Origin: Cyclobacterium xiamenense
Lineage (GTDB): Bacteria > Bacteroidota > Bacteroidia > Cytophagales > Cyclobacteriaceae
DNA: 49,358 nt
Assembly: GCF_009467825.1 (NCBI RefSeq)
Contig: NZ_WIOK01000035.1
Location: 1 to 49,358 of the forward strand
Reading direction: 5' to 3'
The notes beneath the pieces are model-generated. The model was not told where the DNA came from and did no database searches. It worked only from the letters and a program-made list of their open reading frames with translations. The position numbers were made by a program, and so were the translations under genes. This document shows, in pieces, positions 1 through 49,358 of this stretch (position 1 is its first letter; every line of letters begins with the position of its first letter).

Positions 1-21
1 CAATAAAAACAATAAGATAAA

Positions 22-42
22 TTGGCAGTTCACTACTGCCGA
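22..42 (-). terminator. weak candidate hairpin downstream of META-domain gene
   Basis: Arms GGCAGT (24-29) and ACTGCC (35-40) enclose a 5-nt loop, and the stem extends by two more pairs if one G-U is allowed. Read on the minus strand, the hairpin is followed by T-rich sequence that is not a clean U-run. It lies about 150 nt beyond the stop of the META-domain gene, so its role as that gene's terminator is uncertain. Confidence 0.25.
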
Positions 43-191
43 TTCAAGGATAAAATTAAAAAGACTTTATCCGTCAATTTACGATTAACATAACACTAGC
101 TGAATTCATAGGCAAAGGTTTTTTGGGCCAGTCATCGTGTACAACTGGGCAGTACAGGGCACATGTAACCTCTACCAATAGCAAACCTTGC

Positions 192-725
192 TTAATAAAG
201 CGAAGGACGGTTTAAGGCCAGAATTTTTGGAATAGAAAAAGGATGACTTTGGTTATCGTCCAGTTTCTTCATCTTCATGATTTCCAGATTGCCGCAGGAA
301 AACGAAAGCGTTCCTTCGTCGTCGATTTTAAAGGTGTGTGCGGACTTGAGTACGGTTAAAAAAATGTCTTCACCATCTCCCTCGCACCATTTTTCAGTCA
401 TTCCCTGAAATCCCAAAACATCAATACCGTTTCCTTCCAAATAGGTAAGGATGCTAAAGATGTTGCAGCCGGTATGGCCCACCGCTGTTTTGTTAACGGT
501 ATCAAAATAGAGCGTGGGCTTCTTGTCCGGAAATAGTTCATCAAAAGGCTTGAACTTGTCGTAGATGTAACTCAACTCCCAAAGCCCTTCCAGGTCCTTT
601 TGGGAAGTGGATTTTTGTGCGCGTTCAGGAAATGGCTCGACTTCTACGATATCCGGTATTTGGGCAAATCCCAAACCTGCCAACGTTGAAAACAATACCA
701 TCCATATAGGGAATATTTTTTTCAT
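192..725 (-). CDS. META-domain (HslJ-like) secreted protein
   Basis: A 177-residue protein begins with a short signal peptide (about residues 1-21, cleavage after GFAQ). The mature part resembles the META domain of HslJ-type proteins: a GLWEL start near residue 47, then the GHTGCN motif with C87, and a second cysteine at C114. Members are small envelope proteins linked to stress or heat-shock responses in Proteobacteria, but no reaction is known. The reading frame stays open upstream to 1058, which would run into the ferritin gene and its terminator. The ATG at 725, directly before the signal peptide, is therefore the right start. A terminator at 823-867 separates it from ferritin, so it probably has its own promoter. 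Identification as META is good; the role here is unknown. Confidence 0.8.
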   Translation of the reverse strand: MKKIFPIWMVLFSTLAGLGFAQIPDIVEVEPFPERAQKSTSQKDLEGLWELSYIYDKFKPFDELFPDKKPTLYFDTVNKTAVGHTGCNIFSILTYLEGNGIDVLGFQGMTEKWCEGDGEDIFLTVLKSAHTFKIDDEGTLSFSCGNLEIMKMKKLDDNQSHPFSIPKILALNRPSLY

Positions 726-822
726 GGTTATTGGGTTATTGTTAAGTGAAATATACCAATTAATTAAGAAGATTAAAACGAATTCGTCAAAAATTAAGCC
801 ATTTCCCCAATGCTGTATGGGA

Positions 823-867
823 AAAATAAAAAAAAGACCCTTTAGGACGAAATACGCTAAAGGGTCT
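823..867 (-). terminator. rho-independent terminator of the ferritin gene
   Basis: A perfect 11-bp inverted repeat AGACCCTTTAG (835-845) / CTAAAGGGTCT (857-867) has an 11-nt loop. The plus strand just to its left is an A-run (823-834), which reads as a U-run after the hairpin on the minus strand. It begins about 20 nt after the ferritin stop codon, which is textbook placement. Confidence 0.92.
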
Positions 868-888
868 ATTACAGAAACTGCTAGTAAA

Positions 889-1437
889 TCAAGGTTGGCT
901 ATCGGTAGTGGCGTGCAATTTGCCCAATTCCTGATCAATGGTCCATAGACCAATCCCTTCCTCTCCGATGATGTCAAATATCTCGAGGGCTCTTCTTGCC
1001 AGCGTTTCTTCCTCACGTTGTTCGGTGACGTACCATTGCATGAAACTGAAGGTTGCAAAATCCTTCACATTGAAGCAATGGTCAACGATTGTGTTGATCG
1101 ATTTGGTGACTTCGATTTCGTGTTCCAGAATCAATTCGAATACTTCCCGCAGCGAATTGAAGTGCTGGCGTATGGACGTTATCTCTGGTTGAATGGCATG
1201 TCCACCGGCTTCGTTGATGTAGCGAAACAGTTTCAGCATGTGACCCCGTTCTTCTTCTGCATGATCGTAGAGGAATCGGGCTGAATTGGTAAACCCCTGC
1301 ATATCTGCCCAGGAGGCCATGGACAAGTAGTAGGCAGAGGATTTCCCTTCCATTTCCACTTGTTTATTGAGCTTATTCTCGGTGTCGATTAGTAAGGACC
1401 TTTTTAAGGTGACGATTTCTTTCTCTGTCGTTTTCAT
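889..1437 (-). CDS. ftnA: ferritin (non-heme, FtnA type)
   Basis: A 182-residue four-helix-bundle ferritin that oxidises Fe(II) and stores it as a ferric core in the cytoplasm. The ferroxidase ligands of bacterial FtnA are recognisable: E30, Y37, E63, H66, E107, Q140 and E143, a constant offset of 13 from E. coli FtnA numbering. The N-terminus is slightly longer than in E. coli. The gene lies 91 nt downstream of the CocE-type hydrolase on the same strand and ends in the strong terminator at 823-867, so it closes a transcription unit. No Fur-like operator could be identified with confidence. Family assignment is secure; whether it is the main iron store of the cell cannot be judged from one window. 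Confidence 0.95.
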   Translation of the reverse strand: MKTTEKEIVTLKRSLLIDTENKLNKQVEMEGKSSAYYLSMASWADMQGFTNSARFLYDHAEEERGHMLKLFRYINEAGGHAIQPEITSIRQHFNSLREVFELILEHEIEVTKSINTIVDHCFNVKDFATFSFMQWYVTEQREEETLARRALEIFDIIGEEGIGLWTIDQELGKLHATTDSQP

Positions 1438-1528
1438 AGGTATATACGCTGTTTTTATCGGATGTAAAATAACAATTTTTCCAAGCCGAATACGTGTTGT
1501 ACGCGGAAATCCGCGCGAAAGTTTCCAA

Positions 1529-3415
1529 TTATTTACCCGAAGGCAAAACCATCAGGTTGATTTTACTGGGAAAGTCCTCCGTATGAAATACCTTGTGGAG
1601 GGCTTTGACGAAGTCACTGTCTTCGGCTTCGAATATATTGGGCACGTATTTTTGGGGATTCCGATCGATCAGTGGAAACCAGGTGCTCTGGATTTGAATT
1701 TGAAGTTTGTGGCCCTTTTTGAAGGTATGGTATATATCCTGGAGTTTAAAATCCACATCCGTAATCTGATCGGGCACAAAGGGTTTCGGATCGGAAAAAC
1801 TCTCCCGGTACCTACCCCGTATCACCTCAGAACGCACCATGAGATGGTAATTTCCCATGTCAACGCCGTCTAAAACGTATTCGTGGTTGGGGTAGTCCCC
1901 TGGAAATACATCTATGACCTTGACAATCCAATCGGCATCCGTTTGAGAGGTAGCTACTTTAAGTTGAGCGAGTACCTCGCCGGCTACCGTAAGGTCCTCA
2001 TCTAGCACAGGTGTTTCGAATGTCAGTACATCGGGTCGCCTCGCGGCAAAGCGCTGATCGTCGGCCATGTATTTTCTCGGGGTAAAGGTTAATTTGATAT
2101 CCTGTGTATAGGGAACCGGATTGGCTGGGTCGGATTCGAAGGAGGAGAAGCGGTTACCTTCGGGTAAATCGGTTGATAACCCGCCGTTTTGTTGTAGAAA
2201 AAAGCTTTCCCAGCTGCTTTCTTTTGGCGGCCAGGTATCGAATTGATCCCATTCGTTGGTGCCCGTATTGAATACATAGGCCTCAGGAAGGCGCGTATTC
2301 TTATCCCCTTCTCCTTTTAGAAAATGGGTGAAAAATGTATATTCTACCTCTTTTTGGTACCAGGTGGAAATGGAATCACCAAAATACATGTTGGACACGG
2401 TCTGATGGCCTCGTTCCCGGGACCAATCCCCATGGGACCAAGGGCCCATAACCAGGGTATTGTAGGTGTCGGGATTGTTTTTTTCAATGGTCTTGTATAT
2501 CGTAAGTGGGCCATACAGGTCTTCCGCGTCAAACCAGCCACCCACGACCATCACTGCCGGTTTTACGTCTGTCAAATGGGGGATGATGCTCCGTTTTTGC
2601 CAGAAATCATTGTAATCCGGATTGGATTTTAGTTGTTGCCAAAAGAAATTATCCGTGCCGTAGTAGTTGTCTGCGTTTTTTAGGGAACCCATGTCCATAA
2701 AAAACTGGTAACCGTCGTTGGTGCCGGGGTTGACCATTTCGTACCAGGCTTCGTCTGTTGGTCCCTCTTTTTGATATCCAAAAACGGAAGTCGCCAACCA
2801 GTAACTCAGAAAATAGGCACCATTGTGGTGAAAATCATCAAAGTAAAAATCGCCGATGGGTGCCTGAGGAGAAACGGCTAGCAGGTTCGGGTGGGCGTAG
2901 GGCAGGGCCGCTGCACTGTAAAAGCCGGGATAGCTGATTCCCCATTGTCCTACTTTTCCATTATGATTGCTTACATTCTCAAGTAGCCACTCAATCGTAT
3001 CGTACGTGTCCGTGCTTTCATCGATTTCGTTTGGATCGCCCGTGCGTTCGCCTACGGTTGGCCGCATGTTATCGTACCGACCTTCCGACATCCAGCGGCC
3101 GCGTACATCCTGGTAAACAAAAATATAACCGTCTTCCATAAGAAACGGGGAAGGGCCAAGCGTGTTACGCATGGTCCCCTCTCCATAGGGGCCGGCGTTG
3201 TAGGGCGTTCGCTGCATCAGAAAGGGGTATTTCACCGAGGTGTCTTTGGGACTGTATACCACGGTGCGCAGTTTTACCCCATCCCGCATTGGGATGTCGT
3301 ATTCGGCTTTCACGTAATTTTCTCTTACGTAATCATCGCTTTGTGCCTGGGAAAACGACACGGAAAGTAGCATCCATGCGCCCAATAGCACCATTCTGGT
3401 AAGTGTTCGTCTCAT
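1529..3415 (-). CDS. CocE/NonD family alpha/beta hydrolase (acyl-peptidase or ester hydrolase), secreted
   Basis: A 628-residue protein has a signal peptide (about residues 1-25, ending SQAQ). The family covers cocaine esterase, alpha-amino-acid ester hydrolases, glutaryl-7-ACA acylases and Xaa-Pro dipeptidyl-peptidases. The nucleophile is S161 in GISYPG. The acid and base fit the Asp of GGWFDAED and the His of GPWSHGD in the second third. A jelly-roll PepX_C domain fills the C-terminal third. The length matches secreted bacterial alpha-amino-acid ester hydrolases. A short GC-rich hairpin (1502-1515) lies just past the stop but has no U-run. The substrate is unknown; an acyl-amino-acid or short peptide ester is plausible. 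It is divergent from kdsB and upstream of ferritin. Confidence 0.88.
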   Translation of the reverse strand: MRRTLTRMVLLGAWMLLSVSFSQAQSDDYVRENYVKAEYDIPMRDGVKLRTVVYSPKDTSVKYPFLMQRTPYNAGPYGEGTMRNTLGPSPFLMEDGYIFVYQDVRGRWMSEGRYDNMRPTVGERTGDPNEIDESTDTYDTIEWLLENVSNHNGKVGQWGISYPGFYSAAALPYAHPNLLAVSPQAPIGDFYFDDFHHNGAYFLSYWLATSVFGYQKEGPTDEAWYEMVNPGTNDGYQFFMDMGSLKNADNYYGTDNFFWQQLKSNPDYNDFWQKRSIIPHLTDVKPAVMVVGGWFDAEDLYGPLTIYKTIEKNNPDTYNTLVMGPWSHGDWSRERGHQTVSNMYFGDSISTWYQKEVEYTFFTHFLKGEGDKNTRLPEAYVFNTGTNEWDQFDTWPPKESSWESFFLQQNGGLSTDLPEGNRFSSFESDPANPVPYTQDIKLTFTPRKYMADDQRFAARRPDVLTFETPVLDEDLTVAGEVLAQLKVATSQTDADWIVKVIDVFPGDYPNHEYVLDGVDMGNYHLMVRSEVIRGRYRESFSDPKPFVPDQITDVDFKLQDIYHTFKKGHKLQIQIQSTWFPLIDRNPQKYVPNIFEAEDSDFVKALHKVFHTEDFPSKINLMVLPSGK

Positions 3416-3498
3416 TTTTGTTTGTTAGTTTACACGTAGTCCTTTTAGAAACGCTTCCTTTTTTAAAAGGTTAGAACTTCAATTGGATTAAAAATGAT

Positions 3499-3506
3499 TA
3501 GTTTTG
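3499..3506 (+). promoter_or_regulatory. possible Bacteroidetes -7 element upstream of kdsB
   Basis: TAGTTTTG matches the Bacteroidetes -7 consensus TAnnTTTG. It lies about 97 nt upstream of the kdsB ATG. A TTG occurs upstream (3483-3485), but the spacing is shorter than the usual 18-21 nt, so this is only a candidate. Confidence 0.25.
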
Positions 3507-3602
3507 TTTAACCTTTTTTCGATGAAACGGATTTTTCCGCACGTTGGGCAAAAGGAGCACATTTCCTATTCAGGGATAAAGTTAAACCAGTAATTCAAAT
3601 AA

Positions 3603-4337
3603 ATGAAAACCGTTGCACTAATTCCTGCACGATTTGGCGCCACCCGCTTTCCAGCCAAATTGTTGGTTGATTTGAGGGGGAAGCCGTTGATCGCCCGAAC
3701 ATACCTGAGCACCCTGGCCACCGGTGTGTTTGATGAGGTCCGGGTGGTCACCGACCATCCGGACATCGCCACTGCAATCGAACGGGAAGGGGGGCAGGTA
3801 TACCGCAGTCTCCGGGAGCACGAAAGTGGCTCCGACCGAATTGCCGAAGCTGCGGCATCCCTGGATGCTGACCTTATCGTAAACGTTCAGGGGGATGAGC
3901 CCTTTCAGGATAAAAAATCCCTCTCCGATTTGGTTGCCGCCTTTACAGACGACAGGGTATCCGTAGCCTCCCTAATGGCACGGATTTCCGACAGGGACCA
4001 GGTGCAAAACCCAAACCTTGTGAAGGTAGTCACCGATGCCCGTAACTTCGCCCTCTACTTTAGCCGTTCGCCAATCCCCTACCAACGCAACGAGGAATGC
4101 AGCCCTGATTATTTCAGGCATATCGGTATCTATGCTTACAAAAAAGCGCTGTTGATGAAATTTACTTCCTGGGAAAAATCAGCGCTGGAAAAGGTGGAAA
4201 TGCTGGAACAGTTGCGTTTGCTGGAAAACGGCTACGCGATAAAGATGGTAGAGACCAGTCATCAGGCCATTGCCATCGATGTGCCCGAAGATTTGGATCG
4301 GGCTCTCCGGTATTACGATTCCCTATACCCCTCTTAA
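3603..4337 (+). CDS. kdsB: 3-deoxy-manno-octulosonate cytidylyltransferase (CMP-KDO synthetase)
   Basis: This enzyme activates KDO with CTP to give CMP-KDO for the inner core of lipopolysaccharide. The 244-residue length is typical. The nucleotide-binding signature PARFGATRFPAK is at residues 8-19, the QGDEP motif with metal-binding D98 is at 96-100, and IDVPEDLDRA with the second acidic ligand D226 is near the C-terminus. It is cytoplasmic. It starts divergently from the CocE-type hydrolase and converges on rsmE, so it seems to be transcribed alone. Other KDO genes (kdsA, kdsD, kdsC, waaA) are not in the window. It supports a Gram-negative, LPS-bearing organism. Assignment is secure. Confidence 0.96.
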   Translation: MKTVALIPARFGATRFPAKLLVDLRGKPLIARTYLSTLATGVFDEVRVVTDHPDIATAIEREGGQVYRSLREHESGSDRIAEAAASLDADLIVNVQGDEPFQDKKSLSDLVAAFTDDRVSVASLMARISDRDQVQNPNLVKVVTDARNFALYFSRSPIPYQRNEECSPDYFRHIGIYAYKKALLMKFTSWEKSALEKVEMLEQLRLLENGYAIKMVETSHQAIAIDVPEDLDRALRYYDSLYPS

Positions 4338-4487
4338 TGCAGGATTTGCCCACTGTTTCAAGGCCGGATCCCTACCGTAATGGCCACCTGAGTCGGGAGG
4401 TGGTAATGGATGCAAATAAGGCAGAGTAGGTGTATATCGAAGCGCATTTCCAGGTCGTGAATAGGTTTATGTACCTTCCGCCTGCCA

Positions 4488-5201
4488 TTAGCCTTTGGAC
4501 ACGTTGACCAAGTGCAGCGTGTGTACGGCCACCAATCCGGCAGTTTCCGTTCGCAACCGGTGTTTGCCCAGGGAGCAGGATTTGTAGCCCATGTCCAGCG
4601 CCTGCCGGATTTCTCCCGGGCTAAAATCTCCCTCAGGTCCGACCAAAACAAGATATGAGCGGCCAGGTTTTGCCAATTCCAGCAAATGGCTGGTATTGTC
4701 TGTGTCCAGATAGGCAATGTATCGTTCGTAGGTTTCAAAAGTTTTATCGGATACAAACTCCTCAAACGATCTCATTTCGTTCATCTCAGGCAGCCAGGCT
4801 TTAAAGCTTTGTTTGCAGGCCGCAACAATTTTTTTTGAAAGGCGATCCAGATTGACCTGATTTCGCTCAATATGGGTGGTTTTCAGAAAGGTAATTTCAT
4901 TAAACCCCACTTCGGTAATTTTTTCCAACATCCATTCGATCCGATCTGTATTTTTTGTTGGAGCGATGGCCAGATGGATATGGAATTTTTCCGGAGGACT
5001 AAACTCCTGTTCGATGATTTTCAGGCGACATTTTTTTGGATGATTGCTTTCGATCATGCAGGTAAAAAAAGAGCCTTTCCCATTGGTGAAAAGCACGGTG
5101 TCTCCCGCATTTTTTCGCAACACCTTGACCAGGTGATGGGACTCCTTTTCCTTCAGGTCAAAGGTTTCTCCATTAATTTGTTCCTCAAAAAAAAGTTGCA
5201 T
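4488..5201 (-). CDS. rsmE: 16S rRNA (uracil(1498)-N3)-methyltransferase
   Basis: A 237-residue SPOUT-class methyltransferase that makes m3U1498 in 16S rRNA. An N-terminal PUA-like segment (about 1-70) precedes the knotted SAM domain. GPEGDF (188-193) and LGKHRLRTETA (211-221) are the signature loops that bind S-adenosylmethionine. The frame stays open upstream to 5504, but that extension overlaps the divergent GAF gene. MQLFFEE starting at 5201 is the canonical N-terminus of this family. The 150-nt gap to the convergent kdsB holds only a short CCACCT/AGGTGG hairpin (4384-4403) without a U-run. Confidence 0.95.
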   Translation of the reverse strand: MQLFFEEQINGETFDLKEKESHHLVKVLRKNAGDTVLFTNGKGSFFTCMIESNHPKKCRLKIIEQEFSPPEKFHIHLAIAPTKNTDRIEWMLEKITEVGFNEITFLKTTHIERNQVNLDRLSKKIVAACKQSFKAWLPEMNEMRSFEEFVSDKTFETYERYIAYLDTDNTSHLLELAKPGRSYLVLVGPEGDFSPGEIRQALDMGYKSCSLGKHRLRTETAGLVAVHTLHLVNVSKG

Positions 5202-5310
5202 TCCTTCCGTCGTTGTTTTGACGAAATTATGAAATTCCGGGCAAAAGGAAGGAAGAAAATCCCTATAATTGCAGGTATAACCAATCGAGAACCCCAAATA
5301 CACCGAATCC

Positions 5311-5784
5311 ATGAACACAGAAGACTTTATTGAATCCATAAAAAACGCGCCACATGCGGATTGGCAAGCATGGTTGGAACAAACCCTTTCGCTGTTTGAT
5401 TGCGTCACCGGGACGCTGCACACACTGGAACCGGCTTCCGACGAGTTGGAATTGAAAGCCATGCAAGGTATTCCCGATTTTTTATTACCGAAAATGAGCC
5501 GCATCCCGGTAGGGAAGGGGATGGCCGGTATCGCTGCCGAGCGGAAAGAAGCGGTGCAGGTATGTAACCTTCAGACGGATGAATCAGGCGTGGTACGTCC
5601 AGGCGCCAAAGACACCAAAGTAGAGGGCGCCATCACCGCACCCATGCTTTGGCAAGGCAAACTTTTTGGCACCTTGGGGATTGCCAAAAAAGATCCCTAC
5701 GAATTTACCACGGAGGAATCCGAAGCGCTGATGGGCATTGCAGCGGCCATGGCTTTGCACCAGCTGCGATCTGCCGCTCGCTAA
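5311..5784 (+). CDS. small single-GAF-domain protein
   Basis: A 157-residue cytoplasmic protein consists of essentially one GAF domain. Family-like segments are the RIPVGKGMAGIAAERKE region in the centre, followed by GAITAPMLWQGKLFGTLGI and a final helix beginning FTTEESEAL. It has no output domain. It resembles free-methionine-(R)-sulfoxide reductase in size and fold, but the conserved cysteine arrangement of that enzyme is not seen: only C31 and one VCNL cysteine are present. A catalytic role is therefore not supported, and a small-molecule sensor or adaptor is more likely. Its last four bases overlap the end of the convergent nagX-like gene, and it starts 110 nt from the divergent rsmE. 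Confidence 0.75.
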   Translation: MNTEDFIESIKNAPHADWQAWLEQTLSLFDCVTGTLHTLEPASDELELKAMQGIPDFLLPKMSRIPVGKGMAGIAAERKEAVQVCNLQTDESGVVRPGAKDTKVEGAITAPMLWQGKLFGTLGIAKKDPYEFTTEESEALMGIAAAMALHQLRSAAR

Positions 5785-6947
5785 ACCTTCACAAATAGCT
5801 TGAGTCGGTACAGGATATAGAGGAATACCCATACCAATAAGAATGCACCGAAAGCCTGAAAAACAGCGTGCCATTCCTCCGGTAATGGGGCGTATAATCC
5901 ATAAAATAGTTTCCTGCTGGTGAAGCCAAAGTCAATGAAGCTGTACGCAAAATAAATGGTTAGCGAGTTCAAGCCGATTACCTGAAAGAAAAAGGCCCAC
6001 TTTCTAATTTTCCACACATCGATGACCCAGTAAAAAGCCAGCAGAAACAAGAAAGCCATTCCTGTGGTCAACAGGATAAACGAACTAGACCAAAGGTGCT
6101 TGTTGATAGGGAAATGCAATCCCCAAAGTAGCCCCAGTGCAATGCCGGCAATTCCACCAATGGCCAGGTAGCTTCCTTTTCGCTTGTCCAACCAGGCTTT
6201 TCCGATTACCTCCCCGGCCAGGGTTCCAAAAAGGGTTAGACAAAGTGCAGGAAATTGGGTCAAGATTCCCAATTCATCGTAGGTCACCTGATGCAATCGC
6301 CCCGGAAGAAAGGTCCGGTCAAACCATCCAACCAGATTGCCTTCAAAACTCAGGTCTCCGGTTCCGTATCCCGGCACCGGTATCAGGTACAAGGCGGCGT
6401 AATAAAGCAGCAAAATGACCATACCGGAGGCCAGCCGTTTGTAAAAACCCATGTTCAGGTAAAACCAGGTAGCCACAAAAGTAGCCAGCCCGATTCTTCC
6501 CAAAACGCTTCCCAGTCGAATTTGGGCAGGTTCAAAAAAAGGAACGGGAGCGTTTTTGTACAGCATCCCCAATAGGATCAGCACAATCATTCTGACGAAG
6601 GTTTTTCGGTACAGCGTACCATTCGACAGGCCCAGGGACTTTCCTTTGTTCAGCGAAAAGGTCAGGGATACACCAGCAATAAATAGAAACAGTGGAAAAA
6701 TAAAATCATAAAACGTAAAGCCATTCCAGGCCGGGTGCGTAAGTTGATTGGCGATCCAATCGACGGCACCGATTCCTGTTTTTCCTTTGAGTAAGACAAG
6801 AAAGGTCCCTCCCCCCGCAATTAACAGCATGTCAAATCCCCTGAGGGCGTCAATTGATAGCAGACGTTTGGAAGCAGTAGGAGCAGCCGAGACAGGAGAA
6901 CCCATTTCCGGATCTTTTCGGATCTCGCTGGAAGAAGAAATACTCAT
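5781..6947 (-). CDS. nagX: NagX-like polytopic membrane acyltransferase (DUF5009 / HGSNAT-related)
   Basis: A 388-residue membrane protein with about ten hydrophobic segments opens with the family signature SIDALRGFDM (31-40), followed by DFIFPLFLFIAGVS. This matches the DUF5009/YeiB-like family related to the membrane domain of heparan-alpha-glucosaminide N-acetyltransferase. In marine bacteria a member (NagX) sits in N-acetylglucosamine clusters and may acetylate or deacetylate amino sugars across the membrane. Here it is divergent from a GH109 glycosidase, nagB and a sugar permease, which supports an amino-sugar role. A start further in (M15) is possible, as the first 26 residues are low-complexity. 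Biochemical activity is inferred only. Confidence 0.82.
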   Translation of the reverse strand: MSISSSSEIRKDPEMGSPVSAAPTASKRLLSIDALRGFDMLLIAGGGTFLVLLKGKTGIGAVDWIANQLTHPAWNGFTFYDFIFPLFLFIAGVSLTFSLNKGKSLGLSNGTLYRKTFVRMIVLILLGMLYKNAPVPFFEPAQIRLGSVLGRIGLATFVATWFYLNMGFYKRLASGMVILLLYYAALYLIPVPGYGTGDLSFEGNLVGWFDRTFLPGRLHQVTYDELGILTQFPALCLTLFGTLAGEVIGKAWLDKRKGSYLAIGGIAGIALGLLWGLHFPINKHLWSSSFILLTTGMAFLFLLAFYWVIDVWKIRKWAFFFQVIGLNSLTIYFAYSFIDFGFTSRKLFYGLYAPLPEEWHAVFQAFGAFLLVWVFLYILYRLKLFVKV

Positions 6948-7008
6948 GATTACAATATTAGGTGAATGGTGAGTTTTTATCCGATTATCTTAAGTTTGGA
7001 TGGAATCC

Positions 7009-7034
7009 TTCCAATTTATTTTATTTATTTGGAA
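7009..7034. promoter_or_regulatory. dyad TTCCAA-N14-TTGGAA in the divergent amino-sugar promoter region
   Basis: Arms TTCCAA (7009-7014) and TTGGAA (7029-7034) form a symmetric site in AT-rich DNA between the divergent nagX-like and GH109 genes. Its position suits an operator serving both promoters. The arms are only 6 bp, so chance is not excluded, and no regulator gene lies nearby. Confidence 0.3.
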
Positions 7035-7059
7035 TTTAAAAGTATTTTTAATTTCTGCA

Positions 7060-7077
7060 TCTCCAAAAAAAAGGAGA
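7060..7077 (+). promoter_or_regulatory. short hairpin enclosing an AAGGAG ribosome-binding site
   Basis: TCTCC (7060-7064) can pair with GGAGA (7073-7077) across an A8 loop. The 3' arm is part of AAGGAG (7071-7076), which sits 8 nt before the ATG at 7085. Clear Shine-Dalgarno sites are uncommon in this window, so this could favour 7085 as the true start of the GH109 gene or be a site of translational control. The stem is only 5 bp. Confidence 0.35.
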
Positions 7078-7117
7078 CAGCTGAATGCATTTTGGTAATC
7101 AACGACAAATAATGGGT

Positions 7118-8521
7118 ATGAAAAAGAATCGGAGAACCTTTTTAAAAATAGGAAGTTTGGCAGGCCTTTCGGCGCTATCGGGTTGGTCCTCAGAATCAAC
7201 CGGAGCCACACGACGAACGAATACCACGCGTAATCCGGCAAACGTCAACATGAGCGGGTACGCAGCTCCCGCATTGGATACCGTGCGCATTGGTTTTGTG
7301 GGACTCGGAAACCGGGGACCTGGAGCGGTGGTTCGCATGAGTAAAATCGAAGGAGTAGAAATCAAGGCACTGTGCGATCTACGCCCGGAACGTATCCGCC
7401 ATGTGGAGCAGCTTCTTGAAAAGACCAATCACGAACCCGCCACCTATACGGGCACGGAAGATGCCTGGAAGCAAATGTGTGAGCGGGAAGATCTGGATTT
7501 AATTTACATTGCCACTCCCTGGTACCTGCACACACCCATGGCCGTTTATGCCATGGAGCAGGGCAAACATGCAGCGACCGAAGTGCCCGCAGCCATTACC
7601 CTGGAGGAATGCTGGCAATTGGTAGAGGTCTCTGAAAAAACCCGCAAACATTGCATGATGCTGGAAAACACCTGCTATGATTTTTTCGAGCTTCTTACCT
7701 TAAATCTCGCCCGTCAGGGGTATTTCGGGGAAATCATTCACGGTGAAGGGGCGTATATCCACGACATTTTGGAGGGGAATTTTTCCAAAACGAAGTACTT
7801 CGATATGTGGCGACTCAAACAGAATATGCGCAATGGCAGTCTTTATCCCACCCATGGGTTGGGCCCGGTTGCGCAGATCATGAATATCAACCGCGGTGAC
7901 CGAATGGACTACCTGGTGTCGGTGTCCAGCCGGGATTTTATGATGGGAAAAATGGCCGGAGAGCTTGCCGAACGAGACGCTTTTTACAAGCAATTTGCCG
8001 GCAAAAGTTACCGGGGTAACATGAACACCACCACCATCAAAACCCAGCTCGGAAAAACCATCTTGTTGCAGCACGATGTCACCTCACCCAGGCCCTATTC
8101 TCGTTTGCATACCATTAGTGGAACCAAAGCCTATGCGCAAAAATACCCGGAGCCGGGAAAAATCTCCGAAGGGCACGAAGGCTGGCTATCAGCGGAAGCC
8201 ATGCAGGCATTGGAGGAAAACTTCCAACCGCCCATCGTAAAAAAAATCGGGGAATTGGCCCGGCAAATTGGCGGTCACGGCGGGATGGATTTCCTAATGG
8301 ACTGGCGAATGATTGATTGCCTGCGCAACGGTATTCCCCTGGATATGGATGTATACGATGCGGCTGCATGGAGTTCCATCGGCCCGTTAAGCGAATGGTC
8401 TGTAGCCAATAGGAGCGGGGCGATCGATGTACCGGATTTTACCCGCGGGGCCTGGAAGCAAAATACACCCGTAGACGTGGAATTGACCAAGGGTGGGACG
8501 ACCAATATCCTTGCCGTCTGA
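7118..8521 (+). CDS. GH109 alpha-N-acetylgalactosaminidase, Tat-exported (Gfo/Idh/MocA fold)
   Basis: This is a family GH109 enzyme, which removes terminal alpha-GalNAc using a tightly bound NAD+ in an oxidation-elimination mechanism. A twin-arginine signal (NRRTFLK) opens the 467-residue protein. The Rossmann motif GFVGLGNRG follows near residues 59-67. EVPAAITLEECWQLVE, the LENTCYDFFE stretch and YPTHGLGPV (Y243, H246 fit the family's catalytic Tyr/His) are typical of GH109 rather than of generic Gfo/Idh/MocA dehydrogenases. Tat export fits a protein that must fold around its cofactor before secretion. In-frame ATGs at 7085 and 7112 are alternatives, and 7085 has a good AAGGAG site. It heads the plus-strand unit with nagB and the permease. 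GH109 specificity beyond GalNAc is not certain. Confidence 0.87.
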   Translation: MKKNRRTFLKIGSLAGLSALSGWSSESTGATRRTNTTRNPANVNMSGYAAPALDTVRIGFVGLGNRGPGAVVRMSKIEGVEIKALCDLRPERIRHVEQLLEKTNHEPATYTGTEDAWKQMCEREDLDLIYIATPWYLHTPMAVYAMEQGKHAATEVPAAITLEECWQLVEVSEKTRKHCMMLENTCYDFFELLTLNLARQGYFGEIIHGEGAYIHDILEGNFSKTKYFDMWRLKQNMRNGSLYPTHGLGPVAQIMNINRGDRMDYLVSVSSRDFMMGKMAGELAERDAFYKQFAGKSYRGNMNTTTIKTQLGKTILLQHDVTSPRPYSRLHTISGTKAYAQKYPEPGKISEGHEGWLSAEAMQALEENFQPPIVKKIGELARQIGGHGGMDFLMDWRMIDCLRNGIPLDMDVYDAAAWSSIGPLSEWSVANRSGAIDVPDFTRGAWKQNTPVDVELTKGGTTNILAV

Positions 8522-8623
8522 TACCCCGGCTGACAGGAAATAATCGCCACGAACCGAAATCCATTTGGAAATCCATGGTTTTTACCCCATTTTGAACGCT
8601 TGGTTTAATTATAATTTGTTTGA

Positions 8624-9379
8624 ATGAAAATTTATAAACGCAAAGACCCGGTAGCCCTGGGAAATGCTGCCGGAATTCAGGCTGCAGAAGCGATTCGATC
8701 CGCCATAGAATTACACGGCAGCGCTACTATCATCCTCGCCACTGGCACCAGTCAGTTTGAAACCCTGAGGCAGCTATTGGCGCAGACAGCTATCGACTGG
8801 ACAAAGGTCACAATGTTTCATCTGGACGAATACCTCGGATTGCCGATGAGTCATCCGGCCAGTTTTAGAAAATACCTCAAAGAGCGATTTCTGGACCAGG
8901 TGCCTGGCCTTAAGGCCTATTACCTGATCGATGGGGAAAAGGATCCTGCGGAGGAAACAAAGCGGCTCAGCGAACTGATTCAAAAACATCCGATTGACGT
9001 GGCGCTGGTTGGTATTGGGGAAAATGGACACTTGGCTTTTAATGATCCTCCGGCGGATTTTGAAACGGAAATGCCCTACCTGGTTGTCGACCTGGATGAA
9101 GCTTGTCGAAAACAGCAGTTCGGAGAAGGTTGGTTTCCCAATCTGGAAGCCGTACCGGCGCAAGCCATCAGCATGTCGGTTCGCCAGATAATGAAAGCAA
9201 AGAAAATCATTTGTTCCGTACCGGATTCCCGCAAGGCCGCTGCGGTAAAAGCCTGCCTGGAACATGCGCCGGATCCCAGGTTTCCAGCGAGTATTTTGCA
9301 GGAGCATCCGGATTGTTCCCTGTACCTGGACGAGGCTTCTGCTTCACTTTTGCCTTCTTCCACAGCCCTAAGCGAGTAG
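8624..9379 (+). CDS. nagB: glucosamine-6-phosphate deaminase (NagB family)
   Basis: A 251-residue cytoplasmic isomerase/deaminase converts glucosamine-6-P (or a related hexosamine-6-P) to fructose-6-P and ammonia. Family motifs are FHLDEYLG (D68, E69) and [14 protein letters not shown] with the catalytic H136. The variant belongs to the NagB relatives common in Bacteroidota and could act on galactosamine-6-P as in AgaI/GalB. It lies 102 nt after GH109 and only 12 nt before the permease, so nagB and permease are surely co-transcribed. No nagA deacetylase or kinase gene is nearby, so its substrate must be produced by genes elsewhere or after deacetylation by the NagX-like protein. Confidence 0.92.
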
Positions 9380-9391
9380 CCAAGCCCCATC

Positions 9392-10714
9392 ATGCCCAAA
9401 ACCCAAACCGTAGAAGTAGGTGCGCTAAGCCAGCGGCAAACCTATCAGTCCATCGCAATCATTGGTGGCTTGTTCTTTATCTTTGGATTCGTTTCCTGGG
9501 TAAATGCTATTTTGATCCCGTATTTCAAAATTGCCTGTGAGTTGAATAACTTCCAGTCCTACCTGGTAGCCTTTGCCTTTTATATTTCCTACTTTATTTT
9601 CTCCGTTCCAGCCTCGTACTTACTAAAAGCCGTAGGCTTTAAAAAGGGAATGATGGTAGGGTTTTGGGTCATGGCGTTGGGCGCCTTTGTCTTTCTCCCG
9701 GCAGCCATGGGCAGGACCTACGAACTGTTTCTTTTGGGACTGTTTTTGATCGGAGCAGGTTTGGCGGTTTTGCAGACCGCTGCCAATCCCTACATCACCA
9801 TCCTCGGTCCCCAGGAAAGTGCTGCCCAGCGAATCAGCATCATGGGTATTTTGAATAAAGGAGCTGGGATTTTAGCACCGCTGATCTTTGCGGCGGTTAT
9901 CCTTCGGGTATCGGACGATCAGATTATTTCGCAACTTCCCATGATGGACGTATCGGAAAAAGATCAGTTTCTGGATGAATTGGTTCGCAGGGTGATGGTT
10001 CCCTATGCAGTTGTAGGTGCTGTTTTGGTTCTTTTGGGTATTTTGGTTCGTATTTCCCCCTTGCCCGAGATCAATACCGAAAATGAGAGCGAAGCCGTCT
10101 CTCAGGCGAATGCCAATAAATCCTACATCCTTCAATTTCCCCATTTGATCCTCGGGGCATTCGCAATTTTTCTGCACGTGGGGACACAGGTGATCGCCAT
10201 TGATACCATCATGAGCTACGCCATTTCCATGGATATATCCCTGCTCGACGCAAAAGTGTTTCCTTCCTACACCTTGGCGGCCATGATCGCCGGTTATATT
10301 TTTGGAATCATCGTGATTCCACGTTACCTGTCCCAGGTGACGGTCCTTAAATCGTTTACAACCATGGGGCTGTTGTTTACGGCATGCATCCTTGGACTGG
10401 GAGGGGAGGTGTCGTTTCTGGGCATGCAGGTGGATATTTCTATTTGGTTCGTCGTATTGCTCGGCCTGGCCAACTCACTTGTATGGGCAGGGATATGGCC
10501 CCTTGCCCTGGATGGGCTGGGAAAATTCACGAAGTTGGGGGCGTCCATTTTGATCATGGGCCTTTGCGGCAATGCCATCTTGCCCATGGTGTACGGCTAC
10601 CTCGCCGACACCATCGGATTGCGGGAGGCGTACGGAGTGCTGATTCCCTGCTATCTATACCTGATGTTTTACGCGTTCAGAGGCTATCGCATCCGGAAAT
10701 GGAGCAAAGTTTAG
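9392..10714 (+). CDS. nagP: MFS sugar permease, FucP/NagP type
   Basis: A 440-residue major-facilitator protein of the FucP (fucose/glucose/galactose:H+ symporter) branch has about 12 membrane helices. Signature segments are FFIFGFVSWVNAILIPYFK in helix 1 and LQTAANPYITILGP with SAAQRISIMG in the centre. Orthologues in Bacteroidota and Shewanella (NagP) import N-acetylglucosamine or other hexoses. Linkage to nagB and GH109 suggests GlcNAc or GalNAc as substrate, so the symbol is a context-based choice. It begins 12 nt after nagB, and its stop overlaps the convergent MocA-like gene by 4 nt. No terminator was recognised between these convergent genes. Confidence 0.88.
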   Translation: MPKTQTVEVGALSQRQTYQSIAIIGGLFFIFGFVSWVNAILIPYFKIACELNNFQSYLVAFAFYISYFIFSVPASYLLKAVGFKKGMMVGFWVMALGAFVFLPAAMGRTYELFLLGLFLIGAGLAVLQTAANPYITILGPQESAAQRISIMGILNKGAGILAPLIFAAVILRVSDDQIISQLPMMDVSEKDQFLDELVRRVMVPYAVVGAVLVLLGILVRISPLPEINTENESEAVSQANANKSYILQFPHLILGAFAIFLHVGTQVIAIDTIMSYAISMDISLLDAKVFPSYTLAAMIAGYIFGIIVIPRYLSQVTVLKSFTTMGLLFTACILGLGGEVSFLGMQVDISIWFVVLLGLANSLVWAGIWPLALDGLGKFTKLGASILIMGLCGNAILPMVYGYLADTIGLREAYGVLIPCYLYLMFYAFRGYRIRKWSKV

Positions 10715-11304
10715 TCAAAATGTTTCCAGTTCGATTCGTTTAGCGCCTGTACATCTTCGGGCGTGTCAATGTCTATCCTGGCTGCTTCCAGGGGTACCCA
10801 GTCAATCGCATTAGGTTTGGCTTGAAATAGCTTTTTTGCACCCTGCCCGTCCTCCAGACGATGCAAATCCGGAAAACAAGCCCGATCGAAAAGGGCTGGA
10901 ACCCCGTAGGAATTCTTGTAAAAGGTAGCGATCATGGGATACGCTGTATGCGCTTTTTTCGCTAACAGGGCTTTTAAATGGGCTATTGGCACTAGCGGTT
11001 GATCGGAAAGTAGAATCAGCAGCTGATCAATCGATGGGTCGACTTCCAGCGCAGACAAACCGGTTTTTATCGAGCTTCCCATCCCTTTTTTCCAGGCCAT
11101 GTTGCGTACAGTAATGAGCCCAGGCTGAGCAGGTAGATCAAAACAGTAGGCACCTTCAACCACAATTACTGGTCCACAATTCAATTTTAGAGCCATCGTT
11201 ACTGTTTGCTGAAGCAAGGAAGTACCGCGGTATGCTACCAATTGTTTTGGTTTCCCAAGTCTGCTGGAGTTGCCCGCGGCCAATATGAGGACACCCGTAC
11301 GCAC
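10711..11304 (-). CDS. MocA/MobA-like nucleotidyltransferase
   Basis: A 197-residue NTP-transferase begins with the signature AAGNSSRLGKPKQL (9-22), and SDQP near residue 101 carries the metal-binding Asp. The family includes molybdenum cofactor cytidylyltransferase (MocA), which makes molybdopterin cytosine dinucleotide for xanthine-oxidase-type enzymes, and MobA. The single-domain length and GMGSSIKTG segment favour MocA. It starts 3 nt after the SGNH lipoprotein stop and is probably the last gene of the TonB-receptor unit. This is an odd position for a cofactor gene, since no molybdoenzyme lies in the window. The exact nucleotide and acceptor are uncertain. Confidence 0.83.
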   Translation of the reverse strand: MRTGVLILAAGNSSRLGKPKQLVAYRGTSLLQQTVTMALKLNCGPVIVVEGAYCFDLPAQPGLITVRNMAWKKGMGSSIKTGLSALEVDPSIDQLLILLSDQPLVPIAHLKALLAKKAHTAYPMIATFYKNSYGVPALFDRACFPDLHRLEDGQGAKKLFQAKPNAIDWVPLEAARIDIDTPEDVQALNESNWKHFD

Positions 11305-11307
11305 GGA

Positions 11308-12768
11308 TTACCGGGGAAGATCGTTTCCCATGTAGGCATTGGGATTTGCTAACGGAATGGTGCTTCCCCATTTTTGATTGATGGCTTCGATAAAGTGATT
11401 GGCCAGAAAAGCGTTAGCTCGGGCGTTTGGGTGAATGCCATCGGTGGAGAAGCCTCCGTTTGGAGGAATGATGGAATTGGAAAGTGGGACAGTACCTGCG
11501 TTGACAGTACCCTCTGCAACCCGATTCATCAGATCCCGTACATCTACCAGTACCAACCGATCCGGTTCCAAAGCGACCGCAGACTGGATGATCTGGTTAA
11601 AAGTATCTATCTTCTCGGCAAGCAGGGCTTGTTCGGAAGGCAACAAGACAAACTGATCGCCTAATGGAATGGTAACGCCTTGTATGGCGGAAGCGTTGCC
11701 GCCCACTACCTGCCCCAGCACCTGCGCAGCAGTCAGGCTTACTTTATCCTGGGCGTTGGTCAGTCGTATGGAGGGAATTCCGAGCTCCCGTAGATCGGTG
11801 AGCGTTTTATCTTCGATGACGAAACCATTTTGGCCGGCGGTAAACGTAATTTGCCGGAGGTCTTTTTCCGATTCGCTGAGAAGGCCGGATTGCTGAACCC
11901 CATCCAACACCTGATTGTATTGGGTATAGGCGCCATTAGCCAGGGAGGCAAGTGCAGAAGAGAGGGGCAGCGCGTTCCAGGGGACGGTACTAAAGAAGGG
12001 CAGGGAATTGAGGTCGGGAATGTTGCCAACGGCCCCATTTGCCTCGGGGTTTGCCCGGAGCATGGCGCCCAAAGCGGTTTGGTAGGCTTGTAAAAAATCC
12101 TGATCATCGGTCAATAATTCGGGGACTGCCCCTCCCGCAATGGCAAATGGGAGCACGTCATTTTTACCTAACCAGAACACGAAAAAGGTGCCCCCATCTG
12201 CGAGGGCAGCTGCCGCATCTCCGACCAGCGTAGAGGTGCCGGGATTGCTGGCAAATCGAGCATAATGGGGATTGAACAGCGGGTGGTTGGGATTGCCACT
12301 GTCGCCGGCTTCTGGAAACAAGGCACCTGCCAGGGAAATCCCGTTGACACCAAAATTATTGATACTGGATTTGTCTCCGGTAAAGGGCCCAATTGGATTA
12401 CCCGGTACAATGGGTTCGGGGGTAATCGACCCGCCGTTTACGCGCAATATGAGTCTTCCCAAGAGTTGGCCAGGCGGACTTAAAATAAAGGAACCTACTT
12501 CGGCATCTATCTCAGGTACATTGAACGCTCCTCCTCCGGCAGCCTTCATTTGCTCTGCCAGGATGACGGCAAAAGAGTTTTGCTGAGAACGGTTGTACAA
12601 AGCGCCGTCCATTACGCCCGCCGTAATTGAACTACCGATGGTGATCATTTTACTGAAATCAGCCTCTCCGGAATCTGGGGCTGATACGGGTGCTTCCGGG
12701 AAGGTGTATTGGCAGGATACCAGCCAGCCAAACGAAAGCAAAAAGAGTATTGAAGGGATCCGTTTCAT
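11308..12768 (-). CDS. SGNH/GDSL hydrolase lipoprotein
   Basis: A 486-residue lipoprotein has an N-terminal lipobox LVSC with C19 as the lipidated cysteine. The block I serine is S47 in TIGSSITAG, the GDSL-like nucleophile position, and the C-terminal catalytic pair fits STDGIHPNARAN (Asp and His). The large insert between them is typical of the long Bacteroidota members. These are almost always encoded directly after a TonB-dependent receptor, as here (11-nt gap). The likely role is esterase or deacylase action on a surface ligand imported by the receptor, but no substrate is known for this subgroup. It would face the periplasm or the cell surface. Confidence 0.88.
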   Translation of the reverse strand: MKRIPSILFLLSFGWLVSCQYTFPEAPVSAPDSGEADFSKMITIGSSITAGVMDGALYNRSQQNSFAVILAEQMKAAGGGAFNVPEIDAEVGSFILSPPGQLLGRLILRVNGGSITPEPIVPGNPIGPFTGDKSSINNFGVNGISLAGALFPEAGDSGNPNHPLFNPHYARFASNPGTSTLVGDAAAALADGGTFFVFWLGKNDVLPFAIAGGAVPELLTDDQDFLQAYQTALGAMLRANPEANGAVGNIPDLNSLPFFSTVPWNALPLSSALASLANGAYTQYNQVLDGVQQSGLLSESEKDLRQITFTAGQNGFVIEDKTLTDLRELGIPSIRLTNAQDKVSLTAAQVLGQVVGGNASAIQGVTIPLGDQFVLLPSEQALLAEKIDTFNQIIQSAVALEPDRLVLVDVRDLMNRVAEGTVNAGTVPLSNSIIPPNGGFSTDGIHPNARANAFLANHFIEAINQKWGSTIPLANPNAYMGNDLPR

Positions 12769-12779
12769 GCGATACTGGT

Positions 12780-15668
12780 TTAATTGAGCAATTCATCAAA
12801 GGTAAGCGAGACATAGTAAATGGCTCCCAGATTGGGTCCTCCGAAATTGAGGAAATAGCGGTTATTTAAGACGTTGGAGCCTCCCAATTTGACGATGGTT
12901 TGCAAGGGCTTTAACCGATAGGAAACCTGCGCATCGAGGTTGTGCACGGCCGGCACATTCCCCTGCGCAAAGGATGACTCCCAGCGAAAGGCAGTCTGGT
13001 AGCGGTAGGCCAGGTTAAATCCGATTTTTTCCGTCACTTTCCGGTTACCAAAAACCACATTGGCCTTGTGTTCGGGTGTATTGAATTCAGCAAGGAAACC
13101 TTCTTCGAAATCAGTCAGTAATTTATTGAAATTGTAATTTCCCCCAATGGTAAAATTACTCGGCAGGGAATACGTCAATCCGAGCGCCAGCCCATGAGCC
13201 CGAACGACCCTGTCCACGATATTTGTATAGGTTTGAAAGGTGTTTTCTTGTCCGGGTATGGTTATGGGGGTTAGTAGGGAAGGAGCATTAACGGCGTTGA
13301 TTGCCCCCTGATCAGAAGTCGGTGCCGCACCCGGGAATACCGGTCCGGGAGCCTTCCGAACGGCTGTTTGGGAAATAAAGTCGTTGTAAATGTTGTAATA
13401 ATACGCCATATCGACGAGCAGGCGGTTGTTTAGCAAGAGCCCTTTGTATCCCCCTTCAATAGAATTTACCTTTTCCGGCCTCAACGCAGGTAGATCAGTG
13501 ACCTGCTCTAGCAAATTCGTGGCCGATGCGGCTACCGGACTCGCTCCCCCTGCCACGGCTTCGGTGTACCGCTGCACAGAAGTTAGGGAATAGGCATTTT
13601 CAAAAACGGCATATTTTTCCCGGTAATAGGGCAAACCGGCAATCAACCGAGCCGACACGACGTTCAAATCAATGTGTTGGGCCTGGGTGGTAGGCATCCG
13701 GAATCCCGTTTGGTAAGAAATTCGAAAATTGTTGTTTCCCTCGGTGTAGACCCCCGATATTCGGGGGCTAAACTGCCCGTCAAAGTTTTCGTTCTTGTCG
13801 TACCTGACAGAACCGGTGACTTTGAGTTTGTCTTCGACGAAGCGCTTGGAAGCCTGGGCAAAGGCTCCAATTTCGGAAACCGAAATATTGTTGCCCGCTA
13901 CATCAGCAAAAATGGTCCCGTTTGAACGGAGGTCATAGACCCGGTAGGAGGCACCTGCCTGGAGGTCCATAAAATCAATTTCGTTTTTAAAGTCGTATTG
14001 CCCCTCTGCCATGTACATGCGGGATCGGTCGTTAAACAACGAACCCTGCGGAATGAAATCCGCTCGAATAGTGGTCTCGGCCTGATTAAACTCAGCACTA
14101 CCGGGCAGCAAACGTCCCTGGTCAGCCTGGGTACGGGCAAATTGATGCGCTTCTCCCTGTTGGGCGACGGTTCCCAGAGAACCGGGGGCTACCTGTTGAA
14201 GCGCGAGCGCACCCATGTAATTCAGCGCGTATTCTCCAAACCATTGTGCATTGCCTTTCCACTGATCATTTATATTTACCCCGGTAAGATCGGCAATGTA
14301 GGAATCACCCGAATTTCCCCGGGTGGTATAGCCTCTAACGAAATAATTGTCTGCTTTCAGCTCCAATTTATGTTGCGTGATGGAAAAATTATTCAAAGAG
14401 TACCGCTGCGCACCGGTATAGACCGAAGTGCCTGCACCGTAATTCAAGGTGTAAGACAGCTCTGACTGATCATTTACCCGGAAATGCAGGGCACCACTTA
14501 CTTTGTAATTTTTAGCTCCGTAATCCACGAGTTCGCGTTCGTCGTAGCCCGTCCGCGAAACCACCTGATCCGGGATACTCCCAATGTAGCCGCCCAACCC
14601 CAGTAGGCCTGCCTGCTGTTGTATGGCAGCCACGTTTCGCAACAAACCGATATTATTGGACACCTCGTCTCCGAATACATGGACGCGGTTCTCGCCCGGA
14701 TTAAAGGGTAATTCCCCCTGGGCCGACTCGTTGAGATCTGTCTGGTCGGTTCCGTACCAGTCTTCCGCCTCCATGAAGGAAGCACTGACCTTGAAGGCCA
14801 ATTTATTGGAGAAAGCCTGCGCATACCGAATGGCTCCTTCAAACATCGGACGTGGAGAACTTGGTTCGCCGGGCAAGCCATTGATGTGATTAAGCCCTTG
14901 CTTGTAAGAGGCGCTTAATCCCTGGTATTCAAAAGGGCTTTTGCTATTGATCAGCAACATACCATTAAAGGCATTGGGGCCATAAAGTGCCGAAGAGGCT
15001 CCGGGGATAAATTCCACACTTTCAACATCCAATTCAGAAGGGCCATTTAAGTTGCCAATTGGGAAGTTAAGCGAGGGGGCCTGGGTGTCCATTCCGTCTA
15101 TCAATTGGACAAACCGGGTATTTCCAGTGGAGTTAAAACCCCGGGCATTTACTATTTGGAAATTAATGGAGGTACTGGTAACATCTACGCCTTTTAGGTT
15201 AGCGATGGACTTGTAATAGGAGTCGCTTGCGGCCTCTCGAATAGCCAAAATATCCATTTTTTCTATAGAAACGGGCGATTGCAGGATGCTTTCTTCAACC
15301 CGGGATGCGGAGACTACGACTTCCTGTCCCAAAAGACTTTGTTCTTCCAGGCGTATTTGCAGGTTATTTGTGTTGGCTTCCGTGATCGCTAACTCCTGGC
15401 TTGCGAACCCAATCATGGAAAAAATAAGCGTAAGCGGAGGGGCTTGGTTTACCTCTAGGGTAAAATTCCCATCGTTATCCGTGATGGTACCGATCACTTT
15501 ACCTTTAACAAGGATGTTTACACCGATTAGCGGCATGCCGGACCCGGACTCTGTAACGGTACCGGAAATTTCGGTGCTTTGTTGGGCCATTGCTGACAAC
15601 TGTACTCCTGCTGCCAGATAGATCCATACCAAAAGCACGGTATAGAACGATTTTAGGGGTTTTACCAT
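12780..15668 (-). CDS. TonB-dependent outer-membrane receptor with carboxypeptidase-like N-domain
   Basis: A 962-residue receptor. A signal peptide (about 1-29, ending AMAQ) is followed by a CarboxypepD_reg-like beta-sandwich (about 33-115, ISGTVTESGSGMPLIGVNI), a plug domain (about 120-235, with VVVSASRVEESI and GASSALYGPNAF) and a 22-strand barrel ending in a C-terminal aromatic-rich strand (YYVSLTFDELLN). The frame continues upstream to 15761, but the ATG at 15668 (MVKPLKSF) gives the proper signal peptide. It imports an unknown ligand using TonB energy. It lacks a SusD partner, and its partner is instead the SGNH lipoprotein downstream. The plug resembles receptors of that pair rather than SusC. 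About 230 nt lie upstream of the start, with no recognisable operator. Confidence 0.93.
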   Translation of the reverse strand: MVKPLKSFYTVLLVWIYLAAGVQLSAMAQQSTEISGTVTESGSGMPLIGVNILVKGKVIGTITDNDGNFTLEVNQAPPLTLIFSMIGFASQELAITEANTNNLQIRLEEQSLLGQEVVVSASRVEESILQSPVSIEKMDILAIREAASDSYYKSIANLKGVDVTSTSINFQIVNARGFNSTGNTRFVQLIDGMDTQAPSLNFPIGNLNGPSELDVESVEFIPGASSALYGPNAFNGMLLINSKSPFEYQGLSASYKQGLNHINGLPGEPSSPRPMFEGAIRYAQAFSNKLAFKVSASFMEAEDWYGTDQTDLNESAQGELPFNPGENRVHVFGDEVSNNIGLLRNVAAIQQQAGLLGLGGYIGSIPDQVVSRTGYDERELVDYGAKNYKVSGALHFRVNDQSELSYTLNYGAGTSVYTGAQRYSLNNFSITQHKLELKADNYFVRGYTTRGNSGDSYIADLTGVNINDQWKGNAQWFGEYALNYMGALALQQVAPGSLGTVAQQGEAHQFARTQADQGRLLPGSAEFNQAETTIRADFIPQGSLFNDRSRMYMAEGQYDFKNEIDFMDLQAGASYRVYDLRSNGTIFADVAGNNISVSEIGAFAQASKRFVEDKLKVTGSVRYDKNENFDGQFSPRISGVYTEGNNNFRISYQTGFRMPTTQAQHIDLNVVSARLIAGLPYYREKYAVFENAYSLTSVQRYTEAVAGGASPVAASATNLLEQVTDLPALRPEKVNSIEGGYKGLLLNNRLLVDMAYYYNIYNDFISQTAVRKAPGPVFPGAAPTSDQGAINAVNAPSLLTPITIPGQENTFQTYTNIVDRVVRAHGLALGLTYSLPSNFTIGGNYNFNKLLTDFEEGFLAEFNTPEHKANVVFGNRKVTEKIGFNLAYRYQTAFRWESSFAQGNVPAVHNLDAQVSYRLKPLQTIVKLGGSNVLNNRYFLNFGGPNLGAIYYVSLTFDELLN

Positions 15669-15896
15669 TTTTTTACAGCTAAAGGTCAAACAGATTACAA
15701 GCAACGTACACCTCCGAGTGGGATTTTGCGGCAGTTTTAGTTTCGTTACCCCAATCTCCATGGCAGATTCCTAAAAAACAATTGTGTTCATCGACCGCGC
15801 TTTCCCGAAAAGAGGTTGCTTTTCGACTTCACTATAGAATCAAAGCCTATACACTCCATTCTCAAAACGAAAGTAAAGGTATTTTTGTTGCGGCTA

Positions 15897-16241
15897 TTAT
15901 TTTTTTTGGTTTTTGTTTTCTTCGTTGACGTGGGTAACAAGTCGGTCACAGAGCGATTTTATTTCTTCGGAGAAATACTCGTCTCCAGTACTGTTCAGAA
16001 TGGTCTGCCCCATTCCTCCTAAAATATCGATGTAAAAGCGTTTCATTTCTGCAACCGACATGTCGTTGGTCCACAAGTCAATGCGCAAGGTGCTTTGGTT
16101 TAAGTTGTCCCACACATTTAGGCTGATACTACGGGTAGATTCCAGCCCCTCCGCTTCTTTGTCCGAAGCATCCCATTCAATGCTTTTGGGCAGGTTTTGA
16201 TCGTCCAGTTCAACGGAGAATTTTATTTCTGACTTTTTCAT
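15897..16241 (-). CDS. gldC: gliding motility protein GldC
   Basis: A 114-residue protein matches GldC over its length: KKSEIKFSVELDDQNLP at the start, LRIDLWTNDMSVAEMKRFYID in the middle, and SEEIKSLCDRL at the end. In Flavobacterium GldC aids gliding, probably by stabilising GldB, but it is not essential and also occurs in non-gliders. No signal peptide is seen, so it is probably cytoplasmic. It follows scoB by 60 nt on the same strand and may have its own promoter (16267-16274). Its presence is a good marker of Bacteroidota. It does not prove motility, because no gldA, gldB or gldK-N is in the window. Confidence 0.9.
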   Translation of the reverse strand: MKKSEIKFSVELDDQNLPKSIEWDASDKEAEGLESTRSISLNVWDNLNQSTLRIDLWTNDMSVAEMKRFYIDILGGMGQTILNSTGDEYFSEEIKSLCDRLVTHVNEENKNQKK

Positions 16242-16266
16242 TTTTTGGTATCTGGTTTTGAGGTTG

Positions 16267-16274
16267 CAAAACTA
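16267..16274 (-). promoter_or_regulatory. possible Bacteroidetes -7 element of gldC
   Basis: The minus strand reads TAGTTTTG, matching TAnnTTTG, 25 nt upstream of the gldC ATG and beyond the scoB stop. This is good leader spacing. No TTG is found at the expected -33 position, so a separate gldC promoter is only a suggestion. Confidence 0.33.
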
Positions 16275-16301
16275 ACAAAGAATACCGAAAGTTGACTATT
16301 C

Positions 16302-16967
16302 CTATTTGGCAAAGCCGGTCATTTCGGGAATTTCTCCTTTGATCACCAAGCGACCCTCTGTTTTTTGCCGAATCTCGTCCAGGTCAACGCCGGGAGCTTT
16401 TTCCACTAATTTGAAACCGCCCTCCGGGAGAATGGAAAAAACCCCCAAGTCAGTAAAAATCTTGTGCACACAGCGAAGGCCCGTCACTGGGAATTTGCAT
16501 TGTTTTTTTAGTTTCGAACTACCGTCTTTGTGGCAATGGCGCATGGCCACAAAGAGTTTCGCATTCGACGCCACCAAATCCAGCGCTCCGCCTACTCCCT
16601 TTATCAGGCTGGAAGAAATTTTCCAGTTGCTGATATCGCCATTTTCTGAAAGTTCCAGTGCTCCCAAAATGGCTACGTCTATGTGGCCGCCACGGATCAT
16701 GGCGAAGGCTTCTGCGGAATCAAAAAGCGAAGACCCCCGGACCATGGATATGGTTTCCTTCCCCGCATTGACCAGATCCGGATCCATGTCAGCTTGTTTT
16801 GGATAGGGCCCGATACCCAACAGACCATTTTCCGACTGCAGGACCACCTGCAGGTGGCTTGGAATGTAATTGGCTACCAGGGTGGGGATGCCGATGCCCA
16901 AATTGATGTATTGACCATCTTTTATCTCTCTGGCTATTCGCTGGGCTATTTGTTCTTTGGTTAGCAT
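16302..16967 (-). CDS. scoB: 3-oxoacid CoA-transferase subunit B
   Basis: The beta subunit (221 residues) of a class I CoA-transferase moves CoA from succinyl-CoA to acetoacetate or a related 3-oxoacid. The catalytic glutamate is E46 in LQSENGLLGIGPYP, which forms the glutamyl-CoA thioester. GIGIPTLVANYIP precedes it. It starts 6 nt after the scoA stop, as usual for the two-subunit enzyme. It acts in the cytoplasm in ketone-body or branched-chain catabolism. Its place inside a cell-envelope/RNA-modification operon is probably a matter of shared transcription rather than function. Confidence 0.94.
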   Translation of the reverse strand: MLTKEQIAQRIAREIKDGQYINLGIGIPTLVANYIPSHLQVVLQSENGLLGIGPYPKQADMDPDLVNAGKETISMVRGSSLFDSAEAFAMIRGGHIDVAILGALELSENGDISNWKISSSLIKGVGGALDLVASNAKLFVAMRHCHKDGSSKLKKQCKFPVTGLRCVHKIFTDLGVFSILPEGGFKLVEKAPGVDLDEIRQKTEGRLVIKGEIPEMTGFAK

Positions 16968-16973
16968 GGGCTG

Positions 16974-17672
16974 TTATTCGGGGGAAATGGTCGTTTTTTC
17001 GATTCGCTTTTCGTAGTGATCTCCCTGAAAGATCCGCTGTACATAGATACCAGGGGTGTGCACCTGATTGGGGTCCAATTCTCCTGCAGGGACTAACTCT
17101 TCGACTTCCGCGATGGTAATTTTACCTGCCGCCGCCATTAGCGGATTAAAGTTTCTGGCGGTACCCCGGTAGATCAAATTACCGGCAGTGTCTCCCTTCC
17201 AGGCCTTGATAAGGGCAAAATCCGCTTTTATCCAGCGCTCCAGCAAATACAGCCTGCCATCAAATTCGCGAATCTCTTTTCCCTCCGCCAGTTGTGAGCC
17301 GATTCCCGCGGGCGTGAAAAATGCCGGGATACCCGCTCCACCGGCCCGAATTCGTTCTGCCAACGTGCCTTGCGGGATGAGTTCCAATTCCAGTTCTCCC
17401 GCTTTGTATTGCTTTTCAAACTCTTCGTTTTCACCTACATAGCTGGCGATCAATTTTTTCACCATTCGTTTTTTGAGCAAGAGGCCCACACCAAAATCGT
17501 CCACGCCGGCGTTATTGGATATGCAGGTTAATCCTTTTGGGTTTCGTTCTAGCAATGCCTGTATCGCTGCTTCCGGAATGCCACATAAGCCAAATCCTCC
17601 AAGTAAGAGTACGGACTCATCAGCGATGTCCTGGATTGCTTCCGCCGCATTTGCTACTTTTTTATTTATCAT
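16974..17672 (-). CDS. scoA: 3-oxoacid CoA-transferase subunit A
   Basis: The alpha subunit (232 residues) pairs with the downstream ScoB. Diagnostic segments are LLGGFGLCGIPE near residue 25, ISNNAGVDDFGVG, GAGIPAFFTPAG and YRGTARNFNPLMA. A frame extension to 17705 adds eleven residues that lie within the ribF coding end. MINKKVANA at 17672 is the family start and overlaps the ribF stop by 11 nt, suggesting translational coupling. Together the subunits activate acetoacetate for thiolytic cleavage. Identification is secure; the preferred 3-oxoacid is inferred. Confidence 0.94.
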   Translation of the reverse strand: MINKKVANAAEAIQDIADESVLLLGGFGLCGIPEAAIQALLERNPKGLTCISNNAGVDDFGVGLLLKKRMVKKLIASYVGENEEFEKQYKAGELELELIPQGTLAERIRAGGAGIPAFFTPAGIGSQLAEGKEIREFDGRLYLLERWIKADFALIKAWKGDTAGNLIYRGTARNFNPLMAAAGKITIAEVEELVPAGELDPNQVHTPGIYVQRIFQGDHYEKRIEKTTISPE

Positions 17673-18615
17673 TCGGTTTGAGTTTATCCATTCCAAAAAA
17701 AGCACGCGCCCGTTCCCGGTCTTTTTCTAATTGCTCCTTTAATCCCTCTAAATTTCCGAATTTTTTTTCCGGTCTCAAAAATTCCAAAAAAGCTACTTCT
17801 AGATTTTCTCCATAAATCGTGCCCTCAAACCCCAGAATGTTTACCTCAATATTCTTCATCAGTCCCGAAACAGTAGGTCTTTTTCCGATATTGAGTATCC
17901 CACCGAGCTGTTTGGTTCCCAACCGGACCTGGACGATGTATGCACCATCCATGGGAATGAGCTTATCTGGCTCTGCCACACCAATGTTAGCAGTCGGAAA
18001 TCCGATGGTCCGGCCGATTTTGTCTCCCTCCACGACCGTTCCCTCCAGGGTATAGGCTCTGCCTAAAAACTCGTTTGCAGTGGCGATATCTCCGGCTTCC
18101 AGGGCCTTACGGATCTTCGTACTGCTGATGCCCACGTTGTCAATGTCCTCCCGCGGGATCTCTTCCAGTTCAAACTGGTACTGTTGTTGCCTTGCTTTCA
18201 AATGTGCAAAGCTGCCTTTTCGGTCTTTTCCGAATCGATGGTCGTACCCGATAACCAGTATGCGGGTTTGGATTTTCTCGACGAGTATAGAATGAATGAA
18301 GTCTTCCGAGGGCATTTCGGAAAATGCCCGGGTAAACGGGATACTTAACAGATGATCTATGCCAAACGAAGCAAGCAACCTGGCTTTCTCTTCAAATGTA
18401 TTCAATAAGCGTACACCGTGCTCTTCCGGAAACAAAATCATTCGGGGGTGCGGCCAGAAGGTGATCAAGACCGTTTCCCCCCCGGTATTCCGGGCAATTC
18501 GGCTAATCCGTTTGAGGATTTTTTGATGACCAAGGTGAACGCCGTCAAATGTACCGATAGTGACTACCGGTCGGTTTATTTGTGGGAAATCATCAAGAGA
18601 TCTATAAATTTTCAT
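17662..18615 (-). CDS. ribF: bifunctional riboflavin kinase / FAD synthetase
   Basis: A 317-residue cytoplasmic enzyme phosphorylates riboflavin to FMN and adenylylates FMN to FAD. The N-terminal nucleotidyltransferase domain shows TIGTFDGVHLGHQ (about 21-33) and VIGYDHRFGKDRKG. The ISSTKIRKAL linker follows, and the C-terminal flavokinase domain shows IGRTIGFPTANI and GGILNIGKRPTV. Length and domain order are standard. Its start overlaps the end of truB by 14 nt, and its end overlaps the scoA start, so it lies in the middle of a tightly packed operon. No FMN riboswitch precedes it. Confidence 0.96.
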   Translation of the reverse strand: MKIYRSLDDFPQINRPVVTIGTFDGVHLGHQKILKRISRIARNTGGETVLITFWPHPRMILFPEEHGVRLLNTFEEKARLLASFGIDHLLSIPFTRAFSEMPSEDFIHSILVEKIQTRILVIGYDHRFGKDRKGSFAHLKARQQQYQFELEEIPREDIDNVGISSTKIRKALEAGDIATANEFLGRAYTLEGTVVEGDKIGRTIGFPTANIGVAEPDKLIPMDGAYIVQVRLGTKQLGGILNIGKRPTVSGLMKNIEVNILGFEGTIYGENLEVAFLEFLRPEKKFGNLEGLKEQLEKDRERARAFFGMDKLKPNDK

Positions 18616-19303
18616 TTCGCTCTTTGTAGATTTTGTCGATCAAATCGCCCAATTCCCAGGCTTTTTCCAGCCGAAAATCGCCGATTGCCGTTCGCTTTAA
18701 TGCAGACAGATAGGCACCTACTTCCAACTTTTCGCCCATATCTCGGGCCAGACTTCGGATGTAGGTACCCTTGGAGCAGCGAATACGAAAATGAATTTCC
18801 GGCAGGGTAATCTGTTTGATTTCGAAACTCTTTACGGTAACCGGTCTGGCATCCAGGTGAACCGCGATCCCTTTTCTTGCCGATTCGTATACCCGCTTTC
18901 CGTCTTTTTTTATCGCCGAATGCGCGGGAGGAACCTGCAGGATATCTCCTGTCAGCGATTGAGCGGCCGCTAAAATGGCAGAATCGTCGAGGTACGACGG
19001 ATCCGCGATATCGCGTACTTCCTGCTCCAAATCATAGGAATCCGTGGTCTTCCCCAGGACCAGACTGCCTTCGTATTCTTTTTCCTGTGCCTGGTAGCGA
19101 TCGATATTTTTTGTTTCCCTGCCTGCACAGATAATCAGTAGTCCGGTAGCTAGCGGATCAAGGGTACCTGCATGTCCTACTTTCTTGACCTTGAGTGCAT
19201 TTCGAAGTTTTTTTACGACGTCAAAAGACGTCCATTGGTACGGCTTATTGACCAGAAATACCTCACCATATGCCTTTTCCTGAAGCCCCATCAAAATACC
19301 CAT
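18602..19303 (-). CDS. truB: tRNA pseudouridine(55) synthase
   Basis: A 233-residue enzyme makes pseudouridine 55 in the T-loop of tRNAs. Signatures are LVNKPYQWTSFDVV near residue 17 and VGHAGTLDPLATGLL, with the catalytic Asp in TLDP. CSKGTYIRSLARDMG follows. It is shorter than E. coli TruB because it lacks the full C-terminal PUA domain, as is common in Bacteroidota. Two starts are possible, 19303 and M5 at 19291. Either overlaps the uppP stop (13 nt or 1 nt). The overlap chain uppP-truB-ribF implies coupled translation. Confidence 0.95.
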   Translation of the reverse strand: MGILMGLQEKAYGEVFLVNKPYQWTSFDVVKKLRNALKVKKVGHAGTLDPLATGLLIICAGRETKNIDRYQAQEKEYEGSLVLGKTTDSYDLEQEVRDIADPSYLDDSAILAAAQSLTGDILQVPPAHSAIKKDGKRVYESARKGIAVHLDARPVTVKSFEIKQITLPEIHFRIRCSKGTYIRSLARDMGEKLEVGAYLSALKRTAIGDFRLEKAWELGDLIDKIYKERNENL

Positions 19304-20085
19304 CCGGAAAGAATGGCCAATAGGCCAACTATTGTGCAGTAAACAGAAAAGTACCGCAACTTACTCCTTCTGACCAATTGAATCATCCAGGTACAGGCAA
19401 CCAGTCCGGCAAAGAATGCAGCCAAAAAGGCAACTGCCATGGTACCAAATTGCTCGTTTTCATAGCTCAGGGCGCCATCCAGAATATCCTTACCAATTTT
19501 CCCCAAAATCAACGGGACCACCATCAAAAAAGAAAACCGGGCCGCCCTGTTTTTGTCGATGCCCAGCAAAACAGAGGTGGAAATGGTCGCTCCGGATCGG
19601 GAGATTCCCGGCAACATGGCAAAGGCTTGGGCCAGGCCAATAACGAAGGCATTCCCGTAGGAAACCGGTTTTCCGGTGTTGGTCGCCCGGTCGGCCAGAA
19701 AGAGAAGCAGTGCCGTAATCAGCAGCATAAAGCCCACAAAAACCACTTTTCCCCCAAAAAGCTGCTCTAATTCTTCCTCAAAAAACAACCCGATAATGAC
19801 TGCCGGAATCATGGACAGAATTATTTTCAATGAAAATTGACTTTCTTCGTTGTTTTTAAACTGAAAAAGTCCCTTGACGATGTCGTATACATCCTTTCGA
19901 AAGACCACGATTGTGCTCAAGGCCGTTGCAAAGTGAACCACTACCGTAAATAGTAAACTTTCCTCAGGTACGGAATTTCCGCCAAGAAGTGCCGAGGCGA
20001 TCTCCAAGTGGCCACTGGAGGAAACGGGTAAAAATTCGGTCAGCCCCTGAACGATACCCAGTATCACTGCTTCTAAGAATGTCAT
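19291..20085 (-). CDS. uppP: undecaprenyl-diphosphatase
   Basis: A 264-residue integral membrane BacA-type phosphatase dephosphorylates undecaprenyl pyrophosphate to recycle the lipid carrier for peptidoglycan and O-antigen, and gives bacitracin resistance. The catalytic region GLTEFLPVSSSGHLE (E17, S22-S24, H26) and the second motif PGISRSGATIS are intact. There are about eight membrane helices. Its ATG overlaps the DUF3098 stop in a TAATG junction. It sits with ftsX and truB in an envelope/housekeeping operon seen widely in Bacteroidota. Confidence 0.96.
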   Translation of the reverse strand: MTFLEAVILGIVQGLTEFLPVSSSGHLEIASALLGGNSVPEESLLFTVVVHFATALSTIVVFRKDVYDIVKGLFQFKNNEESQFSLKIILSMIPAVIIGLFFEEELEQLFGGKVVFVGFMLLITALLLFLADRATNTGKPVSYGNAFVIGLAQAFAMLPGISRSGATISTSVLLGIDKNRAARFSFLMVVPLILGKIGKDILDGALSYENEQFGTMAVAFLAAFFAGLVACTWMIQLVRRSKLRYFSVYCTIVGLLAILSGWVF

Positions 20086-20291
20086 TAACTCGTTTTTTTA
20101 TAAAATATGGCATAAAATTGAAAAAGAAACCCCAACAGTACCACGATCGGGCCGATTGTTAGTCCCATGATACCGAAACCATGCGGCTGTTGATCCAGCC
20201 CTATGATCACAAAGCCAATAACAATGACGGCAATGCCTGCCAACATCAACTGGTAATTTTTTTTAGTAAAGGGTAGTTTGCTATCTTTCAT
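20085..20291 (-). CDS. DUF3098 small membrane protein
   Basis: A 68-residue protein has two predicted membrane helices (about 14-31 and 40-63) separated by a DQQPHGFGIMGLTIGP turn, matching DUF3098. The family is found in Bacteroidota, nearly always between ftsX and uppP, as here. It begins 4 nt after ftsX ends and ends in a TAATG overlap with uppP. No function is known. Position suggests a link to cell division or lipid-carrier recycling, but that is inference. Confidence 0.88.
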   Translation of the reverse strand: MKDSKLPFTKKNYQLMLAGIAVIVIGFVIIGLDQQPHGFGIMGLTIGPIVVLLGFLFQFYAIFYKKTS

Positions 20292-20295
20292 AACG

Positions 20296-21186
20296 TCAGT
20301 ATAATTCGTCCAGGGACATGTTCAGGTACTTATTGATGGATCGGAAGGTACTCAACCAGGACATGCATGCACCCAGGAGGATCAAACTTCCGAATAAAAG
20401 GGCCAGCAATTCGATGTTGTACAATAATTGGAAGCCCTCAATGAAATTTTTTCCGTATTCCAGCAGTGAGAAAATGATCCCGGAGGCAATCAGCCCCGCC
20501 AGGGCGCCGTACAAAAAAGAGCGCCAGAGAAACGGACGCCGGATAAATCCTTTGGTAGCACCCACTAATTGCATGCTTCGGATAAGGAACCGTTGAGAAA
20601 ACAACGCCAGTTTGATCGTATTGCTAATTAATATCACCACCGTAACCAACAGTATCAAAATCAACGTACCCAAAACCAAGCTCACTTTTACCAGGTTTTC
20701 GTTTATTGCCGCTACCATATCTTGCATGTAGGTCACTTCAAATACGCCGGGCAATTGCTCTAATTCCTCCACGATGGAAGCGATCCCTTCTGAGGTCTGA
20801 AATTCTTCGTTAACGGAAAAAGTGAAGGAATCCCTCAGTGGGTTTTCGTCCAGAAATTGTGTGAAATCTTCGCCTACTTCCTCGATAAAAAGGCTGGCGG
20901 CTTCTTCTTTCGAGGTAAAATGCAAGACAGTCTCTGATTCTTTTTTTAGTACATAGGGTTTATCTTCCATTTGCCGGAGCAGTTGGTCTACATCCGATTT
21001 CTTTAGGTTTTTTGAAAGAAACACCTGTACCTCGATGTTTTCTCGGATCAGGCTCGTCAGCATTTTGGCCTGAATCAACACGACGCCAAAGATCCCGATC
21101 ATTAACAAGGAGAGCGTAATGCTAAAAAGCACACTTACAAATTTATAGCTCCCCAGTCGGGTCTTTTTCCGTTGTTTTCTGCTCAT
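20296..21186 (-). CDS. ftsX: cell-division permease-like protein FtsX
   Basis: A 296-residue protein with the FtsX topology: a basic N-terminus, a membrane helix at about 17-39, a large periplasmic loop (about 40-170), and three further helices in the C-terminal half around RSMQLVGATKGFIRRPF. With the ATPase FtsE it couples ATP hydrolysis to activation of cell-wall hydrolases at the septum. The ftsE gene is not adjacent, which is usual in Bacteroidota. It lies 42 nt downstream of pdeM and 4 nt upstream of the DUF3098 gene. Assignment is firm on topology and gene order. Confidence 0.92.
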   Translation of the reverse strand: MSRKQRKKTRLGSYKFVSVLFSITLSLLMIGIFGVVLIQAKMLTSLIRENIEVQVFLSKNLKKSDVDQLLRQMEDKPYVLKKESETVLHFTSKEEAASLFIEEVGEDFTQFLDENPLRDSFTFSVNEEFQTSEGIASIVEELEQLPGVFEVTYMQDMVAAINENLVKVSLVLGTLILILLVTVVILISNTIKLALFSQRFLIRSMQLVGATKGFIRRPFLWRSFLYGALAGLIASGIIFSLLEYGKNFIEGFQLLYNIELLALLFGSLILLGACMSWLSTFRSINKYLNMSLDELY

Positions 21187-21228
21187 TGGAGGTACGTATT
21201 CGAATCAAAATTAATCAGGGATATTAAC

Positions 21229-21912
21229 TTAACCAACCTTATTATTTAATTTGATTGGAATCACAGCATCTGAAGTAGTTACCAGGATACAAGAAGCTGT
21301 CTCCCGGGAAATTTTCATCAGGCCGGTAAACCGTCCAAAAGCCGGCAAGACCAGGCAATTATTCCGGTAAAAAAAGCAGGGCAAGGTGATGCGCTGTCGA
21401 CTTTTTCCCTGAATGACCACGCCGGGATGCAGGTGGCCGCATACATTGAGGAAGCCTTTTGGAACTCTTGCCAACGGCTCATGAGTCAGGAGCAATTTTC
21501 CCAGTGTCAACGTATCTTCGTGGATCCGAAAGCAGCTGTTGTCGTACATCCGTCTTGGCAAGATATCGTGGTTCCCTTTGACCAGGTGAAAAGAAACGGT
21601 ATCGTTAAACTCAACAAACTGTAACAATTGCTCCCAAGACAGATTGTGTTCGCTATGAAACAAATCGCCTAAAAATAGACACCGAAGCGGCTTGTAGGTA
21701 TCGATCAATTGCTGCAATTGCCTAAAGTCTTGGTCATGTACGGTTTCCGGAATCGGAATTCCGGATTTTCGGAAATGCCCTGCTTTTCCAAAATGGGTAT
21801 CCGCTACCAGCAGACTCTTTTCTTCTTCCAGCCAAAGGGCTTTCTCCTTGAGAAAAACCAGGTGCGTCTGCTGCCACTGCCAAACAAATTTTTCTTTTGT
21901 ATCGCTTGTCAA
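21229..21912 (-). CDS. pdeM: ligase-associated DNA damage response endonuclease PdeM
   Basis: A 227-residue metallophosphoesterase has all metal-binding motifs: VADTHFGKAGHF (D38, H40), LGDLFHSEH (D83), KGNHD (N114, H115), LTHEP (H144) and CGHLHPG (159-164). This set and the length match PdeM, usually encoded with an ATP-dependent DNA ligase, an Lhr-like helicase and an exonuclease. Those partners are absent here, and it instead sits at the head of the ftsX-uppP-truB operon. It probably cleaves or trims damaged DNA ends, though direct activity data for the family are limited. It is divergent from a putative beta-barrel gene, with a 223-nt gap. Confidence 0.88.
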   Translation of the reverse strand: MTSDTKEKFVWQWQQTHLVFLKEKALWLEEEKSLLVADTHFGKAGHFRKSGIPIPETVHDQDFRQLQQLIDTYKPLRCLFLGDLFHSEHNLSWEQLLQFVEFNDTVSFHLVKGNHDILPRRMYDNSCFRIHEDTLTLGKLLLTHEPLARVPKGFLNVCGHLHPGVVIQGKSRQRITLPCFFYRNNCLVLPAFGRFTGLMKISRETASCILVTTSDAVIPIKLNNKVG

Positions 21913-22135
21913 GAGAATGTCGAATTCAGACCCAAAGGTACGGGGAATACGAATGAAAGAAAACAGTACTGGCGAAACTTCCCCCCGTTTTGTTCTCTTT
22001 GATTCACGTCGGGTAGGGGCGGAGTCGGGAGATAGATGCCGATTTTGGAATAAAAATTGCCTGCTTTACCCAAACCGGACGGGGAAGCGGATCGGTTTTG
22101 GCTGCTTCATTTGTAACAAGTTATCCTCACAGCGC

Positions 22136-22741
22136 ATGAAACTCTTTGCTATTTCCTTCTTTTTTACGGTGCTAGGGTGCATTCCAAAGGCAATCTCCCA
22201 GGAACTTGAGCTTAGTGCAGGGCTCACATACAAACACCTCCTGGGCGCGCAGCGTCAGGTATTCGAGCCCCTTATGGGTATTGAATTGGCCGCAGCAAGG
22301 CAGGAGCAGTCCCCGTTTTCCGCCGATATGGTTGCCTGGGGAGCTACTGTAGGGGTCTTTCGTATGAATACGACAGGCGAAGGAACTGCCGGGCAATTTC
22401 AACAAATTGTGGAGACAACCGCCACATTCCGGTACGACCTGTACTACAGCGATGCACTTTCGTTTTTCTACGGGGCGGCCGCTGGTTTCGCGTTTACAAA
22501 CCTTCATGCGGATCAGCCAGTTTCTTCTTCGGAAAATACAAGCACACAAATCTATACCCGTGGCCTGCTCTCTCCCAATGCAGGAGTGAACATTGAATTT
22601 AGCCGTTCCCTGGCACTTTATTACAAGCTGCAATACGACCTGGGCAAGTACTTCGGATCTCAGCCGAATTGGGGAGACCCATCGTCCAAATGGAACCACC
22701 GTCTCGGGCAGTCCGCGGGCGTTCGGCTGCGGTTTTGGTAG
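22136..22741 (+). CDS. putative outer-membrane beta-barrel protein
   Basis: A 201-residue protein has a signal peptide (MKLFAISFFFTVLGCIPKAISQ) followed by alternating polar and aromatic strands (AGLTYKHLL, ATFRYDLYYSDALSFFYGAAAGFAF, FSRSLALYYKLQYDLGKYFG), and it ends in an aromatic residue (VRLRFW). This is the pattern of a small 8-strand outer-membrane porin-like barrel. I do not recognise a named family. The frame is open upstream to 21848, but the ATG at 22136 is the one that gives the signal peptide. It is convergent with the large dehydrogenase-cytochrome gene with a 7-nt gap. Confidence 0.75.
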   Translation: MKLFAISFFFTVLGCIPKAISQELELSAGLTYKHLLGAQRQVFEPLMGIELAAARQEQSPFSADMVAWGATVGVFRMNTTGEGTAGQFQQIVETTATFRYDLYYSDALSFFYGAAAGFAFTNLHADQPVSSSENTSTQIYTRGLLSPNAGVNIEFSRSLALYYKLQYDLGKYFGSQPNWGDPSSKWNHRLGQSAGVRLRFW

Positions 22742-22748
22742 CCCTCTC

Positions 22749-25700
22749 TTAGTCGATTTGTTTTTGGGTTTGCAGGTAGGCCATCAGGTTGATCACCTCT
22801 TCGTTAGAAAGCGGTTCGAACAAACCCGGAGGCATCAACGATACATCCGTGACTTCCTTGTTCTGAATCGCCGATTTATTGATCAGGACCGGGTCCTGCC
22901 CAGCCACCTTTACCCGAAGCTGTCGGGCGCTTTCCCCTACCACATTTCCGGTGTAGGTACGGCCGTCAACGGTGGTAATGACCACCAGGCGGTAAGCGTC
23001 CTGAATTTCCGCGCTGGGCTCCAGTACATTCAGAAGAATGTAATCCGGGTCCTGCCGATTGGAACCGGTAAGATCAGGTCCAATATCCGCTCCTTCCCCA
23101 AATAGCTTGTGGCAACTACCACATGACTGCGTAAACAGCCGTTTGCCTTCCAGTAGATTTGCGGTTGCCAGGGCTTCTTTCGTAAAAAGGTCTTTGTAGC
23201 GTTGGTAGGCGGCTTCGTCGCTGGGAACATGTTCTATCGGCCCCCATACTTCGACAAAGCCGCTGCCGATTACCCGGTGCAATTGCCGGGCCAGCGTAAC
23301 CGGGATTTCCTTCCTGGCGATGTTTCCCGCTTTAATTTCGTCCAACAGTTGGTTTCCATATAAAGAACGAGCGGACATGGTTTGCAGGATGGCTACCTTT
23401 TCTTCTGCCGAAGCTGTCGGATAGGCTTTTATAAGCGCAGATCCGAGGTCCGCTTTGGAAAAAGCAGCCACGGCCCGTATGGCCTCCAATCGAAGTGTCT
23501 TCTCTTTCAGCAGCGCAGGAAGGAGTGGGGTTAACTCCGTTTTTTGCTGCGCGGCAAGCATTTGGAGGGCGGTAAGTTTCTCTTGCTCTGAGGCAGAAGG
23601 GTTTTGCAGCATAGCCAATGCTTCCTGCGTAGCTGCCGCATCCCCAAATCGAGCGCTGACTTCAGCTACAAGAGCGCCGAGTTCTTCCGTCCCCTTCAGT
23701 TTTTCGGCAATTTCCTGCCAGCGCTGCGGAGGGGAAAGATCGGTTCTTCCCTCCATTCCCTCCACCATGCCGGACAGAAGATCGGTCCGGTTTTGTTTCG
23801 CCAACGCAATGCGCGCTACCAACGCATTGAGGTGATCGCCATCTACGGCCCTTCGCGCCATGAATCGCGTCAGTAAGGGTGATGCCGATTCCTCGGCCAT
23901 GGCCAAAAACCGGTTGGGGTTTTTATCGATCAGGTATTCCGTTCCAAACCAGATCATTTTGGGGATGTTGTGATCCTCTCGGTCTTCTGCTCTGCGCATC
24001 AGTGCGGCTGACAGGTCCCATTTCCAGTCTTCCGGAATGCGTTGCAGGGCTGCAGCCAGGTACAGGCGTACGGTCGCAGAAGGGTCCTCGTTGGCCAGTT
24101 GGGTAAAGCGATCCCTGGCGGCTTGGGGCGGATTCCGGTCCTCGCAAAGCAATTGGATACCCCAGGCCCGTACATAGGGATCCGGATCATCCAATAACGC
24201 CAGGCGTTCCTGCTCTCGCCATCCATCAACCTGATGCAAGGCCCAAAGCGCCTTTAGCCGGTAATTACTATTCTCCTGTTGGTGAAAAATCGCTTTCAGC
24301 CGGGAAATGGTGGTTTCCTCCAGTTTTTGCTGTACCGCGCGTTTGTGAAGGATTCCCCGTGCCCGTCTGGAATGCCAGTCACTTTTACTGGTTTGCAGGT
24401 GTACCAATGCGGAATCCGGCAAAGCATTGAGATCGCCGTACCGCCCTTCCCAGTCTTCTGCCTTTGATTGGTCGGGCATGATTCGGAAAATGCGACCGGT
24501 TTCACTGTTCAGCACTTCCTGTCCGCAGATATCGGCATCGTGCCAATCCAATACGTATACCCCACCTTCGGGACCGGTTTCCATGCTAAAACCCACCCAT
24601 TGGGCATTGTTTGCCAGTAAAAAATCGTCCGCATGCCTGCCGGTAAACCCGGATCCATTTGGAACGAGTTCGTCTGTGAGTACGGCATGTTCGTGGATAT
24701 TGGCCATAAATACCCTGCCCCATTCTTCTTCGGGGAAGGCATCGGACTGGTAGATTCGCGCGCCCCCATGTGCCGAACGATGGCTGTGATCGGTAATGGT
24801 TTTGATGTCTTCGTATACGTAGGGATTGAAGTGCTGCCCCCCTTGCCGGTGGTAAATCCCTCCTGGCACCACGTGCCAGAGGTGGGGAATTACACAGGCG
24901 GTCATGATCCATTGTCCCTTTGGATCGTAATCAATCCCCCAGGGATTGCTGAATCCATGGGCCACCACTTCAAAGTTCTGCTTGACCGGATGATAGCGCC
25001 AGACACCGCCATTGATGTCCACACCCTCGGCGTCCAGCAAATCCTCCGGAAAAGGATCCTTGTGGTAATACAGTTTCTTTTTTTCTTCTTCGGTTGGCTT
25101 CCGGATTTTAGAGGGAGTGGCGAAGCCCTGTAACCCATATAACCAGCCGTCGGGGCCCCAATGCAGGCTGTTTAAGGTTTCGTGCCGGTCGCGGATGCCC
25201 CAGCCGGTCAGCAAAACTTCGATGGCATCCGTATCCGCCCGGTCGTCCTGATCCCGGTCCGGGATAAATAACAAATTAGGTGGTGCGCCTACATAGACAC
25301 CGTCAAAACCGACCGCCAGTGCGGCAGGAAAAGCCAGTCCCTCCATGAATACTTTTTTCAAGTCTGCCTTTCCATCTCCATCTGTATCTTCCAAAATCAA
25401 TATCCGGCTGTCACCGGCCTCTGAGAAACCATGCCCCCGGGATTCGTAGTCCCGGTTTTCTGCCACCCATAGCCGGCCTTTGTCGTCCCAACAGAAAGCC
25501 ATGGGTTGGGTAATCATTGGCTCGGAAGCGAATACATTGACGCGATAGCCCTCTTTTACACGCATCTCTTCTACGGCTTCCTCGGGTGAAAGAAACCGGG
25601 CGTTTCTGCCCTCTTCCTGCGCAATTCGCCAAAGGGCCGTGGTATTGTACATGCCGGTATTTCCCACGTATTCTCCCCAGGCTTCTGTCAATGCCAGGTC

Positions 25701-26573
25701 CTCAAATTTGTCGGTATAAAACAGCAGCCGGTGCTTTAGGACCAGCGTCTCCCCGGCCGGAAGGCTCCAGTCTGCATCCCGGGTGTAAGCAGGACCTACG
25801 CCAAATTGTCCATCTACGCGCCATTTTTGAGGGTATCCCTTGTTGTCCGGGTGATCAAATAGCGCCACGTTTGCCCGGTCGTCACGTCCTTTTACCTGCA
25901 TGCCAATATTAAGCCACATGGAAGGTTGACCCTCAGCCAGCTCGTTTTTTTGCCGGGCGGTGTTGACAACCTCGGCATCCATCCCTTCCTGCCAGGGCAT
26001 TCGAAGAAACAGGCCTCCGTAGTCGTATTTCCCAATCGTGAGCGATTCCTCCGCGTGTCCCTGCCATTCCAAGTCCAAAAAATACCGCTCGTTTTCCACC
26101 TGAAAGGACCAGGTTTGCGTTTCCGTTAGGACCACGTTTCCCAGGCTGTCGAGCATCTCGTACACCGTCTGCCATTTCACCTGTTCTCCTTCTTCCTGGA
26201 GTACATTTGCTGCGACTTTTCGCCAGTGGCTGGCTTCCGGGTGGTGAAAGAAATCCCGCTCGTTTACCCGCGTAAACCCCCAATACAGCCCCGTTTGGTG
26301 CTTGTGGTGTCCGGGGCTGTATTCGGTTACTATCCCGTTGCCATCCGGAGAAAGAATTGGATGGATGTAGGGTCGAAACCCCTCCTGCGCTTCCTGTACC
26401 AGCAATGGGGTATCCGGCAGGTTTTTTCGCACTACCCGGAGTTGCCCGTTGGCGTCATCCCGAATGATGGTGAGTATCACAGGGCCTTCCGAAAGGCGTT
26501 GGTTTTCAACACCCTGCCCTCCTCCGCAGCCGTACAAGGCCAGCAGGAAACTAAGGATCAGCAGCTTTTGCAT
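22749..26573 (-). CDS. lipoprotein fusion: PmoA-like (DUF6807) + PVC-type dehydrogenase propeller + HEAT repeats + cytochrome c
   Basis: A 1274-residue exported protein. A lipobox-like end of the signal peptide gives C16. Residues about 30-320 resemble DUF6807/PmoA-like proteins (PYIHPILSPDGNGIVTEYSPGHHKHQTGLYWG). About 335-700 form a sugar-dehydrogenase-like propeller of the PVC-type membrane-bound family (MAFCWDDKGRLWVAENRDY; LNSLHWGPDGWLYG). About 735-1095 are helical HEAT-like repeats. About 1138-1274 form a c-type cytochrome with one heme site CGSCH (C1151, C1154, H1155) and a likely Met ligand M1247 in SLMPPGL. The propeller-HEAT-cytochrome order is common in Planctomycetota and Bacteroidota; the N-terminal PmoA-like domain is the added part. 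It lies 20 nt after the sulfatase gene, in one unit. Substrate is unknown, and oxidation of a sugar or polyol is plausible. Confidence 0.87.
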   Translation of the reverse strand: MQKLLILSFLLALYGCGGGQGVENQRLSEGPVILTIIRDDANGQLRVVRKNLPDTPLLVQEAQEGFRPYIHPILSPDGNGIVTEYSPGHHKHQTGLYWGFTRVNERDFFHHPEASHWRKVAANVLQEEGEQVKWQTVYEMLDSLGNVVLTETQTWSFQVENERYFLDLEWQGHAEESLTIGKYDYGGLFLRMPWQEGMDAEVVNTARQKNELAEGQPSMWLNIGMQVKGRDDRANVALFDHPDNKGYPQKWRVDGQFGVGPAYTRDADWSLPAGETLVLKHRLLFYTDKFEDLALTEAWGEYVGNTGMYNTTALWRIAQEEGRNARFLSPEEAVEEMRVKEGYRVNVFASEPMITQPMAFCWDDKGRLWVAENRDYESRGHGFSEAGDSRILILEDTDGDGKADLKKVFMEGLAFPAALAVGFDGVYVGAPPNLLFIPDRDQDDRADTDAIEVLLTGWGIRDRHETLNSLHWGPDGWLYGLQGFATPSKIRKPTEEEKKKLYYHKDPFPEDLLDAEGVDINGGVWRYHPVKQNFEVVAHGFSNPWGIDYDPKGQWIMTACVIPHLWHVVPGGIYHRQGGQHFNPYVYEDIKTITDHSHRSAHGGARIYQSDAFPEEEWGRVFMANIHEHAVLTDELVPNGSGFTGRHADDFLLANNAQWVGFSMETGPEGGVYVLDWHDADICGQEVLNSETGRIFRIMPDQSKAEDWEGRYGDLNALPDSALVHLQTSKSDWHSRRARGILHKRAVQQKLEETTISRLKAIFHQQENSNYRLKALWALHQVDGWREQERLALLDDPDPYVRAWGIQLLCEDRNPPQAARDRFTQLANEDPSATVRLYLAAALQRIPEDWKWDLSAALMRRAEDREDHNIPKMIWFGTEYLIDKNPNRFLAMAEESASPLLTRFMARRAVDGDHLNALVARIALAKQNRTDLLSGMVEGMEGRTDLSPPQRWQEIAEKLKGTEELGALVAEVSARFGDAAATQEALAMLQNPSASEQEKLTALQMLAAQQKTELTPLLPALLKEKTLRLEAIRAVAAFSKADLGSALIKAYPTASAEEKVAILQTMSARSLYGNQLLDEIKAGNIARKEIPVTLARQLHRVIGSGFVEVWGPIEHVPSDEAAYQRYKDLFTKEALATANLLEGKRLFTQSCGSCHKLFGEGADIGPDLTGSNRQDPDYILLNVLEPSAEIQDAYRLVVITTVDGRTYTGNVVGESARQLRVKVAGQDPVLINKSAIQNKEVTDVSLMPPGLFEPLSNEEVINLMAYLQTQKQID

Positions 26574-26593
26574 GGGAAAATAATTGGGAAAGG

Positions 26594-28183
26594 TTAGGGG
26601 GTATTTCTAGGGTGAATCACCCCGTATTGCCTTTTTATTCGCTTAAACCGATCAACGAGCGAATGTTGAATGGAATCGTATTCGGGATAGTTGTAGATAT
26701 TGTTCATCTCCATCGGATCTTTTTCCAGATCGTACATTTCCCATTCGCCCAGTTCGTAAAAATGCATGAGTTTGTAACGCTCCCCGGTTATCCCCTCGTG
26801 TTTGTTTACGCTGTGTACTGCTGGAAACTCGTAATAGTGGTAATAAAGATAATCCCGCCAGTTTTCGGGCGTTTCGCCGCGCATTAAAGGAAGCAGGCTC
26901 CTGCCTTGCATGCGATCGGGAGCTTCTACCCCTGCTACATCCAAAAAGGTCTGGGCAAAATCCAGATTGGAAACCAGATCGCTGTTAACCGTTCCTTCCG
27001 GGATTTTTCCCTGCCATTGCATGAGTAGAGGGGTACGGAAGGATTCTTCGTACATGAACCGCTTGTCGAACCAGCCGTGCTCGCCCAGGTAAAACCCCTG
27101 GTCAGAGGTGTATACGATCAGGGTGTTTTCATCCAGGCCATTCTCCTCCAGGTAATCCAGTACCCTTCCCACATTGTCATCGACGGAACGGATGGTGGCC
27201 AGGTAATCGCGCATGTACCGCTGGTATTTCCATCGGACCAGGTCGTTGCCTTGAAGGTTCTGTTCCTGGAATTCCTGGATAATGGGATTGTAAACGGCAT
27301 CCCAGGCTGCCCGCTGTGTGTCATTCATGCGGCCATACGTACGGTTATAACTGCCTTTATTCTTGTTTTCTTCGGTCCAAAGCTTCAAATCGGAGTCCAA
27401 TAGCATGGTCTCCCGAATGGTCATGTCTTGTTCTTTGGCTGCCGTCCCGCGGTTGCTGTAATCGTCAAACAGGTTGGCTGGCTCGGGGAATTCCACGTCT
27501 TCATACAAGGTCAGGTGATCCGGTCCTTTTTCCCATTCCCGATGCGGTGCTTTGTGCTGCAACATCAGCATAAAGGGCTTTCCACTTCCTTTATTGGCGT
27601 CCAGCCAGGCGAGGGATTTATCGGTGATCAGGTCGGAAACGTAGCCTTCGACGGCACCCGTATCGGTATCGGAGATAAAATCAGGATTGTAATAATGGCC
27701 TTGCCCCGGCAAAATTTCCCAATGATCAAATCCGGTTGGCTTGGACCGAAGGTGCCATTTCCCAATGAGCGCGGTGGTGTATCCATTTTCCCGAAGGAGT
27801 TTGGGGAACGTGATTTGTTCGCCATCGAAAATATCACCATTGGTACGGTGACCGTTTACATGACTGTGCGCCCCAGTCAGAACGGTTGCCCGCGAGGGAG
27901 CACAAATGGAATTTGTAACATAAGCCCGGTCGAACCGCATGCCATTTTCCGCAATCCGGTCGATGTTAGGCGTAGGGGCATAGTCGGCAAGCTGGTGCTC
28001 GTAAGCACTGATGGCTTGAAATGCATGGTCATCGGAAAATATAAATAAAATATTGGGCCGCTGAGGTTCGGAGATCGTTTCGGTGCTTTTTTCGGCGCAG
28101 GAAAGGGTAGCTGCAGAAAGGACAAGCAGGAGCATCAGGTTACTGAAGGAGTGTACGTGGACTTGTTTCATCATTCGTTTCAA
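26594..28183 (-). CDS. sulfatase lipoprotein (formylglycine type)
   Basis: A 529-residue sulfatase of family S1 that hydrolyses sulfate esters, exported as a lipoprotein (ATLSC, C29). DD at residues 51-52 supplies metal ligands. The C-x-P-S-R motif is CAPSRATVLTG, with C94 converted to formylglycine by an anaerobic or aerobic maturase encoded elsewhere. The C-terminal part (HEGITGERYKLMHFY, MYDLEKDPMEMNNIY) resembles N-acetylglucosamine-6-sulfatase and related glycan sulfatases. The start could be M5. It heads a unit with the dehydrogenase-cytochrome fusion (20-nt gap) and is divergent from a LamG protein. The precise substrate is not decidable from sequence alone. Confidence 0.93.
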   Translation of the reverse strand: MKRMMKQVHVHSFSNLMLLLVLSAATLSCAEKSTETISEPQRPNILFIFSDDHAFQAISAYEHQLADYAPTPNIDRIAENGMRFDRAYVTNSICAPSRATVLTGAHSHVNGHRTNGDIFDGEQITFPKLLRENGYTTALIGKWHLRSKPTGFDHWEILPGQGHYYNPDFISDTDTGAVEGYVSDLITDKSLAWLDANKGSGKPFMLMLQHKAPHREWEKGPDHLTLYEDVEFPEPANLFDDYSNRGTAAKEQDMTIRETMLLDSDLKLWTEENKNKGSYNRTYGRMNDTQRAAWDAVYNPIIQEFQEQNLQGNDLVRWKYQRYMRDYLATIRSVDDNVGRVLDYLEENGLDENTLIVYTSDQGFYLGEHGWFDKRFMYEESFRTPLLMQWQGKIPEGTVNSDLVSNLDFAQTFLDVAGVEAPDRMQGRSLLPLMRGETPENWRDYLYYHYYEFPAVHSVNKHEGITGERYKLMHFYELGEWEMYDLEKDPMEMNNIYNYPEYDSIQHSLVDRFKRIKRQYGVIHPRNTP

Positions 28184-28459
28184 TCAATTGCTATGGGTTT
28201 TATTTGTTTGGACCGCCGATAATCGGCTGGCAAACAATATAGAGATATTTCTTTTGCCAAAGAAATTTGATCGCAGCAAAACGGGCAGGTATTAGGTGAA
28301 GCGGGTTGCCGGCTTGAAAATCACGTTCGGTTTTTCCGAATGGGGATAGCGGGTAGGAGGCATTGATTTTCTGGGGATTTCAAATCGGATACCTGGTGTT
28401 TTTCTTAAAAAATTACCCTAATTTACCGTCCGGGTATCTCTCATTAAACTCCTTGATAC

Positions 28460-29335
28460 ATGGCTGGTAAAAATAGTCGATGCGCCCTGATTTTGTTTGT
28501 TTTCGTCTGGGTAACTGAGGCCACCGGCAGGCAGGATCCGGTCGCGTTTCTGAGCGCAAAAGAAGGATTGGTAGCGCTTTGGGATTTTCGCGAGCCTTCA
28601 GGGATGCCGCGAAAAGCCGTCGGAAAAGGAGATTTCCCCTTGGAGGAACGAAATGGACGGATTCCGCGGGTTGAGGAAGGTCCCCTTTCCGGATATGCGG
28701 CGCATTTGGACAACCAATCTTTTTTTAGCCTTCCACACGATCGTACCGGTGCGCTGAATGTTCATGGAAAGATGCAGGGGATCACGGTGATGGCCTGGGT
28801 CAAGTGGTACGGTAAGACGGGGTTTGTGGGAGGTATGTGGAACGAATACACAGATGGTGGGAAACGGCAGTATGGCTTATTTGTCGATCTACCGCACTAC
28901 AACGGCGCCAATCAAGTCTGTGGTCATGTGTCTGCCACAGGTGGACCCACGCCTCCCTTTCCCTACAGTTGCGATTATTCGGCAAGCAAGCAGCAATTAA
29001 CGAAAGGTCAGTGGCACGTTATCGCGTTTACCTACGATGGTACCTACATCAAATCCTATTTGGATGGAGAATTTCAGGAAAGGCCCCCCGAGCCCATAAA
29101 AAATACGAAGGGTTTTCCTGGACTGCCGGAGGGCCTGGTTCATTCCAAAAATCCCTATTATTTCTCGGATGGAATCGGGAACAATGGCTCGGATTTTACC
29201 GTCGGAGCAGTCGTGTTGCAACGAGGAATGGGGAACTTTTTTAATGGACTTATTGGTGGCTTGGCCGTATTCGACCGGGTAGTGGAGGCGTCCGAAATGC
29301 AAGAAATCAGTCGGATGACGATGCAGCCGCACTGA
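28460..29335 (+). CDS. secreted LamG-domain (concanavalin A-like) protein
   Basis: A 291-residue protein has a signal peptide (about 1-24) and one LamG/concanavalin-A-like jelly roll (about 36-285). Typical marks are LVALWDFREPSG, ITVMAWVKWYGKTGFVGG, GQWHVIAFTYDGTYIKSYLDGE and FFNGLIGGLAVFDRVVEASEMQEI. The domain binds or hydrolyses glycans in many exported proteins, but no catalytic residue set is recognised, so binding is more likely. It is divergent from the sulfatase (276 nt apart) and convergent with the DUF6807 lipoprotein. DUF1080 3-keto-glycoside hydrolases share the fold, but no DUF1080 motif was recognised. Confidence 0.82.
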   Translation: MAGKNSRCALILFVFVWVTEATGRQDPVAFLSAKEGLVALWDFREPSGMPRKAVGKGDFPLEERNGRIPRVEEGPLSGYAAHLDNQSFFSLPHDRTGALNVHGKMQGITVMAWVKWYGKTGFVGGMWNEYTDGGKRQYGLFVDLPHYNGANQVCGHVSATGGPTPPFPYSCDYSASKQQLTKGQWHVIAFTYDGTYIKSYLDGEFQERPPEPIKNTKGFPGLPEGLVHSKNPYYFSDGIGNNGSDFTVGAVVLQRGMGNFFNGLIGGLAVFDRVVEASEMQEISRMTMQPH

Positions 29336-29379
29336 TCCTACGAACCGGTGCCGCTCTACCAGGTTCTCAGTGGGCGCGT

Positions 29380-30582
29380 TTACTCCACAATGCGGGCCTG
29401 TATGGGATGCAATAAATCGTTGTTTATGCGATCGATGATGGCCTGATCGGGTTGCCCCTGATGTACGTAATACCGAAAGCGGCTGGTAAAGGTTTCCCCC
29501 GGCGCAATGGTGAATTCGCCATCGACCATGGGAGCATATACCCAGTATGGCATGGTAGGATGCACCCGAATCGCTTGGGGATACCGGAAATTCGATGGAA
29601 ATCCGAAGACTGTTGCTCCAGCCATCTTTCCGTCTACCTCGCCAAATGCCCCCACCCAGGATGCATGGGTGTGATTTGCGGTTTCGCCTGTAAAGCCTTC
29701 CGAGGTTTCTATGTTCCAGGTATTCGTGTAATGCAGCGAATCCACCGAGTTCCATTCCCGGCTACCCCGGAATCCCATGCCCCCGTAATGGTAGTCTACG
29801 ATAAACAAGGTGTCGCTACTGGTATTCGTTTGCTCGGAATACAAGTCAAATAAGAAATATTCCGAAAAGGGGTATACCTGTACTTTCCAGGTTTCTTCGA
29901 GCACTTCTCCGTGTTTTAGGCTTATGTGCCGCAGCAGGCTTTCGAATACTGCGGCATTGACGCCCTCTTCCAGGTGCAGCAGATCCACGTGTTCCACCGT
30001 TCCGGTTTCCTGATGTTGGTTCCAAAAATCCACCTTTTCCCCCCTGAACTGGGTATTTACCCAGGCATTGAAAATGGCATGTTGGTGTGTGTGGCCTACA
30101 GGAAATGCATCGGTCAACACCTGGCTCTCCGGGCTATACAGTGGGTGTATCATGCCGCTTCGTTTGTAATAATCCGGCAATCCTTCCCCGGGTAAGGCAG
30201 TGGCAGTCTGGTAAAAAAGGACGGGCTTGCCCGCCACAGAGAGTTCGATGCCTTCCTCCGTTTGGGAAATGGTGACCCGGCTTTCCACGTTTCCGGCTGC
30301 TTGACGCAATCCAAAGTCACCTTCTGTGCCTGCGGACATTTCGTCTACTACCACCAATAGGTGTCCGGAGGACAAAACCTGAGCAGGATAGGCTTTTCCT
30401 GTTTGCTCATTGATCAATTCGTAGTCGCTACCGGCCGGTAAATCCCGATCCAGGGGAATTAGCAGGGGACTATTTTTCCGATCCAGGTCTCCGGCATCCA
30501 GGGAAATGCTCATAATTGGCGAAGACGAGCAGGCCATTTGTGCGAGCAATAAAAGAACAAGGTAGAGGTGATTGGTTGACAT
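29380..30582 (-). CDS. DUF6807 (PmoA-like) lipoprotein
   Basis: A 400-residue protein with a hydrophobic leader ending MAC (probable lipidated cysteine) that belongs to the DUF6807 family once labelled methane oxygenase PmoA. Shared features with the N-terminus of the 1274-residue fusion are PLYSPESQVLTDAFPVGHTHQHAIF (compare SPGHHKHQTGLYWG), an FDLYSEQ/YHYGGMGFRG stretch, and a FAPGET-like region. It is not a methane monooxygenase; the name is historical. The frame extends to 30708, but the ATG at 30582 gives the lipoprotein signal. It probably binds or modifies a small ligand or glycan at the cell surface. It is convergent with the LamG gene and divergent from the M16 protease. Confidence 0.83.
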   Translation of the reverse strand: MSTNHLYLVLLLLAQMACSSSPIMSISLDAGDLDRKNSPLLIPLDRDLPAGSDYELINEQTGKAYPAQVLSSGHLLVVVDEMSAGTEGDFGLRQAAGNVESRVTISQTEEGIELSVAGKPVLFYQTATALPGEGLPDYYKRSGMIHPLYSPESQVLTDAFPVGHTHQHAIFNAWVNTQFRGEKVDFWNQHQETGTVEHVDLLHLEEGVNAAVFESLLRHISLKHGEVLEETWKVQVYPFSEYFLFDLYSEQTNTSSDTLFIVDYHYGGMGFRGSREWNSVDSLHYTNTWNIETSEGFTGETANHTHASWVGAFGEVDGKMAGATVFGFPSNFRYPQAIRVHPTMPYWVYAPMVDGEFTIAPGETFTSRFRYYVHQGQPDQAIIDRINNDLLHPIQARIVE

Positions 30583-30771
30583 ATGTTTGGAGGTTGATGG
30601 AAAATGGGAGATGAAATATCGGAAGGGCCTTGTAAAAATCCAATTTACCGCCGGGATATTTTGAAGCACAGGGGAGACACTGCCCTTTTTACAGGCAATA
30701 TTTTTCAAATTGCTTATTTATTCGCAATATTGAACTCGCTTTATTTAGTTGATCCCCCTCTTTACCGTCTT

Positions 30772-33600
30772 ATGAAGGAAAAAATCAAGCTGCTCGTCGT
30801 TAGTTTTTGTCTGCTTGCCAATAGTACGCGTGGCCAGTTCGCCCCAACGGATTCCGTTCCCCTCGACGAGCGGGTACATGTTGGGCAATTGGATAATGGC
30901 CTTCAGTACTACATCCAATCCAACCCAAAACCAGAAAATAAACTGGAACTGCGCCTGGCTATCAAAGCGGGTTCCATGCAGGAGCGGGAGGATCAACTTG
31001 GCTTGGCCCACTTCGTGGAGCACATGGCATTTAACGGATCGGAAAATTTTGAAAAAAATGAGCTCATTAGTTACCTGCAATCGATAGGCGTTGCTTTTGG
31101 CAGTGACCTGAATGCCTATACCAGTTTTGATGAAACGGTATATATACTGCCCATTCCCACCGATGAAGAAGAAAAAATACGGAACGGTTTTCAGGTATTG
31201 CGAGACTGGGCGGGAGGCCTGCTGCTGGAATCCGAGGACATTGATGCCGAACGGGGTATCGTGGTGGAGGAATGGCGAACCGGGCAAGGTGTGGATCAGC
31301 GCTTGAGAGATGCGTATTTGCCTGTTTTGCTCCACGATAGCCGCTATGCCAACCGATTGCCGATCGGGGATATGGATATCATCCGCGGAGCCAGTGAAGA
31401 AGTGATTCGGGATTTTTACCGGGATTGGTACCGACCGGATTTAATGGGAATTGTCGCCGTGGGCGACCTGGATCCGGATAGAATCGAAGCATTGATCCGG
31501 GAGTATTTTTCCGATCTCAGCAACCCAGCCGATGCCCCCGAACGCGAGTATTACGAGGTACCCGAACACGAAGCGAATTTTGTAAAAATTGTCACAGACG
31601 AAGAAGCGCCTGGAATTCAGGTGCAGTTGTATTACAAACATCCGCCGGCTTCTTCCGGTACCTACGCGGCGTACAAAGAACGTGTTTTGCGTACCATGAT
31701 TGGCGGTATGCTGACCCAGCGGCTGGATGAAATCAGGCAAACCCCCGATGCACCCTTTATCTTTGCCGGTGCCCGGTACGGCAAGCTGGTGAAGAGCCTG
31801 GAATTTTTCACCACTTCGGGAGTGGTGGGGCCAGGAAAAGCAAGCGAGGGGCTGCGTTCCTTTTTGGAAGAAAATCGGCGGGCCATGCAGCACGGATTCA
31901 CCGAAAGCGAATTGGAGCGGGTAAAGCGCTCCCTACTGAACAGTGCAGAAAGGTCATTCAAAGAAAGGGACAAGGCGGAATCCCGCTCACTGGTAGGAAA
32001 GTACGTTTCGCATTTTCTAAACGAAACCTTAGCCGATGATCCGGCTCATCGCTACGACTTTTACCGTGAAATGATTCCTTCCATTACTTTGGAGGAAGTC
32101 AATGAGATGATAGGCGAACTGATCCGCGAGACCAACACCGTCGTAATTGTGACAGCCCCTGAAAAAGACAAGGAATCCCTGCCGACAGAATCGGAGTTGC
32201 TACAGGTGTTGGACGAATCCAAAGATTGGGAAACAAGCCCTTACCAGGAAAAGGAATTGCGAGACAACTTACTACGTAGTCTGCCGGATCCGGGCGAGGT
32301 TATCAAACGGTCCTTCCTGGATGGGGTGGATATTACGACCCTATTACTTGACAATGGACTCAAGGTTCACTTCAAACCCACTGATTTTAAAAATGACGAG
32401 ATCCTGTTTACGGGTTCCAGTAAAGGTGGTACCTCGCTATATCCCGATCGGGACCACTACCATGCCAGCTATGCAGGTACAGCCGTAAATGTTATGGGCG
32501 TGGGAGACTTCAGTCCCTCTGACCTGAGAAAAGTGCTGGCTGGAAAAAATGTGCAGGTAACACCCAATATTGGCACCTATTCGGAAACCATTTCTGGGAG
32601 CACTTCTCCCCGGGATTTGGAATTGGCTTTACAACTGATTCATTTGTACTTTTCATCGCCAAGGATGGACAAGGGCCTTTGGGAGGTCTTTCTACAAAAC
32701 CAGAAAAACCAATTGGAAAGTGCACAGGTCAATCCGGATTTTCAATTCAACAAACGGGTGAACGAAATAATCAGCAACGGGAACCCACGAGGAATGGGTG
32801 TTTTCAGTCCGGGACAGCTGGATAGTATACAGGTAGACCGAAGTTTGGAAATTTTTGAAGAACGGTTTTCCAATGCCGCAGATTTTGAGTTTTTGTTTAC
32901 CGGAAATATGGACCTCGAGGAAGTAATTCCCATGGTTGAACGATATCTTGGAGGCATTCCCGGAGAACCCGGTACGGAAAAGGAGGAGTTTCGGGATCTG
33001 GGGATCACCGCTCCTCAAGACCAAACGGAGTTAATAAAAGTGGGCGTGGATGAAAAAAGTCAGGTAATTATGTATTTCAATGGAGAAGCTGCCTACGATC
33101 TGGAGAAATCTCAACAACTCTCCTATCTGGGCGAAATCCTGACCATCAAATTAATAGAGACCCTGCGCGAAGAAATTGGTGGCGTTTATGGTGTAAGTGC
33201 GAGGGGAAGTTTAGGAAGGGTGCCGCGTGAGCGGTTCAGCTTTGTGATCAATTTTCCATGCGGGCCTGAGGCAGTTCCGGAGTTGACGCAAGCAGTATGG
33301 AAGGAAATCAAGAAAATCCAAGAGAACGGTCCAGAACCCGCTGATTTGGAGAAAGTGCGGGAAACCAAGCGGATATCGTTGGAAGAAAACTTGCGCCGAA
33401 ATGGTTTCTGGCATGGTCAAATCAGTGCGGCGATTACCGGGGACATGCCCCTTGACACGGTTTTGGGTGCCTCCGATAGAGTAGTAGGGGTCACAGGTGC
33501 TGAGGTTCAGGCGCTAGCCAGAGAACTTCTTAAATCGGAATACTTACTAACAATCATCCGGTATCCTGCCGATTTTCAACAGGAAGCGGCCGGGCTTTAG
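30772..33600 (+). CDS. M16 family zinc metalloprotease, secreted
   Basis: A 942-residue protease of the pitrilysin/PqqL type made of two M16 halves in one chain. A signal peptide (about 1-22) leads into the active half, with the inverted zinc motif HFVEH (H80, E83, H84) and the third ligand in ERGIVVEEWR. The second half (from about residue 480) has no HxxEH and acts as the substrate-holding partner. It would degrade peptides in the periplasm. The open frame starts at 30604, but MKEKIKLLVVSF at 30772 is the proper signal-bearing start. The sialidase gene follows 46 nt later and may be co-transcribed. Confidence 0.93.
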   Translation: MKEKIKLLVVSFCLLANSTRGQFAPTDSVPLDERVHVGQLDNGLQYYIQSNPKPENKLELRLAIKAGSMQEREDQLGLAHFVEHMAFNGSENFEKNELISYLQSIGVAFGSDLNAYTSFDETVYILPIPTDEEEKIRNGFQVLRDWAGGLLLESEDIDAERGIVVEEWRTGQGVDQRLRDAYLPVLLHDSRYANRLPIGDMDIIRGASEEVIRDFYRDWYRPDLMGIVAVGDLDPDRIEALIREYFSDLSNPADAPEREYYEVPEHEANFVKIVTDEEAPGIQVQLYYKHPPASSGTYAAYKERVLRTMIGGMLTQRLDEIRQTPDAPFIFAGARYGKLVKSLEFFTTSGVVGPGKASEGLRSFLEENRRAMQHGFTESELERVKRSLLNSAERSFKERDKAESRSLVGKYVSHFLNETLADDPAHRYDFYREMIPSITLEEVNEMIGELIRETNTVVIVTAPEKDKESLPTESELLQVLDESKDWETSPYQEKELRDNLLRSLPDPGEVIKRSFLDGVDITTLLLDNGLKVHFKPTDFKNDEILFTGSSKGGTSLYPDRDHYHASYAGTAVNVMGVGDFSPSDLRKVLAGKNVQVTPNIGTYSETISGSTSPRDLELALQLIHLYFSSPRMDKGLWEVFLQNQKNQLESAQVNPDFQFNKRVNEIISNGNPRGMGVFSPGQLDSIQVDRSLEIFEERFSNAADFEFLFTGNMDLEEVIPMVERYLGGIPGEPGTEKEEFRDLGITAPQDQTELIKVGVDEKSQVIMYFNGEAAYDLEKSQQLSYLGEILTIKLIETLREEIGGVYGVSARGSLGRVPRERFSFVINFPCGPEAVPELTQAVWKEIKKIQENGPEPADLEKVRETKRISLEENLRRNGFWHGQISAAITGDMPLDTVLGASDRVVGVTGAEVQALARELLKSEYLLTIIRYPADFQQEAAGL

Positions 33601-33619
33601 TCCACAATTTCCGTCCAAA

Positions 33620-33637
33620 CTAATAGTACTAATAGTA
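33620..33637 (+). repeat. two tandem copies of CTAATAGTA upstream of the sialidase
   Basis: CTAATAGTA occurs twice back to back (33620-33628 and 33629-33637), ending 9 nt before the sialidase ATG at 33647. The copies are identical. They could be a binding site or a slippage product. At 18 nt it is short, so chance cannot be excluded. Confidence 0.5.
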
Positions 33638-33646
33638 GGTGATCAA

Positions 33647-34819
33647 ATGACAAATACGATGCGTATCCGATTGTTATCCTTTGTTTTGGTTTTGTTTTCA
33701 TTCCTGGCGATAAAACCGCTCGCTGCGCAGGTTACCGATAAGCCGCTCGAGAAAAAACTTTTTGTCAGCGGTACGGGGGGATACCATACCTATCGAATTC
33801 CATCGTTATTGGTAGCCAAAGATGGCTCGTTGCTGTTCTTTGTCGAAGGGAGAAAAACCGGAAGCGGCGATACGGGCGACATTGACTTGTTGCTCAGGCG
33901 TTCGGAAGACGGGGGGCATAGCTGGTCTGAGCCAATCGTAGTTTGGGACGATGGGGAGAATGTATGCGGTAATCCCAGCCCGGTTTTGGACGAAGAAACA
34001 GGAGAAATCCACCTGCTCCTCACATGGAATGGTGGATACGATACCGAAGGGGATATTATTCGTAAGAAAAGCCGGGATACGCGTAGGGTATTTGTTATGA
34101 AGTCCTCTGATCATGGAATAACCTGGTCCAAACCAAAAGACATTACCCAAAGTACCAAAAACCCGGAATGGGGATGGTATGCCACAGGTCCGGGGATCGG
34201 TATTCAAATCAAACATGGACCGTATAAAGGTCGTTTGGTGATCCCCTCTGATCATAGTTACGATGATCCGGCCGGCCAGGTAAGGGGCGGTCCCTTTGAA
34301 TACGGATCGCATGTAATTTACAGTGATGATCGGGGTAAGACCTGGAAACTAGGGGGTATCATTCGACCCAAGATGAACGAGTGCCAGGTAGTGGAAATGG
34401 CGGATGGACAAGGAGACCTCCTGATGAACATGCGCTCCTACTTCGGAAAGAACAGGCGGGCGTTATCCGTAAGCCAGGATGGTGGAAGATCCTGGTCCGA
34501 CCCCGAGGAGGCGTCAACGTTGATTGAGCCCGTTTGTCAGGCAGCATTGATCCGGTACTCCTGGCCGGAAGATCCAACCGGAGATCTGGTCTTATTCTCA
34601 AATCCTGCCAGTACAAAAAGGGAAAATATGACGGTGAAATTGAGCAAAGATAGTGGGAAGACCTGGGTAGCCTCTAAGGTTCTTCACGCGGGCCCCTCAG
34701 CCTATTCGGCCCTTGCGGTATTGCCCAATGGGGAGATTCTCTGCGCCTATGAAAAAGGAGTGCAGCATCCCTACGAGGAAATCAGCCTGGCACGCCTTCG
34801 CCTGAGTGATCTTGAATAA
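33647..34819 (+). CDS. nanH: GH33 exo-alpha-sialidase, secreted
   Basis: A 390-residue six-bladed propeller glycosidase that releases terminal sialic acid. All hallmarks are present: the YRIP motif with R50, the two further arginines of the triad (R263 in NMRSYFG, R325 in STKREN), the acid E245 in NECQVVE, the nucleophile Y353 in SAYSAL, and five Asp boxes (SEDGGHSW at 86, SSDHGITW, SDDRGKTW, SQDGGRSW and SKDSGKTW). A signal peptide spans about 1-27. ATG at 33659 is an alternative start. No sialate lyase, epimerase or transporter gene is in the window, so the sialic acid may be used by genes elsewhere or merely removed to expose the glycan below. Confidence 0.93.
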   Translation: MTNTMRIRLLSFVLVLFSFLAIKPLAAQVTDKPLEKKLFVSGTGGYHTYRIPSLLVAKDGSLLFFVEGRKTGSGDTGDIDLLLRRSEDGGHSWSEPIVVWDDGENVCGNPSPVLDEETGEIHLLLTWNGGYDTEGDIIRKKSRDTRRVFVMKSSDHGITWSKPKDITQSTKNPEWGWYATGPGIGIQIKHGPYKGRLVIPSDHSYDDPAGQVRGGPFEYGSHVIYSDDRGKTWKLGGIIRPKMNECQVVEMADGQGDLLMNMRSYFGKNRRALSVSQDGGRSWSDPEEASTLIEPVCQAALIRYSWPEDPTGDLVLFSNPASTKRENMTVKLSKDSGKTWVASKVLHAGPSAYSALAVLPNGEILCAYEKGVQHPYEEISLARLRLSDLE

Positions 34820-35368
34820 GCCGCCCGGAACTAACACCCAATGATTCCTTTAATTTTTCGTTAAATAGCTGTGTTTCTGAAAAATTGCAACTCCGATCGC
34901 GTTTCTCATCCTGATCGCAAAATATCGCGCCACCAGGAAAAGGTAGGTTTCGCCTGGGGCTGCAAACCAGGCTACAAAATGAATTGCCGGCAGCGTATGG
35001 CTTTTCGACCGATTCAGGCATTCTGTGAGAACGGTTAGTTCAGGGGGTCCTAATTCTGCGAAACACGTTAGGTGAATGAAATTTGGCGTACAGCAAAACG
35101 ATCATCTCCGTCATTGCTGGTTTCTGTTCCGATACAAGCCGCTTGGAACAGGGGTAAGCAGCGTACTCTATTCGGATCGTGTGAGAAAACGGAAACGGGA
35201 TTTCTAGCGGAAGCGAAGATGCGAGTGGAATTAGAAATGGCAGGCTAAAACTCGTATCGTTTCGCCCGCCGGACAAGTCAAAAGGGAACGACTAGCGAAT
35301 GCCGGTGGGAAAGCCAAATGAGCCATTGTTCAGAACGAATGTGTACGTTACAGGCCCGATAGAACCTG
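34820..35368. other. intergenic region after the sialidase, no gene recognised
   Basis: About 550 nt between the sialidase and the convergent lactonase gene. Short minus-strand frames of 60-80 codons exist but overlap real genes at their ends or resemble no known protein, so they are not called. There is a GCCTGG/CCAGGC hairpin (34952-34972, 9-nt loop) and a GTTCC/GGAAC pair further on, neither followed by a U-run. No tRNA or terminator was found. The region may hold degraded coding sequence. Confidence 0.5.
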
Positions 35369-36556
35369 TTAATCCATGAATAATTGTTCAACGAATACGG
35401 CACGGGGAATGGATATACTTTTTCCGGTGGGCTCGGGGATACCCCTGTCTTTCGGGATAGTAAAGATGACCACATTATCGGATTCCATGTTGGCTACAAA
35501 AAGCAAAGCACCTTTTTCGTCCACTTTAAAATTTCGTGGGTGCTTTCCGCCAGTAGGCACGTGCCCCTGTAGACCCAGCAGTCCGGTGTTTTGGTCCACT
35601 CGATAAACAGCGAGGTTATCCTGACCGCGGTTGCTTGCGTACAACCAGTTGCCGTCCACCGATAAATGTATATCGGCCGCGGCGTTGTAGTCCGAATGCA
35701 ATGCAGGGGAAAGCATGTCGACACGGGATAACAAGGAAAGATCCCCATTTTTTGAGTCCACCGCATAAATGCCCACGGTGTTGCTCAATTCTTCCACCGA
35801 ATAGGCATAGGGCAGAACGGGATGGAGGACAAAATGTCTGGGTCCGGAACCTGCTTTAACCGGGAACACTTCCGGATCATTTTCCAGGCTCCCTTTCTCA
35901 GTGTTTACCTGGTATTTCAATAGCTGATCTATGCCCAAATCCGATGCATAGACCCAGTTTCCATCCAACGAAGGAATCATGGAATGCATGTGGGGTCTGG
36001 TTTGATTAGGGTGGATGCTACTGCCTTCGTGTTGAACAAAGGAAACCGCCTCACTGACCTGCCCGGAATCGAGTACCTTGAATGAGGATAAATTACCTCC
36101 CTGGTAATGGGAAACAAATACCACGCTCCCGCTGGGGTCCACACTGATGTGACAGGGACTGGCTCCGGCCGACGAAACCCAATTCAGTAAGGAAAGGCGG
36201 CCGGTGCCTTCTTCGATGGCATAGGCGGCAACCGTACCATTGGGGTCTTCGGCGTTCTTGCCCTCGCGATAGGCCGCGTACAGGAATTTTCCCGAAGGGT
36301 GAAGCGCCAGAAAGGTAGGATTCTTTTTGTCGTGCACGGTTTGCAGAACCCGGGCAGAAAAGGTGGAGCGGTCAAATTCGAGCACGTAGATTCCTTTGCT
36401 CTGGTTTTGACTGTAGGTGCCGATGTAGAGTATTTCCCTGGAGGTTTGAGCCATGGTTTTTTTGGAAAAAGGTGCAGCAAGCAGAATAAGTAGCAGCAGG
36501 ATGGGAATGTCGCAACGAGAGCCGATTGTGGCTGACAGCAATGGGTACGTCTTCAT
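35369..36556 (-). CDS. lactonase-family beta-propeller protein (6-phosphogluconolactonase/3-carboxymuconate cyclase-like), secreted
   Basis: A 395-residue seven-bladed propeller of the lactonase family (Pgl/YbhE type). Recognised are ILYIGTYSQNQSKGIYVLEFD at the start of the mature protein, FLALHPSGKFLYAA, ISVDPSGSVVFVSHYQGGN and FKVDEKGALLFVANMESDNV. E. coli Pgl hydrolyses 6-phosphogluconolactone in the cytoplasm, whereas this protein has a hydrophobic leader (about 20-38) and is likely exported, so a periplasmic lactone or a non-enzymatic role is possible. ATG at 36574 is an alternative start. It lies 66 nt after the phosphatase fusion on the same strand. Confidence 0.84.
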   Translation of the reverse strand: MKTYPLLSATIGSRCDIPILLLLILLAAPFSKKTMAQTSREILYIGTYSQNQSKGIYVLEFDRSTFSARVLQTVHDKKNPTFLALHPSGKFLYAAYREGKNAEDPNGTVAAYAIEEGTGRLSLLNWVSSAGASPCHISVDPSGSVVFVSHYQGGNLSSFKVLDSGQVSEAVSFVQHEGSSIHPNQTRPHMHSMIPSLDGNWVYASDLGIDQLLKYQVNTEKGSLENDPEVFPVKAGSGPRHFVLHPVLPYAYSVEELSNTVGIYAVDSKNGDLSLLSRVDMLSPALHSDYNAAADIHLSVDGNWLYASNRGQDNLAVYRVDQNTGLLGLQGHVPTGGKHPRNFKVDEKGALLFVANMESDNVVIFTIPKDRGIPEPTGKSISIPRAVFVEQLFMD

Positions 36557-36622
36557 TCTATGAATATACGGCAAATTTGGAAGAAAGTGGGACCTGTCTT
36601 AAACAAAGCGATACCAATTCAT

Positions 36623-38470
36623 TTACCTGAGGGTATTCCCACCGATAATCTCCACGATTTTAGTAAAAATTTCGGTGTTTTCATACACTCCCCGGAAATG
36701 CTGGGCATGCGGCCCGTAGGCAAATACCGGGACCATCAGTCCGGTATGGTCTTCCGTAGAAAACTCCAGTTCTACGGTTCGGCTTTCCGTATTTCCCTGG
36801 GGAAGCGTAATTCCTCCCGTTTCGTGGTCTGCGGTGATCAGGACAAGGGTATGCCCATCTGCGTCGGCAAAACGTAGCGCTTCGGCGATGGCCCGATCAA
36901 AATCTATCCCTTCTTCGATCACCGTTGCCACCTCATTGGCATGTCCTCCGGAATCGATGAACGCACTTTCAATTACCAATAGAAAGGGTTGGTCTTTTGT
37001 CTGTAAAAAATCGATGCCTGCTTTGGTGGCTTCGGAAAGAAAGCGCTGCCTTCCCTGACTTACCTTGGGGAGGCCTTGGTACGCTGCAAAGTAACCCACC
37101 TTGCTACCCTCGTGGTCCCCCAGTTCGGAAAGGGAATTGGCGAGAAAAAAGCCAGCGTTTTTTAGTTGGTCGATTCCTTTGGATTCTTCGTCCAAAAAGG
37201 TCTGTTTACCTCCTCCTATAAAGAGGGATAAGGGGCTATTTGCTAAATCTGAAGCGATTTCCCGGGTCCAATCCCTTTCGGGTTGATGGGCAAAAAAGGA
37301 AGCCGGCGTGGCTCCGGTTACCTCGTCGGTGGTGATGATTCCTGAATGAAAACCGAATTCGGTAAGGTATTCAGGGAGATTGGTGGCCGGGCTCCCATCC
37401 GGAAGCATGCCGATACTTCTGTTTTTTGCTTTTTTACCAGAGGCAAGGGCGGTGCCAGCGGCAGCCGAATCCGTGGTAAAATCATCGGCTGACTGGGTTT
37501 TGATCAAGCCCATGTTTTTCAACTGGGTAAGGGTCAAATTATTCCCGTTGGCATACATGGCGGCAGAGATTTGGGCCAGACCATTTCCATCGCCGATAAG
37601 TAAAATTACGTTTTTGACTTCTCGTTCCGTGCCGTCCGATGCAAACGTGGGGCGATAAATCTCATGGGGACTGGGCCGGGTGTACAAGCGGGAGGAGAGG
37701 CTCGACAGGTAGCTTTGGGCCGCTGCGGGGTGATCCGTGTTGATATAATCTACACCCAATTCGTACAGGGCCTTCCAGGCGGTTTTGCTATCGGGGCTGG
37801 CCCAGAAACGAAACGGTTTACCGTAGCGGTGGGCGACAGCGATGGCTTGTTCTACACGCTCCCGGTCGGCATCAACCAACCTGCCTTTTCCATTCCACGC
37901 CGAAAAATTGCGAAAACTCAGGCTAAACAATGCAATTTTCTCCAGAGGAAGCTCCAGCGTATCCTGTACGCTTTGGTAGTCAAAATAGATCGGAAAAGGA
38001 AACTGTTCGTACTCTTCTTTTTTCGGACGGTTGCCGGAGATCACCAGTTTCACAAAGGGATGTTCGGGGTCATCCCAGAGTTCTTCGTACCCGCGTATAC
38101 TTTTCAAAAGCGTTGCCATGGTAGCATAGACTTCCGTTTTAAAATCGATCAGGAGAATAAAGGGCTGCATGCTGCCGATCCGGAGTCGTTTTGCCCGAAG
38201 CATGGGTTCCAGATACAGGCTTTGCAAGGTATGGCCTTTTCGGATACTTTCTTCTTCGTGGGCCACAAACAAGGTGTCGTTCTGTAAGATGACATCGGCT
38301 TCGATGGAAGCAGCGCCGCGGGCATAGGCCTCCCAAAAGGGGACCTCCTGCAGGTAATCGTTGTGGCTGTGTATGGCTACCTCCTGGGCCCGCGTCGGGA
38401 AACCGAGGAAGACAAGTGCAATGACAAGTAAGCCTATCGGGAAAAAACATCCCGTTTTTTGTCCTTTCAT
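36623..38470 (-). CDS. fusion of GDPD/PI-PLC-like phosphodiesterase and alkaline phosphatase, secreted
   Basis: A 615-residue exported protein with two catalytic domains. A signal peptide covers about 1-28. Residues about 30-265 resemble AIM6/GDPD-like phosphodiesterases: HSHNDY (H34, H36, D38), IEADV (E57, D59) and a later H71. Residues about 284-615 are an alkaline phosphatase: metal-binding D294 in LLIGDGNG, nucleophile S335 in TTDSAAAGT, HETGG and EDHTG near the C-terminus. It could release phosphate first from a phosphodiester and then from the monoester product. The lactonase gene follows 66 nt downstream. Both domains have their motifs, but the order of steps is inference. Confidence 0.9.
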   Translation of the reverse strand: MKGQKTGCFFPIGLLVIALVFLGFPTRAQEVAIHSHNDYLQEVPFWEAYARGAASIEADVILQNDTLFVAHEEESIRKGHTLQSLYLEPMLRAKRLRIGSMQPFILLIDFKTEVYATMATLLKSIRGYEELWDDPEHPFVKLVISGNRPKKEEYEQFPFPIYFDYQSVQDTLELPLEKIALFSLSFRNFSAWNGKGRLVDADRERVEQAIAVAHRYGKPFRFWASPDSKTAWKALYELGVDYINTDHPAAAQSYLSSLSSRLYTRPSPHEIYRPTFASDGTEREVKNVILLIGDGNGLAQISAAMYANGNNLTLTQLKNMGLIKTQSADDFTTDSAAAGTALASGKKAKNRSIGMLPDGSPATNLPEYLTEFGFHSGIITTDEVTGATPASFFAHQPERDWTREIASDLANSPLSLFIGGGKQTFLDEESKGIDQLKNAGFFLANSLSELGDHEGSKVGYFAAYQGLPKVSQGRQRFLSEATKAGIDFLQTKDQPFLLVIESAFIDSGGHANEVATVIEEGIDFDRAIAEALRFADADGHTLVLITADHETGGITLPQGNTESRTVELEFSTEDHTGLMVPVFAYGPHAQHFRGVYENTEIFTKIVEIIGGNTLR

Positions 38471-38485
38471 GGGTTCTTCTTTTCA

Positions 38486-38493
38486 CAAATGTA
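38486..38493 (-). promoter_or_regulatory. possible Bacteroidetes -7 element of the phosphatase fusion gene
   Basis: The minus strand reads TACATTTG, matching TAnnTTTG, 15 nt upstream of the start codon at 38470. At the expected -33 distance the base triplet is TCG rather than TTG, so the match is partial. No Pho-box-like repeat was recognised. Confidence 0.35.
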
Positions 38494-38723
38494 GCGCAAT
38501 CATAAGAGTTTCGATCGAAGGGCAGGGTTAAGTTAGCGTTAATTCCGGAGAGTTTGGTTTGGGTGTTCTGTAAATTGCAAATTCGGGCAAAAAAATTCGG
38601 ATAAGCCTGCAGAAAATTCATGAATCCGCAACTTTGGTATAAATGTTGATGTTAATCTCATAGAAATTTCTTCTGAAATGGAGAATTGTTTTTAACTAGT
38701 ATAAACCATTAATACCAGATAGT

Positions 38724-39002
38724 ATGAAATCAGCGAAAGTAATTTTAAGTGCATTGGCAGGAGTAGCAGTAGGCGTACAAATTGGCTTGTTGATTGCGCC
38801 GGAAAAAGGCAAGGATACCCGTAAAAAGCTAACGAAGAAGGGAGAGGAATACTTGAAGGACATCAATGGACAAATCGATGGACTTTTAAAAGGCATGAAC
38901 GAGAAAATGGACAAGATGAACAAGAACATTGCTACCGTGGCCGAAGAAACCAAAGCGAGGGGAAAAGAACTTCTGGCCGAGGCAAAGGAAAAAGCCAAAT
39001 AA
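38724..39002 (+). CDS. YtxH-domain small membrane protein
   Basis: A 92-residue protein has one N-terminal membrane segment (about 5-25, with GVAVGVQIGLLIAPEKG) followed by a highly charged, mostly helical tail. The GLLIAPEKGKDTRKKL stretch is the hallmark of the YtxH family. Members in Gram-positive bacteria are general-stress proteins, and their function is unknown in Bacteroidota. It is a single-gene unit with a strong terminator 19 nt after the stop. The upstream 253 nt next to the divergent phosphatase gene hold its promoter, which I could not place. Confidence 0.87.
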   Translation: MKSAKVILSALAGVAVGVQIGLLIAPEKGKDTRKKLTKKGEEYLKDINGQIDGLLKGMNEKMDKMNKNIATVAEETKARGKELLAEAKEKAK

Positions 39003-39020
39003 CACCACTCGGGTAAGTAG

Positions 39021-39054
39021 GGCCAATGAAAGATCATTGGCCTTTTTTATTTTA
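39021..39054 (+). terminator. rho-independent terminator of the YtxH gene
   Basis: GGCCAATGA (39021-39029) and TCATTGGCC (39034-39042) form a perfect 9-bp stem with an AAGA loop, followed directly by six T and further T-rich sequence. It lies 19 nt after the YtxH stop codon and 17 nt before the SDR start. Confidence 0.95.
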
Positions 39055-39070
39055 ACTAATCACCATAAAC

Positions 39071-39793
39071 ATGTCATTGAAAAACACAACCGCGATTATC
39101 ACCGGTGGAAACACCGGAATCGGCTACGGAATTGCCGAGGCATTGGCCGCTGAGGGCGTCAACGTGGCCATTAGCAGCCGAAGTCTTCAACGAGCCGAGG
39201 AGGCTGCAGAAAAGATCCGAAATAGTTCCCGAACCAAGGGTGAGGTACTTCCTCTGGAAGTCGACGTACGGGATTTTGATGCCCAAAAGAAAGCGGTACA
39301 AGACGTGCTCCGGAAATGGGGCAAGCTTGATTATTTTGTGGCTAACGCCGGAGTTGGGCATTTTGCGCCAATTCAGGAGCTCTCCGTCGAAAAATGGCAG
39401 GAGACGATTGATACCAATCTCACTGGCGTGTTTTACGGTATCAAGGCCTCGGTAGACGCGTTAATATCCACCAAGGGCTTTTTCTTAACGATTTCCAGCC
39501 TTGCCGGAACCAATTTCTTTGCGGGTGGATCTGCCTACAATGCCAGTAAATTTGGTTTGACGGGATTTTCCCAGGCCATCATGCTGGATTTGCGGCAGGA
39601 GGGTGTTCGGGTAAGTACCATCATGCCGGGATCGGTGGCCACAGGGTTTAACGAACACCAAGTGAGTGAAAAGGATGCCTGGAAAATACAGATTGAAGAT
39701 ATCGGAGAAATGGTCGTCGGTCTTTTTAACTTAGATCCTCGCACGCTGCCGAGTAAAATTGAGGTCCGCCCTAGCATGCCGCCGAAAAGGTAA
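39071..39793 (+). CDS. short-chain dehydrogenase/reductase (classical SDR)
   Basis: A 240-residue NAD(P)-dependent oxidoreductase. The cofactor motif TGGNTGIG (11-18), the structural NAG (92-94) and the active-site residues S143, Y156 and K160 (YNASK) are all in place. NVAISSRS after the second strand, with a basic residue, suggests NADP(H). It is cytoplasmic. It starts just after the YtxH terminator and has its own terminator at 39825-39859, so it is monocistronic. The substrate cannot be told from sequence; such enzymes often act on 3-oxoacyl or sugar alcohol groups. Confidence 0.92.
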   Translation: MSLKNTTAIITGGNTGIGYGIAEALAAEGVNVAISSRSLQRAEEAAEKIRNSSRTKGEVLPLEVDVRDFDAQKKAVQDVLRKWGKLDYFVANAGVGHFAPIQELSVEKWQETIDTNLTGVFYGIKASVDALISTKGFFLTISSLAGTNFFAGGSAYNASKFGLTGFSQAIMLDLRQEGVRVSTIMPGSVATGFNEHQVSEKDAWKIQIEDIGEMVVGLFNLDPRTLPSKIEVRPSMPPKR

Positions 39794-39824
39794 TTCGTGA
39801 AAGAGGCGGTAAATCCCTTTGATG

Positions 39825-39859
39825 ACCGGTGCCCGGAAAGGGGGTACCGGTATTTTTTT
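39825..39859 (+). terminator. rho-independent terminator of the SDR gene
   Basis: ACCGGTGCCC (39825-39834) pairs with GGGTACCGGT (39842-39851) through ten pairs including one G-U, with a 7-nt loop, followed by ATTTTTTT. It begins about 32 nt after the SDR stop codon. Confidence 0.9.
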
Positions 39860-40259
39860 GAAGGAGCAGACGGTTCTTTTTTTGAATCGGTTCAGACATC
39901 GTGTCGTAGAAATGGCTTGGCTCCGGGTTTTTGTGGCAGTATGCAGTAGAAGGGTGATTTTATGGGCTGGTTTTTTTAAGAGGTTGGATTTTTCTGATGC
40001 CATTTTCCGCTTATGAAAACTCGAGGTAATTTCAGAAATTCAAATAGATTTCGCTAACTTCATAAGATTGAACCGATTACTTGGCATGGGTCGGTCCACT
40101 CACTCGTCATTTAGCGGTTTTAGATGAGGAAATTTGCTTTTCGTGGAATAGTCATGAGTGCCTAGTTGATTTTTTTAGTACATTGAACCGTAAACAAGGA
40201 GAAGTTCCAACTATTTAACCAGTAAAAACCGAAATCGTATACCCATTCCACTATAAACT
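39860..40259. other. intergenic leader before the Gfo/Idh/MocA unit, no gene recognised
   Basis: About 400 nt between the SDR terminator and the next gene. A short frame at about 40122-40163 on the plus strand is only 13 codons. A minus-strand frame of 90 codons crosses the SDR terminator and matches nothing known. The promoter of the 40260-42659 unit must lie here, but I cannot place it. Confidence 0.5.
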
Positions 40260-41300
40260 ATGGACACAGCACTCAATCGAAGAAAATTTATGGGAAAAGC
40301 GGCCCTTGCGGGTGTAGGCATAACCCTGGCACCGCAGGCTATCAGCTTTGCCTCTTCCCTGCCCAGAAACGGTAAGCGGGTGGGCATTATTGGCCTGGAT
40401 ACCTCGCACAGCCTGGCCTTCACCAAAGCCTTTAATGCGGCCGATGCAGCTGCCGACCTCGGCGGCTATAAAGTAGTGGCCGCCTATCCTCATGGAAGCC
40501 GAGATATTGCCTCTTCTGTCAATCGAATTCCCGGTTACACAGAAGAGATTCAGCCCTTAGGTGTAGAAATTGTTGATTCCATCGCAGCCCTTTTGGATAG
40601 GGTAGATGTGGTGCTTTTGGAGACGAACGACGGCAGGCTCCATTTGGAGCAGGCGCTGGAAGTGTTTAAGGCGGGCAAAACCGTTTTTATCGACAAGCCG
40701 ATTTCAGCTTCGTTGGTCGATGCCATTGCTATTTTTGCGGCGGCTAAAAAATACAAGGTACCGGTATTTTCCAGCAGCTCTCTCCGCTACATGGAGAACG
40801 CCACTGCTGTACGCAAAGGAAAGGTAGGAAAGGTGATGGGGGCCGAAGCATATAGCCCGGCGACGTTGGAACCCACCCACCCGGATTTGTTTTGGTACGG
40901 CATACATGGGGTCGAAACCCTTTATACCCTGATGGGAACGGGTTGCCAAACCGTGCAGCGGACGTTTACACCCGGGGCAGATGTAGTGGTTGGAACCTGG
41001 GAAGGTGGCCGGATCGGGACTTTTCGGGGCACCCGCTCTGGTAAGAGTGGCTACGGAGGTAGAGCGTTTGGAGAAGAAGGCATCCTGGATATGGGATCTT
41101 ATGGAGGATACCGACCACTTTTAGTGGAGATCGCAAAGTTTTTTGATTCCGGGAAAGCACCTGTCTCTGAGGAAGAAACGATAGAAATCTTTGCTTTTAT
41201 GCAGGCTGCCGACGAAAGCAAAAAAATTAACGGGCAGGCTGTTTCCTTGCAGGCCGTTTTGGACAAAGGCCGAAGGGAAGCCGCCCAAATCAGCATTTAA
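40260..41300 (+). CDS. Tat-exported Gfo/Idh/MocA family oxidoreductase, short form
   Basis: A 346-residue protein with a twin-arginine signal (NRRKFMGKAALAG) and a Rossmann N-domain beginning VGIIGLDTSHSLAF near residue 41, a variant in which the usual GxGxxG is altered to GLDTSH. The DKP motif (VFIDKPISASL) corresponds to the EKP catalytic/cofactor segment. The C-terminal Gfo/Idh/MocA beta-sheet domain is shorter than usual. It likely acts in the periplasm on a sugar or sugar acid with tightly held NAD(P). It begins the unit with the next gene (12-nt gap). No precise substrate can be given. Confidence 0.87.
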   Translation: MDTALNRRKFMGKAALAGVGITLAPQAISFASSLPRNGKRVGIIGLDTSHSLAFTKAFNAADAAADLGGYKVVAAYPHGSRDIASSVNRIPGYTEEIQPLGVEIVDSIAALLDRVDVVLLETNDGRLHLEQALEVFKAGKTVFIDKPISASLVDAIAIFAAAKKYKVPVFSSSSLRYMENATAVRKGKVGKVMGAEAYSPATLEPTHPDLFWYGIHGVETLYTLMGTGCQTVQRTFTPGADVVVGTWEGGRIGTFRGTRSGKSGYGGRAFGEEGILDMGSYGGYRPLLVEIAKFFDSGKAPVSEEETIEIFAFMQAADESKKINGQAVSLQAVLDKGRREAAQISI

Positions 41301-41312
41301 ATTACACCCATT

Positions 41313-42659
41313 ATGATGAAAAATAGCAGAAGAACGTTTGTAAAAAAAGCCATAGCAGGGGCAACTCTCGCATCCGTCGGTGGCGTGCTTCCCGGCATGT
41401 CAGCCAAAAGCTATGGCAAAATCCTTGGAGCCAATGACCGCATTCTGGCGGCCAGCATGGGGGTGGTTAGCAGGGGCCATGCCGTGGGAACCAATTTTGC
41501 CAGTCAGGAACAATGTGAGGTAATCTATAGCTGCGACGTAGATCGCCGTGCCGCCGAAAAATTTGCCGGATCGGTAAATGAGATACAGGGAAGGGCTCCG
41601 AAAATCGAAAAAGACGTGCGCAAGGTGCTGGAAGACAAAGAGGTGGATGTATTGATCGTAACTGCCCCGGACCACTGGCATGCCCCGGCCGCACTAATGG
41701 CCTTGAAAGCAGGGAAACATGTCTACCTGGAAAAGCCATGCAGTCACAACCCCCATGAGGGAGAGCTCCTGATGGCAGCGCAAAAGAAATACAATAAGGT
41801 AGTACAAGTCGGGAATCAGCGCCGCTCCTGGCCCAACGTGATGAAAGGCATTGAGGAGTTGCACAACGGAGTGATCGGCAGGCCCTATATGGCCAAAACC
41901 TGGTATGCCAATAACCGCGGCCCTATAGGTGAAGGAAAGCAGGTGCCCGTGCCAGAATGGCTGGATTATGAACTTTGGCAAGGACCTGCCCCAAGAGAGG
42001 CTTACCGGGACAATATCCTGCACTACAACTGGCATTGGTTCTGGAACTGGGGTACCGGTGAAGCCCTTAATAATGGTACACACATGGTGGACCTGGCGCG
42101 CTGGGGATTGCAGGTGGATTATCCTACCCGGGTAAATTCTTCCGGCGGCAGGTATCGCTACAATGACGACTGGGAGACCCCGGATACCCAAATTATCAAT
42201 TTGGAATTTGACAACAATTCGGTGATCACCTGGGAGGGCAGAAGCTGCAACGGAAAGCATATTGAGAGTGGCAGCGTCGGCACCTTATTCTATGGAGAAG
42301 AGGGAAGCCTCTTGATCGAAGGAGGTAATTCTTACAAAATTTTCAACCTGAAAAATGAATTGGTAAAGGATGTGAAAAACGATCAGGTAATCGACCCGAC
42401 CAACCGTACCAATCCGGCGCAGGCCCTGGATGCCTTGCACATCCAGAACTTTTTTGATGGCATTTCGAATGGTACAGAAGTTCGTTCAGAGATTGTAGGC
42501 GCCCACAAAAGTACGCTACTGGTGCAATTGGGGAATATTGCCCAGCGGGTGGGCAGGACCCTGGATATTGATCCCAAAACCGGAAAAATACAATACGATC
42601 CCACCGCTATGGAACTCTGGAAACGGGAGTACGAGCCCGGCTGGGAACCAAGCGTCTAA
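41313..42659 (+). CDS. Tat-exported Gfo/Idh/MocA family oxidoreductase, long form
   Basis: A 448-residue protein with a twin-arginine signal (SRRTFVKKAIAGATLA). A Rossmann domain follows, with APDHWHAP and the EKP motif (E140-P142 in YLEKPCSHNP), and then a long C-terminal domain with WHWFWNWGTGEALNNGTHMVD, typical of exported Bacteroidota/Planctomycetota members. The histidine of HMVD is a likely catalytic residue. It follows the shorter paralogue by 12 nt, and a strong terminator follows it. ATG at 41316 would serve equally well. It probably oxidises or epimerises a sugar in the periplasm, as inferred from family. Confidence 0.9.
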   Translation: MMKNSRRTFVKKAIAGATLASVGGVLPGMSAKSYGKILGANDRILAASMGVVSRGHAVGTNFASQEQCEVIYSCDVDRRAAEKFAGSVNEIQGRAPKIEKDVRKVLEDKEVDVLIVTAPDHWHAPAALMALKAGKHVYLEKPCSHNPHEGELLMAAQKKYNKVVQVGNQRRSWPNVMKGIEELHNGVIGRPYMAKTWYANNRGPIGEGKQVPVPEWLDYELWQGPAPREAYRDNILHYNWHWFWNWGTGEALNNGTHMVDLARWGLQVDYPTRVNSSGGRYRYNDDWETPDTQIINLEFDNNSVITWEGRSCNGKHIESGSVGTLFYGEEGSLLIEGGNSYKIFNLKNELVKDVKNDQVIDPTNRTNPAQALDALHIQNFFDGISNGTEVRSEIVGAHKSTLLVQLGNIAQRVGRTLDIDPKTGKIQYDPTAMELWKREYEPGWEPSV

Positions 42660-42677
42660 GTTTTCATACCCACAAAA

Positions 42678-42714
42678 GAGGCCAAACAAACCTGGTTTGG
42701 TCTCTTTTTCTTTC
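42678..42714 (+). terminator. rho-independent terminator between the Gfo/Idh/MocA pair and the symporter
   Basis: GAGGCCAAAC (42678-42687) and GTTTGGTCTC (42695-42704) form a ten-pair stem with one G-U and a 7-nt loop, followed by TTTTTCTTTC. It ends only about 20 nt before the symporter ATG at 42734, so the symporter is either reached by read-through or has a promoter inside the upstream gene. Confidence 0.9.
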
Positions 42715-42733
42715 ACCACCTTAACCGTCTGCT

Positions 42734-44200
42734 ATGGAGTTGAGTACCCTTGACCTGATTGTGATTGGTCTGTTTTTTTTATTGATGCTGCTCATCGGCG
42801 TCTGGTCTTATTTTAGGAATACCGATTCGGAAGATTACTTTGTGGCCGGAGGTAAGCTGCCCTGGTGGCTATCCGGTATCAGTCACCATGTTTCCGGGTA
42901 CAGCGGGGCAGTTTTCGTGGCCTATGCGGGCCTGGCTTATACGCATGGCTTTTCCGTGTACATCTGGTGGGCATTGACCATCGGTTCTACCGTGATGATT
43001 TCAGCAAAGGTATTTCCCGTCTTTTGGGTCCGGCTGAGAAAGCGGTTTAAAATTCAGTCCCCATTGGAATTTTTGGAGACACGTTACAACCTCGCCACCC
43101 AGCAGTTGATGGCCTGGAGTGGAGTTATTTTGAAATTGTTTGATATAGGGGCCAAATGGGCAGCCATTGCCATATTATTAAACGTATTTACCGGCATTTC
43201 CCTCGCCTGGGGTATTTTGATATCGGGGGGAATTTCCCTGTTGTACATTACTTTTGGCGGACTTTGGGCCGTGATCATCACCGATTTTGCCCAGTTTATC
43301 GTACAGATCATTGCCGGACTGGTCATGTTTGTGGTCGTTATTCAGAAATTAGGCGGATTGGACTCCCTATTTACCGTTTGGGAGCAATTGCCCGAGGGAA
43401 ATAGCCAGGCCTTTAACGATCCCTATACGGTTGGCTTTGCCTTGGCCTTTTTGTTTATCAATTTCCTTTCCTACAATGGCGGACAGTGGAACCTGGCCAC
43501 CCGCTACATTTCCTCGCCTTCGGAACAACAGGCTTCAAAAGCCGCCTGGCTCTCCGGTGCCTTGTACCTGGTTTGGCCATTGATTTTGTTTTTTCCTATG
43601 TGGGCCGCACCGGTGCTCCTGCCCGATATGGAAGACCCCACCCAGTCCTACGGTATCTTAACCATGGAACTGCTGCCCATTGGATTGATCGGTCTGGTGA
43701 TCGCTTCCTTATTTGCCAACACCATGTCCATGACTTCATCCGATATCAATACCATTTCGGCCGTGATTTCCCGGGACATTTTGCCGGCTATCAATAAAAA
43801 ATTTCGAAAGGAAGCCACTTCCCTGACCACGGCCAGGATTACTACGTTCCTGTTTACCTTGGGGACCATCGTGATTGCATTGCAGTTTGAACGCTTTGGC
43901 GGGGTATTGGGATTGATCATCAGTTGGTTTGGTGCATTGGTGGGGCCTATTGCCATCCCCATGTTGTTTGGCCTTATCCCCTGGTTCAAATCCTGCGGAC
44001 CAAAGGCAGCCATTGGGTCTATACTGGTGGGGCTGCTGGCCTTTGTGATCACCAAAAATGTGGAATTAAACAGCCTGGCCTTGGAAGTAAGCCTGCCGGT
44101 ACTTTCTTCTGCTATTACCTATATTCTAATCGGCTTTCTGGAAAGGGATACTGTACCCGATAAAGTCAAACAAATGCTGTCGGATATTGCTCAGGAGTAG
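42734..44200 (+). CDS. sodium:solute symporter (SSS family)
   Basis: A 488-residue membrane protein with about 13 hydrophobic helices of the SSS family (SGLT/PutP fold). Family-like segments are DSEDYFVAGGKLPWWLSGIS, the stretch beginning SGYSGAVFVAYAGLAY in helix 2, and a central FGGLWAVIITDFAQFIVQ. It couples Na+ entry to uptake of a sugar, sugar acid or amino acid. Its position after two exported Gfo/Idh/MocA oxidoreductases suggests it imports their product. A terminator sits just before it (42678-42714), which would lower its expression relative to them or make it independent. Confidence 0.92.
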   Translation: MELSTLDLIVIGLFFLLMLLIGVWSYFRNTDSEDYFVAGGKLPWWLSGISHHVSGYSGAVFVAYAGLAYTHGFSVYIWWALTIGSTVMISAKVFPVFWVRLRKRFKIQSPLEFLETRYNLATQQLMAWSGVILKLFDIGAKWAAIAILLNVFTGISLAWGILISGGISLLYITFGGLWAVIITDFAQFIVQIIAGLVMFVVVIQKLGGLDSLFTVWEQLPEGNSQAFNDPYTVGFALAFLFINFLSYNGGQWNLATRYISSPSEQQASKAAWLSGALYLVWPLILFFPMWAAPVLLPDMEDPTQSYGILTMELLPIGLIGLVIASLFANTMSMTSSDINTISAVISRDILPAINKKFRKEATSLTTARITTFLFTLGTIVIALQFERFGGVLGLIISWFGALVGPIAIPMLFGLIPWFKSCGPKAAIGSILVGLLAFVITKNVELNSLALEVSLPVLSSAITYILIGFLERDTVPDKVKQMLSDIAQE

Positions 44201-44231
44201 CCTTATGCGTCCCAATCCTCCTTGCCAGGGT

Positions 44232-44262
44232 GCACCACAGATTACAAAGATTTGCACAGATA
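44232..44262 (+). repeat. imperfect direct repeats around CAGATT
   Basis: Three related words, CACAGATTA, CAAAGATTTG and CACAGATAA, follow one another at about 9-12 nt spacing. They look like a degenerate tandem repeat. I recall similar CACAGATTxCACAGATT intergenic strings in other bacterial genomes, but this was not checked. Confidence 0.5.
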
Positions 44263-44331
44263 ATAATTTTGGGTGAAGTATGCCAATCACCCAGTTATTT
44301 ACGGAATCATAAACAGATAAAACCCGCTGGA

Positions 44332-44462
44332 AAGCCATTTGTAATGGCTTATCGTATGCTTTTTAAAGAGCGATTTTATATTCTATTGATCTTTTGCTTC
44401 CGGCATTACAAATGCCTCGTATTCGTAACCAATCGGATAGCAGGAATGTAGATGCAATCTAC
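44332..44462 (+). repeat. cluster of three triloop hairpins (REP-like palindromes)
   Basis: Three perfect inverted repeats with 3-nt loops occur in 131 nt: AAGCCATT-TGT-AATGGCTT (44332-44350), GGCATT-ACA-AATGCC (44402-44416) and GTAGAT-GCA-ATCTAC (44448-44462). The first two share the core GCCATT/GGCATT with TGT and ACA loops that are complementary in reverse. The uniform architecture suggests a REP-type element or a small structured RNA rather than chance. No transposase gene is nearby. Confidence 0.65.
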
Positions 44463-44671
44463 ACCCAGAGAGGGAAATTCTCAGTAGGTAAGCTTTCACA
44501 ACCTTATTTGACGATTAAAACGGTTATCGAATTAGGTTACGTCAGTTCCTAAGAATGATAAATTTCATCTTACGTTTTGATTTACGGATTAACAGGTTAA
44601 AAAATGTCAAAACTATTTTTTATTTATTTATATACCGTATTTTTAGGTAAAATTACCTTTATTTTTACGAT

Positions 44672-47311
44672 ATGATTGGTTTTTCCAGGGAATTAAAGGT
44701 GTTGTCTTGCTTTGTGATTTTTCAAGCTTTTATTTTCAGTGGATCATCGCAGGGGATCAGAGGTTTGGTCACTTCTGAAGAAGGCGAACCCTTACCTTAC
44801 GCTACGGTTTTTGCAAGGAACCTGAATGACGGCATCCCCACCAACCAGGACGGGCGGTTTGAATGGAAATTACCACCTGGAAACTACGATATCATTGTCC
44901 AATACCTCGGCTACCAGTCTAAATTGCAGGCAGTGGAAGTAAAGGACAGTTGGGTAGATCTGGATGTACGTTTAGAAATGCAAACGTTTGCCTTGCAGGA
45001 AGTAGAGGTAAAGGGGGATCAGGAAGATCCGGCGCTTACCGTCGTGCGTAAAGCCATAGCAAAAGCAAAATTTCACCGCCTGCAGGTTCAGGAATACAGC
45101 ATGATGGTGTACATTAAAGGAACGGGAGAACTGACCAATGCTCCCTTTTTCCTGAAAAAGAAACTGAAAGAAGAAGGGGTTGGACTCAATGAGGCCTATA
45201 CTTCAGAATCAATCTCTAAAATTCACTTTAAGCAGCCGGATGAAATTACTGAGACGGTCATCAGTATACGGTCCAGCGGTGAAAACAACCAGACTTCACC
45301 TGCTCCCTATATCGGGGCCAGTTTTTACGATGACCAGATCAATGGCGTTGTTTCCCCCCTTTCCAGGTCCGCCTTTGCTTATTATCGGTTCCGGTTAGCA
45401 GGGAATTTTTTCGATAATGGAATTTTGGTAAATAAAATACGGGTTATTCCCCGTTCAAAGGGAGAAAAGGTATTTGATGGGTATATCTATATCATTGAGG
45501 ATTTATGGGCCATACATAGCCTGAATTTGAAAACCTCCCTCATGGGTTTTGATATTGGGGTAACCCAGCAATATGCTCCGGTGGAGGAAAACATCTGGAT
45601 GCCCCTGACCCATACCTATACTTTCGGCGGAACGTTTTTTGGTTTTGCCGGGGAGTACCAGTACCTGGCATCAACCAGGGATTACCAAATCACACTGAAT
45701 CCCGATCTTCTGGTAGCTACCAAAATTCTGGATGAAAAGGTAGAAGAGATTCCCGAACACCTTCCGGAGGTTACAAAAAACGCAGACCCCATCGAACAGT
45801 TGGCAGCCGCTGATCAGATGAGCAGAAAGGATTTCAGAAAAATGGTCAATGCCTATGAAAAGGAATCCTTGAAGGAAAGAGAGCAGGCGGAAGTCCTATC
45901 CGAAAGAAACTATACCGTAGATTCCATGGCCACCAAAAGAGATCTTGTCTATTGGGATAGTATCCGGCCGGTCCAACTGACTGCCAAAGAAATCAAAGGA
46001 TACAGCAGGGACGATAGTTTGGCTGTGGTGGAGGCGGCCCGTGAAAGTGATGTTGACTCCGTGGCCCAAAAAGCCAAAAGAAAATTCCAACCACTTGATT
46101 TTCTAACGGGTGGAGATTATAGTTTTGGGAAAGGCAGGTCTGCAGGCTTTCATTCCAATTGGACCAAAATGTCATTCAATACAGTAGAAGGGTTTAAATT
46201 GGGATTTTCAGGATATTACCGGGCTGAGAAGAACACCAAAATGGCAGATAGTGTAACCAATCACCTGCGGTCCTGGAATTTCAGACCGGAATTCAGGTAT
46301 GGTTTTGCAAGTAGAAAGCCCTACGGAATGCTGCACATCAGGCGCTCGGTGACCAAAGGAAGGCCGGGCCACACCTGGGGAATAGGAGGAGGGAAGTACA
46401 TTTTCCAATACAATGGAGAGGACCCTATCAATGAGCAAGTCAATGCCCTTTATTCCTTATTTTTCAGGCAAAATTACATGAAACTGTATGAGAAAACCTT
46501 TACCAGATTATACCTGGCGCACAGAATTACAGATGCCTTCACCTATAGGGTGAATTTCCGATTCGAGGATCGGGTGAATCTGGAGAACAATTCCGATTAC
46601 AGTTTTTACAATAAGCCGGAACGAAGGTATACTTCCAATCTACCCATGAATCAGGAAGCAGGGAACGAGGCCTTTGCAACTAATGAGGCCGTATTGGTAA
46701 GCGGCTCCATCGAGTGGCGTCCTGGATTGAAATACCGGATAAGAAACGGAAGAAAATTCCCGCTTATGGAAACGGCACCCCTGGTAAAATTTAACTACAA
46801 TAAAAATGTTTCCGAAGCTGGCAAATTCGATCACCTGGAACTAGGACTGGAGCATGCGCTTAACTTCGGTGTAAGTGGCAAATTGGATGTAAACGTGCAA
46901 ACGGGTACTTTCCTGAATCATTCTCAGGTCTATTTTATGGACTTCAAACATTTTGGAGGTAACCGGACTATCTTTAGTAATATGGGAGCCGCCAGCAATT
47001 ACCGGTTTTTGGATTACTACCAATTCAGCACCGCAGGTCCCTACTTCAATAGCATCATGCATTATCAATTCAGGAAATTTCTTTTCACCCAATTGCCAGT
47101 GCTCAGGTTTTCAGGCATCCGGGAAAATCTATTTTTCAATTATTTAAAAACCCAAAACGCGCCCCATTATTGGGAGTTGGGTTATTCACTGGACAACCTG
47201 TATCGGATTTTCAGGGTAGAAATTGGTGCTGGTTTTGAAAACGGCAAGTACAAAAAAGGCGGGATTCGGTTTGGTATTGCTACTTTCATCCAGGTCAATG
47301 TAGGAGAATGA
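44672..47311 (+). CDS. DUF5686 outer-membrane protein with carboxypeptidase-like N-domain
   Basis: An 879-residue protein with a signal peptide (about 1-26), a CarboxypepD_reg-like sandwich (about 28-110: IRGLVTSEEGEPLPYATVFA, GYQSKLQAVEVKD) and a long DUF5686 region with alternating beta strands that end in a probable barrel (GIRFGIATFIQVNVGE). Members are common in Bacteroidota, often near TonB systems, and their function is unknown. Unlike TonB receptors it has no plug motif. The linker around residues 370-480 is charged and probably helical. It is preceded by a repeat-rich leader and followed by 900 nt of non-coding sequence, so it is probably monocistronic. Confidence 0.9.
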   Translation: MIGFSRELKVLSCFVIFQAFIFSGSSQGIRGLVTSEEGEPLPYATVFARNLNDGIPTNQDGRFEWKLPPGNYDIIVQYLGYQSKLQAVEVKDSWVDLDVRLEMQTFALQEVEVKGDQEDPALTVVRKAIAKAKFHRLQVQEYSMMVYIKGTGELTNAPFFLKKKLKEEGVGLNEAYTSESISKIHFKQPDEITETVISIRSSGENNQTSPAPYIGASFYDDQINGVVSPLSRSAFAYYRFRLAGNFFDNGILVNKIRVIPRSKGEKVFDGYIYIIEDLWAIHSLNLKTSLMGFDIGVTQQYAPVEENIWMPLTHTYTFGGTFFGFAGEYQYLASTRDYQITLNPDLLVATKILDEKVEEIPEHLPEVTKNADPIEQLAAADQMSRKDFRKMVNAYEKESLKEREQAEVLSERNYTVDSMATKRDLVYWDSIRPVQLTAKEIKGYSRDDSLAVVEAARESDVDSVAQKAKRKFQPLDFLTGGDYSFGKGRSAGFHSNWTKMSFNTVEGFKLGFSGYYRAEKNTKMADSVTNHLRSWNFRPEFRYGFASRKPYGMLHIRRSVTKGRPGHTWGIGGGKYIFQYNGEDPINEQVNALYSLFFRQNYMKLYEKTFTRLYLAHRITDAFTYRVNFRFEDRVNLENNSDYSFYNKPERRYTSNLPMNQEAGNEAFATNEAVLVSGSIEWRPGLKYRIRNGRKFPLMETAPLVKFNYNKNVSEAGKFDHLELGLEHALNFGVSGKLDVNVQTGTFLNHSQVYFMDFKHFGGNRTIFSNMGAASNYRFLDYYQFSTAGPYFNSIMHYQFRKFLFTQLPVLRFSGIRENLFFNYLKTQNAPHYWELGYSLDNLYRIFRVEIGAGFENGKYKKGGIRFGIATFIQVNVGE

Positions 47312-47479
47312 GGTTTGTTTGCGAGTAAATATCCACCTGGGAAAAATGTTCAAAATAAGAGCTGCCAGGGTAAATCTAAATCATTCCATTAACCTTTGTA
47401 TAATTTTTTGCCCCGGGTTTTAAGAAGGCGGGAAGAAACGGTAAGAAGCCAACTGTTGTGATGCTGGCATTTTCTGATC

Positions 47480-47727
47480 GTATACCGATGACGGGTTTGG
47501 TCGTCACTGCGAGGGTGAAGACGGGAATAAAAAGGAATCGAAAATAGCCATCCACCCGCGGCAGTCTGAAGGGGGACGTGGACGACCTTTCGATCCTATT
47601 CCCATTTCCCGATGGATTAATACTGCCTCTCCGAATCAGATCGCTCCCTTTTAAGACTGAGCCTGCCGAAGGCCGACAGGCTCAGGGGCCAGCTGTGCTC
47701 GCGATGACGGTAGGTGTACCGATGACG
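47480..47727. mobile_element. MITE-like element with terminal inverted repeats and flanking direct repeats
   Basis: CGTCACTGCGAG (47502-47513) and CTCGCGATGACG (47698-47709) are terminal inverted repeats with 10 of 12 matches, framing 208 nt without a coding region. Outside them, GTATACCGATGACG (47480-47493) and GTGTACCGATGACG (47714-47727) are direct repeats with 13 of 14 matches. Inside is a palindrome (47657-47685) with perfect 9-bp arms CTGAGCCTG/CAGGCTCAG. The CGTCAxTGCGAG end type is familiar from intergenic repeats of several bacteria; this is recall, not a search result. Confidence 0.6.
47657..47685. repeat. perfect 9-bp palindrome inside the MITE-like element
   Basis: CTGAGCCTG (47657-47665) and CAGGCTCAG (47677-47685) enclose an 11-nt spacer CCGAAGGCCGA. 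The hairpin is strong but has no U-run. It may be a REP-like unit. Confidence 0.65.
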
Positions 47728-47800
47728 TAACCAAAACCGTTCTAAACTTAGAACTCAAGAAAAAATTAAATAAAAATGAAGAATGATATTTAATAACGCA

Positions 47801-47903
47801 AATAGCGCAGGCCCGACAAAAAACCGGGGAGTGCGGCAGGCTTGCGGGGCGAAGGATTTTTTTGTCTTGATTTTTTGGTACTTTTGGATCAAGCCAAAAG
47901 TAC
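47801..47903 (+). repeat. dispersed intergenic repeat, copy 1, ending in a hairpin
   Basis: The block with GTGCGGCAGG (47831-47840), GGGGCGAAGGATTTTT and TCTTGAT is shared with copy 2 near 49205. It is followed by a perfect 10-bp inverted repeat GTACTTTTGG (47878-47887) / CCAAAAGTAC (47894-47903) with a 6-nt loop. Such strings recur between genes in related genomes by my recollection, unverified. Confidence 0.6.
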
Positions 47904-48214
47904 AATAAAAACAAGCTAAAATACCATAAATAGCCTTTAACTCACCATTATCCATTAAACAATGGGAAGTTTATATTCCCATATAATGAAAAAAACTAAC
48001 GGCATCCCGATTTCTTCGTTTTTTTAAAATGTTAGGTCTCGTAATGACACTATTCCATTCCAAAAAGGGACAGATGACAGGAAAAGGCTACTCGCTTTAT
48101 TTGTTTGGAAATTTTCTTATCGATAATCGAAGTTCTCCATGACAGCATTTTAAATCAGGCCTTTCCGGCCTTCAAAGGTTATTGTTAATTTGGGAACTTT
48201 ATTGATGCTGTTTT

Positions 48215-49015
48215 ATGAAAAGTAGGTTTATGATCCCGATGATGTTATTTTCAATAATCATTTTGATGGCATACGGGTTGTTATATGCTTTTCAGGAAAA
48301 GTTTCTTTTCTTCCCTGAAAAACTGAAAAGCAATTTCCTCTTTCAATTTGACCAAAAATTTGAAGAAATGAACATTCGGATGAGCGATGGCATTTCATTG
48401 AATGGATTGCTATTCAAAACCGATCATCCAAAAGGCCTTATTTTTTACCTGCATGGAAATGCCGGATCATTAAGAACCTGGGGTGGGGTAGCTGAGGTTT
48501 TTACCGAATTTGGTTATGACCTGTTTATATTGGATTACCGAGGTTATGGCAAAAGTGAAGGTACGATTCAGGATCAGCAGCAAATGTATCAGGATGTTCA
48601 AAGGGCCTACGATTTGTTGAAAAACAGGTATCCCGAGAAGGAGATCATCGTTTTGGGATATTCTATGGGCACTGGTCCGGCTTCAAAACTGGCGTCCGTC
48701 AATCAACCCAGACTTTTGATTTTGCAGGCACCCTACTACAGCTTATCCGATCTGGTGAAGCATTATTTCCCGATTTTTCCTTCCTTTTTGCACAAATATC
48801 CTTTTGAAAATTACCAACATATCCAAAACTGCAACATGCCGGTGGTGATTTTTCATGGCGATCAGGACGAAGTCATTTATCCGGGGTCCTCCATTAAATT
48901 AAAAGAACATTTTAAAGAACAAGACACCCTGATCATGCTTAGCGGTCAGCAGCACAATGGGATGTCGTTTAACCCCGAATATCAATTAAAAATGAAAGAA
49001 GTATTGAGCCGATGA
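48215..49015 (+). CDS. alpha/beta hydrolase of the ABHD13/BEM46 type, membrane-anchored
   Basis: A 266-residue hydrolase with an N-terminal membrane anchor (about 5-26). HGNAG (80-84) forms the oxyanion loop, S150 lies in GYSMGTG, the acid fits D218 in HGDQDEV and the base H247 in QQHNG. The fold matches the ABHD13/BEM46 serine hydrolases, whose substrates are mostly unknown lipids or acyl-proteins. The gene is visibly AT-richer than its surroundings: I count 22 G/C in the 60 bases 48361-48420, against 36 in 24121-24180. It also lies between repeat regions, so recent transfer is possible. Confidence 0.88.
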   Translation: MKSRFMIPMMLFSIIILMAYGLLYAFQEKFLFFPEKLKSNFLFQFDQKFEEMNIRMSDGISLNGLLFKTDHPKGLIFYLHGNAGSLRTWGGVAEVFTEFGYDLFILDYRGYGKSEGTIQDQQQMYQDVQRAYDLLKNRYPEKEIIVLGYSMGTGPASKLASVNQPRLLILQAPYYSLSDLVKHYFPIFPSFLHKYPFENYQHIQNCNMPVVIFHGDQDEVIYPGSSIKLKEHFKEQDTLIMLSGQQHNGMSFNPEYQLKMKEVLSR

Positions 49016-49358
49016 CCTGCAAATGAACACTTTATTGGTTTTAATTTGCCCACAAATATTATCAAACACTAGGTTTGGAAGGCTTTGTAATCAATAAAAC
49101 CTTGGGTTATTTACCAGCATCTCCTAGCTTTGATAAAATGCATAGGAACGAAAGAAGCGCGGGGGCCGGCACAAAACCGGCCTGTCCTGAATTTTCTCAG
49201 GGGGGTGCGGCAGGGATGTGGGGCGAAGGATTTTTGTGCCTTGATCTCCTGCCTGCCTGCCGGCCATAGCCGTCAAGCTAAGCACTTAATCTGTTGATTT
49301 AAAGACATTTTGTCTTTCTTTTTCTCAAGTTTGAGGATTTTGGATGCTATTTCTGTAA
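49016..49358. other. non-coding region at the window end with repeat copy 2
   Basis: No gene is supported. It contains the second copy of the dispersed repeat with its hairpins (about 49154-49262). After that the sequence is AT-rich with no recognisable feature up to the window edge. A 64-codon frame at 49075-49269 crosses the repeat and is not credible. Confidence 0.55.
49154..49262 (+). repeat. dispersed intergenic repeat, copy 2
   Basis: Shares GTGCGGCAGG (49205-49214), GGGGCGAAGGATTTTT and CTTGAT with copy 1. It additionally holds a GGCCGG-N7-CCGGCC hairpin (49164-49182), a CCTGA/TCAGG hairpin (49186-49201) and three tandem CTGC units near 49249-49260. The divergent left half shows the copies are not recent duplicates. 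Confidence 0.6.

Follow-up and report, generated by a model that had tools for sequence, protein, structure and literature searches.

In the 3-keto-glycoside pathway, as set out in excerpts of two reports (PMC9007349, PMC10628242), dehydrogenases of the LacABC and Gfo/Idh kinds stand alongside hydrolases (DUF1080) and TIM-barrel eliminases and hydratases; in the same excerpts, DUF1080 proteins are 3-ketoglycoside hydrolases (PMC9007349) and AtOGE is a Mn2+ TIM-barrel beta-eliminase (PMC10628242). Partial texts of further papers describe planctomycetes as rich in DUF1080 (PMC5673643) and connect thuAB with 3-keto sugars (PMC4765114 and PMC10433430, the title of Ampomah 2013 standing in their reference lists). 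DUF6807 is not among the characterised members of this pathway. By fold, the systems closest to the propeller studied here are the soluble and aldose PQQ sugar dehydrogenases (1c9u, 3a9g, 2ism), with the AA12 pyranose dehydrogenases (6h7t, 6jt5) also among the closest known. In overall design, the nearest are the PVC-type heme-binding CxxCH proteins (TIGR02604/TIGR02603, DUF7133), with a propeller, HEAT repeats in between and a heme; the phrase "PVC-type heme-binding" occurs in no paper of the literature that we searched, which has most subscription journals outside it, and we found no functional study there.

The window, by which we mean the whole stretch of DNA analysed (49,358 nucleotides), is the entire contig C35 of a 5.78 Mb Cyclobacterium xiamenense genome. 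Unlike other PVC-type CxxCH proteins, the one encoded here carries an N-terminal DUF6807; compared with the PQQ sugar dehydrogenases and AA12, it adds HEAT repeats, a heme c and DUF6807, and the PQQ contacts are partly conserved. The features concerned are the following.

22749..26573, minus strand: fusion gene, 1274 aa (signal peptide/lipobox, DUF6807, PVC-type propeller dehydrogenase, HEAT, CxxCH heme)
26526..26573, minus strand: signal peptide and lipobox-like Cys16 (...LLALYGC), as read from the sequence
25677..26393, minus strand: DUF6807 (PF14100), residues 61-299, 166 bits against a Pfam gathering score of 27
26298..26306, minus strand: H90-x-H92 of the HHxHQ motif, part of a nine-residue identical set
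24468..25550, minus strand: PVC-type propeller dehydrogenase (TIGR02604), residues 342-702, 317 bits against a curated cut-off of 122
23988..24203, minus strand: HEAT_2, residues 791-862
22767..23159, minus strand: heme domain (TIGR02603), residues 1139-1269, 112 bits against a curated cut-off of 68
23109..23123, minus strand: CGSCH heme c attachment motif, C1151-H1155, invariant in 86/86 fusions
22833..22835, minus strand: Met1247 in the SLMPPG motif, Met in 86/86 fusions
26594..28183, minus strand: sulfatase, predicted lipoprotein (PF00884 Sulfatase and SGSH_C)
27890..27904, minus strand: CAPSR formylglycine maturation motif of the sulfatase, from the sequence
28460..29335, plus strand: LamG-like protein (Laminin_G_3), between the sulfatase and the stand-alone DUF6807 gene
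29380..30708, minus strand: stand-alone DUF6807 predicted lipoprotein, 185 bits

The fused architecture is an established family, as counts across the bacterial family, named genomes and a phylum sample demonstrate. At E <= 1e-100, 31 of 148 same-family genomes match, namely its own, 29 others with 54-78% identity (six aligning only from about residue 101-106) and one fragment (G093). The preliminary description of this DNA had proposed a database search for the architecture; among the best 80 of 540 named relatives found with the DUF6807 part, all of them Bacteroidota and the nearest being Cyclobacterium, every one has the fused gene, though at one locus (L100) it is split across two frames. 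With these 80 and the 29 other family genomes carrying the fusion, a rare one-off event is ruled out. DUF6807 was found in 39 of the 296 genomes of the phylum sample, and nine of its frames, counted by length (1274-1340 aa, the window's own included), come from five families. Twelve plasmid records matched, none of them with 80% query coverage in one place. The relatives thus share the design, and in agreement with the preliminary description, which had considered the fusion uncharacterised, we found no study of it in the literature searched.

That description had also taken the 1274-residue product for a lipoprotein joining DUF6807, a propeller, HEAT repeats and a heme domain, and the domain matches and the N-terminus, that of a predicted lipoprotein, uphold it. 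Both TIGR02604 and TIGR02603 exceed their curated cut-offs and CxxCH is present; a profile search places DUF7133 on residues 329-689 of the propeller (226 bits), Pfam Cytochrom_C matches residues 1142-1174, and the helical region around the HEAT_2 match spans residues 720-1130 or so. In an alignment of 86 fusions (the window, 79 of the 80 named loci and six family loci), CxxCH and [ST]xMPxG are both present throughout. The closest solved relative of the heme domain is the diheme protein 7zs0, and Met1247 is the likely distal heme ligand, since it aligns with a Met of 7zs0 that is Cys in 7zs1, titled M292C. The N-terminus fits a lipoprotein: it is hydrophobic in 85 of the 86 aligned fusions, with a Cys right behind in 37 by a looser lipobox rule and in 15 by the strict pattern.

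For DUF6807, the AF2 model is a galactose-mutarotase-like super-sandwich, and we regard the fold as mutarotase-like by prediction; a PDB sequence search gave no significant homologue, a miss that does not exclude one. The periplasmic domain of YidC is among the structural matches to the model, and the fold is therefore not necessarily catalytic. Catalysis is suggested, however, by nine residues (P72, H90, H92, D107, E151, R191, W220, N244 and P248) that all 24 divergent DUF6807 proteins compared, the window's among them, have in common, eight of the nine also being invariant across the 86 fusions, where E151 is Q in five; these nine make a candidate active site. The window's domain thus both scores above the Pfam gathering score and keeps the residues common to divergent members, and neither the fusion nor the stand-alone DUF6807 protein matches PF06439 (DUF1080) at E 0.01. 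In the literature searched, most subscription journals again lying outside, DUF6807 is mentioned in a single paper, there just as the latest DUF number, and we found no function for it. Nothing in our results points to a methane oxygenase, as the "PmoA" label would have it; in an excerpt of PMC10291797, PF14100 is employed under that name as a methane-oxidation marker, a use against which our reading of DUF6807, if true, would caution.

Both the gene neighbours and the fusion partners of DUF6807 lead to the 3-keto-glycoside pathway. In other Bacteroidota, Gfo/Idh/MocA proteins lie within two genes of DUF6807 at 14 of 20 loci (21 of 79 proteins), against 0 of 20 control regions from the same contigs (0 of 77 proteins), a zero that rests on phmmer because the Pfam control list holds 25 of 155 families. 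The 20 loci were drawn from 29 in other genomes; of the nine omitted, all except L194 and L198 (seven loci) have a short contig or a contig end close by, and the test retains two antisense ORF artefacts with no Pfam match, one certain (L220, the self gene) and one likely (L218, 1278 aa). Further neighbours are DUF1080 and AP_endonuc_2 (3/79 each) and ThuA (2/79). An AP_endonuc_2 cluster (c1, identified with Pfam from one member) occurs at 19 of the best 80 of 540 named loci, but is given little weight because these are mostly Dyadobacter and probably reflect few events. The preliminary description had missed the link of DUF6807 to this pathway.

The same partners reappear as fused domains. DUF6807 is joined to DUF1080 elsewhere (L091, L208) and to ThuA (L214, L218), and the DUF6807-DUF1080 gene of L091 sits 44 nt behind a gene for a PQQ dehydrogenase-cytochrome c. 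In the window's own genome, the PVC chassis has DUF1080 in its N-terminal slot in L267 and ThuA in L277, the latter with a plastocyanin-like tail and with neither CxxCH nor a Pfam cytochrome match; GDSL matches in L267 and L280 stay below the Pfam cut-off. Of 20 PVC proteins in that genome (rows above about 55 bits, second pieces dropped), five lie within 5 kb of DUF1080 where 0.84 would be expected (P 0.001), two of the five being below the family cut-off; the left-out C24:2835 is likewise near DUF1080. L270 has an apparent SusC-SusD-PVC-DUF1080 run, its SusC assigned by inference from size and place, and a Catenovulum plasmid is annotated with, in a row, a TIM barrel, a PVC-type protein, DUF1080, a GMC oxidoreductase, gluconate 2-dehydrogenase subunit 3 and a sulfatase. 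DUF6807 and PVC proteins hence resemble the 3-keto-glycoside pathway in sharing gene and fusion partners; they differ in that here the oxidising arm and a presumed cleaving arm are on one chain, with a heme of its own.

We give roughly even chances to the reading that the 1274-residue protein is a periplasmic, membrane-tethered enzyme of the 3-keto-sugar pathway that first oxidises and then cleaves, the sulfatase being its helper in a single clade. The propeller would oxidise a glycoside hydroxyl, probably that of C3, and its electrons would reach respiration by way of the C-terminal heme c; the N-terminal DUF6807, with its HxH/D/E/R/N site, would then transform the oxidised sugar, whether by beta-elimination of the aglycone, by hydration of the resulting glycal or by isomerisation. 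In Cyclobacterium and Lunatimonas/Lunatibacter, a GlcNAc-6-sulfatase-like enzyme may first strip a sulfate that blocks the substrate. More tentatively, and with the balance of probability somewhat against it, DUF6807 would be an unrecognised enzyme family of mutarotase-like fold whose members cleave 3-keto-glycosides or hydrate them, and the fusion a one-chain machine in which a desulfated, GlcNAc-type glycoside is oxidised and cleaved without a classical glycosidase, the electrons going directly into respiration.

The helper itself is a plausible glycan sulfatase. Its stop codon is 20 nt from the ATG of the fusion on the same strand, just as first described; it has the formylglycine motif, its closest solved relatives, all aligned over the full length, include the putative sulfatase 9s03 (571 bits), the mucin-desulfating sulfatase 7p24 (568) and the GlcNAc-6-sulfatase 5g2v (558), and all 13 sulfatases that adjoin the fusion in named relatives keep CAPSR. 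The alignment and the CAPSR site make it like 5g2v and 7p24 (names from the PDB); unlike in those, its gene is paired with a redox protein. For maturation domains, the genome has FGE (PF03781, best 285 bits) and no match to anSME (TIGR03942). A sulfatase is directly upstream at 13 of the best 80 of 540 named loci (nine Cyclobacterium, four Lunatimonas/Lunatibacter) and at 7 of 31 family loci, a set overlapping with the named one; in 7 of the other 67 named loci, the contig starts within 560 nt of the match and the upstream gene is unseen. In a FastTree phylogeny, 13 sulfatase-bearing tips (the window counted, L100 omitted) fall inside a clade of 15 with support 0.98 and two changes, one of the other two tips, L120, having its upstream gene unseen. 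The adjacent sulfatase is specific to Cyclobacterium and Lunatimonas/Lunatibacter, and with these counts confined to one clade, we reject an intrinsic general partnership. Another sulfatase, 25-30% identical, lies some kb off at 5 of 31 family and 5 of 80 named loci, so a looser link to sulfate is possible. A GlcNAc-type glycan is a reasonable guess for the substrate in the sulfatase-bearing clade; amino-sugar genes lie 7-10 kb away in the window, a glucosamine-6-phosphate isomerase-like gene is found 1.1 kb from the fusion in Lunatibacter, and a GH109-like Gfo/Idh gene 4.4 kb from it in Pleomorphovibrio and a Cyclobacteriaceae MAG, both on the other strand (each of these genomes is present twice in the neighbourhood listing).

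The preliminary description had instead proposed a surface complex: the sulfatase desulfates a glycan, and the fusion oxidises the sugar or polyol set free. As a rival model, we take this together with a DUF6807 that is just a binding or accessory domain. The sulfatase kept in one clade, its weakly related counterparts farther off and the one in the Catenovulum run agree with this, and the YidC match would suit an accessory domain. We nevertheless consider the complex unlikely: most of the best relatives show no adjacent sulfatase, sulfatases do not figure in the 25 families most often found next to DUF6807, a list led by oxidoreductases, and the conserved residues of DUF6807 argue against a passive role. 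Surface lipoproteins are exported by acidic residues behind the Cys, and by this crude rule, none of the 37 lipoprotein-like fusions has an export signal (at least two acidic residues at +2 to +5), which leaves the "surface" part of the proposal without support. Of the proposal's chemistry, sugar oxidation with electrons going to the built-in heme stands as what best accounts for the propeller and heme parts, given the fold and the heme motifs; desulfation is plausible in one clade and lacks support as a general system. It is similarly improbable, in our view, that DUF6807, with its predicted fold, acts as a mutarotase or epimerase, supplying the dehydrogenase with the right anomer or ring form or repairing its product with no bond being cleaved.

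A still less probable alternative, to which we attach little credence, makes the propeller a binding scaffold with no working dehydrogenase, and the protein a heme-bearing lipoprotein for adhesion or sensing. The propeller's nearest fold is that of PQQ sugar dehydrogenases of the sGDH type; in the alignment with sGDH, Asn543 falls at N229 and Ser542 at R228, and His464, invariant in the 86 fusions, is one residue off H144, these sGDH positions being what we take to be the PQQ and catalytic His residues. This partial retention of PQQ contacts would suit a scaffold, as would the same fold in HHIP, presumably a non-enzymatic protein, and the best PqqE match in the own genome, at 48.9 bits against a cut-off of 381; if the cofactor is PQQ, it may be obtained by import. 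Against a scaffold, the 86 fusions all agree at 174 of 373 positions in the propeller, compared with 58/306, 43/433 and 30/139 in the remaining parts; the heme ligands are invariant, and PVC proteins are near DUF1080 more often than expected.

In the more tentative reading of DUF6807 as an unrecognised enzyme family, the PVC chassis would serve as an all-purpose oxidising module, and the domain in its N-terminal slot (DUF6807, DUF1080 or ThuA) would determine the second reaction. If oxidation-first cleavage is true, two uncharacterised families would gain a function, and a new fold would enter the 3-keto-glycoside route. PVC-type heme dehydrogenases are numerous, as the count in a single genome shows, and the interchangeable N-terminal domains make the functions of both PVC-type proteins and DUF6807 testable, including the idea of an oxidation-first glycan cleavage that takes place beyond the cytoplasm and is directly coupled to respiration.

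The second, stand-alone DUF6807 protein, placed about 3 kb away in the preliminary description, is indeed there, its gene 2.8 kb from the start of the fusion. It is retained at seven of the nine named Cyclobacterium loci (L093-L099), and the LamG-like gene at all nine (L093-L101).

The electron-acceptor domain of the PVC chassis (a PVC-type propeller protein whose N-terminal slot holds DUF6807, DUF1080 or ThuA) seems to be swappable, as well as the N-terminal one. A variant in the organism's own genome (L277) has ThuA as its N-terminal domain, ends in a plastocyanin/azurin-like copper domain at the C-terminal side and lacks CxxCH. Elsewhere in that genome, at L091, a gene for a DUF1080-DUF6807 fusion directly follows that of a PQQ dehydrogenase with cytochrome c, and its DUF6807 domain is 47% identical to the window's.

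L277:2970-6509 (+), contig C20: ThuA, PVC-chassis and plastocyanin/azurin-like protein
L091:6395-10251 (+), contig C62: PQQ dehydrogenase-cytochrome c, then DUF1080-DUF6807 fusion
Window, 25677-26393 and 29431-30249: DUF6807 (PF14100) matches

PmoA proper belongs to a Pfam family other than PF14100. If DUF6807 is truly a sugar enzyme, counts of methane oxidation genes based on PF14100 would be wrong; in PMC10291797, PF14100 served as the PmoA model for such genes.

In several relatives (L071, L081, L087, the Cyclobacterium locus L100 and four family-search rows with an internal stop), the frame of the window's DUF6807-propeller-heme fusion contains a stop or falls into two parts, through either decay or assembly error. 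A gammaproteobacterial run of genes lies on the Catenovulum adriaticum plasmid NZ_CP109966.1, comprising a TonB receptor, TIM barrel, PVC-type protein, DUF1080, GMC oxidoreductase, sulfatase and GH43.

Three other window genes were noted.

5781-6947 (-): 388-aa protein
33647-34819 (+): BNR-repeat (sialidase-like) protein
36623-38470 (-): alkaline phosphatase domain with GDPD_2 match, 615 aa

The last is adjoined by a lactonase-type propeller gene. The 388-aa protein has no Pfam match; its 76%-identical relative occurs in Lunatibacter close to the fusion, alongside the GlcN6P-isomerase-like gene. An M16 peptidase adjoins the BNR-repeat protein, a layout repeated at loci L057 and L058.
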